Below, piece after piece: positions 1 to 40,408 of a stretch of 40,408 nucleotides of DNA (the first letter of the stretch is position 1; every line of letters starts with the position of its first letter). This DNA is from Bacteroidota bacterium (lineage in GTDB: Bacteria; Bacteroidota; Bacteroidia; Bacteroidales; VadinHA17): the NCBI GenBank assembly GCA_030596025.1, contig JAUVKW010000004.1:1-40408 (forward strand), written 5' to 3'. The position numbers and the translations under genes are program-made. The notes below the pieces were generated by a model. That model saw only the letters and a list, made by a program, of their open reading frames with translations. It searched no databases and had not been told where the DNA came from.

Positions 1-67
1 CAGTTGGTTAGAGTCCCGACTTGTCGGGATTAATCAGAGGGCCCTGGTTAAAATTCAGGATGAGGAA
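1..67 (+). pseudogene. Damaged tRNA-Asn copy (5' end outside the window)
   Basis: This is the 3' part of a tRNA-Asn-like sequence. The D-arm end and TTAATCAGAGGG match the intact tRNA at 197-273, but the 5' half of the anticodon arm is replaced by the palindrome TCCCGACTTGTCGGGA (14-29), so the GTT anticodon is lost. The T arm is rewritten to a CCTG/CAGG stem around an A-rich loop, and the 3' end lacks GCCA. It cannot make a working tRNA-Asn. Confidence 0.75.
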
Positions 68-92
68 GTTTTTAAAAAGATATTTATTAAAT

Positions 93-171
93 TCCTCATT
101 AGCTCAGTTGGTTAGAGTCCCGACTTGTCGGGATTAATCAGAGGGCCCTGGTTAAAATTCAGGATGAGGAA
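93..171 (+). pseudogene. Damaged tRNA-Asn copy 2
   Basis: This copy has complete acceptor arms: TCCTCAT at 93-99 pairs with ATGAGGA at 164-170. The D arm is intact, and the palindrome TCCCGACTTGTCGGGA (118-133) sits where the anticodon arm should start. The anticodon GTT and the GTTCGA T-loop are missing, and no CCA is encoded. Because the acceptor stem is preserved, a transcript could still fold as a tRNA mimic with a 6-bp stem and CTTG loop in the anticodon position; that is inference. Confidence 0.75.
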
Positions 172-196
172 GTTTTTAAAAAGATATTTATTAAAT

Positions 197-273
197 TCCT
201 CATTAGCTCAGTTGGTTAGAGCATCTGACTGTTAATCAGAGGGTCCTTGGTTCGAGTCCAAGATGAGGAGCCA
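197..273 (+). tRNA. tRNA-Asn (anticodon GUU)
   Basis: This 77-nt sequence folds as a complete cloverleaf. The acceptor stem is TCCTCAT (197-203) with ATGAGGA (263-269), followed by discriminator G270 and an encoded CCA (271-273). The anticodon stem TCTGA/TCAGA surrounds CTGTTAA, giving anticodon GTT at 231-233, which reads asparagine codons. The T arm is CTTGG-TTCGAGT-CCAAG. It is the only intact copy among four tRNA-Asn-like sequences in the first 720 bases. Confidence 0.95.
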
Positions 274-302
274 AAAAACGGAGATAAATTCTCCGTTTTT
301 TG
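273..302 (+). terminator. Intrinsic terminator after tRNA-Asn
   Basis: A 12-bp perfect stem (273-284 with 290-301, core ACGGAGA/TCTCCGT) and a 5-nt loop end in a T run. It starts at the last base of the CCA, so it terminates the tRNA transcript. The GIY-YIG gene begins 8 nt after it. Confidence 0.8.
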
Positions 303-309
303 TTTCACA

Positions 310-606
310 ATGTTTTATATATACATCATATATTCTTCCTCAGCTGACAGATATTATATCGGTTATTCTGATGATCCTAACAGAAGGCTTGTTGAGCATA
401 ACACCAAACCTTTTAATACATACACCAGCAAACACAGGCCCTGGGTTCTGAAAGCTGTTCTTCCAATTTCTGAAGATAGAGGTCAGGTTATGAAAGTTGA
501 ACGCTACCTAAAAAAACTCAAAAGCAGAAAAATCATTGAACAACTCATTGAAAATCAAGATTCTCCTGAACAAATAACTCAGCTCCGAAAAACCTGGAAT
601 CTTTGA
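310..606 (+). CDS. GIY-YIG nuclease family protein (lone, tRNA-flanked)
   Basis: A 98-residue single-domain protein of the GIY-YIG superfamily, of the short UvrC-N-terminal/YhbQ type. Visible motifs are the first strand YIYIIYSS (3-10), YYIG (15-18), the helix with Arg25/Arg26 and His30 in DDPNRRLVEH, and a later catalytic-type Glu64 in MKVERYLKKLKS. A longer in-frame start at 247 exists, but its first 21 codons lie in the tRNA 3' end and terminator, so Met at 310 is chosen. No promoter of its own is obvious; transcription could come from tRNA read-through. It sits between an intact tRNA-Asn and a damaged one ending in the same GATGAGGAGCCA, which looks like an insertion that duplicated the tRNA 3' end. 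The nuclease fold is well supported; the target is unknown. Confidence 0.9.
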   Translation: MFYIYIIYSSSADRYYIGYSDDPNRRLVEHNTKPFNTYTSKHRPWVLKAVLPISEDRGQVMKVERYLKKLKSRKIIEQLIENQDSPEQITQLRKTWNL

Positions 607-619
607 TTCCTTTGTTTTT

Positions 620-720
620 CGAGATTGGTTAGAGTCCCGACTTGTCGGGATTAATCAGAGGGTCCTTGGATCCCTGTCCCGATAACGCAGTGTATCGGGA
701 GAGTCCAGGATGAGGAGCCA
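620..720 (+). pseudogene. tRNA-Asn relic with two palindromes replacing its loops
   Basis: The sequence follows tRNA-Asn (TTGGTTAGAG, TTAATCAGAGGGTCCTTGG, GAGTCCAGGATGAGGAGCCA) but has lost the acceptor 5' strand and start of the D arm. The anticodon 5' half is replaced by TCCCGACTTGTCGGGA (635-650), exactly as in the two upstream copies. The T loop is replaced by a second palindrome, TCCCGATA/TATCGGGA around an 8-nt loop (677-700). The 3' end with CCA is intact. The pair of tRNA 3' ends, here and at 273, brackets the GIY-YIG gene. Confidence 0.75.
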
Positions 721-734
721 AATAAAAATTTAGA

Positions 735-768
735 AGGGTGTTATCTTTATAGACAACATCCTTTTTTA
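735..768 (+). terminator. Probable intrinsic terminator downstream of the GIY-YIG/tRNA relic
   Basis: AGGGTGTT (736-743) pairs with AACATCCT (756-763), with one G-T wobble, and is followed by a TTTTTT run. It would end any transcript through the nuclease gene and the tRNA relic before the peptidase gene. Confidence 0.6.
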
Positions 769-839
769 TTCTGTTTTCAATATGATCTTACCATATTGTG
801 TATATATACTTATTAGTGAAGTTGATCATCAGCTATATA

Positions 840-873
840 TTGACTATACAACCAATAAAATATTTTATCTTTA
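840..873 (+). promoter_or_regulatory. Candidate Bacteroidota promoter for the S9 peptidase gene
   Basis: TTG at 840-842 and TATCTTTA at 866-873 are spaced like the Bacteroidota -33 (TTTG/TTG) and -7 (TAnnTTTG) elements. The start codon is 25 nt further on. The -7 element has A in place of the final G, so the call is tentative. Confidence 0.4.
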
Positions 874-897
874 TAAAACTCATTCAATACTTAAATA

Positions 898-3012
898 ATG
901 AAAACAATCATCCGCTTTTTAATTATTATTTTAATTATCAGTTCATGTACAAGTCCTTTAGATCAGAAAATTAAATATCCAATAACAAAAAAGGGGACTG
1001 TTGTTAACACTTACTTCGGAGTAGAGGTTCCGGACCCGTATCGTTGGTTTGAAGATGACATGTCAGAAGAAACTGCTGCATGGGTTAAGGGGCAGAATGA
1101 AGTAACTTCTAGTTATTTGGATAAGATCTCGTTCAGAAATACCATAAGTGAAAGGCTTTCTGAAATGTGGAACTACGAAAAATATACAGCACCCTTTAAT
1201 GAAGGTAATTATACCTATTTCTATAAAAATGATGGGCTTCAAAATCAATTTGTTGTATACCGTCAAAAAGACGGACAAGAACCTGAGATTTTCCTGGATC
1301 CCAACAAATTTTCTGAAGACGGAACCACTTCTCTTTCAACACTGGAGTTTTCCAAAGATGGAAGTTTAGCTGCATATTCGATTTCCGAAGGTGGATCAGA
1401 CTGGAGAAAAATAATAGTTATTGATACTGAAACAAAAAAAATAATAGGGGATACTTTAACCAATGTTAAGTTCAGTGGAATAGCATGGAAAGGAATTGAA
1501 GGATTTTACTATTCCAGCTATGATAAACCAGAAGGTAGCGAACTTTCAGCTATGACAGATCATCACAAATTATATTTCCACAGGAAGGGTACACCTCAAA
1601 GCTCTGATGAACTAATTTTTGGAGCTGATAAGAAACGAAGATATGTTGGAGCAGATGTTACTGAAGACCAGAAATACCTGATAATTTCTGCCTCAATATC
1701 TACAACAGGAAACGAGTTATATATACAGGACTTAAGCAATAGTAATAGTCAACTTATAACGGTGGTTGATAATTTTGATAACAACCATTCTGTCATTGAT
1801 AATGAAGGAACAACGCTTTTCATCCTTACTAACCTGAATGCACCCAACCAACGCATAGTAACTGCTGATGCATTTTCACCCGGCCCTGAAAATTGGCTTG
1901 ACTTCATTCCCGAGACTGAAAATGTACTAACACCTACAACAGGTGCAGGGTATTTCTTTGCCAATTATATGGTCGATGCAATCTCAAAAGTTAAACAATA
2001 CAACAGGCAGGGTAATCTTTTGCGGGAAATTGATCTTCCCGGTATTGGTTCCGCTTCAGGTTTTGGTGGAAAAAAGAATGAGGAAGAATTATTCTTCTCT
2101 TTCACAAACTATATCACTCCTGGTACAATTTATAAGTTCGACCCGGTATCAGGTAATACTGATGTGTATAAAAAGCCTGATGTGAACTTTATTGGAGATG
2201 AATATGAATCTAAACAGATATTTTACGAATCAAAAGATGGCACAAAGATTCCTATGATAATAACCTATAAGAAAGGAACTATTATGAACGGTAAGAATCC
2301 TGCTATTTTATATGGATACGGAGGATTTAATATAAGTATGACACCAGGTTTTAGTGTTACAAATGCACTATGGCTTAAACTGGGTGGCATATACGCTGTT
2401 CCAAATATAAGGGGTGGTGGAGAATATGGTGAAAAATGGCATCTTGCCGGAACAAAAATGAACAAACAAAACGTATTTGATGACTTTATTGCAGCCGGGG
2501 AATACCTGATCGAAAACAACTATACCTCAAGTGATTATCTGGCTATTAGGGGAGGTTCAAACGGGGGCTTACTTGTAGGTGTCGTTATGACTCAAAGACC
2601 CGATTTGCTGAAAGTGGCACTACCTGCAGTCGGTGTACTTGATATGCTGAGATATCATACATTTACTGCCGGTGCAGGATGGGCATATGATTATGGTACA
2701 TCTGAAGAAAGCGAAAGAATGTTCAAATACCTCCTCGCTTATTCACCTGTTCATAATGTTAATAAAGGAACGGAATATCCAGCTACACTTGTAACAACCA
2801 GTGATCATGACGACAGGGTTGTTCCTGCACATTCATTTAAGTTTGCAGCAGAGTTGCAGGCTAAACAAATAGGAACTGATCCTGTACTTATCAGGATTGA
2901 AACAATGGCCGGGCATGGTGCAGGGACTCCGGTTAACAAGACTATTGATAAGTATGCAGATATATTCAGTTTTACTCTTTATTCGATGGGAATAAAAGAA
3001 ATTGAAGACTGA
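898..3012 (+). CDS. Prolyl oligopeptidase family serine peptidase (S9A), lipoprotein
   Basis: A 704-residue serine peptidase of the prolyl endopeptidase type, which cuts after proline in short peptides. The N-terminus is a lipoprotein signal (hydrophobic 4-16, ISSC lipobox), so it is probably anchored in the envelope facing the periplasm. The N-terminal family signature PDPYRWFED starts near residue 45, followed by a beta-propeller region to about 430 and then the alpha/beta-hydrolase domain. The catalytic triad is visible: Ser554 in GGSNGG, Asp638 in SDHDDRVVP, His673 in AGHGAG. Length and motif order match full-length family members. It is preceded by a candidate promoter and seems to be a single-gene unit. 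Confidence 0.95.
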
Positions 3013-3125
3013 AGATTCCCCTATTGACATCATTGGTTCTGGATTTATATTATTAAAAATCGCACGAACAAATACCGCAGATAGTATTAGCTATGAATCA
3101 TTCCCATTGAACCAAAATTATCCTG

Positions 3126-3151
3126 TTTCTTTAGATTTTATACTATATTTG
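3126..3151 (+). promoter_or_regulatory. Promoter with TATATTTG -7 element for the DUF4136 gene
   Basis: TATATTTG (3144-3151) is a perfect match to the Bacteroidota TAnnTTTG element. TTTC at 3126-3129 lies in a -33-like position. The start codon at 3175 is 23 nt downstream of the element. Confidence 0.5.
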
Positions 3152-3174
3152 CAGCCTAAACAAAAATTAGAATT

Positions 3175-3780
3175 ATGAAAGCAAAAATTACAATTGGGGT
3201 TATTCTATTAAGTGTTATGATGTTCTCTGCCTGCAATACTTTAAAGGTAGTAGTGGATTATGATAAATCTGTTGATTTTTCTAAATATACTACTTATGAA
3301 TATTATGGATGGTCAGCAGAAAGTGATAAAATTCTGAATCCTTTTGATAAAAAGCGGATAGAATCTGCATTTGGAGAAGAGCTCAATAAACGTGGATTGA
3401 AATATGTTGAAGAAGATGGTGATCTGATCATTACTCTTTATATTCACACTGAAGATAAAACTCAGGTAACTGCGAATACAACTTCTATGGGGATGTATGG
3501 TGGTGGTTATGGTGGATATTATGGTCATGGGCCACGTTATGGTTGGGGCCCGGGATATGGAATGGGGCATTCCACAACCACATACAACGAGTATGATTAT
3601 AAAGTTGGAACATTGATTATTGACATATATGATACTAAGAAAGAACAACTAATCTGGGAATCTGTAGGATCAAAAACCATTAACAAAGATCAGGATAGTG
3701 CGGCTAAAGAACAAAGTATCAAACAGACAGCCAATCAAATGATGTATAAATACCCGGTAAAACCTATAAAGAAAAAATAG
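3175..3780 (+). CDS. DUF4136 domain-containing lipoprotein
   Basis: A 201-residue predicted lipoprotein. The signal segment ends in FSAC (Cys20), and the mature part starts with the typical DUF4136 pattern (VDYDKSVDFSKYTTYEYYGW). The middle (about 103-125) is a Gly/Tyr/His-rich linker with repeated GGYGG-like motifs, inserted between the first half and the DUF4136 C-terminal half (GTLIIDIYDTKKEQLIWES). The family is common in Bacteroidota and has no assigned biochemical role. The product would sit in the outer or inner membrane facing the periplasm. It has its own promoter and a strong terminator, so it is monocistronic. Confidence 0.9.
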   Translation: MKAKITIGVILLSVMMFSACNTLKVVVDYDKSVDFSKYTTYEYYGWSAESDKILNPFDKKRIESAFGEELNKRGLKYVEEDGDLIITLYIHTEDKTQVTANTTSMGMYGGGYGGYYGHGPRYGWGPGYGMGHSTTTYNEYDYKVGTLIIDIYDTKKEQLIWESVGSKTINKDQDSAAKEQSIKQTANQMMYKYPVKPIKKK

Positions 3781-3803
3781 TATTATATCGTTTCAATATT
3801 TTG

Positions 3804-3834
3804 AAAACCCCTGATGCTTGCATCCGGGGTTTTT
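3804..3834. terminator. Bidirectional intrinsic terminator between convergent genes
   Basis: AAAACCCC and GGGGTTTT form an 8-bp stem around a 13-nt spacer, with a T run on the plus side and an A run on the other. It lies between the plus-strand DUF4136 gene and the minus-strand GNAT gene and can serve both. Confidence 0.75.
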
Positions 3835-3862
3835 AGTATGCGGACAATAAATGATATATAAA

Positions 3863-4384
3863 TTACGCCAACTCATTAAATAATTTATGATATTCAACCT
3901 GACCAGCAACATTCTTTAGAAATCCTCTTTTCAATTCCATGATCATAAAAACCTCCTCAGGGACATCATAAGAGCAGCTAATATTAAGATTTCTTGAGGG
4001 TTCAAAACCAAACCTCGGGTAATATTCAGGATGACCCAAAACCGCAACAGCCTTAAAATCATTTTGATTACATCGATCTAATCCGTGCTTTACCAGTCTC
4101 GATCCAATACTTTGCCCCTGATACTCAGGCAGTACAGCCATAGGGGCAAGCGCCATAATTTCAATCCTGGAATTTTCTGAAATTATATGTGCCTGCGAAA
4201 ATAAAATATGACCCACAAGCTTATCATCAAGTTCAGAAACCAAAGAAATTAATGGGATACCCGATTTTCTTAATTTATCTACCAGTAAGCTCTCCTCTGA
4301 TGTACCAAAAGCTTTGCAGTTTATTTCGTATACTGCTGAAAAATCTGCCTCTCTTTCAGTCCTGATAATTATATTTTTCGACAT
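3863..4384 (-). CDS. GNAT family N-acetyltransferase (YhbS-like)
   Basis: A 173-residue acetyltransferase of the GNAT fold, closest in pattern to the YhbS-type group. Visible features are the acetyl-CoA pocket region (MALAPMAVLPEYQGQSIGSRLV, with the Q-x-x-G-x-G/S type loop) and the family signature VLGHPEYYPRFGFEPS. The frame stays open upstream to 4435, but the Met at 4384 (MSKNIIIRTE) fits the family N-terminus and lies 1 nt after the stop of the upstream gene, suggesting translational coupling. It is the last gene of the XRE operon. The substrate is unknown. Confidence 0.9.
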   Translation of the reverse strand: MSKNIIIRTEREADFSAVYEINCKAFGTSEESLLVDKLRKSGIPLISLVSELDDKLVGHILFSQAHIISENSRIEIMALAPMAVLPEYQGQSIGSRLVKHGLDRCNQNDFKAVAVLGHPEYYPRFGFEPSRNLNISCSYDVPEEVFMIMELKRGFLKNVAGQVEYHKLFNELA

Positions 4385-4385
4385 A

Positions 4386-4664
4386 TTAATAATATTTAAT
4401 AATTCTATTGTTGCGAGTTTCCTGACGCCTGGCAAAATTCACCCAATTTATATACCTGTTTTTATTGGAAGGCGTAAGGACGTTAAAAAACGATTCTGCA
4501 ATTTTATTTGAACTGAGTGCATCTTTCAAGTCCTCCGGCATTTCTACTCTTTTTTTACTGGTATATGCATTTTGCCAGATTCCTTCCTGGCGATGGTGGT
4601 TGCTCTTCAACCAGTCCCTCCATTCTTCACGGGTTTGTAGATAAAGCTTTTCCCTGATCTCCAT
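4386..4664 (-). CDS. Shortened YdeI/OmpD-associated family protein
   Basis: This 92-residue product looks like the two ends of a YdeI/OmpD-associated protein (normally about 190 residues) joined together. Residues 7-38 match the N-terminal part (LYLQTREEWRDWLKSNH), and residues 40-88 match the C-terminal part (MPEDLKDAL...TPSNKNRYINWV...RQETRNNRI). The central segment with the usual GWIDS-like region is absent, and the usual last 15 or so residues are replaced by IKYY. The frame is open throughout and the gene is tightly packed in the operon (5 nt after the membrane protein, 1 nt before GNAT), so it may still be translated. I cannot tell a functional mini-version from a decaying gene. Confidence 0.75.
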   Translation of the reverse strand: MEIREKLYLQTREEWRDWLKSNHHRQEGIWQNAYTSKKRVEMPEDLKDALSSNKIAESFFNVLTPSNKNRYINWVNFARRQETRNNRIIKYY

Positions 4665-4669
4665 AATAA

Positions 4670-5089
4670 TTAATAATTCCCTTTCCAGCCCAGAATAGCT
4701 GCTGGTAGTATATGGGCAAAATACAATAAACCAGCTGCGATTACTACGTTAATGGGGCCTTTTTCTATTACAGCAAAGGCATAAATAATCAGTATTGTAA
4801 CTATGGTAAATACAGAATAAGATATTCTCAATGCTTCAGAAACCAATTGTATTTCTCTTTCATCAAGTATTTCTATCTTTTTATGGTTTATTTTCCATAA
4901 GCCCGTTTGCCAATAAGCTTTATGAAAAGTAATAACTACTGCTATCAGGAATAAAATTTCGAGGCCTGCCAACAATATTTTAATCTCTGCATATTTCATA
5001 AGCTCAAATAATACCACTATAGCTAATATTGTGATAGCATTTATAATGATCATCATTTTTGTCCTGTTTTTAAAAGTTGATTTTTCCAT
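4670..5089 (-). CDS. Small integral membrane protein paired with an XRE regulator
   Basis: A 139-residue protein with four hydrophobic segments: about 12-30, 37-56, 89-110 and 116-132. A charged cytoplasmic loop lies between segments two and three (NHKKIEILDEREIQLV). I do not recognise a named family with confidence. Pairs of a small XRE regulator and a three- or four-helix membrane protein with a central DEREIQ-like loop are common in bacteria, and the membrane protein is often thought to sense the signal or modulate the regulator. Six nucleotides separate it from the XRE gene, so the two are co-transcribed. Confidence 0.8.
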   Translation of the reverse strand: MEKSTFKNRTKMMIIINAITILAIVVLFELMKYAEIKILLAGLEILFLIAVVITFHKAYWQTGLWKINHKKIEILDEREIQLVSEALRISYSVFTIVTILIIYAFAVIEKGPINVVIAAGLLYFAHILPAAILGWKGNY

Positions 5090-5095
5090 GATTAA

Positions 5096-5350
5096 TTAAT
5101 TATTTGTTTTCTTATTCAGCAATTCATCGCTTAATGCTTTTAATGGTTTGGTAGAAAAAATGAAGGGTATGGGCAATTTAAATACCTCACTGATTCGAAA
5201 AGCAAGGTCCAGGCTTGGATTGTATTCTTCACGTTCAAGGTAGCCGATAGTCTGAAAATTAACACCGATTTTTTCGGCAAGTTCCTGGCGGCTCATCTTG
5301 CGCTCTATCCTTAATACAGCAATCCTGTTAAATATTTTTCTTGATTTCAT
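5096..5350 (-). CDS. XRE-family helix-turn-helix transcriptional regulator
   Basis: An 84-residue DNA-binding protein. The Cro/C1-type helix-turn-helix covers about residues 8-62 (RIAVLRIERKMSRQELAEKI, then NFQTIGYLEREEYNPSLDLAFRISEVF). The C-terminus is only a short basic tail, so it has no separate ligand domain. It is the first gene of the four-gene operon running to 3863. A near-perfect inverted repeat (5351-5386) abuts its start codon and overlaps the probable -7 element, strongly suggesting autorepression. Confidence 0.92.
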   Translation of the reverse strand: MKSRKIFNRIAVLRIERKMSRQELAEKIGVNFQTIGYLEREEYNPSLDLAFRISEVFKLPIPFIFSTKPLKALSDELLNKKTNN

Positions 5351-5386
5351 GTTGCAAATATATGCTTATTATTGTATATATGCAAC
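5351..5386 (-). promoter_or_regulatory. Operator-promoter of the XRE operon
   Basis: GTTGCAAATATA (5351-5362) and TATATATGCAAC (5375-5386) are inverted copies with 11 of 12 positions matching, separated by 12 bp. Read on the minus strand, TATATTTG inside the start-proximal half matches the TAnnTTTG -7 element and ends only about 5 nt before the ATG. The arrangement implies an almost leaderless mRNA and a repressor site covering the -7 region. Confidence 0.65.
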
Positions 5387-5512
5387 ATTTGGTTGGATTT
5401 TATATATGTATAGATTTTTTTAAAGCACCTGGTGGATAAACTTACATTACGTAGTAAAATAAGGAACTGTTTTAGCTTATTAACATGAACTTTCTGTAAG
5501 CCTGGGACAAGA

Positions 5513-6172
5513 TTATTGTATTTCATCCGGAAATTCCTGATCAGGGTTTTCAAAACCGGCTTCCTCATCCTGATCTTCATCCTCCCAATCATACTTCTTG
5601 GCCTGGGGACCAAACTTCCTGTAGTGAACAGCGAGAATTACACCGGCAATGGATCCTAATAGATGAGATTCCCATGAAATCTCTTCTTTTATGGGGAAAA
5701 TTCCCCATACCAGGCTACCATATAGAAATACCACAAGAAGGGATATTGCAAGTAAGGGTATGTAATTGCGAATAATTCCACTTAGAAATAGAAAAGCCGC
5801 GAATCCATATATTAAACCACTCGCCCCAATATGATATGCTTCACGGCCTCCAAACCACACCCAGATACCTGACATAAGCCAGGTCAGGAAAAAAATCCTT
5901 AAAGCAAGATTTGGATAAAAATAAAAAATCGCACCCATCAAGGTAAGTAAGGGAATAGAGTTATCAACCAGATGCCGGAAATTTGCATGAATAAGTGGCG
6001 AAAACAAAATCCCCTTTAAACCACTCAGCTTCCTGGGAAAAAGCCCATACCTGGAAAAGTCAAGATTTAAACCTATTTCTACAAACCAAACCATCCAAAT
6101 GAGCAAAAGGAATAGTAAGGGGAAGGCAAGACTTAACCAGAGCCTGTTTTTATCTGCATTTTTATCCTCCAT
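5513..6172 (-). CDS. Rhomboid family intramembrane serine protease
   Basis: A 219-residue polytopic membrane protein of the rhomboid family, which cleaves transmembrane helices inside the bilayer. Catalytic Ser118 is in HIGASGLIYG and catalytic His170 in SWESHLLGSIAG. The upstream HANFRHLVDN motif (62-71) supplies the conserved His and Asn of helix 2. Six transmembrane segments are visible between about 12 and 185. The C-terminus is a soluble, very acidic tail (196-219) rich in Asp and Glu. It follows the DUF2797 gene by 10 nt, so the two form an operon. The substrate is unknown. Confidence 0.95.
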   Translation of the reverse strand: MEDKNADKNRLWLSLAFPLLFLLLIWMVWFVEIGLNLDFSRYGLFPRKLSGLKGILFSPLIHANFRHLVDNSIPLLTLMGAIFYFYPNLALRIFFLTWLMSGIWVWFGGREAYHIGASGLIYGFAAFLFLSGIIRNYIPLLAISLLVVFLYGSLVWGIFPIKEEISWESHLLGSIAGVILAVHYRKFGPQAKKYDWEDEDQDEEAGFENPDQEFPDEIQ

Positions 6173-6182
6173 AAGCTGATAT

Positions 6183-7004
6183 CTATTCCATTCCTAGCTT
6201 GATTAAATATCCTGCATATTTTCGTGTGTTGATGACATGGCCCCCTTCAAATATCAGATACTGACCTTTAATTCCAACAAGCCTCCCACGAAAATCAGGA
6301 TTCTTATCCAAATTTATGCTCATTACCTTTTCAGGATAAACCTGAATCGGATAATTAATTTCCACCTCTTCATTATCCATTGTAATATAGTCCTTCATGG
6401 GATCAGGTAAAAACTCAATAGCATGCTTTTTAGCCTCCTGCAAATCAATATCTCTATCAATTTCATTCTTAAGCATTTCCCTCCAATTTGTCCTGTCCTG
6501 AAAATTCTTTTTCAATTCTACCTCAATGATCCCGGCAATATACCTGTTGGGTGTTTTCGCTAATCGTATAGCTTTCCATGCACCTTGATCTATCCACCTT
6601 GTTGGCAGATTTGAACTTTTAGTAACACCAACCTTTAATCCACTTGATATAGCAAGGTAAACAAAATGATCCTGCAAACAATTTTTTTCTGACCATTCCA
6701 TATCCCTTGAAACTCCATTATGAGCTTCACACAATTCAGGGCGGATAATACAAGCATCAGTTTGTGGAAGGCTTATAAAGCATGGATAGCAATAACCCTG
6801 AGCAAAAGAAGTTTTTGTCTTCTGACCACAATAAATACAATGAATTTCTCCCTGATATGACAAGTCCACATTCTTCCCAATTTGTTCATTCATGTTTTGA
6901 AACTCATCCCCAATAGGCAAGGCATATTGAACATTTTCTCTCCCTTCCATTATTGCCCGGTCAAGAAAAGTTTTCATTTTTCGAATATTTCCTGTCAATT
7001 CCAT
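6183..7004 (-). CDS. DUF2797 domain-containing zinc-ribbon protein
   Basis: A 273-residue DUF2797 protein. A cysteine-rich knuckle region contains C56/C59 (CIYC), C72/C75 (CYPC), C85 and C92, probably binding zinc. It is followed by VYLAISSGLKVGVTK...RWIDQGA (about 115-142), a stretch that resembles the GIY-YIG core, as I recall for this family. Its role is not established. Start at Met 7004 gives the usual family N-terminus (MELTGNIRKM). It is divergent from the PspC operon across a 233-bp regulatory region and is first in a two-gene operon with the rhomboid protease. Confidence 0.9.
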   Translation of the reverse strand: MELTGNIRKMKTFLDRAIMEGRENVQYALPIGDEFQNMNEQIGKNVDLSYQGEIHCIYCGQKTKTSFAQGYCYPCFISLPQTDACIIRPELCEAHNGVSRDMEWSEKNCLQDHFVYLAISSGLKVGVTKSSNLPTRWIDQGAWKAIRLAKTPNRYIAGIIEVELKKNFQDRTNWREMLKNEIDRDIDLQEAKKHAIEFLPDPMKDYITMDNEEVEINYPIQVYPEKVMSINLDKNPDFRGRLVGIKGQYLIFEGGHVINTRKYAGYLIKLGME

Positions 7005-7116
7005 ACAATTAAAGTCATTTTCAATGAATACTATTTTATTTTGTTAAATATACCTGAATTTATACTACTCTTTTTCAGTACATTAGTGAGTTTTAGTGAA
7101 TATATTTTGAATATTT

Positions 7117-7193
7117 TAGTACTATGTCTTGCATAGTTCTATTTTATTTACATATCTTTGTATCGGACATTAGAATGCAATGAATAGTACTAT
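7117..7193 (+). promoter_or_regulatory. Promoter of the PspC-PadR operon bracketed by TAGTACTAT repeats
   Basis: TTG (7129-7131) and TATCTTTG (7153-7160) form a good Bacteroidota promoter with 21-bp spacing. TAGTACTAT occurs at 7117-7125 and again at 7185-7193. The first copy overlaps the dyad ACTATGTCTTGCATAGT (7121-7137), which covers the -33 element; the second is part of the perfect palindrome ATAGTACTAT. These are good candidate operators for the PadR repressor encoded at 7874-8203. Confidence 0.55.
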
Positions 7194-7237
7194 CTATTAA
7201 ACTAAAAAATTCTTAATAATTAATAAAGTTAAAAAAC

Positions 7238-7834
7238 ATGAAGCAAACCTACAGCATAAATCTTGGCGGAATGGTGTTTAACATCGACGATGATGCATAT
7301 CAGGTATTAAAAAAGTACCTGGAACAAATTGAGATGCACTTCGCAAACACATCAGAACGTCAGGAGATTATGGCAGATATAGAGGCTCGAATCGGAGAAC
7401 TTTTTCATGAAAGAAATAAAGCTTCAAATAGGGCTATCGACCTAAAGGAGGTAGAAAACGTGATAAGCATCCTTGGAGATCCCGATGAAATAGGAGAATC
7501 TGAAAATGGATCAGCTCCAAAAAGCAAAGAAAAATACCGATCGTCCTCTTCAAGAAGAATGTATCGTGACCCTGATAATCGCATCCTTGGAGGAGTTTGC
7601 TCTGGCATGGGTGCATATTGGCAAATTGACCCCCTGGTATTCAGGATTATTTTTGTGATTACCATTTTTGGTTTTGTAGGGCCCATTATTTATTTGATTT
7701 TATGGGTTGTTATCCCGGAAGCCAAAACCACAGCCCAGAAGCTCGAAATGAAAGGGGAACCAGTAAATATTTCAACCATAGGCAAATCTGTTAAGGAGGA
7801 ATTTGAGAATGTTAAAACCCGGATGAATCTGTGA
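7238..7834 (+). CDS. PspC domain-containing membrane protein (short)
   Basis: A 198-residue protein. The N-terminal 80 residues (MKQTYSINLGGMVFNIDDDAYQVLKKYLEQIE...) form a soluble domain shared with the longer PspC protein two genes downstream. After a Ser-rich linker, the PspC domain (about 106-160) reads RRMYRDPDNRILGGVCSGMGAYW, then a hydrophobic hairpin (FRIIFVITIFGFVGPIIYLILWVVIPEA). PspC proteins belong to the phage-shock/envelope-stress family and sit in the inner membrane. The C-terminal tail KSVKEEFENVK is also shared with the downstream paralogue, so the two genes arose by duplication. Confidence 0.92.
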   Translation: MKQTYSINLGGMVFNIDDDAYQVLKKYLEQIEMHFANTSERQEIMADIEARIGELFHERNKASNRAIDLKEVENVISILGDPDEIGESENGSAPKSKEKYRSSSSRRMYRDPDNRILGGVCSGMGAYWQIDPLVFRIIFVITIFGFVGPIIYLILWVVIPEAKTTAQKLEMKGEPVNISTIGKSVKEEFENVKTRMNL

Positions 7835-7873
7835 AACAAACTGTATATAATAAAAACTTAAAAATACCAAATA

Positions 7874-8203
7874 ATGAATGTTGAAAATACACAAGCCCAG
7901 ATGAGGAAAGGAATACTTGAATATTGTATTCTTTCAATCCTTGAAAAAGAGTCAGTATATGCCTCAGACATTATCAAGCAACTTAAAGAGGCTAAAGTCA
8001 TTGTTGTGGAAGGAACTCTTTATCCAATATTAACCCGTCAGAAAAATGCCGGATTATTGAGCTACAGGTGGGAAGAATCCACGCAAGGTCCTCCACGAAA
8101 ATATTATGAACTTACAGATCCGGGAAAAATATTTCTGAAGGACCTTGATAAATCATGGCAGGATCTTGTGAAGGCAATTAAACTAATCAGAACACAAAAA
8201 TAA
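7874..8203 (+). CDS. PadR family transcriptional regulator
   Basis: A 109-residue winged-helix regulator. The PadR pattern is clear: GILEYCILSILEKESVYASDIIKQL, then VEGTLYPILTRQKNAGLLSYRWEES and GPPRKYYELTDPGK. It lies between two PspC genes, 39 nt after the first. PadR proteins of this length usually act as autorepressors of the operon in which they are encoded, and candidate dyad operators lie at the operon promoter (7117-7193). The inducing signal is unknown. Confidence 0.95.
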   Translation: MNVENTQAQMRKGILEYCILSILEKESVYASDIIKQLKEAKVIVVEGTLYPILTRQKNAGLLSYRWEESTQGPPRKYYELTDPGKIFLKDLDKSWQDLVKAIKLIRTQK

Positions 8204-8242
8204 TGCCTCATAATTGAATTGAAAATTATTAAAAACAAGACA

Positions 8243-9814
8243 ATGAAAAAGACCATAAAAATAAAAATTGGAGGCATCGTTTTTCATATTGATGATGATG
8301 CATATTCTATGCTTCAGCAATATTTACATTCACTGGAGGATTATTTCAAAGGAAAAGCAGAAGGGAAGGAGGTAATGGAGGATATTGAAAGTAGAATCGC
8401 AGAGATCTTCCAACAAAAGGCGAGTAAACAAAAGGAGGTTATCGATCAGGAAGATGTGATTGCAATGATTGAAGTGCTGGGGCAAGCCAAAGATATCATT
8501 GAAGAAGAAGGTTTTCAGAATTCTGAACCAAAACAGACATTTCCCCAATCTGGAAAAAGATTATACAGAGACCCTGACAATGCGGTCCTTGGGGGTGTTT
8601 GTAGTGGACTTGGCTCATACTTTAACACCGATCCGATATGGTTCAGGATCCTCTTCCTTATCCTACTGCTTGTTTATGGGGCCGGCCTGGTATATATCAT
8701 CTTATGGATTGTACTCCCCAAAGCAGAAACTGCTGCTCAAAAACTGGAAATGAAAGGACGAAATGTTACCGTTCAAAATATTGAAAAAACCATTAAAGAG
8801 GAATTTGAAACAGTGAAAGGAAACCTGAATAAACTTAAGGATACAAAATCATATAATCGTTTCAATGATGTGGTTCATGACATTTTCATAGCAATTGGAA
8901 GCATTTTTCTTTTCATCTTAAGAACAATCCTGGTAATCATAGGTGTAGTATTTATTATTGTTGGATTTGTAAGTCTTGTTAGTTTCCTCGGAGCTCTTTT
9001 GTTTAGCAACACTCTGATTTTTACAGATATGCTGGATATTCCAAGGTTTTATCTGCCCCATATTCTACCAATCTTTGTTGGCCATGGAAATGTATCTCTT
9101 ATAATGATTGCTCTTTTACTTACTATAATGATTCCCCTTTTGGCGCTTATATATGGTGGCATAAAAATAGTATTCAGACTTAAAGTAAAAGATAAGGCAA
9201 TTGGTCTTTCTGCTTTTGTTATCTGGCTTATATCATTATCTGCCCTGGCGTCCATTGGAATCTTTGAGGGAGCAAATTACTCTGAAAGTGCAAGAATTAC
9301 CACCACACATAGTTTGAAAAATATAAATGCCGATACCCTGTACTTAGGAATGAATGAGAAACCATTAAACTTTGATCAAAAAGAATTTGTGCGCTTTGAA
9401 GTCGACCATGATGGAGTATACAGGGATCCCCAAACAGGTATTATTTATGGGAGACCCAGGTTAGATATTGAAAGAAGTGAATCGGGGGAGGTGGAACTCG
9501 AGATCCTGAGAAAATCCCGGGGGCGCAGTTCACAACAGGCATGGGAACACGCCAGGGAACTCGAGTATCACTGGGACATACAGGACTCTTTGCTCCTTTT
9601 CAACCATTACTTTAAACTCTCTGAAAAACAGCGATGGAGAGCACCTTATTTACAGCTTACCTTAAAGGTGCCGGAAGGAAAAGCAGTTTACATTGGCAAT
9701 GATTTAATTCAAATTATTGACGATATTGAAACCCCTGAATATCAAAGAAGTTATTATATAGCAGGAAAAGTATGGATAGTAACTGAAGAAGGCCTTGTAG
9801 AATCAGATGATTGA
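8243..9814 (+). CDS. PspC domain-containing membrane protein (long)
   Basis: A 523-residue paralogue of the short PspC protein. The frame is open from 8219, but Met at 8243 (MKKTIKIKIGGIVFHIDDDAY) aligns with the start of the short paralogue and is preferred. Order of parts: soluble N-terminal domain (1-75), PspC domain (about 99-155: RLYRDPDNAVLGGVCSGLGSYF plus a hydrophobic hairpin), the shared tail TIKEEFETVKGNL, several transmembrane segments (about 215-345), and a soluble C-terminal region of about 170 residues (from about 355) probably outside the cytoplasm. It ends the PspC-PadR-PspC operon and is followed by a terminator at 9897. Confidence 0.92.
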   Translation: MKKTIKIKIGGIVFHIDDDAYSMLQQYLHSLEDYFKGKAEGKEVMEDIESRIAEIFQQKASKQKEVIDQEDVIAMIEVLGQAKDIIEEEGFQNSEPKQTFPQSGKRLYRDPDNAVLGGVCSGLGSYFNTDPIWFRILFLILLLVYGAGLVYIILWIVLPKAETAAQKLEMKGRNVTVQNIEKTIKEEFETVKGNLNKLKDTKSYNRFNDVVHDIFIAIGSIFLFILRTILVIIGVVFIIVGFVSLVSFLGALLFSNTLIFTDMLDIPRFYLPHILPIFVGHGNVSLIMIALLLTIMIPLLALIYGGIKIVFRLKVKDKAIGLSAFVIWLISLSALASIGIFEGANYSESARITTTHSLKNINADTLYLGMNEKPLNFDQKEFVRFEVDHDGVYRDPQTGIIYGRPRLDIERSESGEVELEILRKSRGRSSQQAWEHARELEYHWDIQDSLLLFNHYFKLSEKQRWRAPYLQLTLKVPEGKAVYIGNDLIQIIDDIETPEYQRSYYIAGKVWIVTEEGLVESDD

Positions 9815-10157
9815 TTATTATTAATGTGTTTAGTTGTCTATTCTTAATAGCTATCAGAATTTGAGCTCATGTAATCACTAATGATCCATATATTTCACCG
9901 CTTCCTCCAGAATAGAGAATTCGATATTGGTCTGTCTGTGTTCATATACTGGGGAAGCGGTTTTTTCATTAATAAGGTTAAGATTGAGGCTGAGGCGAAA
10001 GATAGCATTATTAGGTTTAAAAACTGCCAGATACAAAAAATATCGCATTTTCATAAATAGTATATAATCAGGTTTGTATAGTAATTGATTGGGGTAATTT
10101 GGGTGACCCAGTGTCGAAGTCAGGAAAAATAAGTCGAAAAATCATAAGGTTTATTTT
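9815..10157. other. Intergenic stretch between convergent operons
   Basis: No credible gene is seen in these 343 bases. The region contains the long hairpin and T run at 9897-9966 and a small palindrome TGGGTGACCCA (10100-10110) that resembles the core of the palindrome at the 3' end of the acetoacetyl-CoA synthetase gene. The rest is unremarkable AT-rich DNA. Confidence 0.6.
9897..9966 (+). terminator. Long-loop terminator of the PspC operon
   Basis: ACCGCTTCCTCCAG (9897-9910) pairs with CTGGGGAAGCGGT (9949-9961) apart from one bulge, and TTTTTT follows immediately (9961-9966). The 38-nt loop is unusually long for an intrinsic terminator and might itself be structured. It lies 82 nt after the stop codon of the long PspC gene. 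Confidence 0.6.
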
Positions 10158-12173
10158 TTACTCACCGGGTGACTCCCAGTTACCCGGTGAGTTATATATC
10201 CCAGCTATTTTTATAAAAAACCTGAGAGATTCAGGATTCCTTACAGCATCCAAACTAATTACTTTCCCCGGATCCTGCCCTGCCAATATTTTCTTAATTG
10301 GAGTTTCCATTTTCTTCCCACTGATAGTATATGGAATCGCATCCACCCGGATAATTTCATCTGGTACATGGCGAGGCGTATATTCCTTCCTGATAGTAAT
10401 CTTTACCTTATCCCTGATCTCCTCATTGAGTTCCATACCCTTCTTCATAACAACAAACAGGGGCATTCTTGATTCACTTCCAGCTTTTTCAACAAACAGA
10501 ATCAAACTATCAACAATTTCCGGAATCTTATCTACCACCCTGTAAATTTCACTGGTTCCAATTCTTACACCTCCACGATTGAGTGTGGAATCTGACCTGC
10601 CATAAATTATCACTCCCTGCCTGGGAGTAATCCTGGTCCAGTCTCCATGCCTCCATTTTCCAGGATACATTTCAAAGTAACTCTCCTTATATCGCAGGTA
10701 ATCCTTATCATTCCAAAAATAAATTGGCATGGAGGGCATAGGTCGGGAAATAACCATCTCTCCCATTTCATTCTGCACCGCTTGGCCTTTTTCATTTAAA
10801 GCTTCCATAGAACAGGCCAGGGCACGACATTGAATTTCCCCTGCATAAACCGGCCACATTGGATTGCCACCCACAAAGGCACTACACACATCTGTACCAC
10901 CACTCATGGAAACAAGCCAAAGATCATTTTTCACTTCCCTGTATATCCAGTCAAATCCTTCAGGTTGCAAAGGCGAGCCTGTTGAACTCAATGACTTTAA
11001 ATTATTAAGATCAAAGTCATTAGAGGGATAGATTCCTCCCTTCATATTGGCATCAATAAAAGCCGCACTGGTCCCAAAATGATGGATACCCACCTCTTGA
11101 ATAAATTCCCAGAGAACATTCATGTCAGGATATCCCGGACTGCCATCATAAAGGACCAGTACTCCACCAATAAGTAAGGAGGCCTGAATATAATTCCACA
11201 TCATCCATCCTGTGGTTGTATACCAGAAACAACGATCTCCGGGCTTTATATCATTATGAAAAGTAAGATACTTTAAATGTTCCAGCAACATCCCCCCATG
11301 GCTGTGGGTAATGGCCTTGGGCAAACCGGTTGTGCCCGAGGAATAAAGCACCCACATTGGGTGGCTAAAAGGCACTCTTTCAAATTTTAATTCTTCTGAG
11401 TTATGTGAAATTATATCTTCCCAATTAATGGAGTTGGGAATCTGACTTGCTCGTTGTTCTGTTTTATCATTCGGAATAATGATGAGTTTTTTTAAACTCC
11501 CTAAAGCTTCACTTATTTTGACAATTTCTTTCGACCTGTCAAAAAATTTGCCTCCATATTGGTAAACATTAACCGCAATCAACACTCTGGGTTCAATCTG
11601 TGAAAACCTGTCTATAACCGAAGCCGTACCAAAATCCGGAGAACTACCTGACCAGACAGCTCCAATTGAATTCACAGCCAGAAACGCAATATTAGCCTCA
11701 GGGATGTTTGGAAGGTAAGCTGCAACACGATCACCTTTCTTTATTCCAATAGACAGAAGATATGACCTGAAAGCAGATACTTTCTGCCTGAGTTCTTTCC
11801 AGCTTATTTTCTGAACTTTGGAAGATTCTGATTTATAAATAATGGCTGGATGGTCTTCTGTTTCATTTCTGAAAATATGCTCTGCATAGTTTAAATATGC
11901 CCCTTCAAACCACTTGGTATATGGCATTTTATGTTGAGAAACCACAGAAGCATAAGGGGTGGAAGAAACTACTTTAAAATATTTCCAAAGAGACTCCCAG
12001 AAATCCTTTAAATTCTGAATCGACCATAACCAAAGATCGTGGTAATCTTCAAAAACAAGATCATAATTTTTCTTCAGCCATTGTATATAATTGTACAGAT
12101 TGGATTTCTTCTTTAAGTCTGAAGAAGGTTCCCATAGTTTTGCAGGTAATTTTTCTGTATAGGAATTCGTCAT
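10158..12173 (-). CDS. Acetoacetate--CoA ligase (acetoacetyl-CoA synthetase)
   Basis: A 671-residue adenylate-forming enzyme that activates acetoacetate to acetoacetyl-CoA with ATP. Family marks are the N-terminal AACS region (WFEGAYLNYAEHIFRN), the P-loop-like motif VLYSSGTTGLPKAITHSHGG, the AACS-typical SGGTDVCSAFVGGNP, the hinge YGRSDSTLNRGGVRIG and the C-terminal Lys region PYTISGKKME. Normal family members end shortly after NPESL-FF; here about 11 extra residues (NSPGNWESPGE) are encoded by a perfect palindrome that includes the stop codon. The gene stands alone, convergent with the PspC operon. It would fit ketone-body or leucine catabolism, with possible relation to the acyl-CoA dehydrogenase and carboxylase at the right end of the window. 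Confidence 0.95.
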   Translation of the reverse strand: MTNSYTEKLPAKLWEPSSDLKKKSNLYNYIQWLKKNYDLVFEDYHDLWLWSIQNLKDFWESLWKYFKVVSSTPYASVVSQHKMPYTKWFEGAYLNYAEHIFRNETEDHPAIIYKSESSKVQKISWKELRQKVSAFRSYLLSIGIKKGDRVAAYLPNIPEANIAFLAVNSIGAVWSGSSPDFGTASVIDRFSQIEPRVLIAVNVYQYGGKFFDRSKEIVKISEALGSLKKLIIIPNDKTEQRASQIPNSINWEDIISHNSEELKFERVPFSHPMWVLYSSGTTGLPKAITHSHGGMLLEHLKYLTFHNDIKPGDRCFWYTTTGWMMWNYIQASLLIGGVLVLYDGSPGYPDMNVLWEFIQEVGIHHFGTSAAFIDANMKGGIYPSNDFDLNNLKSLSSTGSPLQPEGFDWIYREVKNDLWLVSMSGGTDVCSAFVGGNPMWPVYAGEIQCRALACSMEALNEKGQAVQNEMGEMVISRPMPSMPIYFWNDKDYLRYKESYFEMYPGKWRHGDWTRITPRQGVIIYGRSDSTLNRGGVRIGTSEIYRVVDKIPEIVDSLILFVEKAGSESRMPLFVVMKKGMELNEEIRDKVKITIRKEYTPRHVPDEIIRVDAIPYTISGKKMETPIKKILAGQDPGKVISLDAVRNPESLRFFIKIAGIYNSPGNWESPGE
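10160..10192. repeat. Perfect 11-bp-arm palindrome overlapping the AACS stop codon
   Basis: ACTCACCGGGT (10160-10170) and ACCCGGTGAGT (10182-10192) are perfect inverted copies around an 11-nt loop. The first base of the palindrome belongs to the stop codon, and the rest encodes the last residues of AACS. On the AACS strand it is followed by A-rich rather than T-rich sequence, so it is not a standard terminator. It looks like a small palindromic repeat inserted at the gene end. Confidence 0.7.
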
Positions 12174-12319
12174 TAAAGTATTGCTTGTCTGTGCATTATC
12201 CTTTTATAATTCCTGTTTATTGTTTGTTTATATCTAAAGTCTTTTAACTAAATTATTAAGAGCCAGAAAATGCAATTTTTTTAATTAAACTTGTTCAAAC
12301 AATAATTCAACTAATTAAA

Positions 12320-13444
12320 TCATTTTGTTTGTAAATTATATACTCCCTGAGTTACAATTTTTGTCAAATCTCCACCAGCAATAATTTCAGAAAAACCATT
12401 AGACACACTACCAATATTAACATTCATCTTTCGAAGGTAATAAATTTGATTATCAGATTTTTCAACAATAAAAACATAATAATCTTTGCCAGATTTTAAA
12501 ATGGCTTCATTTGGTAAGGCTTTTGCTTCTCTTTGATTAACTATGATCCTTGCTTCTATGTATGAATGATTAATAAAACTATGCTCATTTTTAATTTTTG
12601 CAATGCATTGTATGGTCTTAGATTCCAAATTAATAGTTCTTCCTACCGAACTTAATGTTGCATAATGAATAGAATTAGGTTCTCCCAAAGAATTAAATTT
12701 GATATTTTGTCCAATGTTTAACTCTTTTAGATCATTTTCAAAAACTGACAGTTTTAGTTGCAGTTGATTAACATTAACAATCTCTATAAGGTTCTTTTGT
12801 TGCTCAATAAATTGTCCGAGTACTATATTGAGATTTGTAATGTATCCATTAATAGGGGCAATTATTGAAAGCACAGAATATAATTCTCCTGCTTCAATTT
12901 TCGAAACATCTAGCTTTAGGAGTTTCAATCGCAATTTTAATGACTGATATTTTGCCATCATAGCTTTGTATTCGCTTTCTATGGCAATAAAATCTTTTTC
13001 TGCTCCAATTTTTTCATTAAAAAGGGCTTTACTCCTTTCATAATCGGCTTTTAATCGCTTGAGTATCGCTGAAGTTTCTGCAAAATCTTGTTGAAGAACA
13101 ATAAGCTCATTGGTGGAAACCGTACATAAAATCTGACCTTTTTTTACATAATCGCCCTGGGAACAATGTATAGTTTCAACTATTCCTGATATTTTGGTGC
13201 TGATCTGGGCCATCCCGTTTACCGGAGCTGTAATATATCCATTGCATTGAACCTCATCTTGAAAATTCCGGATAGTTACTTCTCCTATTTTCATACTGTC
13301 AGATTCAAATTGTTTTTGCGTAATTTGAAAGAGATGATCTGCTTCACTAGCAACATCTTCGCTGGTTCTTGAAGTCTTAGCACACCCAAATGTGATAAAA
13401 ACCATCATTATAAATACGGCCTTGATAAAATCATATCGTCTCAT
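12320..13444 (-). CDS. Efflux RND transporter periplasmic adaptor subunit (CusB/CzcB-like)
   Basis: A 374-residue membrane-fusion protein, lipid-anchored through Cys21 (FITFGC). Order of parts: a beta-barrel/lipoyl half (AQISTKISGIVETIHCSQGDYVKKGQILCTV, about 78-108), a coiled-coil hairpin (about 112-180), the second lipoyl half (LSIIAPINGYITNLNIVLGQFIEQQ), then the beta-barrel and membrane-proximal domains. It lacks the Met/His-rich or heavy-metal-binding N-terminal extension found in some copper adaptors. It follows the pump gene by 13 nt and would link the pump to the TolC-like domain fused to that pump. Confidence 0.93.
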   Translation of the reverse strand: MRRYDFIKAVFIMMVFITFGCAKTSRTSEDVASEADHLFQITQKQFESDSMKIGEVTIRNFQDEVQCNGYITAPVNGMAQISTKISGIVETIHCSQGDYVKKGQILCTVSTNELIVLQQDFAETSAILKRLKADYERSKALFNEKIGAEKDFIAIESEYKAMMAKYQSLKLRLKLLKLDVSKIEAGELYSVLSIIAPINGYITNLNIVLGQFIEQQKNLIEIVNVNQLQLKLSVFENDLKELNIGQNIKFNSLGEPNSIHYATLSSVGRTINLESKTIQCIAKIKNEHSFINHSYIEARIIVNQREAKALPNEAILKSGKDYYVFIVEKSDNQIYYLRKMNVNIGSVSNGFSEIIAGGDLTKIVTQGVYNLQTK

Positions 13445-13457
13445 TGTGTCTCTTTGT

Positions 13458-16400
13458 TTATTTGGTTAAATAATTAATTTCCAAAGCAACTTTATTGTAT
13501 TTCGAAACATTTTCTAAATAATCTATGCTTAACGTCAAGGCATTTTCAATACTTAACACAAACTGAAAGAAATCTATTTCACCTATCTGATAAGTTTTTT
13601 GGGAGGAACGAATGATTTCTTCGCTCAATTGCTTTCCCGTCGTATTATAAAAATCTAATGATTTCTGATATTTCATAAGTTCACTCTTCAGTTCAGCAAG
13701 TTTTGCTCTGGTGGTTGACAGATAATGTTCGTACAAATTCTCGTTAATGTTTATTGTAATTTTATTAGCTTTTATTCTGGCCTTTTGCTCTCCAAAAAAT
13801 AAGGGTAGCATCAAACCAAATTGAAAGCCCTCATAGTTTTTAGCACCTGCATATTGATTTGTTCCAATAAAATAACTTAATGAAAAGTCCGGAAGCAACC
13901 GATTTCGTTGCAGCTTGAGCATGGCATTTTGATATTCTGATTGCATTCTCATAATTTCCACACCTGAACTTAATTCTAAATTGTTGTCTTTAACAGGTAT
14001 TAAAGTTATATTTTGCAGTGGTACAACAAAAGCACTATCATATTGCATAAGGGCTTGTAATTTCTGATAAGCAATTTCCAGATTTGATTCTATTTGATTA
14101 ACTGTAATGGTTATTTGTTGCCCTTTTGCTTTTGAATTCAGCAAATCAAGATGACTGATTTCACCTTGTTTATATTGAAATTCTGCATTGCTGCTAAAGT
14201 TTCGATATAAGCTGTCAATTTCCCTATAAAGATTTTGCTTATTCAACAGATACTGTATTTCAAAGTAGGTTTGCGAAATACTTTTAGTAAGCATTTGTTT
14301 CTTCCGTATCAATTCAACTTCTGCAATTGAAATATTTTTCTTATTCACTTCACTTTGGGCCGTATATACTGTAGGGAAATTGAAATTTTGCTCAAGCCCG
14401 AATATTTTTAGAGGATAGCCATTTTCTGCAATATTGTTTTGGTCGTAACCATAAAAAATCAGTGTTTTATCAATCGTAAATGATGTTGGTTTAAGAGCTT
14501 CGCTTTCTTTTACTTTTAGAGTATAGGCATTAAGTTCTTTATTGTTTTGGATTGCTAATTGAATAGCATCTTGCATACTCAATTCTTTAGTTTGTCCGAA
14601 AGAAGTGAATGCAGAAAGGGCAAAAATTAAACCAATGAACAATGTTTTTGACCTTATGAACTTCAATGGCCAAAGTGTAATACCTTTAACATTATAAAAT
14701 ATCTCGAAAAGCAAAGGCAATGCAATCATTGTAAGCATAGTGGAAGTTATCAAGCCTCCAATAACAACAGTCGCTAAAGGACGTTGCACTTCTGCTCCGG
14801 CACCTGTAGAGATTGCCATAGGCAAAAAGCCCATAGCTGCAGCTGCTGCCGTCAGCATTACCGGACGTAAGCGATCTTTAGTTCCTTTTAAAATAAGTTC
14901 TCGCATATTGGTCATTCCTTTTTGTTTTAAATCTTTTAAATGTTCAATTAATATAATTCCATTGAGTACGGCAATTCCAAAAAGAGCAATAAAACCAATA
15001 CCAGCTGATACGCTAAAAGGCATTCCCCTGATCCAGAGAAAGAATACGCCACCTACTGTAGATAACGGAACTGCGGTAAAAATCATTATCGCGTCTTTGA
15101 GTGATTTAAATGCAAAGTGTAAGAAAATAAAGATTAGTACCAAGGCTAAAGGTACAGCAAACATTAAACGTTTAGTTGCATTTTTCAAATTCTCAAACTG
15201 CCCCCCATAAACAATATAATTACCAGGCTCTAAAGAAATATTTTCATCAATTATAACCTGAATGTCTTCAACAACCGATTGTAAATCACGATTTCGTACA
15301 TTAACGCTAATCACAACACGGCGACGAGTATTTTCACGTGAAATTTTTGCCGGACCTTCAGAAAATGAAATGTCTGCCAACTCTTTCAAGGGAATTTGGT
15401 TCCCATTTGGTAATGGAACCTGAAGTTGTTGAATATTATTTATACCCATGCGATTTTGTTTTTGAAATCGAACCGCCAGGTCAAAACGTTTTTCTCTTTC
15501 ATATACACTACCGGTAGTTTCTCCTCCAAAAGCCATGGCTAAATAACTATTTAAGGTTTGAATATCCAACCCATAATAGGCAATTTTGCTTCTATTGTAT
15601 TTAACATTCATCTGCGGAAGACCAGCTGTCTTTTCAAGTATAATATCGGCTGCCCCTGGAACATCTTTGATAAGATTTTTAATTTCACTGGCTTTCTTAT
15701 CCAAATAATCTAAATCCTCTCCAAATATTTTAATGGCAATATCAGCCCTAACACCGGTAATCAATTCATTAAATCTCATCTCAATGGGTTGTGTAAATTC
15801 ATATTCAATACCCGGTAAAACTGATAAAGCATCCTTGAATTTATCAGCCAGTTCTTCTTTGCTTTTGGCCGAAACCCACTCTTTTCGAGGTTTTAGTTTT
15901 ATTATCACATCAATTTCTTCCATCGACATAGGATCTGTCGGTATTTCTGCAGCTCCGATACGACTTACTATTTGATCAACTTCGGGGAAATTCTCGATGA
16001 GAATATTTTCCATCCGTGTAGTCATTTTTATTGTTTTCGAAAGAGAAGTTCCAGTTTTTAAAACCGGTTGAATTACAAAATCGCCCTCGTCCAGGGTAGG
16101 AACAAATTCACCGCCCATTTTTGAAAATATTATTCCTGTTAACAGTAATGATACTAATGCTGCGCCTAACACATAGCGTTTATGACTGCATGACCATCTT
16201 ATTACAGGAAAATAAGAATGGTAAGCCAAATTCATAATCCATTTCGATAAGCTTTTTTTATGCTCCTTTTCGGGTTTCAGAAAAAGAGAGGCAGCAACGG
16301 GTAGCCAGGTTAAACCTAAAATCATGGCTCCAATAATGGCAAAGCTGAAAGATAATGCCATGGGGTGAAACATTTTGCCTTCAACACCACTGAGTGATAG

Positions 16401-17801
16401 AATAGGAATAAAAATAATAAGAATAATAATTTGTCCGAAAATTGCCGCGCTCATCATTTTGGATGCACCCTTAAATGCGATTTTATCAATTAATGCCTGA
16501 CGTTCCTCTCCATTTACACTATCGAAGTCTGCCTTCTTTAATGTAATTCGTATGGCAATATACTCCACGATGATAACAGCTCCATCTATAATAATCCCAA
16601 AGTCGAGTGCGCCAAGGCTCATCAGGTTTGCGTCAATTCCAAAAACATACATCATAGATAATGTAAAGAGTAAAGTCAATGGTATCATTGATGCAATAAC
16701 AAGAGCAGAACGAACATTTCCTAATAAAAGAAATACAATTAAAATAACAATGACGCATCCCAAAACCAGATTTTCTACTATTGTTAATGAAGTTTTTGAA
16801 ATCAATTCACTACGTTCAAGAATTGGATTAACAAACACACCTTCGGGAAGATTTTTTTGAACTTCAGTAACACGCTTTTTTACCTCGTTAATTACTAATT
16901 TTGTGTTGGCATCCTTAAGCATCATAATTTGGCCAAGAACTTTCTCCCCTTGTCCATTAGCCGTAATGGCTCCAAACCGGTTAGCATATCCGTAATGAAC
17001 TGTAGCAAAATCTTTTATCAATATTGGAATTCCATCATTGTTTTTTATAACAATATTTTCAATATCGTTCAGCGATTTCACCAGGCCATCACCACGAATA
17101 AAATAACTCTGGTTTGTCTTTTCGATATATGCACCACCGGAAATACTGTTGTTTGTCTTAAGTGCATTAAAAACTTCCATCAGGGTAAGGTCCATGCTTC
17201 GTAAACGTGAAGGGTCAATCGCTACTTCGTATTGTTTGAGATACCCACCCCAGCTATTCACTTCAACAACCCCCTTAATACCTGATAACTGACGTTTTAC
17301 AATCCAATCCTGTACGGTTCGTAACTCCATCGGGGAGTATCTATCTTCATAACCTGGCTTTACATCAAGAATATATTGATAGATTTCGCCCAAACCGGTT
17401 GTAATCGGCCCCATTTCAGGTGTTCCAAAGCCATCGGGAATATTGGCAGAAGCTATTTTGATTTTTTCAGCAATCAATTGGCGAGGTAAATATGTGCCTA
17501 TTTTATCTTCAAAAACAATAGTTACAACTGATAATCCGAATTTTGAAACCGATCGTATTTCTATTACACCCGGCAAGTTCGCCATTTCCAATTCAACCGG
17601 AGCCGTAATAAATTGTTCAATTTCTTGAGTTGACAGGTTTCCCGAAGTTGTAATGACCTGAACCTGATTGTTGGTAATGTCAGGTACTGCCCCAATCGGA
17701 ATGTTAACAATTGCATATATTCCAAATGCCGAAATAGTAAGTGTAAACAATATAATAATCAACTTGTTTTTGACACTAAAATCTATAACTTTTTCTAACA
17801 T
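13458..17801 (-). CDS. CzcA-type heavy-metal RND pump fused to a TolC-like outer membrane factor
   Basis: A 1447-residue fusion. Residues 1 to about 1040 form a complete heavy-metal RND proton antiporter (N-terminal helix, two large periplasmic loops, TM blocks at about 340-505, 545 and 865-1030). The TM4 motif carries Asp400, Asp406 and Glu413 (LDFGIIIDGAVIIVE), as in CzcA-like exporters of divalent cations (Co/Zn/Cd/Ni) rather than CusA-type monovalent exporters. After the last TM a new hydrophobic signal-like segment (about 1050-1066, LFIGLIFALSAFTSFGQ) leads into an outer membrane efflux protein domain of about 380 residues (from KELSMQDAIQLAIQNNKEL). Such a fusion is known in Bacteroidota. 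The segment could be cleaved by signal peptidase to release the outer membrane factor. Operon partner: the adaptor at 12320. Confidence 0.95.
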   Translation of the reverse strand: MLEKVIDFSVKNKLIIILFTLTISAFGIYAIVNIPIGAVPDITNNQVQVITTSGNLSTQEIEQFITAPVELEMANLPGVIEIRSVSKFGLSVVTIVFEDKIGTYLPRQLIAEKIKIASANIPDGFGTPEMGPITTGLGEIYQYILDVKPGYEDRYSPMELRTVQDWIVKRQLSGIKGVVEVNSWGGYLKQYEVAIDPSRLRSMDLTLMEVFNALKTNNSISGGAYIEKTNQSYFIRGDGLVKSLNDIENIVIKNNDGIPILIKDFATVHYGYANRFGAITANGQGEKVLGQIMMLKDANTKLVINEVKKRVTEVQKNLPEGVFVNPILERSELISKTSLTIVENLVLGCVIVILIVFLLLGNVRSALVIASMIPLTLLFTLSMMYVFGIDANLMSLGALDFGIIIDGAVIIVEYIAIRITLKKADFDSVNGEERQALIDKIAFKGASKMMSAAIFGQIIILIIFIPILSLSGVEGKMFHPMALSFSFAIIGAMILGLTWLPVAASLFLKPEKEHKKSLSKWIMNLAYHSYFPVIRWSCSHKRYVLGAALVSLLLTGIIFSKMGGEFVPTLDEGDFVIQPVLKTGTSLSKTIKMTTRMENILIENFPEVDQIVSRIGAAEIPTDPMSMEEIDVIIKLKPRKEWVSAKSKEELADKFKDALSVLPGIEYEFTQPIEMRFNELITGVRADIAIKIFGEDLDYLDKKASEIKNLIKDVPGAADIILEKTAGLPQMNVKYNRSKIAYYGLDIQTLNSYLAMAFGGETTGSVYEREKRFDLAVRFQKQNRMGINNIQQLQVPLPNGNQIPLKELADISFSEGPAKISRENTRRRVVISVNVRNRDLQSVVEDIQVIIDENISLEPGNYIVYGGQFENLKNATKRLMFAVPLALVLIFIFLHFAFKSLKDAIMIFTAVPLSTVGGVFFLWIRGMPFSVSAGIGFIALFGIAVLNGIILIEHLKDLKQKGMTNMRELILKGTKDRLRPVMLTAAAAAMGFLPMAISTGAGAEVQRPLATVVIGGLITSTMLTMIALPLLFEIFYNVKGITLWPLKFIRSKTLFIGLIFALSAFTSFGQTKELSMQDAIQLAIQNNKELNAYTLKVKESEALKPTSFTIDKTLIFYGYDQNNIAENGYPLKIFGLEQNFNFPTVYTAQSEVNKKNISIAEVELIRKKQMLTKSISQTYFEIQYLLNKQNLYREIDSLYRNFSSNAEFQYKQGEISHLDLLNSKAKGQQITITVNQIESNLEIAYQKLQALMQYDSAFVVPLQNITLIPVKDNNLELSSGVEIMRMQSEYQNAMLKLQRNRLLPDFSLSYFIGTNQYAGAKNYEGFQFGLMLPLFFGEQKARIKANKITININENLYEHYLSTTRAKLAELKSELMKYQKSLDFYNTTGKQLSEEIIRSSQKTYQIGEIDFFQFVLSIENALTLSIDYLENVSKYNKVALEINYLTK

Positions 17802-17871
17802 GTGATTTTTTTTAATTGGAGTAAAGTCTATATCTATAAGGTTGACAATTTTACAATATATCCTGATTATT

Positions 17872-17899
17872 AAGGCTTGAAGAAGATTCTTCGAGTCTT
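17872..17899. promoter_or_regulatory. 28-bp interrupted palindrome upstream of the metal-efflux operon
   Basis: AAGGCTTGAAGAA (17872-17884) and TTCTTCGAGTCTT (17887-17899) are inverted copies with 11 of 13 matches and a 2-bp centre. The centre is too short for a good RNA hairpin, so a DNA-binding site is more likely. It lies about 70 bp upstream of the czcA-like start and about 75 bp downstream of the qmoC stop. It could be a metal-sensor operator or a repeat; no regulator gene is next to it. Confidence 0.35.
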
Positions 17900-17977
17900 G
17901 TGGGGGAATGTTGCCTTATTGGAATTCATAATTTAAGTCCATTTCCATTTTGAGTGTCCGGGTGCTTTCATTTAGGC

Positions 17978-19072
17978 TTAAATTCTACCCAAATACTTAG
18001 AGTAAGTCATTGCAATAGTCCGGTAAACAAAGTGTGCAAATTTGGTATATGGGATATACATAATTACCATCCATACTAAAACGAGATGAATAAAATAGAG
18101 ATGGTAAGCATATGACCAGTTCTGCAACCTTGCAATTTCAATTATTAAACCAGAAGCCGTAAGAAGAAACAATGATATAATAAAAAACCAGTCAGAATAA
18201 TTGCTATTAGTTCGTTTTTCACTATCAAATATCCTCTGCCATATCATGATGCTGCATCCAATTAAAAGAAACAAGCCTGCAAGATTTCCTAATATTTTTA
18301 CAGGGTTCCAGAATGCCATTGGATATTCAAAAAACAATGTGGCCAGAATGGCATAAAATGTTACTGCCAACAACATTACGAATCCCCAGAATACTCCAAA
18401 ATGAGCCCAATATCGGTATCGGTTAGTTGTGCAAAACCGGAAATTCTTATGAGTAAGTATTGTTGAAAGAACTGAAAAAAAACCCGGAAGTAAAGTTCCA
18501 TTAGGTTTTACAACTGTTGTTGAATGTTTAAGATTTTTCCAATATTGTTTCAGACCTATTACAAAACCTGAAAAAGAAGCTAATACAAGTAGTAAAAAAG
18601 AAATATTCAATAATCCATGAGGGAAGAATTTTGAGTAAATAACCGGGCCATCGGGAATTTTAAAAGTTCCTGCCAGTATAAGAATTAAGGATATTATAAC
18701 AACCGGAAAACCAATAATCAGAGGTAAAAAAGCAGGTTTTTGCATTATTATGCCAAGGAAATGCGGTTTTGCGTAATACTGATAACAATAATTACGTAGC
18801 GAAGCAATAACATCACCAGGTCTTATGTCTCGCGGACAGGTAGCTGAGCAATCTCCGCACTGATGACATAACCAGATATCAGGATCTCCAAGCAATTTAT
18901 CTTTTAATCCCCAGCTAGCCCAGATCATCTCTTTACGGGGAAAAGGATTATTTTCAGGTGAAAGATCGCATACTGCAGTGCAACTCCCACATTGCATACA
19001 GGTAGTAAGAACTGATCCACAGTCCTTTTTAAGATGTTTAATAAAGTCAATATCCGGTTCTATGAAACTCAT
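17978..19072 (-). CDS. qmoC: QmoC: quinone-interacting membrane oxidoreductase subunit C
   Basis: A 364-residue fusion of an HdrC-like iron-sulfur domain and an HdrE/NarI-like membrane cytochrome b domain, the architecture of QmoC. Two [4Fe-4S] motifs are visible: C25/C28/C31/C35 (CMQCGSCTAVC) and C69/C72/C75/C79 (CHQCGDCSATC). Six hydrophobic segments follow from about 112 to 350, with conserved His residues in helices (HFGVFWGF, YHLYFIHLVLVW) suitable for heme b. QmoC passes electrons between the menaquinone pool and QmoAB, which in turn serve APS reductase. It is separated from qmoB by 237 bp containing palindromic repeats, unlike the tight spacing elsewhere in the cluster. Confidence 0.92.
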   Translation of the reverse strand: MSFIEPDIDFIKHLKKDCGSVLTTCMQCGSCTAVCDLSPENNPFPRKEMIWASWGLKDKLLGDPDIWLCHQCGDCSATCPRDIRPGDVIASLRNYCYQYYAKPHFLGIIMQKPAFLPLIIGFPVVIISLILILAGTFKIPDGPVIYSKFFPHGLLNISFLLLVLASFSGFVIGLKQYWKNLKHSTTVVKPNGTLLPGFFSVLSTILTHKNFRFCTTNRYRYWAHFGVFWGFVMLLAVTFYAILATLFFEYPMAFWNPVKILGNLAGLFLLIGCSIMIWQRIFDSEKRTNSNYSDWFFIISLFLLTASGLIIEIARLQNWSYAYHLYFIHLVLVWMVIMYIPYTKFAHFVYRTIAMTYSKYLGRI

Positions 19073-19128
19073 AAATTCTTAGTTCTACATTGTTTCAAAT
19101 GCTTAATCTACAAGCATGAACTATTAGT

Positions 19129-19206
19129 GGTCATTCACTCCCTACGGTCGTGTCATTTGCAGGTTTCTCCTGCGTCAAATGATTGCTTCGCAATCGTCAT
19201 TCAATT
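19129..19206. repeat. Palindrome cluster between qmoB and qmoC
   Basis: Two adjoining hairpins occupy this gap. CATTTG-CAGG pairs with CCTG-CGT-CAAATG (19154-19181), and GATTGCTTCGCAATC (19181-19195) is a perfect 6-bp stem with a 3-nt loop. GTCATTCA occurs on both sides (19129-19136 and 19196-19203). The compact, stacked palindromes look like an interspersed intergenic repeat rather than a gene. They may process or stabilise the qmo mRNA; that is inference. Confidence 0.6.
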
Positions 19207-19306
19207 GTAATCGAGCGTTATCTTTATCTCCTTGTCATTCTCTCGCCACTTTTCAAGGCTAATTCCAAACTCTTCCAGGTCATACAGACCCTGAAAGGTT
19301 TCACCG
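19201..19306 (-). other. Short open frame after qmoB without a start codon
   Basis: On the minus strand, +1 relative to qmoB, a frame of about 35 codons runs to a TGA at 19201-19203. Its residues look protein-like (SGETFQGLYDLEEFGISLE, then KWRENDKEIK). No ATG, GTG or TTG start is available after the TAG that opens it. It may be a gene remnant, or chance. I do not recognise it. Confidence 0.25.
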
Positions 19307-19309
19307 CTC

Positions 19310-21454
19310 TTACATATCCTTAAATGGATTGGGCCCTATTTCTTCAATTGTTTCCAAATAATCCTCTATCATTTCAGGGATTCTATTAAACTCGTTGATT
19401 TCTATAAATTCAGTCCTGATTCTTTCAGGTTCAAGCATCATGGTTTGTAATGTTTCCTGTATATTTTCTCCCCGTGTTTCTGTTAGTTCACTGCCATGTA
19501 TGTAGTGGCATTGATAATCATCTCCGGGCTTACATCCAATCTGAAGAATACCATCAAAGCCTTGCGACAGGGCATCGGAGATCCATACTTTATTAACCGA
19601 ACCAATGCAGCGAACAGGTATAATTCTAATGTATGCGCTATATTGTAAATGGTTAATACCGGCCATATCAAATGCCGGATAAGCGTCATTTTCGCAGACA
19701 AATGCGAGGATCCGTGGTTTCTCCTCAAACTCATCTGGAATATGAACTGCCTTGATCATGGATGAAACAGCATTGATTGAAAAATCTTTAAAACTGATAA
19801 TTCGCTCAGGGCAGGAACCCATGCAAATTCCACAGCTACGGCAACGATATGGATTAGGTAAAGGTGTTCCCTTTTCAGTTTCGTCATACGCTCCAAAGGG
19901 ACATTCTTCAGTGCACCGTTTACAATCAGTACATCTTTGCATATATAGTTCAGGGGAACTAATGTCTCCCGAGCGCGGATGAACCGATTCGCCACGTTTG
20001 GTGCTTTCAATACATTGAATAGCTTTCAAAGCCGCCCCTGTAGCATCTTCAATACACGCAGATATGGTGCCAGGAGCCCTGATAGCGCCGGCAGCATATA
20101 TACCGGTCCTCCGGGTTTCGTAAGGGAAGCAGATGAAATGTGAATCTGGAAAATTGTACTTAAGTCCTGGAAGACCTTTCCCCTGTCTGTATGTTAAATT
20201 GAGATCTTCACTATTACGGGGAGTCATTCCCGTGGCCAGTACCACCAGGTCAACTTTAATATTTATTACCTCATCAATTAAAGTATCCTTAACTGTGACC
20301 AGTAACTGATTGTTTTCTTCTGTAATCTCTGATACAGTTCCTTTTGTCAGGAATATTTGTTCGTCTTTTTGGATTTCTTTATAGAAATATTCAAGTTTCC
20401 CTGGCATTCTTATATCCTTGTATACTACAAACACCTTTGTTTCTGTACTGAAATTGCGGATATACTTTGCCTGTTTCAATGAAGTGGCACAACAGAATGC
20501 AGAACAATAAGGAAGATGTTTTTTGTCTCTGGATCCGGCACATTGTATAAACAGTACACTTTGTACATCCTGCCCATTTGAGGGGCGCACAATTTTGCCA
20601 CTTTTTGCCATTTCTTCCAACTCAACATTAGTGACAACATCAGCATGCATACTATAGCCAAATTCTTTTAAGTTCGTGGCATTATAAGGTTCCCAGCCTG
20701 TAGCAAGAATAATGGAAGCCACCATATATTCCATTATGGTATTCTTGTTTAATATAGAAACAGAAAACTCACCAGGCTGTCCTGAAATTTCTTTGATTTC
20801 GGATGAAGTAAGCAGGGTAATATTTTTAAAGCTCTGAAGCTCTTTAATCTTTTCATGTATGATGGGGTCTTGTAAAGTGCCAAACGGATCTGAATACGGA
20901 ACCTGTTTTAAAAGCCTGGAAGACCATCCGCCAGCTTGTGCCTCTTTTTCAACAATTACAACCCGGTATCCGGCTTTAGCACTTTCAATTGCTGAGGTAA
21001 TTCCGGAAATCCCTCCACCTACTACCAGGATATCAGAATTCAGGGTAGAAGAAATAAAGGGCTCTGGTTGCTCAATAATAAGGGCCTTTGCAACTCCCAT
21101 TCTGAGATAATCTTCCGCAAGCATTTGAGTGTCTTCATCATTCGGCGGGTTACACCAGATTACCTGTTCCCTCAAGTTTACACGTTCAACAACAATAGAA
21201 GGATCAAAAGAAAACTCTTTTGTTTTTACACGTGGTGAGCAGGCAGCTATCACAATAGAATGCAATTCCTTGTCGATAATGTCATTGTGAATTATTTCAC
21301 AGTACTTTTTTTGACACAAAAAGGAATGAACTCTGGAAATTGAAATGTCATTGTTCTCTGAAGCTGCAGATTGTAAGGCGTCAATATCCAGGTTTTGTCC
21401 AATGCCACAACCTGAACATACATACACACCAATTTTTTTCGCTTCTTTGTTCAT
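19310..21454 (-). CDS. qmoB: QmoB: HdrA/MvhD-like flavin and iron-sulfur subunit
   Basis: A 714-residue flavoprotein of the HdrA family with the long QmoB architecture. Order: an N-terminal Cys region (VYVCSGCGIGQNLD; SFLCQKKYC), the FAD-binding Rossmann motif ILVVGGGISGITSAIESA (about 142-160), HdrA-typical IQCAGSRDKKHLPYCSAFCC, a second dinucleotide-binding part ending in GIYAAGAIRAPGTI, two ferredoxin motifs (CTDCKRCTEECP and CRSCGICMGSCP) and a C-terminal MvhD-like domain (RILAFVCEND...PVRCIGSVN...IGCKPGDDYQCHY). The end ...GPNPFK plus a few residues is family-typical. It starts with the TAATG overlap at the qmoA stop, so the two are translationally coupled. With qmoA and qmoC it forms the electron path between menaquinone and APS reductase. 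Confidence 0.95.
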   Translation of the reverse strand: MNKEAKKIGVYVCSGCGIGQNLDIDALQSAASENNDISISRVHSFLCQKKYCEIIHNDIIDKELHSIVIAACSPRVKTKEFSFDPSIVVERVNLREQVIWCNPPNDEDTQMLAEDYLRMGVAKALIIEQPEPFISSTLNSDILVVGGGISGITSAIESAKAGYRVVIVEKEAQAGGWSSRLLKQVPYSDPFGTLQDPIIHEKIKELQSFKNITLLTSSEIKEISGQPGEFSVSILNKNTIMEYMVASIILATGWEPYNATNLKEFGYSMHADVVTNVELEEMAKSGKIVRPSNGQDVQSVLFIQCAGSRDKKHLPYCSAFCCATSLKQAKYIRNFSTETKVFVVYKDIRMPGKLEYFYKEIQKDEQIFLTKGTVSEITEENNQLLVTVKDTLIDEVINIKVDLVVLATGMTPRNSEDLNLTYRQGKGLPGLKYNFPDSHFICFPYETRRTGIYAAGAIRAPGTISACIEDATGAALKAIQCIESTKRGESVHPRSGDISSPELYMQRCTDCKRCTEECPFGAYDETEKGTPLPNPYRCRSCGICMGSCPERIISFKDFSINAVSSMIKAVHIPDEFEEKPRILAFVCENDAYPAFDMAGINHLQYSAYIRIIPVRCIGSVNKVWISDALSQGFDGILQIGCKPGDDYQCHYIHGSELTETRGENIQETLQTMMLEPERIRTEFIEINEFNRIPEMIEDYLETIEEIGPNPFKDM

Positions 21455-22731
21455 TATTGTTTAGCTGATTGTATTGCTTTTAAAGCAGCACCAGTTGCAT
21501 CTTTAAGGGATGCCGAAACTTCCTGTGGGTTTTTGTTGCATCCTGCAGCATATATTCCCGGCTCAAGTTTTTCATCTGAGACAAAACCAGATTCGTCTGT
21601 TGAAGTTTTTTCTAGGGAAGAAATATTTGGCACCATTCCAGCAGCCAGAACCACGAGATCAGCTACTGCTGAAATCTTTATACCCGATAAAATATCTTCA
21701 GCTTCGCATATCATATTTCCTGTTTCCTTTTCCTCGCTTATTTTTCCTACTTTTCCCTTGATTAACTCTATCCGGGGATTGTCCAGTATCCGGTTCAAAA
21801 AATCTTCATGCCTGCCCATCAAGCGCAAATCAATATAAAAGATCTTTACATTAGCTTCCGGATATTGTTCAGTCAGATACAAAGCCTGTTTCAAAGAAAC
21901 AGAACAGCAAACTCCGGAACAATAAGGAAGGTAAGATTCATCACGTGAACCTGCACATTGAACAAAAACAATGTTTTTGGGAGCTTCACCATTCGATGGC
22001 TTTACTATTTTTCCTTTATTCGGACCATTCGGTGACGCTATTCTTTCCATCATCAGGTTGGTAATGATATCAGGGAATACACCAAATTTGAGTTCAGGTA
22101 TCTGTGAAACATCAAAAAGTTCCCACCCTGTTGCAAAAACAATTGAGCCAATTTTTAATTCAATAATTTCAGGAAATTGCTCAAAATTTATAGCATCATA
22201 TTTACATACTTCCTGGCATTTCCTGCATTCCTCTTTCAGGCATTTTTTTTCATCTATTACATATTTATGAGGAAAAGCCATTTCATGAGGAAGGAATATT
22301 GCCCGGGATTTATCCAGTCCCAGATTAAAATCGTTTTCTCTTTCTACCGGACATACTTCCACACAATCACCACATGTTGTACATTGATTATTGACATATT
22401 CTGGTTTCAATTCCAGAATAACATCAAAGTTTCCTTCAGAACCTGAAATTTTCTTAACTATTGCAGAAGTTAATACCTGGATTCGGGGATTTTGTCTTAT
22501 CCGACGAAAGTTAATTTCAAGACCACACCAGGGGGGACAAAGTTTCGGAAAGTATTGGTTCATCATTGATACCTTACCACCAAGATAGGCTTGCTGTTCT
22601 ATTAAAACAACTCTATAACCCACTTCAGCGGCCTCAAGGGCAGTGGTAATTCCGGATATTCCACCACCGACTACCAGGATACCCTTGCCAAGACCTTCTG
22701 ATTTTTCTTTAACGCTATTCCCCCTATTCAT
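21454..22731 (-). CDS. qmoA: QmoA: HdrA-like flavin and iron-sulfur subunit
   Basis: A 425-residue HdrA-like flavoprotein. The FAD motif ILVVGGGISGITTALEAA is at 18-35, and the family signature YFPKLCPPWCGLEINFRRI at 60-78. Cys ligands include C117/C120/C123/C127 (CTTCGDCVEVC) and C164/C169/C172/C176 (CLKEECRKCQEVC). The HdrA block VQCAGSRDESYLPYCSGVCC and the C-terminal FAD block GIYAAGCNKNP complete the fold. Length fits QmoA rather than the longer QmoB or methanogen HdrA. Its start overlaps the stop of a short coding-like stretch upstream (22724-22828), and a DUF559 cassette separates it from aprA. The product is a soluble cytoplasmic subunit bound to QmoBC. Confidence 0.95.
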   Translation of the reverse strand: MNRGNSVKEKSEGLGKGILVVGGGISGITTALEAAEVGYRVVLIEQQAYLGGKVSMMNQYFPKLCPPWCGLEINFRRIRQNPRIQVLTSAIVKKISGSEGNFDVILELKPEYVNNQCTTCGDCVEVCPVERENDFNLGLDKSRAIFLPHEMAFPHKYVIDEKKCLKEECRKCQEVCKYDAINFEQFPEIIELKIGSIVFATGWELFDVSQIPELKFGVFPDIITNLMMERIASPNGPNKGKIVKPSNGEAPKNIVFVQCAGSRDESYLPYCSGVCCSVSLKQALYLTEQYPEANVKIFYIDLRLMGRHEDFLNRILDNPRIELIKGKVGKISEEKETGNMICEAEDILSGIKISAVADLVVLAAGMVPNISSLEKTSTDESGFVSDEKLEPGIYAAGCNKNPQEVSASLKDATGAALKAIQSAKQ

Positions 22732-22828
22732 TAAAAATTGATGTTTGTCCTGTTTTTATCAATGCAGCACCCAAATTAGTAAAATCAATACTATAATCGA
22801 ATCCGGATTCCTTAAACCTATAGTCATA
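22724..22828 (-). other. Orphan coding-like 3' fragment overlapping the qmoA start
   Basis: The minus-strand frame that ends at TAG 22724-22726 (inside ATGAATAG of qmoA) reads YDYRFKESGFDYSIDF, then TNLGAALIKTGQTSIFNE. Codon and residue choice look like real protein, and the stop/start overlap with qmoA is the arrangement of coupled genes. Its 5' side runs straight into the terminal repeat of the DUF559 cassette, and no matching 5' part is seen beyond the cassette next to aprA. It could be the tail of a gene cut by the insertion, or chance. The protein family is not recognised. Confidence 0.35.
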
Positions 22829-23314
22829 TCCCCCTTGAGGGGGAACTAAAGGGGGTGGAATTAGCTGCCTGTAATATCCTTAATACATCTCTCAATTTCC
22901 AGGATCACCTGATCTATCCGATTCAAAACCTCTTCATCCCTGAATCGTAATACATGAAAACCGGCCTCCTCTAAATTCCTCTGTTTTATTTTATCTTTTT
23001 TAATTACCTCCTCATCCAGATGAGTAACTCCATCTACCTCAATCACCAAACATAACTTCTTACACATAAAATCAACAATATATGACAAAACAGGCCTTTG
23101 TCTTGTAAAGGAATACCCCATGGTTTCCCTGGCGCGAAGGGCATATTTCCATAAACATGCTTCTGCTTTTGTCATATTCCTTCGTAAGGCTCTTGCCAAA
23201 GGTCTGAGTTTATGGTTGTAATGCCAGTTATTATTTGGTCCTGCAGGTTGCACATTAAACAAATAAATTCATTTTTTCCACCCCCCGCCTACGGCGACCC
23301 CCTCAAGGGGGACA
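22825..23314. mobile_element. DUF559 nuclease cassette with inverted terminal repeats
   Basis: The DUF559 gene is tightly enclosed by inverted repeats. The left end has the hairpin CCCCCTTGAGGGGG (22830-22843) and then GGGGGTGGAA (22851-22860). The right end has TTCCACCCCCC (23276-23286) and then CCCCCTCAAGGGGG (23298-23311), the exact inverse order. The right end carries an extra small hairpin (CGCCTACGGCG). The stop codon touches the left inner repeat, and the start codon lies 13 nt from the right inner repeat. No transposase is present. The whole unit of about 490 bp sits between aprA and qmoA. I recall DUF559 genes in Bacteroidota with similar C/G-run repeats, but could not check. Confidence 0.65.
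22861..23262 (-). CDS. DUF559 endonuclease-like protein (PD-(D/E)XK fold)
   Basis: A 133-residue protein of the DUF559 family, related to very-short-patch-repair (Vsr) and other PD-(D/E)XK nucleases. Typical stretches are LARALRRNMTKAEACLWKYAL (about 22-42), FTRQRPVLSYIVDFMCKKL with the first acidic residue (Asp69), VIEVDGVTH with the second acidic pair, and the C-terminal GFHVLRFRDEEVL. All the expected catalytic-type residues are present, so it may be active. It is inserted in the apr-qmo locus in the same orientation and is unlikely to contribute to sulfur metabolism. It is more probably the cargo or driver of the surrounding inverted-repeat cassette. Confidence 0.92.
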   Translation of the reverse strand: MFNVQPAGPNNNWHYNHKLRPLARALRRNMTKAEACLWKYALRARETMGYSFTRQRPVLSYIVDFMCKKLCLVIEVDGVTHLDEEVIKKDKIKQRNLEEAGFHVLRFRDEEVLNRIDQVILEIERCIKDITGS

Positions 23315-23352
23315 TGGCTTTTTTCTATAATTTTCTTCCCCCTATCTAATAG

Positions 23353-25257
23353 TTAATGTTCTTCCAGATCAACTAAATCAATGATATCTTTTTTTGTCAT
23401 TTCCCACTCATCAGTTTCCGGGTTCCACCTGCTGTTTACAAAGCATTTCCAGTTCTTTTCCATTTTGGGGAAATCAGACCTGAAATAATACCCGGGCCAC
23501 CTGGTTTCTTCTCTGAAAAGCATAGTTTTGATATGGGACTCTGCCTGCCACATGCGATGAATATTCTCCCAGCATCGCATCAGTTCATGTGTATCGGCGG
23601 CAGCAAGCTTTTCAGAATCTTCTTTCATAAATTGCAGAAATTCCAGTCCTTTTTCCATAAGAGGTTTAGACGTTTTAAAGGCATTTGATACTCCTCCTGC
23701 ATATTCATCCATAATTTTTTGCAGTCTGAACATAAACATCCTGGGCTTGATATAATTAGGGTTTATTTCAGGATCGACAGTTAAGTCTTTATGTTGTGTA
23801 AAAACCTCCAAAGGAAGAAATACCTGTTCCTTGATTTTCTCAATGGCTTCCTGTTCAATATTGGGCAGATCGGGATTGTCAACACAAAAGCTAATAGCGG
23901 CTTTAGCAGCAATTCGGCCCTCTGAAAAAGATCCTGATGAGAATTTATGACTTGATGCTCCTGATGCATCACCCGCAGCAAATAATCCCTGAACGGTGGT
24001 CATATTCGGATATCCCCATTTATAATCATCAGGTGCGAGATCTTCGGGACCTGAAACCCAGGCACCTGATCCTCCTGAATGAGATCCTATAAAATATGGT
24101 TCACATGCGGCAATTTCCGAAGGTTTTTCCTCTGGTTTAACATTGGTTGATGCCCATAATAAAGCCTGGCTTATGGTCATATCAAGAAAGTCTTCCCAGG
24201 CTTCGCTTTCAAGTTTTTTTAATGTCCTTTTAGCAGATTTCTCATCATCTGCTTCGTTTACAATTTTTTGAATTGCCTTTTCAGTCCTCATATATATCGG
24301 GGAATTGCCATCTTCGACCTCAAGCATCATCAGGTAATTTCGAAGGTTGGCAGGAGTTGGTTTTGCAGTTCCATAGGGTAGCCAGTTTTTCAGCTCTTCT
24401 GCTCTTTTCTCCATATAATCTTCGCCAAGTGCATTGGTTGCCTGTGCCTTAAATAGTAGAAACCATGCACCTACCGGACCATAAGCATCTTTGAATCTTA
24501 CCGGGACAAACCGGATTTCCTGACATGTCATTTCGGCTCCGGCCCTGATAGCAAAATATGCACTGGCACCTGAATTAAACGGGGGGTACCACGAACGGCC
24601 AAGGCCTTCTCCCATTGATTTGGGCTTAAATACATGCACAGCTCCTCCCATTACATCAATCACACTTTTTGCTCTGAATATATAAAACTTATTTTCTCTC
24701 AGGCTAAAACCAGCTGCACCAACGCACCTTCCCTCTTTCATTAGTGGACCTGTAATAAATATCCTTTCATAATAAGTCCCGTTTTCTCCTAATTCAGCAA
24801 GTGCATTTTTTGCAGCTTCCGCAACAATGGTTTTATAAGATTCTCCATTAATCATTATCTGCCACCTGCCCTCTCGAATATACTTCCCCTCCTCATCTTT
24901 CCAGATGGGCAGACCCCATTTTTCAAAAAGATGCACAGATGCATCCACATGCCTGGCAATATTTGCCACAAGATCATCCCTTACCACACCCATAAGGTCG
25001 TTTTTTACGTAGCGTACATAATCTTCCAGGGTATTTGTTCCATCTTTTAATCCTATGTACTCATTTATAGCAGATAATCCCATGGCTACTGCTCCGCTAC
25101 GTTCCATAGCTGCTTTATCAACGAGCGTAACCTTTAAGTTATGTTGTTTTGCCCAGTGTGCTGCCTCAAAAGCAGCGCCACATGCTGCCATTCCACCTCC
25201 AAGGATTAACAAATCGGTAGTAACTTCAATGGTTTCAAAATTATTGATGATATCCAT
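23353..25257 (-). CDS. aprA: AprA: adenylylsulfate (APS) reductase alpha subunit
   Basis: A 634-residue FAD enzyme that interconverts APS and sulfite plus AMP. The N-terminal FAD motif LLILGGGMAACGAAFEAA covers 16-33. The AprA-specific active-site segments are present: RFVPVRFKDAYGPVGAWF with Arg254 (equivalent to Arg265 of the Archaeoglobus enzyme) and SHSGGSGAW with His393 (equivalent to His398). GLFAAGDASGASSHKFSSG (424-442) is the second FAD block. Length and C-terminal residues (TRWPGYYFRSDFP) match full-length dissimilatory AprA and not fumarate reductase or L-aspartate oxidase. It starts 2 nt after aprB. The natural redox partner QmoABC lies downstream. The protein is cytoplasmic. The sequence alone does not tell me whether it belongs to the reducing or the oxidising branch. 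Confidence 0.97.
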   Translation of the reverse strand: MDIINNFETIEVTTDLLILGGGMAACGAAFEAAHWAKQHNLKVTLVDKAAMERSGAVAMGLSAINEYIGLKDGTNTLEDYVRYVKNDLMGVVRDDLVANIARHVDASVHLFEKWGLPIWKDEEGKYIREGRWQIMINGESYKTIVAEAAKNALAELGENGTYYERIFITGPLMKEGRCVGAAGFSLRENKFYIFRAKSVIDVMGGAVHVFKPKSMGEGLGRSWYPPFNSGASAYFAIRAGAEMTCQEIRFVPVRFKDAYGPVGAWFLLFKAQATNALGEDYMEKRAEELKNWLPYGTAKPTPANLRNYLMMLEVEDGNSPIYMRTEKAIQKIVNEADDEKSAKRTLKKLESEAWEDFLDMTISQALLWASTNVKPEEKPSEIAACEPYFIGSHSGGSGAWVSGPEDLAPDDYKWGYPNMTTVQGLFAAGDASGASSHKFSSGSFSEGRIAAKAAISFCVDNPDLPNIEQEAIEKIKEQVFLPLEVFTQHKDLTVDPEINPNYIKPRMFMFRLQKIMDEYAGGVSNAFKTSKPLMEKGLEFLQFMKEDSEKLAAADTHELMRCWENIHRMWQAESHIKTMLFREETRWPGYYFRSDFPKMEKNWKCFVNSRWNPETDEWEMTKKDIIDLVDLEEH

Positions 25258-25259
25258 AA

Positions 25260-25700
25260 TTAGTCAAGTTTTGATAGATCAGACATACCTGATGATTCAG
25301 GTTCGGTTCTTAAAAGGGGACTTTTCAGGTCGGAAGTCCCGGTTGAATATCCGGCATCAGGCTCAATACTGCCTTCAGGAGTAGTACGGGTTTTAAACCT
25401 GAATCGTTTTATATCACCATCCCGGAACTTTACAGACCACATAATAGCATCTGAACTCCTCATGGGTTGCACTACACCGCCCAGAGGCATGAAATCAGCA
25501 TAACCCCTTACCTCAATTGCCTGGGTTGGGCAAATTTTTACGCAACTATAACACTCCCAACACATTTCAGGGGCCCTGTTTATAGCTTTCTCAGTAGATT
25601 TATCAAGTACCATCAGATCATTTGGACATATGTACTGACAGGCTGTGAGGTCAAGGGCTTTACAGCCATCGCATTTTTGGGTAATAACAAAACTTGGCAT
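25260..25700 (-). CDS. aprB: AprB: adenylylsulfate (APS) reductase beta subunit
   Basis: A 146-residue ferredoxin-like subunit of APS reductase. Two [4Fe-4S] motifs are complete: C10/C13/C21/C25 (with the AprB-typical long spacing in CDGCKALDLTACQYIC) and C47/C50/C53/C57 (CWECYSCVKIC). The AprB segment YADFMPLGGVVQPMRSSD and the tail RTTPEGSIEPD that wraps around AprA are present. It is the first gene of the cluster. The upstream 655 bp hold no gene, so its promoter must lie there. No sat gene precedes it, unlike the sat-aprBA-qmoABC order seen in many sulfate reducers and green sulfur bacteria. Confidence 0.96.
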   Translation of the reverse strand: MPSFVITQKCDGCKALDLTACQYICPNDLMVLDKSTEKAINRAPEMCWECYSCVKICPTQAIEVRGYADFMPLGGVVQPMRSSDAIMWSVKFRDGDIKRFRFKTRTTPEGSIEPDAGYSTGTSDLKSPLLRTEPESSGMSDLSKLD

Positions 25701-25986
25701 AAGTGTTTAATAAGTTTAGATAATATATAAAATCGGCAATCGAATATATTAATAAATATTCCCATAATTGCGGAGGCAGGGAATTTTTCATTAACAAAGA
25801 ATTAATCTAGCCTGATTTTAAGATGATTATTAGAAAGCTTATATATCATAATTTTCATTTTAGTAATAAAAAACCCACGTTAGGCATACGCGTCAACCTA
25901 AAAAGATTTTCTGATAACTGATTCAAGCAATGATTTTTTGATTGTCTCATAGGATTTACATAAAAGGTAAAATATATTTCAGGAAT
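25701..25986. other. Gene-free region upstream of aprB
   Basis: No credible gene is seen. This region must contain the aprB promoter on the minus strand, but I find no convincing TAnnTTTG element. TTAGG (25880-25884) and CCTAA (25897-25901) form a small minus-strand hairpin followed six bases later by a T run. It is a weak candidate terminator for transcripts arriving from the mannose operon. Confidence 0.4.
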
Positions 25987-26053
25987 AAAAATCCTGACGA
26001 TGAATGTCAGGATTATAAACAGCACCATGCTGAAGCATGGTGCTGTTTTTTTT
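25987..26053 (+). ncRNA. Candidate small RNA with two hairpins
   Basis: Two perfect hairpins follow each other on the plus strand: AATCCTGAC/GTCAGGATT (25989-25997 with 26005-26013) and a 13-bp stem ending in eight or so T residues (26018-26053). TATATTTC at 25973-25980 is close to the TAnnTTTG -7 element and would start transcription just before the first hairpin, giving an RNA of about 67 nt. No plus-strand gene lies upstream for which the terminator could work. The existence of the RNA is inferred. Confidence 0.4.
26018..26053 (+). terminator. Strong intrinsic terminator (13-bp perfect stem)
   Basis: AACAGCACCATGC (26018-26030), loop TGAA, GCATGGTGCTGTT (26035-26047) and then a run of T to 26053. 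It is textbook in shape for the plus strand. All neighbouring genes are on the minus strand, where the run after the stem is only GTTTATAA, so its natural transcript is probably a plus-strand small RNA. Confidence 0.8.
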
Positions 26054-26355
26054 GAATCCTTTTAATCAATGTTAACCCGCTTTATTCATACAAAAACGAA
26101 GTGGAGCTCGACGAAGTCAATGTGTGGAGGATAGTGGGAAACAAAGCAGGAACCGACCAACGGGAGCTCACGAAGTAAATCCCGATTTAGACATACCCAA
26201 ATTTGGGATAATGAAATGATCCAAATTTGTTGGTATAGTCTTAATCGTAGAAAATGTATGCATTTTCCGGGTTAAGATTTCTGCTTCAATTACTAAAGTA
26301 GTGAAAATTGAAAAAGGCAGAATACAGGAGTTTTAATAAGCTAAACCATTATTTT
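26054..26355. other. Gene-free 3' region of the mannose operon with degenerate repeats
   Basis: No gene is seen. Two related segments occur: GGAGCTCGACGAAGT (from 26102) and GGAGCTCACGAAGT (from 26163). A perfect palindrome CCCAAATTTGGG (26196-26207) is followed by another CCAAATTTG at 26221-26229. A compound hairpin pairs CTTAA (26240-26244) and AAAATG (26251-26256) with CATTTT (26261-26266) and TTAAG (26272-26276), and may form the 3' end structure of the mannose operon mRNA. No T run follows it on either strand. Confidence 0.4.
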
Positions 26356-27255
26356 TTATTCAAAACATTCTGTAAAAAAAAGTTTCAATGGTTCTGTTAT
26401 TAGTGTTTCACCAGCATCTCCAATTGCATTATTTATTTCTTCGTGTGTATAAATACTGCCATTTATTTGATATACATCAACACCAACATTTTCTAATTCG
26501 CTTATAAATTCATTTGCATAGCCTATTCTTTGGGCTGAACCACGCTTTGCAATGAAAAATTTAGGGTATTCGGTCCCATTAGTAGTGTTGTATAGAGGAG
26601 AAGCATCAATATTTTCTGTTGTATTGGTCCCAAATGCATTTATATACATATTTTGATTATCTCCATTATTCACTTGTTCTAAAACATCAAAACCCTCAGT
26701 ATCAATTACTGCAACTCCTTTAATATTTAACAGAGATAATCCTCTTTGTTCAAGAAAATTTCTATTGCTACCTGTTAAAGCTACTAAATGTGCGCCTGCA
26801 CTATGACCTAATAAAGCAATTTTGTTATTATTCCCTCCATATTGTTCTATATTATCATCAATCCATTTTAAAGCATCTGCAACATCATTATTATGATCAG
26901 GATACTTTATTCTATTAGTGTCTGAAGTATCAAAAGGAAATGGGCTTAATCTGTAATTGATGCTAACTAAAACATAATTAAGCGAACGGAATAGATTTAT
27001 CTTATTTTCAAGTTTGTTCGTTTTATCTCCAATGCTCCAGCCCCCTCCGTGAACATAGACTACAACATATTTTTTGTTGGATACTTGGTTATCGTGATAA
27101 ATATCAAGGCTTAAAAGATTTGGGTCAATGTTACTTAATGTCTTGTATTGTATGGTAGTTTTTAAATACTCCAGGTCATTATTATTAGCACCTTCTTTGT
27201 CACAGCTACAAATAACAAACAATATCAAAAACAAATTCAAAAAATATATTTTCAT
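26356..27255 (-). CDS. Alpha/beta-hydrolase (HSL/BD-FAE-like esterase), lipoprotein
   Basis: A 299-residue predicted lipoprotein esterase (hydrophobic 5-15, lipobox near C16/C18). The oxyanion-hole motif HGGGW (69-73) and the nucleophile elbow GHSAGAH with Ser152 place it with carboxylesterase/lipase families of the hormone-sensitive lipase type. A candidate catalytic His is H272 in YTHEEIN. The usual acid position after the sixth strand (GxxD) reads AKRGSAQR here, so the acid residue is not obvious. It overlaps the mannose-6-phosphate isomerase gene by 4 nt (ATGA), so it is the last gene of the mannose operon and may remove acyl groups from the glycan substrate; that role is inferred. Confidence 0.88.
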
Positions 27256-29045
27256 TCTCTATTATAAGTTTTAACGAAGGCTATCACCACCATTACTTCA
27301 TTTTCTGATTTATTAACTATTTTATACGATTCAGCAGCAGCAGGAATAACAAATGTCTCAGCATAATTAAACACTTGTACAAACCCATTTATTGTTTCAA
27401 CTGAAATACTTTCGCCTTCAACCAGGCTAAGCACATGACAGTTGTTTTCTGTTTCTACCTTAACCTCGTTTTTTATATGGTAGCGGTGCACATCGTAAAA
27501 ATGTTTCGGATGAGTTGGTAAATGAAACAACTGCCAGCCATTTCCCTTCTTGAGTAAAACTGGTTTCGACATCAATTCTTGTTTTACCTTTTCCCCTTTT
27601 CTTTCAAAACAGAGATTTTCCATTCCTCGTTTGATATTTAGAGGACGAGGTTTCCCATCAAGGTCGGGGCGTAGCCAGTCGTACATTTTAAAGGTAAAAA
27701 TGTAAGGTGTTGAGCTAATTTCAAGAACCATGGTGTTTCTCCCGGAAGCGTGGATGGTCCCAGGCGGAATCAGGAATAGCTCATGTTTTGAAGCAAGATG
27801 TTTCTGTACAAATCTTGTTATTTCAACTTCTGTATTTTGCTGAAAACTATCGGTTAGTGCTTTTTCAAATTCCTCGGCTTGAATATCCTCCTGAAAACCC
27901 AGGTAAACCACAGCATTGTCACATGTATCAAGAATGTAATAGGTTTCTTCTTGTGTAAAATTTTCACCAAAGTGCTTTTTCGTATACCCGGGCTGTGGAT
28001 GGCATTGCACCGATAGGTTACCCCCGTCAAATGAATCAAGAAAATCAAACCTAATTGGGAATTCAATGCCAAAACGTTCGAAGGCATTTCCTAAAACGGC
28101 TTCCGCTTCCTGAAACATAAGGCAATCGAAAGAAACTTCTAAGATATTACCTCCGCTCTCAAACAACAAGCCATTTTCAGGGACAATTAGTTCAAACGAC
28201 CATGCATAATTTGATACGTCTTTATTTAGCGCATCAATTTTATTTAAACACCATTTCCCTCCCCACGGGCCAGGCTCAAACCATGGGCGCACCCGAAAAG
28301 AATTCTGACTGATTTCTGTTAAGGTTTTTCTTAAATTTTCTCCTAACATCCATGTTATTTCGCCGGGGCGTTGCCCATCAACAACAATTTCAATATCTCT
28401 AAAAATGGTTTTCTTGTGCTTATTCAGTACTACCCAATCAACAAAATAGAACCTTTTGTACATGGGCTTAATTTCAGCGGCTTGTGATGCACCAATATTA
28501 GTAACAGACTTTGCCCTTGCCCTGAACTGTAATTCGTTTTTTGGCAAATCAGCATAAATCAGCAGTCCCCCCCAATCTGTTAATGCAGCGCCTATGCCAT
28601 AAACTATATTACAATCGTATGTTTTATCCGGCTGAATAGTTTTTAACTTCCCGGCATCAAAAAAATCTTCTAATTGTAATGTTGACCGTGTACCAAAAAG
28701 AGGATCCTTGCCTCCAAGGAAAGGGGCTATTAAGCTATCTATTTCTGCTTCAGGCTTTAGTGAGGTTGAAACATCAATCCAGTTAACAGACCTGCCTGCC
28801 TGATCAAAGTATTCCTGTAACTTGTCTTTTATGATTTCAAAAAATACACCTGCATAACCATCTATAACCACAAGAAGGGATTCTGCTATTTGTTTATACA
28901 GACTCCCGGCGCCTAAAAAAACTTTATTACCACCCAGAGAATGTGCCGGGTAGATATTATATTTTCCTTTATCCGCATTTGCTTTCCATGCCGGTAATAT
29001 AAATTGGCTTGACTTCCTCCAATTATTCTTATCCTTCTCTATCAT
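27252..29045 (-). CDS. Class I mannose-6-phosphate isomerase (long form)
   Basis: A 597-residue protein that should convert mannose-6-phosphate to fructose-6-phosphate. The first 190 or so residues are an additional domain with a nucleoside/uridine-kinase-like look, seen in the long Bacteroidota version. The C-terminal part is the cupin-type isomerase, with zinc-ligand motifs [17 protein letters not shown] (about 343-359) and [17 protein letters not shown] (about 418-434). It lies between the GH92 mannosidase and the esterase, overlapping the latter by 4 nt, which agrees with a role in catabolism of released mannose. The protein is cytoplasmic. Confidence 0.92.
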
Positions 29046-29116
29046 TTGCCTAATTTCTCCTCTGTCTTGAATTCATGGGATTGTATTTGCTGTTGTAAAT
29101 CATTTGCCTTGTTTTA

Positions 29117-31483
29117 TTATTCTGTGCTCATTGAAGGCGGAGGGGTTTCAATTCCCCATTTTTTATTGGGTTCCGGGCCCATAATAAAAGTGAGTTTTCC
29201 TCCTTTCATAATTTCATCACGGAAAATCCAACAATTATGTATTGCTTCTCCATTAAAATCAAGGGATTGCACGTATCTGTTTTCAAAGGAATTATTTATA
29301 GTTTCAATTACAAGTTTTTTGTCAGGCATATTTGAAAGTTGTATTGTAACCCTCTCAAACTGGGGGCTTCCAAACTGAAACGAAGGATTAGCAGAAGCAT
29401 GCCCTTGCACATCGAATAGTCCTAAACCTGCCAACACATACCAGGCACCTAATTGTCCCTGGTCTTCGTCTTGCCCAAAACCGTAGCCGTGTAATGGTTC
29501 TGTTCCATAAAATTCGTCACATATTATTCGTGTCCATTTTTGCGTAAGCCACGGTTTTCCCGAATAATTAAATAACCAGGGCTGGTGCAGGCAGGGCTGA
29601 TTCCCCTGATTGTATAATTTTTGTAAACCCGAGAAGCTATCAATCTCTTTTCCACCTCCAAAAATAGTTTTTCGGCTTTCAGTAAAGGTTTTCTCCAATC
29701 GCTCATTGAATAAATCTTTGCCTATAAGCTCTATTAATCCAGCAGGGTCGTGTGGCACATACCATGTAAACTGGAAAGCATTCCCTTCCTGAAATCCTCG
29801 CCAGGGCTGCAATGGATCAAAATCTTCAATAAAAGTCCCATCCTCATATTTCGGACGGATAAATTTTGTTTCCGTATCAAAAATATTCTTCCAGGCATTC
29901 GCCTGCTTCATCAACTGCAGATAATCTTCTTCTTTGCCCAACTGCTTTGCAAATTGGGCAACAGCATAGGAACTAAAACAAAATTCCAGGGTGTGTGATG
30001 CCCCAAAATTAAATACCCATCCGTTTGAAATGGTAGTATCTTTTGATGGAATATATCCCAGTTTTATGAGGTAATGCAAGTCGTATTTCCCTGACCCAAA
30101 CGGGCGTCCTTTGTATCCCGTTTCATTTTTATAAGCAGCTTTGTAAGCTTGTTTAACATTAAAAAGTTCAATGTTACAATTGTAAGCAGATGCCAAAAGC
30201 AAGCCAAAAAAGTTTGTTTGTACACCATTGGAATGGACTCCGGTTGCCAAGCCGTCGTGCATCCAACCTGTTTCATCAGCAAAATCGAGGTTGGTTTGAA
30301 GGTATTCTTTAAAGTAATCGGGGTAAACCATTGCCCACAGCTGGCTCAGGTTCCAAAAACCGCCCCACATTCCGTCTGAATTATAGTGATTGTATAATGG
30401 TATACCGTTTTCACCCAGACCGATTTGCCCAATTCCGCCATCGTTTTTAGGATATTGCCCATTCACGTCACTTGCCAATCCACGCCCCAGAAGTGCATGG
30501 TACAAACCTGTATAAAACTTCTTCAAATCCTGATCCCTGCCACCTTCTGCCTGAATACGCCCCAGTATTTTATTCCATTCCTTACCGGCATTTTCACGAG
30601 CCTGATCAAATGAAATGTCGCTTGTCTCTGCTTGCAGATTTTTCTTTGCATTCTCGATACTGGTATATGAAAGCCCTACCTGCATTTCAATTACTTCATC
30701 TTGTTTTGTGTTGAAAGTTAAATAAAGCCCATTCCCAACTCCCTTTGTTTTATTTACTTCATCACTTATTAAGCTGTCAACAAAAATTCCGGCTGAGGTA
30801 GGGATTTTATTTAATCTCGCCGAGAAAAACATTTTCACCCGCTTACCGGGATCGCAGAATTTCACATACTCGGGGTAAGTAACCACGTAGCCTTCTACTT
30901 CATCCTCATTTACCAAAGCCGCGTAAGCTTCAATCACATCACTACTTTCGCCTTGTTTGTGCCCTACGTCAAAAATCAGCCTTGTTTCTTTTGATTCAGG
31001 GAAAGTATAACGATGAAACCCTACTCTTTTCGTGGCGGTTATTTCAGCTTTAATCTTGTAGTCCTTTAACAGTACGGAATAGTACCCTGGTTCAGCATGC
31101 TCACTCGTTTTATCAAAGCGAGAACGGTAACCCTCATCAGGGTTTTCTAGTGAACCCGGGTTTGTTTTCACCTCTCCGATAGTTGGCATCACAACAAGGC
31201 CACCAACCTGAAATTCGTGAAAATGTCCAAATCCTTCAATTGATGAATGCCTGTTATCGTAGCCACAAGGCAGCCAACTGCCAAAACTATTATAGGCATT
31301 AGTATGAGGAGCCAACTTTGCCATACCAAAAGGCAAAGCTGCCGGTGTATAAAAAAACCACCTGCCATGCACTGATCCAATTTGCGGATCAACGTATTTC
31401 ACTGCATTAAATATCTCTTTCTCCTTTTCAGATTTGCAGGAAAATGCAAATACTACAAGGATAATTAAAACAAACTTTTTCAT
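29117..31483 (-). CDS. GH92 family exo-alpha-mannosidase, lipoprotein
   Basis: A 788-residue glycoside hydrolase of family 92, Ca-dependent exo-alpha-mannosidases acting on alpha-1,2/1,3/1,4-linked mannose of N-glycans and mannans. The lipobox FSC places the lipid on Cys16, so it works in the periplasm or on the cell surface. Family signatures: the N-terminal YVDPQIGS...GMAKLAPHTN and IEGFGHFHEFQVGG, the central YNSDGMWGGFWNLSQLW and GRPFGSGKYDLHYLIKLGYI, and the C-terminal GYGFGQDEDQGQLGAWYVL, equivalent to the usual G-N-E-D-x-GQ-x-SAWY active-site loop (its GQDED variant is somewhat divergent). It overlaps the MFS transporter gene by 4 nt and precedes manA-type isomerase, fitting a mannose-release role. 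Confidence 0.95.
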   Translation of the reverse strand: MKKFVLIILVVFAFSCKSEKEKEIFNAVKYVDPQIGSVHGRWFFYTPAALPFGMAKLAPHTNAYNSFGSWLPCGYDNRHSSIEGFGHFHEFQVGGLVVMPTIGEVKTNPGSLENPDEGYRSRFDKTSEHAEPGYYSVLLKDYKIKAEITATKRVGFHRYTFPESKETRLIFDVGHKQGESSDVIEAYAALVNEDEVEGYVVTYPEYVKFCDPGKRVKMFFSARLNKIPTSAGIFVDSLISDEVNKTKGVGNGLYLTFNTKQDEVIEMQVGLSYTSIENAKKNLQAETSDISFDQARENAGKEWNKILGRIQAEGGRDQDLKKFYTGLYHALLGRGLASDVNGQYPKNDGGIGQIGLGENGIPLYNHYNSDGMWGGFWNLSQLWAMVYPDYFKEYLQTNLDFADETGWMHDGLATGVHSNGVQTNFFGLLLASAYNCNIELFNVKQAYKAAYKNETGYKGRPFGSGKYDLHYLIKLGYIPSKDTTISNGWVFNFGASHTLEFCFSSYAVAQFAKQLGKEEDYLQLMKQANAWKNIFDTETKFIRPKYEDGTFIEDFDPLQPWRGFQEGNAFQFTWYVPHDPAGLIELIGKDLFNERLEKTFTESRKTIFGGGKEIDSFSGLQKLYNQGNQPCLHQPWLFNYSGKPWLTQKWTRIICDEFYGTEPLHGYGFGQDEDQGQLGAWYVLAGLGLFDVQGHASANPSFQFGSPQFERVTIQLSNMPDKKLVIETINNSFENRYVQSLDFNGEAIHNCWIFRDEIMKGGKLTFIMGPEPNKKWGIETPPPSMSTE

Positions 31484-32640
31484 CCTTCTTTCTTTTTGAA
31501 AACATAAATCGATACAAACAAAATATATATTGCACAGAAAACAAACACAAACATTCCCGCTGAAAAGTTAAACATATCAATAATTTTGCCCACCACCGGA
31601 GGTACCAGGGCCCCACCTGAAATAGCCATTATCATAAGACCGGAGATTTCGTTGCTTCTCTCCGGGAATTTCTGAATGGTTATTGAATAAACCAATGGAA
31701 ATATATTTGCAGCACTTACACCAATAAGGAACATAAATAACAAAGCCATAAATGGTGATGGTGCATAAATTAGTCCCAGGGTAGTTAATAGGGTCAACGC
31801 AGCTGATCCAAAGAGGAACTTGCGTGATGTTATGACCGTTAATAGCAATGCCCCAGCAAAAGCCCCCAGCATTTTCCCTAAGAAATATAAGCTGCGTCCT
31901 TGCTTTGCCGGTTCAATATCCATCCCTATTTCCGACATAAGGAATTGCCCTGAGGTAGAGTTAATACCAACATCAATTCCCACTACAAAAAAAATGGCAA
32001 GCACCATCAGCGTAACATATCCAATTCGCAACAAACTCAGGCAAGAGCCGATTGTTGCCTTTTCCCCGGTAGATTTTCGCTCTTCTATTTTAGTGAATCC
32101 AAGCCAAATAACAGATAATAATGAAACCCCTCCAAATGCCAACAGGATTAGTTTCCAATCGCCAAATTTTGCAGCAAAAAAAGTTGCCACGTAAGGTGCA
32201 ATCATTGAACCAATAGCCTTAACAAACTGCGAGAAGCTTAAAAAACTTGATGCACGTTTAGTGGGAACCACGTCCACTAATAAAGGATTAGCAGATACCT
32301 GAATAACAGTATTCCCAATTCCCAGCAGGGCAAAACCAAAAAGTACCATAGGGAAGGTGTATATAAAAAACGGTATAAACAGCCCAAGAGCTGTTAACAT
32401 CATCCCGATATTTAGCATGTTTTTTTTGCCAATCCTATCTTGTAAGATCCCGACTGGAACAGAAAAGATAAAAAACCAGGCAAATACAGCTAAAGGAATT
32501 AACTGGGCCAGGGTATTACTCAACTCAAAATCGGCTTTTGCATTATCTACACCTATTCCTACAAGGTCGCAAAAACTCATAATGAAAAAGGATAATAATA
32601 CCGGGGCAATGTAAGTTAAAGGAATCTTTTTAGTAGTCAT
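31480..32640 (-). CDS. Sugar MFS transporter (FucP-like)
   Basis: A 386-residue major facilitator with 12 hydrophobic segments. Features of the FucP-like sugar:proton symporter group are the N-terminal VLLSFFIMSFCDLVGIGV and the loop after TM2, GILQDRIGKKNML, corresponding to the conserved G-x-x-x-D-R-x-G-R/K motif. NPLLVDVVPTKRASSFLSF in the middle of the N-terminal half is also typical. The protein is in the inner membrane. It sits between the ROK kinase and the mannosidase, with a 4-nt overlap with the latter, so mannose (or a closely related sugar) is the likely substrate. Confidence 0.92.
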   Translation of the reverse strand: MTTKKIPLTYIAPVLLSFFIMSFCDLVGIGVDNAKADFELSNTLAQLIPLAVFAWFFIFSVPVGILQDRIGKKNMLNIGMMLTALGLFIPFFIYTFPMVLFGFALLGIGNTVIQVSANPLLVDVVPTKRASSFLSFSQFVKAIGSMIAPYVATFFAAKFGDWKLILLAFGGVSLLSVIWLGFTKIEERKSTGEKATIGSCLSLLRIGYVTLMVLAIFFVVGIDVGINSTSGQFLMSEIGMDIEPAKQGRSLYFLGKMLGAFAGALLLTVITSRKFLFGSAALTLLTTLGLIYAPSPFMALLFMFLIGVSAANIFPLVYSITIQKFPERSNEISGLMIMAISGGALVPPVVGKIIDMFNFSAGMFVFVFCAIYILFVSIYVFKKKEG

Positions 32641-32642
32641 AG

Positions 32643-33560
32643 CTATTTGATTAGTAGTTTATAAAATTCTGAATCACACAATTTTGCACTGCCAATAAGT
32701 GCTGCTTTTTCATCCAATTCACTTATAAATATCGGAATAGTAGTTCCTCCTTCTATCAGTTTCATATTCAATGCATTTTGAAACAGCCCATAACTTTTAG
32801 AGATATTCCCGCCAATAATAATACATTCTGCATTAAAAACCTTAATCCACTGAAGCATAAAATCTCCCAGGTTTTCTCCAAATTGTTCAAAGACTTCCAA
32901 TGCCAGCTTGCTGGTTTCAGCTATCTTAACCAGTTCATTAACACCCTTAATATTTTGCCCCGATTTGCTTTTATACTCCTGTATAAACCAACGGGTTGAA
33001 AAATATGCATCGGCAATTGATTCTTTAAAAGGAACATGATAAAGGCAGCCTTCCTTTGGAACATCTTCGCCCTTTGTTACCGGCAAACCATCGTTAATAA
33101 AAGCTGTTCCAAACCCGGTGCCTAATGTTATGGCAATTACTTTTTTATAATTTGAAGATTTCCCCAGCCAGCTATCCCCGATGGCAAAGCAAGTAGCATC
33201 ATTTAAAAATCTGACTGGGAAATCGGAGGGCAGGTCTAATCTATCCTGAATTTCCATTTTTACATCTACCCCATAAAGGCTATCGAATTTCTTCACTCCC
33301 TTAAAAAGTGCAATCCCATTAAGATAATCGAATGGCCCTGGCATTGCCAAACCTATTCCAACCAGTTGATTTGATGGCAGCTTGTCTATAAGCACTTTTA
33401 GTGCTGCTGCCCAACTATTCAGAATATTCTCTTTTGTTGACAGGCTATCAACAAGGTTTCGTTCAAAGAATTCATACATAGGCTGATTTGTCTCCAGGTC
33501 AACTGCCATGCATGTAATATGGCTTCCTCCAATATCAACCCCAATTGCCAGTTTATTCAT
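32643..33560 (-). CDS. ROK family sugar kinase (probable mannokinase/glucokinase)
   Basis: A 305-residue ROK protein. The ATP phosphate-binding motif is AIGVDIGGSHITCMAVD (5-21), and the catalytic Asp is in VRFLNDATCFAIGDSW. A second phosphate loop is ITLGTGFGTAFINDG, and the adenosine segment is CIIIGGNISKSYG. The zinc-binding Cys motif of many ROK repressors and kinases (C-x-C-G-x-x-G-C) is absent, and there is no N-terminal DNA-binding domain, so it is an enzyme. It is encoded 2 nt before the transporter and most likely phosphorylates imported mannose to mannose-6-phosphate, the substrate of the isomerase in the same operon. Confidence 0.92.
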   Translation of the reverse strand: MNKLAIGVDIGGSHITCMAVDLETNQPMYEFFERNLVDSLSTKENILNSWAAALKVLIDKLPSNQLVGIGLAMPGPFDYLNGIALFKGVKKFDSLYGVDVKMEIQDRLDLPSDFPVRFLNDATCFAIGDSWLGKSSNYKKVIAITLGTGFGTAFINDGLPVTKGEDVPKEGCLYHVPFKESIADAYFSTRWFIQEYKSKSGQNIKGVNELVKIAETSKLALEVFEQFGENLGDFMLQWIKVFNAECIIIGGNISKSYGLFQNALNMKLIEGGTTIPIFISELDEKAALIGSAKLCDSEFYKLLIK

Positions 33561-33592
33561 ATATAGGTACTGTTTTTATAAAGTATGATAAA

Positions 33593-34423
33593 TTAATCTG
33601 TGTTTTGTTTAATAAAATTAATATGCTTCCATTCTTTGTCAGTTGGGTCATTTTGTTGCGGTATTCCGGCAGTGCTTCTTCCTTCATTGTCTGATAGTGA
33701 ATATCCGACTATCTCTGCACAGGTTGCAATTAAGTCTGTAGTGCAAATAGTCTCATCACAGCTTGTCCCTTTGTTTATTTTTTTTGGCCATTTGGCTATA
33801 AAGGGAACCCTGTGTCCCCCTTCAAAAATATCAGCCTTATGCCCCCTGTAGATATAGCCTGGATAATGCCCTTTTTCTATTAGTTCATCAATTTTCGCCG
33901 CTGGTGAGCAACCATTGTCACATGTAAAAATTACTAAGGTGTTTTCTTCAATTCCTGCCAATTCTACAGCCCTTAATAACTGTCCCATATAATTGTCTAT
34001 CATCATTACAAAATCTCCATAGGGATTTAAATTACTTTTTCCCTGCCATTCATCGGTTGGCAATATTGGTGTATGGGGAGAGGGTAAGGCTAAATACAGG
34101 AAAAAGGGGGACTCTTTCCCGGCTTGTTGATTTATTAATGCTATTGCCCTTCTAAAAAAATTAGGTGTTACCTGTTCATGTATAAAGTCTTTTGACGTTG
34201 GGCCTTCCCTCCACCAGGAGTATTTTCCTGTATTCACTGTTGTGGAGTCAGGCACTTTTGTTACCAGGTTGTTTTCAACATATACATAAGGTGCCATATC
34301 ATCTGCTAATACATAAATAATGTTCGGTTGTTCTTGTGTTCTATTATTGTCAGAGCATCCCAATGAATAAAACACACAACAAAAAATGATGGAAGGGAAA
34401 AAGAGTTTTTTCATTTTGTGCAT
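33593..34423 (-). pseudogene. Sulfatase remnant condensed by two in-frame deletions
   Basis: A 276-residue open frame assembled from three parts of an arylsulfatase of about 500 residues. Residues 1-43 are a lipoprotein signal and the N-terminal strand (PNIIYVLADDM). Residues about 44-247 match the middle (PYVYVEN, HTPILPTDEWQGKS, DNGCSP, GHKADIFEGGHRVPF). Residues about 248-276 match the far C-terminus (GRSTAGIPQQNDP). The C-x-P-x-R segment that is converted to the formylglycine nucleophile is missing, as is the C-terminal subdomain, so it cannot be an active sulfatase. Both junctions keep the reading frame. A second start (residue 4, 34414) is equally plausible. It heads the mannose operon. 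Confidence 0.8.
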
Positions 34424-34459
34424 AAGAGGTGGTATTTCATTGGATGAACAAAAGGGGAC

Positions 34460-35518
34460 CTATAATTTTGTTTTTTCTCTTGTTTCCCTCCATTCTTTTT
34501 CAGAATAAGCCGGTGGGATCAGTTCTTTCTGATTTTTTTGTTCAAGCGAGAGGGCCTCTGTTGAGCATGTTGTAATACAGAGACCACATCCATAGCAAAA
34601 AGAAGTATCAACAACACAAATATCATCGATCATTTGCAGGGCATTGAACTGGCATCTGTCAATACATATTTCACATCCATTACAAAGTTCTTTATCTACA
34701 ACTGCATAAAAGTCAGACCTGGCAATTGAATTAAGGCTGCCATATTCAGCTATTCCCCTAAGCACACCACATGAACAGGTACAGCAATTACATATATAAT
34801 TTACCTCTGCCTGTGTATTGCTTGTAGAATGTACCAGTCCGGCTTTGTCAGCTTCAGCAAGGATGTCTAATGCTTCTTCTTTGGAGATTGACTTGATATC
34901 GTCTATACGGTCAAATGCACCTGGCCTTTCAGTAAAAACCAGGCAGTTTTCAACCGGATGGTCGCAACCCTTACCTATTAATTTTTGCTGGACCCTGCAT
35001 ATACAATCCAGGACACCCCAGGATCTGGCATTATCAAGATATGTAGAAGCTTTTTCATATGGCATTACATCTATATTTACCGGGATTGTCTTTTCTACTG
35101 GGATTATCCTGTGCACTGAAGGATCAACTATCATTGTTTTGTGAAAACTCTCCTTATAATAAATTTCAAAAAGTTCAGCAAACTCCTTATCTATCCTGGC
35201 ATTCTGGCGTTCGTAAAAACCAACCACAAAAGGAATCAGGAAAAATGTAAAGCCTATACCCTCCTCTCTTTTTAATTCAATAAGCCCCTTTTTAACCATC
35301 CCTATCAGAAGAGGTTTGACTTCAGATTCCATGGCATCATTCTTCTCTGCAATTGTTTTGATAGATTGATGCTCCAGGTTTAATGTGGAGGCCAGTTTTG
35401 CTTCTTCCGGCGTAAAAAGTTTTGCCAGTAATTTCAATTCCACTCCACTTTTGGTTTTTGGAAAACCATTTGGTATCTGATCCAGGCAATCAGCAAGTTT
35501 TTGATAAATATCATTCAT
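34460..35518 (-). CDS. Winged-helix multi-[4Fe-4S] protein
   Basis: A 352-residue protein. Residues about 24-90 look like a winged helix (LLAKLFTPEEAKLASTL...MESEVKPLLIGMVKKGLIELKREEG). Next come a helical region and a cysteine-rich domain with C172/C174/C185/C192 and C243/C245/C246/C248/C250 (CNCCTCSC). The C-terminus is a two-cluster ferredoxin: C279/C282/C285/C289 and C308/C311/C314/C318. Proteins with this layout are widespread in anaerobes and are usually annotated only as 4Fe-4S binding. A redox-responsive regulator or electron carrier is possible; neither is shown. It is followed by the sulfatase remnant after 36 nt. Confidence 0.85.
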   Translation of the reverse strand: MNDIYQKLADCLDQIPNGFPKTKSGVELKLLAKLFTPEEAKLASTLNLEHQSIKTIAEKNDAMESEVKPLLIGMVKKGLIELKREEGIGFTFFLIPFVVGFYERQNARIDKEFAELFEIYYKESFHKTMIVDPSVHRIIPVEKTIPVNIDVMPYEKASTYLDNARSWGVLDCICRVQQKLIGKGCDHPVENCLVFTERPGAFDRIDDIKSISKEEALDILAEADKAGLVHSTSNTQAEVNYICNCCTCSCGVLRGIAEYGSLNSIARSDFYAVVDKELCNGCEICIDRCQFNALQMIDDICVVDTSFCYGCGLCITTCSTEALSLEQKNQKELIPPAYSEKEWRETREKTKL

Positions 35519-35567
35519 GCTATATCAGTTAAATTAAGCCTTTCCCACAAAAAGCTTTTTAAATGTG

Positions 35568-37499
35568 TTAATTCTTCCCAAAATAAGTAATTCTAAAATC
35601 GTCAATATATATACTGTCATTATCCGGATACCATGCGAAAATACCTAACTTAATACTATCAGAAATATTATGCGGTAAAATAAACTGAACTTCTTTATAT
35701 TTCCAGCCTAAAGAATCTTTTTGTGCGTAGGTCTTTCCAGACTGATAGTATATACCATCTGGATATTCATGAACAACCAAATAACCACCATAACCATAAC
35801 TTCTGCATGAAACAACTATTTTTTCATTTGCCAGGCCTTTAAACACTCTTAAAGTAAATCCATAGGGATTATTACGAGATAGTTTTAGGGAGTGGGTTCC
35901 TGTAAAAGCCTTTTCATCACTTATGAAACTTCTTATTGGTTTATCTAAAGTCGCTATGGTGTCATGGTCATAAATGATATAATCAACTCTATTGCTGGTT
36001 GTGTCATTTCTGTTTTCTTTAAAAGAATAGTTTGTTTTCCATTTTGCAAGGGTGTAATCATGTGAAGTATATGAATTTGCTACAACTGAGTATACGCTTA
36101 ACACCCCTGAAAGAATGCAAAAAGCTATAACCCCTTTTGCTAATGTATTAGGTACAAAAAAACCGGTCTTTATTTTTAATACATTAAAAAGCATAACAAA
36201 AAACAGGGGGAAAACAGGAATAAAATACCGCCCTTGCAGGGGATAAACCCTGCCTTCTCCAACCATATCCCATGAAAGGTATTGAGACAACATTATTAAA
36301 ACTAACAAGCCAAACACAATCAATCCAAAATAGCAGCGCTGAAAAAGAGTAAAGTCCGGTATATTATTATTTTCAAAATCAAACATCACTAAGAAAAAAA
36401 TCACTAAATAAGCCATATAAACAAACCAGGAAGGAAGGTTTATATTTGCCCATCCTAAAATACCAATATAACCTCTTGTCATATATTTAAATTCATTAAA
36501 AAAAGACCTGGCAAAAATCAGTATTGTGGTTTTTGGATTTTCTATAATAAATTCTATTTGTTTATTTATATCAACCCCTTTTTTTAATATAGTCTGGTCC
36601 CGGCAGGCTTCATTATACTCTGAGTAGGGTATATACTTTGAGTCAATCACTGATTTTTGTATAACTGCAGTTCCAATACCTGCACAAATTACTGTTACTA
36701 AAATTCCAATTTTGACTTTGGTACTTATAAATTTCCCTGAAGGTATTAATACAAGCAAAAATAAGATTGGTACATAAATCAGTTTTGCTAAACCAAATAA
36801 AACAGACATGACAAAAATTGCCGCAATATACTTACGGGATATTTGTTGAATATTTTTATTAAAAGAAAGGTTTAAGGCAATTGCTATCATCAAATAAGAG
36901 AGTGCATTTAACAGCATATCGGCACTCAAAGATGAATGTATAGAAAGTGACATTGGTAAAGAAATCAACAATACAAAAAGCCATTTTTTAAACGGAACTA
37001 TTTTTATTGCATAGTAAGCCAGGATTATAAAAATCAATAAATTAGATAGTCTTCCTAAGTAAACAAGCCAAAACGGATTGGCTCCAAATTGTTTCCCTAT
37101 AAAAATACCAGAGGCTTGAGGCAAGTACAAAAAAGCAGAATATAGGGCTGTATTTGTAAAGTCCTTAAAAACTGTATCATCTGGGTTTAAGGCTATTAAT
37201 CGTGTTTGCCACACTTGTTTTGGTGACATTCTGCTATACGGATTCAATGTAAGAGGGTGAAACTCTGAAGACAACTTGTCCAGGCTCTTGGGAATATATC
37301 CACCTAAACGCTGATTTTGTTTTACAGAGGAGAAGGTCCCTGTTGAGACCTGCCATGCACGGTAAAAATGATTTATTTCATCCGGAACCTGAAATGGAGG
37401 TGTAAGAACAATTAATAAAAGACCAAACACTATTGTAATGCATAGAATTGTTTTATGAGGGCTTAATCTTTTATTCAATCTCCAAAAAGTTATAGTCAT
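35568..37499 (-). CDS. DUF2142 family membrane protein (GT-C-like)
   Basis: A 643-residue polytopic protein. The N-terminal signature FQVPDEINHFYRAWQVSTG (about 32-50), located after the first TM, is characteristic of DUF2142; its acidic pair and position resemble the active-site loop of GT-C glycosyltransferases. About 11-12 hydrophobic segments follow up to about residue 480, then a soluble C-terminal domain of about 150 residues, probably beta-rich and extracytoplasmic (...SLKLSRNNPYGFTLRVFKG...). It could take part in surface glycan assembly, but no function is established. It starts directly at the stop of the acyl-CoA dehydrogenase gene upstream; the two share no obvious pathway. Confidence 0.85.
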   Translation of the reverse strand: MTITFWRLNKRLSPHKTILCITIVFGLLLIVLTPPFQVPDEINHFYRAWQVSTGTFSSVKQNQRLGGYIPKSLDKLSSEFHPLTLNPYSRMSPKQVWQTRLIALNPDDTVFKDFTNTALYSAFLYLPQASGIFIGKQFGANPFWLVYLGRLSNLLIFIILAYYAIKIVPFKKWLFVLLISLPMSLSIHSSLSADMLLNALSYLMIAIALNLSFNKNIQQISRKYIAAIFVMSVLFGLAKLIYVPILFLLVLIPSGKFISTKVKIGILVTVICAGIGTAVIQKSVIDSKYIPYSEYNEACRDQTILKKGVDINKQIEFIIENPKTTILIFARSFFNEFKYMTRGYIGILGWANINLPSWFVYMAYLVIFFLVMFDFENNNIPDFTLFQRCYFGLIVFGLLVLIMLSQYLSWDMVGEGRVYPLQGRYFIPVFPLFFVMLFNVLKIKTGFFVPNTLAKGVIAFCILSGVLSVYSVVANSYTSHDYTLAKWKTNYSFKENRNDTTSNRVDYIIYDHDTIATLDKPIRSFISDEKAFTGTHSLKLSRNNPYGFTLRVFKGLANEKIVVSCRSYGYGGYLVVHEYPDGIYYQSGKTYAQKDSLGWKYKEVQFILPHNISDSIKLGIFAWYPDNDSIYIDDFRITYFGKN

Positions 37500-38645
37500 T
37501 TAACAACCTATATGCCTGGATATTACAAGTCTCTGTATTTCTGAGGTTCCTTCTCCTATCTGCAACACTCTTTGATCGCGGTAGAATCGTTCAATATCAT
37601 AATCTTTCATAAGTCCATAACCACCATGGATCTGCACAGCCTCATCTGTAACTTCTCTTGCAATTTCTGAGCAATACAATTTCGACATGGCTGCTTCTTT
37701 TTCAAATGGCTTATCATTATCCTTAAGCCAGCATGCTTTATACAAAAGATTCCTTGCCAGTTCAACCTTCAGTGTCATATCTGCAAGCTTAAAAGCTATT
37801 ACCTGGAATTTGTTAATTGGTTTTCCAAATTGTTTTCTCTCTTTGGCATATCTCATTGCCATTTCATAAGAACCCTGGGCTAACCCAAGTCCCATAGCTG
37901 CAATTGATAATCGTCCATTGTCAAGGGTCTTCAGCATGATCCGTGAACCCTGTCCTACCTTCCCTAAAAGATTTTCTTCCGGAACTCTGCAATCATCAAA
38001 ATATAGTTCTCCCGTATCGGAAGCACGCCACATCATCTTTCCATGCATTGGGACCTGCTTAAAACCAGGTGTTCCCTTTTTTACGAGTATGCAGGTAAAT
38101 GTTTTTTTCCCATCTACCTCGTCTGAAACAGCCTGCACTGTAGAACCAACTGAAATCTCACTGGCTGAATTGGTAATGAATATTTTTGAGCCATTTATGA
38201 GCCAGCCTTTTTCATCCTTTTTGGCTGTGGTTTTTGTCCCCCTTGAATCAGATCCTGCATTCGGTTCTGTGAGGCCAAAACCCCAAAGTGCTTCGCCGGT
38301 ACATAAGGGCGGAAGAAATTCTATTTTTTGCTCCTCTGTGCCATAATAATAGATGGGACCGATACCCAGTGAATTTTGTGCAGCAAGGGTAGCTGCCTGA
38401 GAACTATCCACCCTGGCAAGTTCTTCCACAGCAATAATATAAGAGAGGGTATCCATATCCTGACCCCCGTATTTTTCAGGAAGGGTCATCCCAAATAATC
38501 CCAGTTCTCCAATTTTTTTTGTCAGTTCAACTGAAAAGCGGGATTGCTCATCCAGTTCCTGTGCCAGAGGTTTTATTTCCCGCTCTGCAAAGTCGCGAAC
38601 TGTCTCCCTGATCATTTTTTGTACATCTGTAAGTTCCAGGTTCAT
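37500..38645 (-). CDS. Acyl-CoA dehydrogenase (short-chain/butyryl type)
   Basis: A 381-residue FAD enzyme that oxidises acyl-CoA to trans-2-enoyl-CoA and passes electrons to ETF. Typical blocks: GLFGMTLPEKYGGQDMD, the FAD/substrate motif WGFGLTEPNAGSD (about 122-134), WLINGSKIFITNS, RKQFGKPINKFQ and VQIHGGYGLMKDYDIERFYRD. The catalytic base is Glu365 in GEGTSEIQR, as in butyryl- and short-chain enzymes. Isovaleryl-CoA dehydrogenase lacks Glu here, so that assignment is unlikely. It is encoded on the same strand as, and downstream of, the biotin-dependent carboxylase, which suggests branched-chain amino-acid or fatty-acid catabolism. Confidence 0.95.
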   Translation of the reverse strand: MNLELTDVQKMIRETVRDFAEREIKPLAQELDEQSRFSVELTKKIGELGLFGMTLPEKYGGQDMDTLSYIIAVEELARVDSSQAATLAAQNSLGIGPIYYYGTEEQKIEFLPPLCTGEALWGFGLTEPNAGSDSRGTKTTAKKDEKGWLINGSKIFITNSASEISVGSTVQAVSDEVDGKKTFTCILVKKGTPGFKQVPMHGKMMWRASDTGELYFDDCRVPEENLLGKVGQGSRIMLKTLDNGRLSIAAMGLGLAQGSYEMAMRYAKERKQFGKPINKFQVIAFKLADMTLKVELARNLLYKACWLKDNDKPFEKEAAMSKLYCSEIAREVTDEAVQIHGGYGLMKDYDIERFYRDQRVLQIGEGTSEIQRLVISRHIGC

Positions 38646-38701
38646 TGTATTATATTGAATTTATAATAATAGTGCTCGCAGTATTCAAATATTATTCGTC
38701 A

Positions 38702-38821
38702 TTCTATGCGGTCCGGGAAATGGCAAGCTTCATTTAATCCCCTCGTTGCGGACCTCATAACATGCATTGTCCCCTTACCAGGGGCTCCGCCCCTGGCTGT
38801 TATATGACACCCTTTCAGGGC
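38702..38821. repeat. Palindrome-rich intergenic repeat
   Basis: GGTCCG (38710-38715) is repeated inverted as CGGACC (38749-38754). CCAGGGGCTCCGCCCCTGG (38778-38796) is a perfect 8-bp stem with a 3-nt loop. CCCT/AGGG (38810-38820) forms a third small hairpin. The GC content is clearly above the flanking DNA. This looks like an interspersed Bacteroidota repeat placed between the carboxylase and dehydrogenase genes. No gene is seen here. Confidence 0.6.
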
Positions 38822-38835
38822 TTAATTTATGCACA

Positions 38836-40408
38836 TTATTTACTGTCAGCAGGTTCAAGAATAAGCAGAATCTCACTACCATCCACCATTGCTCCTTCTT
38901 TAGCCTTTACTTCCATAATTATTGAATCAAATGGAGCCTTGATATGATTTTCCATCTTCATGGCCTCAACAACCGCAAGAGTTGTACCCTTGACAAGTTT
39001 ATCCCCCTTTTTAACATTCATTTTAATAAGCTTCCCGGGCATAGGAGATAAAATGTTTCCCTGGTCTGAGTCAGTTCCCTGTGCATCAGATCCAAACAGA
39101 TTCTCTGATAAAGGAAGAACCTCATTTCTTTTTATTTCATAGACAAATCCATTGTATGACACATAATAGATTGCCTTATTATTCCTCGAAACAAAAAAGC
39201 TTTGAGGGCCTTCCCCAGTACTTAAAGTAATACCAGACTTATCAATATCTATAATGCTTATATTCTGGTATTTATCTTTAATTTGAAAAAAGTAATTATT
39301 AGAAGCTTCCTGTTTTACTGAAATGGATATTTCTTCTCTGTCAACCTCTGCATTTAAACTGAAAACATCCCTCCAATAACCGATCTTCCCCCAGACAGAC
39401 ACAGCCTCATGATCAAAATGGTCCAGTCTGGTTCTCAAATCATCAAATAAGAAAGAAGCAACCAATGGGAGCAGTCTCGATTGCTTTTGCTTCTCCTTTT
39501 TTATCAAATCAATAATTTCATTGCTATGCTTATCACAATAGCTGGTTGAAATTTTATTGTTTTTATATACTTTCTGTTTCAATAAAAATTTCAAGTATAA
39601 TATGTTGGTTTTGATTCCGTGAATGACATAATCATCCAGGGTTTTAATCATTTTCACTCTCGCCTTTTCTCTACTTTCTCCCCAAACTATAAGTTTAGCT
39701 ATCATTGGATCATAAAAGCTTTCTACCCTGGCAGCCCTGTTAATTCCAGAATCCACTCGTATACCTTCTCCTTGAGGTTCTGAATACAAAGACATATTTC
39801 CTGGAGAAGGAAAAAACCCATTTTCCGGATCTTCTGCATAAATACGGCATTCAATAGCATGCCCCTTTTGGGAGATCTCTTCCTGATACAGGTCCATTTT
39901 TTTGCCTGAAGCTATCAGCAATTGCTCTCTTACTATGTCTATGCCCGTAACCATCTCCGTCACCGGGTGCTCGACCTGTATCCTGGTATTCATTTCCAGG
40001 AAATAAAAATTCAGATCCTGGTCTACCAGGAACTCAACAGTACCTGCACTATTATAGCCTATTTCCCTGGCTATTCGAACGGCAGCATCTCCCAGGTCTT
40101 TTCTTACTTTGGCATTAAGTGTAATTGAAGGAGATTCTTCAATAATTTTCTGAAATCTCCTTTGTAAGGAGCATTCCCGTTCAAATAAATGAACTATATT
40201 TCCGAAATTATCTCCAAGAACCTGTACTTCAATGTGCCTGGGCTGTTGAATATATTTCTCAATATATACTGTACCATCCCCAAAATATGATGCAGCCTCC
40301 CTGCTTGTGCTCTCCAATATCTCCTGCAAATCCTTATGATCTTCTACTATTCTCATCCCTTTTCCTCCTCCTCCGGCTGCAGCTTTAACAAGAATAGGGT
40401 AGTTCATT
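38836..40408 (-). CDS. Acyl-CoA carboxylase alpha subunit (biotin carboxylase + biotin carrier), 5' end outside window
   Basis: The visible 523 residues begin inside the ATP-grasp domain (LVKAAAGGGGKGMRI), so about 130-150 N-terminal residues lie beyond the window; the Met near 40407 is internal. Biotin carboxylase motifs follow: YIEKYIQQPRHIEVQVLGD, FERECSLQRRFQKIIEESP, FYFLEMNTRIQVEHPVTE and AIECRIYAEDP. A linker of about 170 residues leads to the biotinyl domain with the biotinylated Lys in VVEAMKMENH. Fusion of both domains is typical of propionyl-, methylcrotonyl- or general acyl-CoA carboxylases. With the acyl-CoA dehydrogenase next to it and an acetoacetyl-CoA synthetase elsewhere in the window, leucine breakdown through methylcrotonyl-CoA is possible but not shown. 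The protein is cytoplasmic. Confidence 0.95.
   Translation of the reverse strand, partial: MNYPILVKAAAGGGGKGMRIVEDHKDLQEILESTSREAASYFGDGTVYIEKYIQQPRHIEVQVLGDNFGNIVHLFERECSLQRRFQKIIEESPSITLNAKVRKDLGDAAVRIAREIGYNSAGTVEFLVDQDLNFYFLEMNTRIQVEHPVTEMVTGIDIVREQLLIASGKKMDLYQEEISQKGHAIECRIYAEDPENGFFPSPGNMSLYSEPQGEGIRVDSGINRAARVESFYDPMIAKLIVWGESREKARVKMIKTLDDYVIHGIKTNILYLKFLLKQKVYKNNKISTSYCDKHSNEIIDLIKKEKQKQSRLLPLVASFLFDDLRTRLDHFDHEAVSVWGKIGYWRDVFSLNAEVDREEISISVKQEASNNYFFQIKDKYQNISIIDIDKSGITLSTGEGPQSFFVSRNNKAIYYVSYNGFVYEIKRNEVLPLSENLFGSDAQGTDSDQGNILSPMPGKLIKMNVKKGDKLVKGTTLAVVEAMKMENHIKAPFDSIIMEVKAKEGAMVDGSEILLILEPADSK

Follow-up and report, generated by a model that had tools for sequence, protein, structure and literature searches.

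The window, that is the whole stretch of 40,408 nucleotides of Bacteroidota DNA analysed here, holds between aprA and qmoA a DUF559 nuclease gene bounded by inverted BoxC-like repeats. We read this feature as a homing-endonuclease-like selfish cassette and put the probability of this reading at roughly 0.6. An earlier, sequence-only reading had proposed a non-autonomous or homing-like mobile unit, so far undefined; our comparisons support this proposal, and the nuclease would then provide its own mobility. They go beyond it in two respects: the repeats are BoxC/triplex-like, and the same kind of unit is found in frame within essential genes.

The cassette between aprA and qmoA

The cassette and its surroundings comprise the following features:

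22829..23312, minus strand: mobile unit of about 484 bp, outer hairpin edge to outer hairpin edge, delimited by blast blocks to genomes G006, G023 and G004
22822..22860: qmoA-side terminal repeat, with the hairpin CCCCCTTGAGGGGG at 22830-22843, a 7-nt linker and a GGGGGTGGAA block at 22851-22860; unit homology stops here
23277..23319: aprA-side terminal repeat, inverted, with a TCCACCCCCC block at 23277-23286 and a small stem GCC-TAC-GGC
23298-23311: hairpin of the aprA-side repeat, CCCCCTCAAGGGGG; unit homology stops here
22861..23262, minus strand: DUF559 nuclease ORF (EDxHD/Vsr-like), 133 aa from TTG, probably 130 aa from GTG at 23253
22745..22829: dispersed repeat of about 80 bp adjoining the cassette, found without it as well in the same genome
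23353..25257, minus strand: aprA, upstream neighbour, intact (TIGR02061, E 1e-272)
21454..22731, minus strand: qmoA (HdrA-type flavoprotein), downstream neighbour, intact, with a 91% identical orthologue in G001

The ORF of 402 nt matches DUF559 (Pfam PF04480, E 1.4e-31) and is enclosed by inverted arms of 22 nt (22822-22843 and 23298-23319; 91% complementary, 454 nt between them), whose terminal sequence consists of CCCCCTTGAGGGGG and a GGGGGTGG block. The second block, GGGGGTGGAA, has its complement, TCCACCCCCC, on the other side. With up to two mismatches allowed, CCCCCTTGAGGGGG occurs at just two places in the window (four strand matches vs. 0.17 expected; 0 of 100 shuffles). The arms, this restriction to two sites and the Pfam match bear out the earlier description of a lone DUF559 gene between inverted hairpin repeats. 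Equally, no transposase gene lies between aprA and qmoA in the window sequence, and the cassette separates two intact genes without damage to either, both as had been claimed. Relatives point to the GTG at 23253 as the true start. The copy is intergenic with its hairpins outermost. No target-site duplication was seen at the window, where just a weak direct repeat of 26 nt (81%) is present, which is probably ribosome-site-like.

When the cassette and its surroundings were compared by blast against the loci of related genomes, copies in G006 and G023 and one copy in G004, a member of a sister genus, matched from query position 41 or 39 to 523 or 526. The matched span reaches exactly from outer hairpin edge to outer hairpin edge, and the sequences beyond are unrelated. 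Because the outer hairpin edges delimit the homology to copies in other contexts on both sides, the window cassette is a discrete unit (about 22829-23312). Of the 11 DUF559 matches in G004, 8 lie no more than 25 bp from the end of a contig, the usual fate of repeats in short-read assemblies. At four loci of this genome (L036, L037, L040, L043) a second cassette subfamily apparently lies inside a larger unit, bounded on the outside by inverted ends around AATCGCTCTGTTCTAA / TTAGAACAGAGCGATT.

The arrangement is not universal among relatives, which bears on the mobility that had been proposed. The congener G001 carries the same insertion in decayed form, the 5' half of DUF559 being deleted, whereas G004 (aprA 94% identical) and the more distant G049, G022, G042 and G013 possess the apr-qmo genes without the cassette; in several of the cassette-free relatives aprA and qmoA are almost adjacent. 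Since at this locus the cassette is found in the congener only, half deleted, and is absent from G004 and four others, we conclude that the insertion is young compared with the locus and that one branch is losing it by decay. Extra palindromes of type GTCATTCTGAATTTATTTCAGAATCT occur between the decayed cassette and qmoA in G001 (L329, G001:C85).

Other observations in the window concern its wider content. At 17978-25700 this Bacteroidota genome carries aprBA together with genes of the qmoABC type, with qmoC located further on past the qmoA-type HdrA homologue, and aprA was found in 6 of 40 genomes searched, hence a patchy trait. The dispersed repeat next to the cassette is also present at G000:C194:24952-25032 and on several G004 contigs. 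At the contig edge (1-270) there is a tandem duplication of 104 bp with tRNA matches at 93-171 (weak) and 197-270 (strong), and an Acido-Lenti-1 RNA match at 38778-38822 (plus strand) scores 37.3, barely over the Rfam gathering score of 37.

Flanking repeats and the nuclease they enclose

DUF559 was detected in 171 of 296 genomes of a Bacteroidota draw that covered the whole phylum. The sequence-only reading had suggested comparing the flanks of such homologues, and most of them do carry flanking inverted repeats. If upstream flanks are aligned to reverse-complemented downstream flanks, 52 of 90 DUF559 genes score above the 99th percentile of control positions. Under a three-block rule (C-rich arm, complementary arm, extra G- or C-rich block), an inverted pair encloses 63% of 174 DUF559 domains vs. 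0.14% of 3607 control positions drawn from the same loci, an enrichment of about 450-fold, and at least one three-block repeat accompanies 83% of the domains (n = 174) vs. 3.7% of controls. About a third of the copies show no clear repeat pair under the rules used. Skew-based calling of repeat orientation was too noisy, so block rules were used instead, and a genome scan with a short pattern, GGGGGTGGAA near ATG, was uninformative.

The repeats of related nucleases in different genomes resemble each other with a mean likeness of 0.54 vs. 0.30 between families (p 2e-12), a value that stems in part from copies at the same site, which are not independent events. For unrelated nucleases within one genome the likeness is 0.35 vs. 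0.30 between families (p 0.08). As judged from these comparisons, the repeat sequence tracks the nuclease lineage and not the host genome. Records of Sinorhizobium, Novosphingobium, Synechocystis, Deinococcus, Azospirillum and others also have DUF559 genes that adjoin repeats of this kind, several of which were called by eye, with a pair score that is not high. The layout varies: copies inside ORFs almost always have the hairpins innermost (52 vs. 6), while standalone copies show both layouts. Cassettes of Prevotella-type genomes (L220, L230, L241, L275 and L226, L270, L281) sit at gene junctions that precede ArgC-like and 2-oxoacid oxidoreductase beta-like genes, named from sequence by eye, and their right repeat reaches into the next coding sequence downstream.

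BoxC/triplex repeats, on record since the 1990s, occur in hundreds of bacteria. In E. coli they are called BoxC, PIT or intrastrand triplex motif, with the consensus CCCTCNCCC N3-6 GGGNGAGGG N3 GGGNGAGGG; they are widespread, present without DUF559 in many genomes, and a dedicated study found no mobility genes near them (PMC4666352). The window repeat shares their block order, a C-rich arm, a complementary G-rich arm and a further G-rich block, but its stems are shorter and its linkers longer. With CCCCC-N4-GGGGG-N7 or N11-GGGGG(G) it lies outside the published consensus; given the same block order and different lengths, we call it BoxC-like and not a BoxC member. Moreover, BoxC is known as solo or paired repeats without a mobility gene, whereas the window repeats flank DUF559. 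A DUF559 arm of S. meliloti contains CCCCTCTCCCC..GGGGAGAGGGCTAGGGTGAGGGG, which is close to the TMECO consensus, and E. coli has BoxC between ycjD (DUF559) and fabI, on one side only under the rules used. In some E. coli strains (L324-L328) sapF is followed by an efflux operon in place of the ycjD and BoxC of most strains; these strains were considered as an empty site and rejected, as the locus holds the efflux operon instead. A CGTC-REP identity of the window repeat, considered after PMC3733652, was discarded as the stems do not fit. The open-access literature searched yielded no paper on a link between DUF559 and BoxC or on in-frame inserts of DUF559.

DUF559 itself is related in sequence and in predicted fold to the homing endonuclease I-Bth0305I. 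A profile search finds the DUF559 structure 3HRL and I-Bth0305I (3R3P, E 3e-7), and Foldseek matches the AlphaFold2 model of the window protein (pLDDT 88) to 3HRL, to I-Bth0305I (E 4.5e-4, TM 0.77 on target) and, more distantly, to Vsr. One paper places DUF559 in the EDxHD family in passing (PMC9403480). Six residues, E34, D64, E75, D77, H81 and D90 in window numbering, are invariant in 45 sequences. The median dN/dS is 0.11 over 49 pairs, in-frame copies included, and purifying selection of this kind is not expected of a merely tolerated spacer domain.

In-frame copies and their movement

Many DUF559 matches sit within open frames of 850-1480 aa; the count of 55 in long frames among 79 copies is a biased figure, since the query was drawn from the in-frame clade. 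Based on junctions and Pfam matches, the hosts are LeuRS (two sites), IleRS, ValRS, MetRS, RecG and MetH, and further methylmalonyl-CoA mutase, type I restriction subunits and others. Type strains are among the carriers, such as Algibacter pectinivorans DSM 25730 (RecG) and Salegentibacter holothuriorum DSM 23405 (IleRS). The repeats are translated along with the domain into peptides such as LSPSPSPQEKG or LSLGEGQGE. In 9 of 9 genomes tested, two of which are single contigs, the interrupted leuS encodes the sole LeuRS detected. An intein is ruled out by the lack of any Hint splicing domain in nine host proteins (Pfam), and an RNA intron by the lack of group I or II matches to Rfam in 12 sources. 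One contig filed as a Limnohabitans MAG (L206) carries a flavobacterial RecG with DUF559 and is probably misbinned.

In a tree of 108 DUF559 domains, copies from different genera and families fall together according to the site at which they are inserted. The site clades have SH-aLRT supports of 95 for RecG, 99 for HsdR (4 of 6 HsdR copies, from three families) and 97 for HemF; the MetH copies form one weakly supported clade over three families, and the LeuRS copies do not form a single clade. Occupancy is patchy: within one genus the RecG insert is present at the same codon in 5 of about 99 genomes, nearly all others being empty, and the host trees require at least 5 changes for RecG and at least 6 for MetH. 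Repeat remnants without nuclease are left in the RecG of G440 and the MetH of G141. Empty sites, which the sequence-only reading had suggested looking for, exist at RecG, where AATGA of close empty relatives is replaced in G385 by an element starting with GCC and ending with GGC. No target-site duplication is visible in this comparison, and a clean empty allele was not obtained at apr-qmo, since G004 has unrelated filler there.

The clearest trace of movement is found in G348 and G412, two species with nearly identical RecG inserts and about 6-9% divergence in the flanks: 2 of 435 positions differ in the insert vs. 34 of 600 in its nearest surroundings (300 bp per side; p 1e-6), and the edge of the transferred tract coincides sharply with that of the insert. 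At the level of sequence comparison this single case indicates recent horizontal movement at the RecG site, with weaker signals from G385/G442.

We therefore favor a cassette that spreads by homing, although several links in that scheme are conditional. The DUF559 nuclease would cut an unoccupied target, and host recombination would copy the cassette into the break; the repeats might protect from cutting, be recognized as ends or stall replication. Intergenic copies and copies read in frame through both repeats represent two layouts of one design; the latter add a domain to housekeeping proteins, in their surface loops, and need no splicing. Against homing stands, first, that in the small protein, in contrast to I-Bth0305I, no additional DNA-binding domain is visible, and that about a third of the copies show no clear pair. 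Second, the MetH clade is weakly supported, RecG occupancy could reflect old inheritance with many losses, and the apr-qmo locus contributes no clean empty allele. Third, homing often co-converts flanks, and targeted transposition would fit the sharp edge of the G348/G412 tract equally well.

Competing explanations and known systems

In view of these sharp edges and of the coupling of repeat and nuclease, DUF559 could also act in the manner of a transposase, which we regard as a serious though clearly less probable alternative. The RAYT tyrosine transposase is thought to mobilize REPs; by analogy, DUF559 might recognize its terminal repeats (hairpin plus third G-rich strand) and mobilize solo BoxC repeats as well as the cassette that encodes it. 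That the unit ends at the repeats and that relic ends without DUF559 exist would fit, as would the wide distribution of BoxC/TM repeats for which no mobility gene is known (PMC4666352). However, the insert lineages keep to one gene and codon across families, unlike scattered transposition, the RecG empty-site comparison shows no target-site duplication, and the family consists of hydrolytic PD-(D/E)XK-type nucleases and not of strand transferases.

It is improbable that DUF559 is a hitchhiker, caught between pre-existing BoxC-like repeats and moved by inter-repeat recombination or other enzymes. While BoxC without DUF559 in many genomes (PMC4666352) and the one-sided BoxC of E. coli ycjD speak for this scenario, the 450-fold enrichment speaks against it, as do repeats that are far closer to those of related DUF559 genes elsewhere than to those of other DUF559 genes in the same genome.

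Slightly less credible still is a host gene kept for its benefit, a Vsr-like repair or defence nuclease with repeats acting as terminators or mRNA stabilizers. Such a role would agree with the purifying selection and with Caulobacter VsrA, a DUF559 protein that affects the DNA damage response (PMC12907096), but hardly with in-frame copies in LeuRS, MetH, RecG and IleRS, nor with patchy occupancy, scars and the horizontal movement of one insert. The terminator reading of the window hairpins was rejected as well: a T-tract is missing, and their folding is hardly distinguishable from that of shuffled sequence (z between -0.5 and -0.7, with a folding tool that has no triplex model). A chance pairing of G/C-rich hairpins about an ordinary small gene, which the shortness of the 22-nt arms might invite, is refuted by the shuffles, flank controls, unit boundaries and three-block controls.

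DUF559 is a very common family of unknown role, and the homing-like cassette would assign a function to it. A nuclease family tied to BoxC-like repeats makes the origin of BoxC directly testable, and the cassette may explain the spread of these repeats. In addition, the essential single-copy LeuRS as well as IleRS and MetH contain a nuclease domain that is complete and conserved, and nothing points to its being spliced out; in this way a selfish element can go unnoticed as a domain that its host protein tolerates, and its loss can leave a peptide scar behind. Tentatively, and with somewhat less than even confidence, we suggest an undefined class of mobile elements in which DUF559 and its own inverted BoxC/triplex ends move without transposase or splicing, intergenically as well as in frame, and which might be the source of BoxC-type repeats across phyla.

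Among known systems, the EDxHD homing endonucleases (I-Bth0305I) and free-standing homing genes share profile, fold and conserved E/D/H/D residues with DUF559, as well as fixed sites in conserved genes and patchy occupancy. Yet the DUF559 cassette lies in neither intron nor intein, is bounded by inverted BoxC-like repeats, is often translated in frame within a host protein and shows no separate DNA-binding region. Inteins are likewise selfish in-frame insertions, but possess the Hint domain and the splicing that DUF559 cassettes lack. IS elements and MITEs have inverted repeat ends too; the window unit is not one of them, as no transposase lies between aprA and qmoA and no duplication appeared at the RecG empty site. 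Rickettsia palindromic elements (RPE) and in-frame REPs are also palindromic repeats within the frames of housekeeping genes, whereas RPEs carry no nuclease gene (PMC3733652). REP/BIME sequences with RAYT (REPtrons) share a nuclease-type gene between inverted palindromes tied to its lineage, and relic repeats. Nevertheless, the cassette does not belong to them: its gene is DUF559, a different enzyme class from the Y1 HuH transposase, its repeats in the window have no GTAG tag, and its relatives occupy fixed codons.
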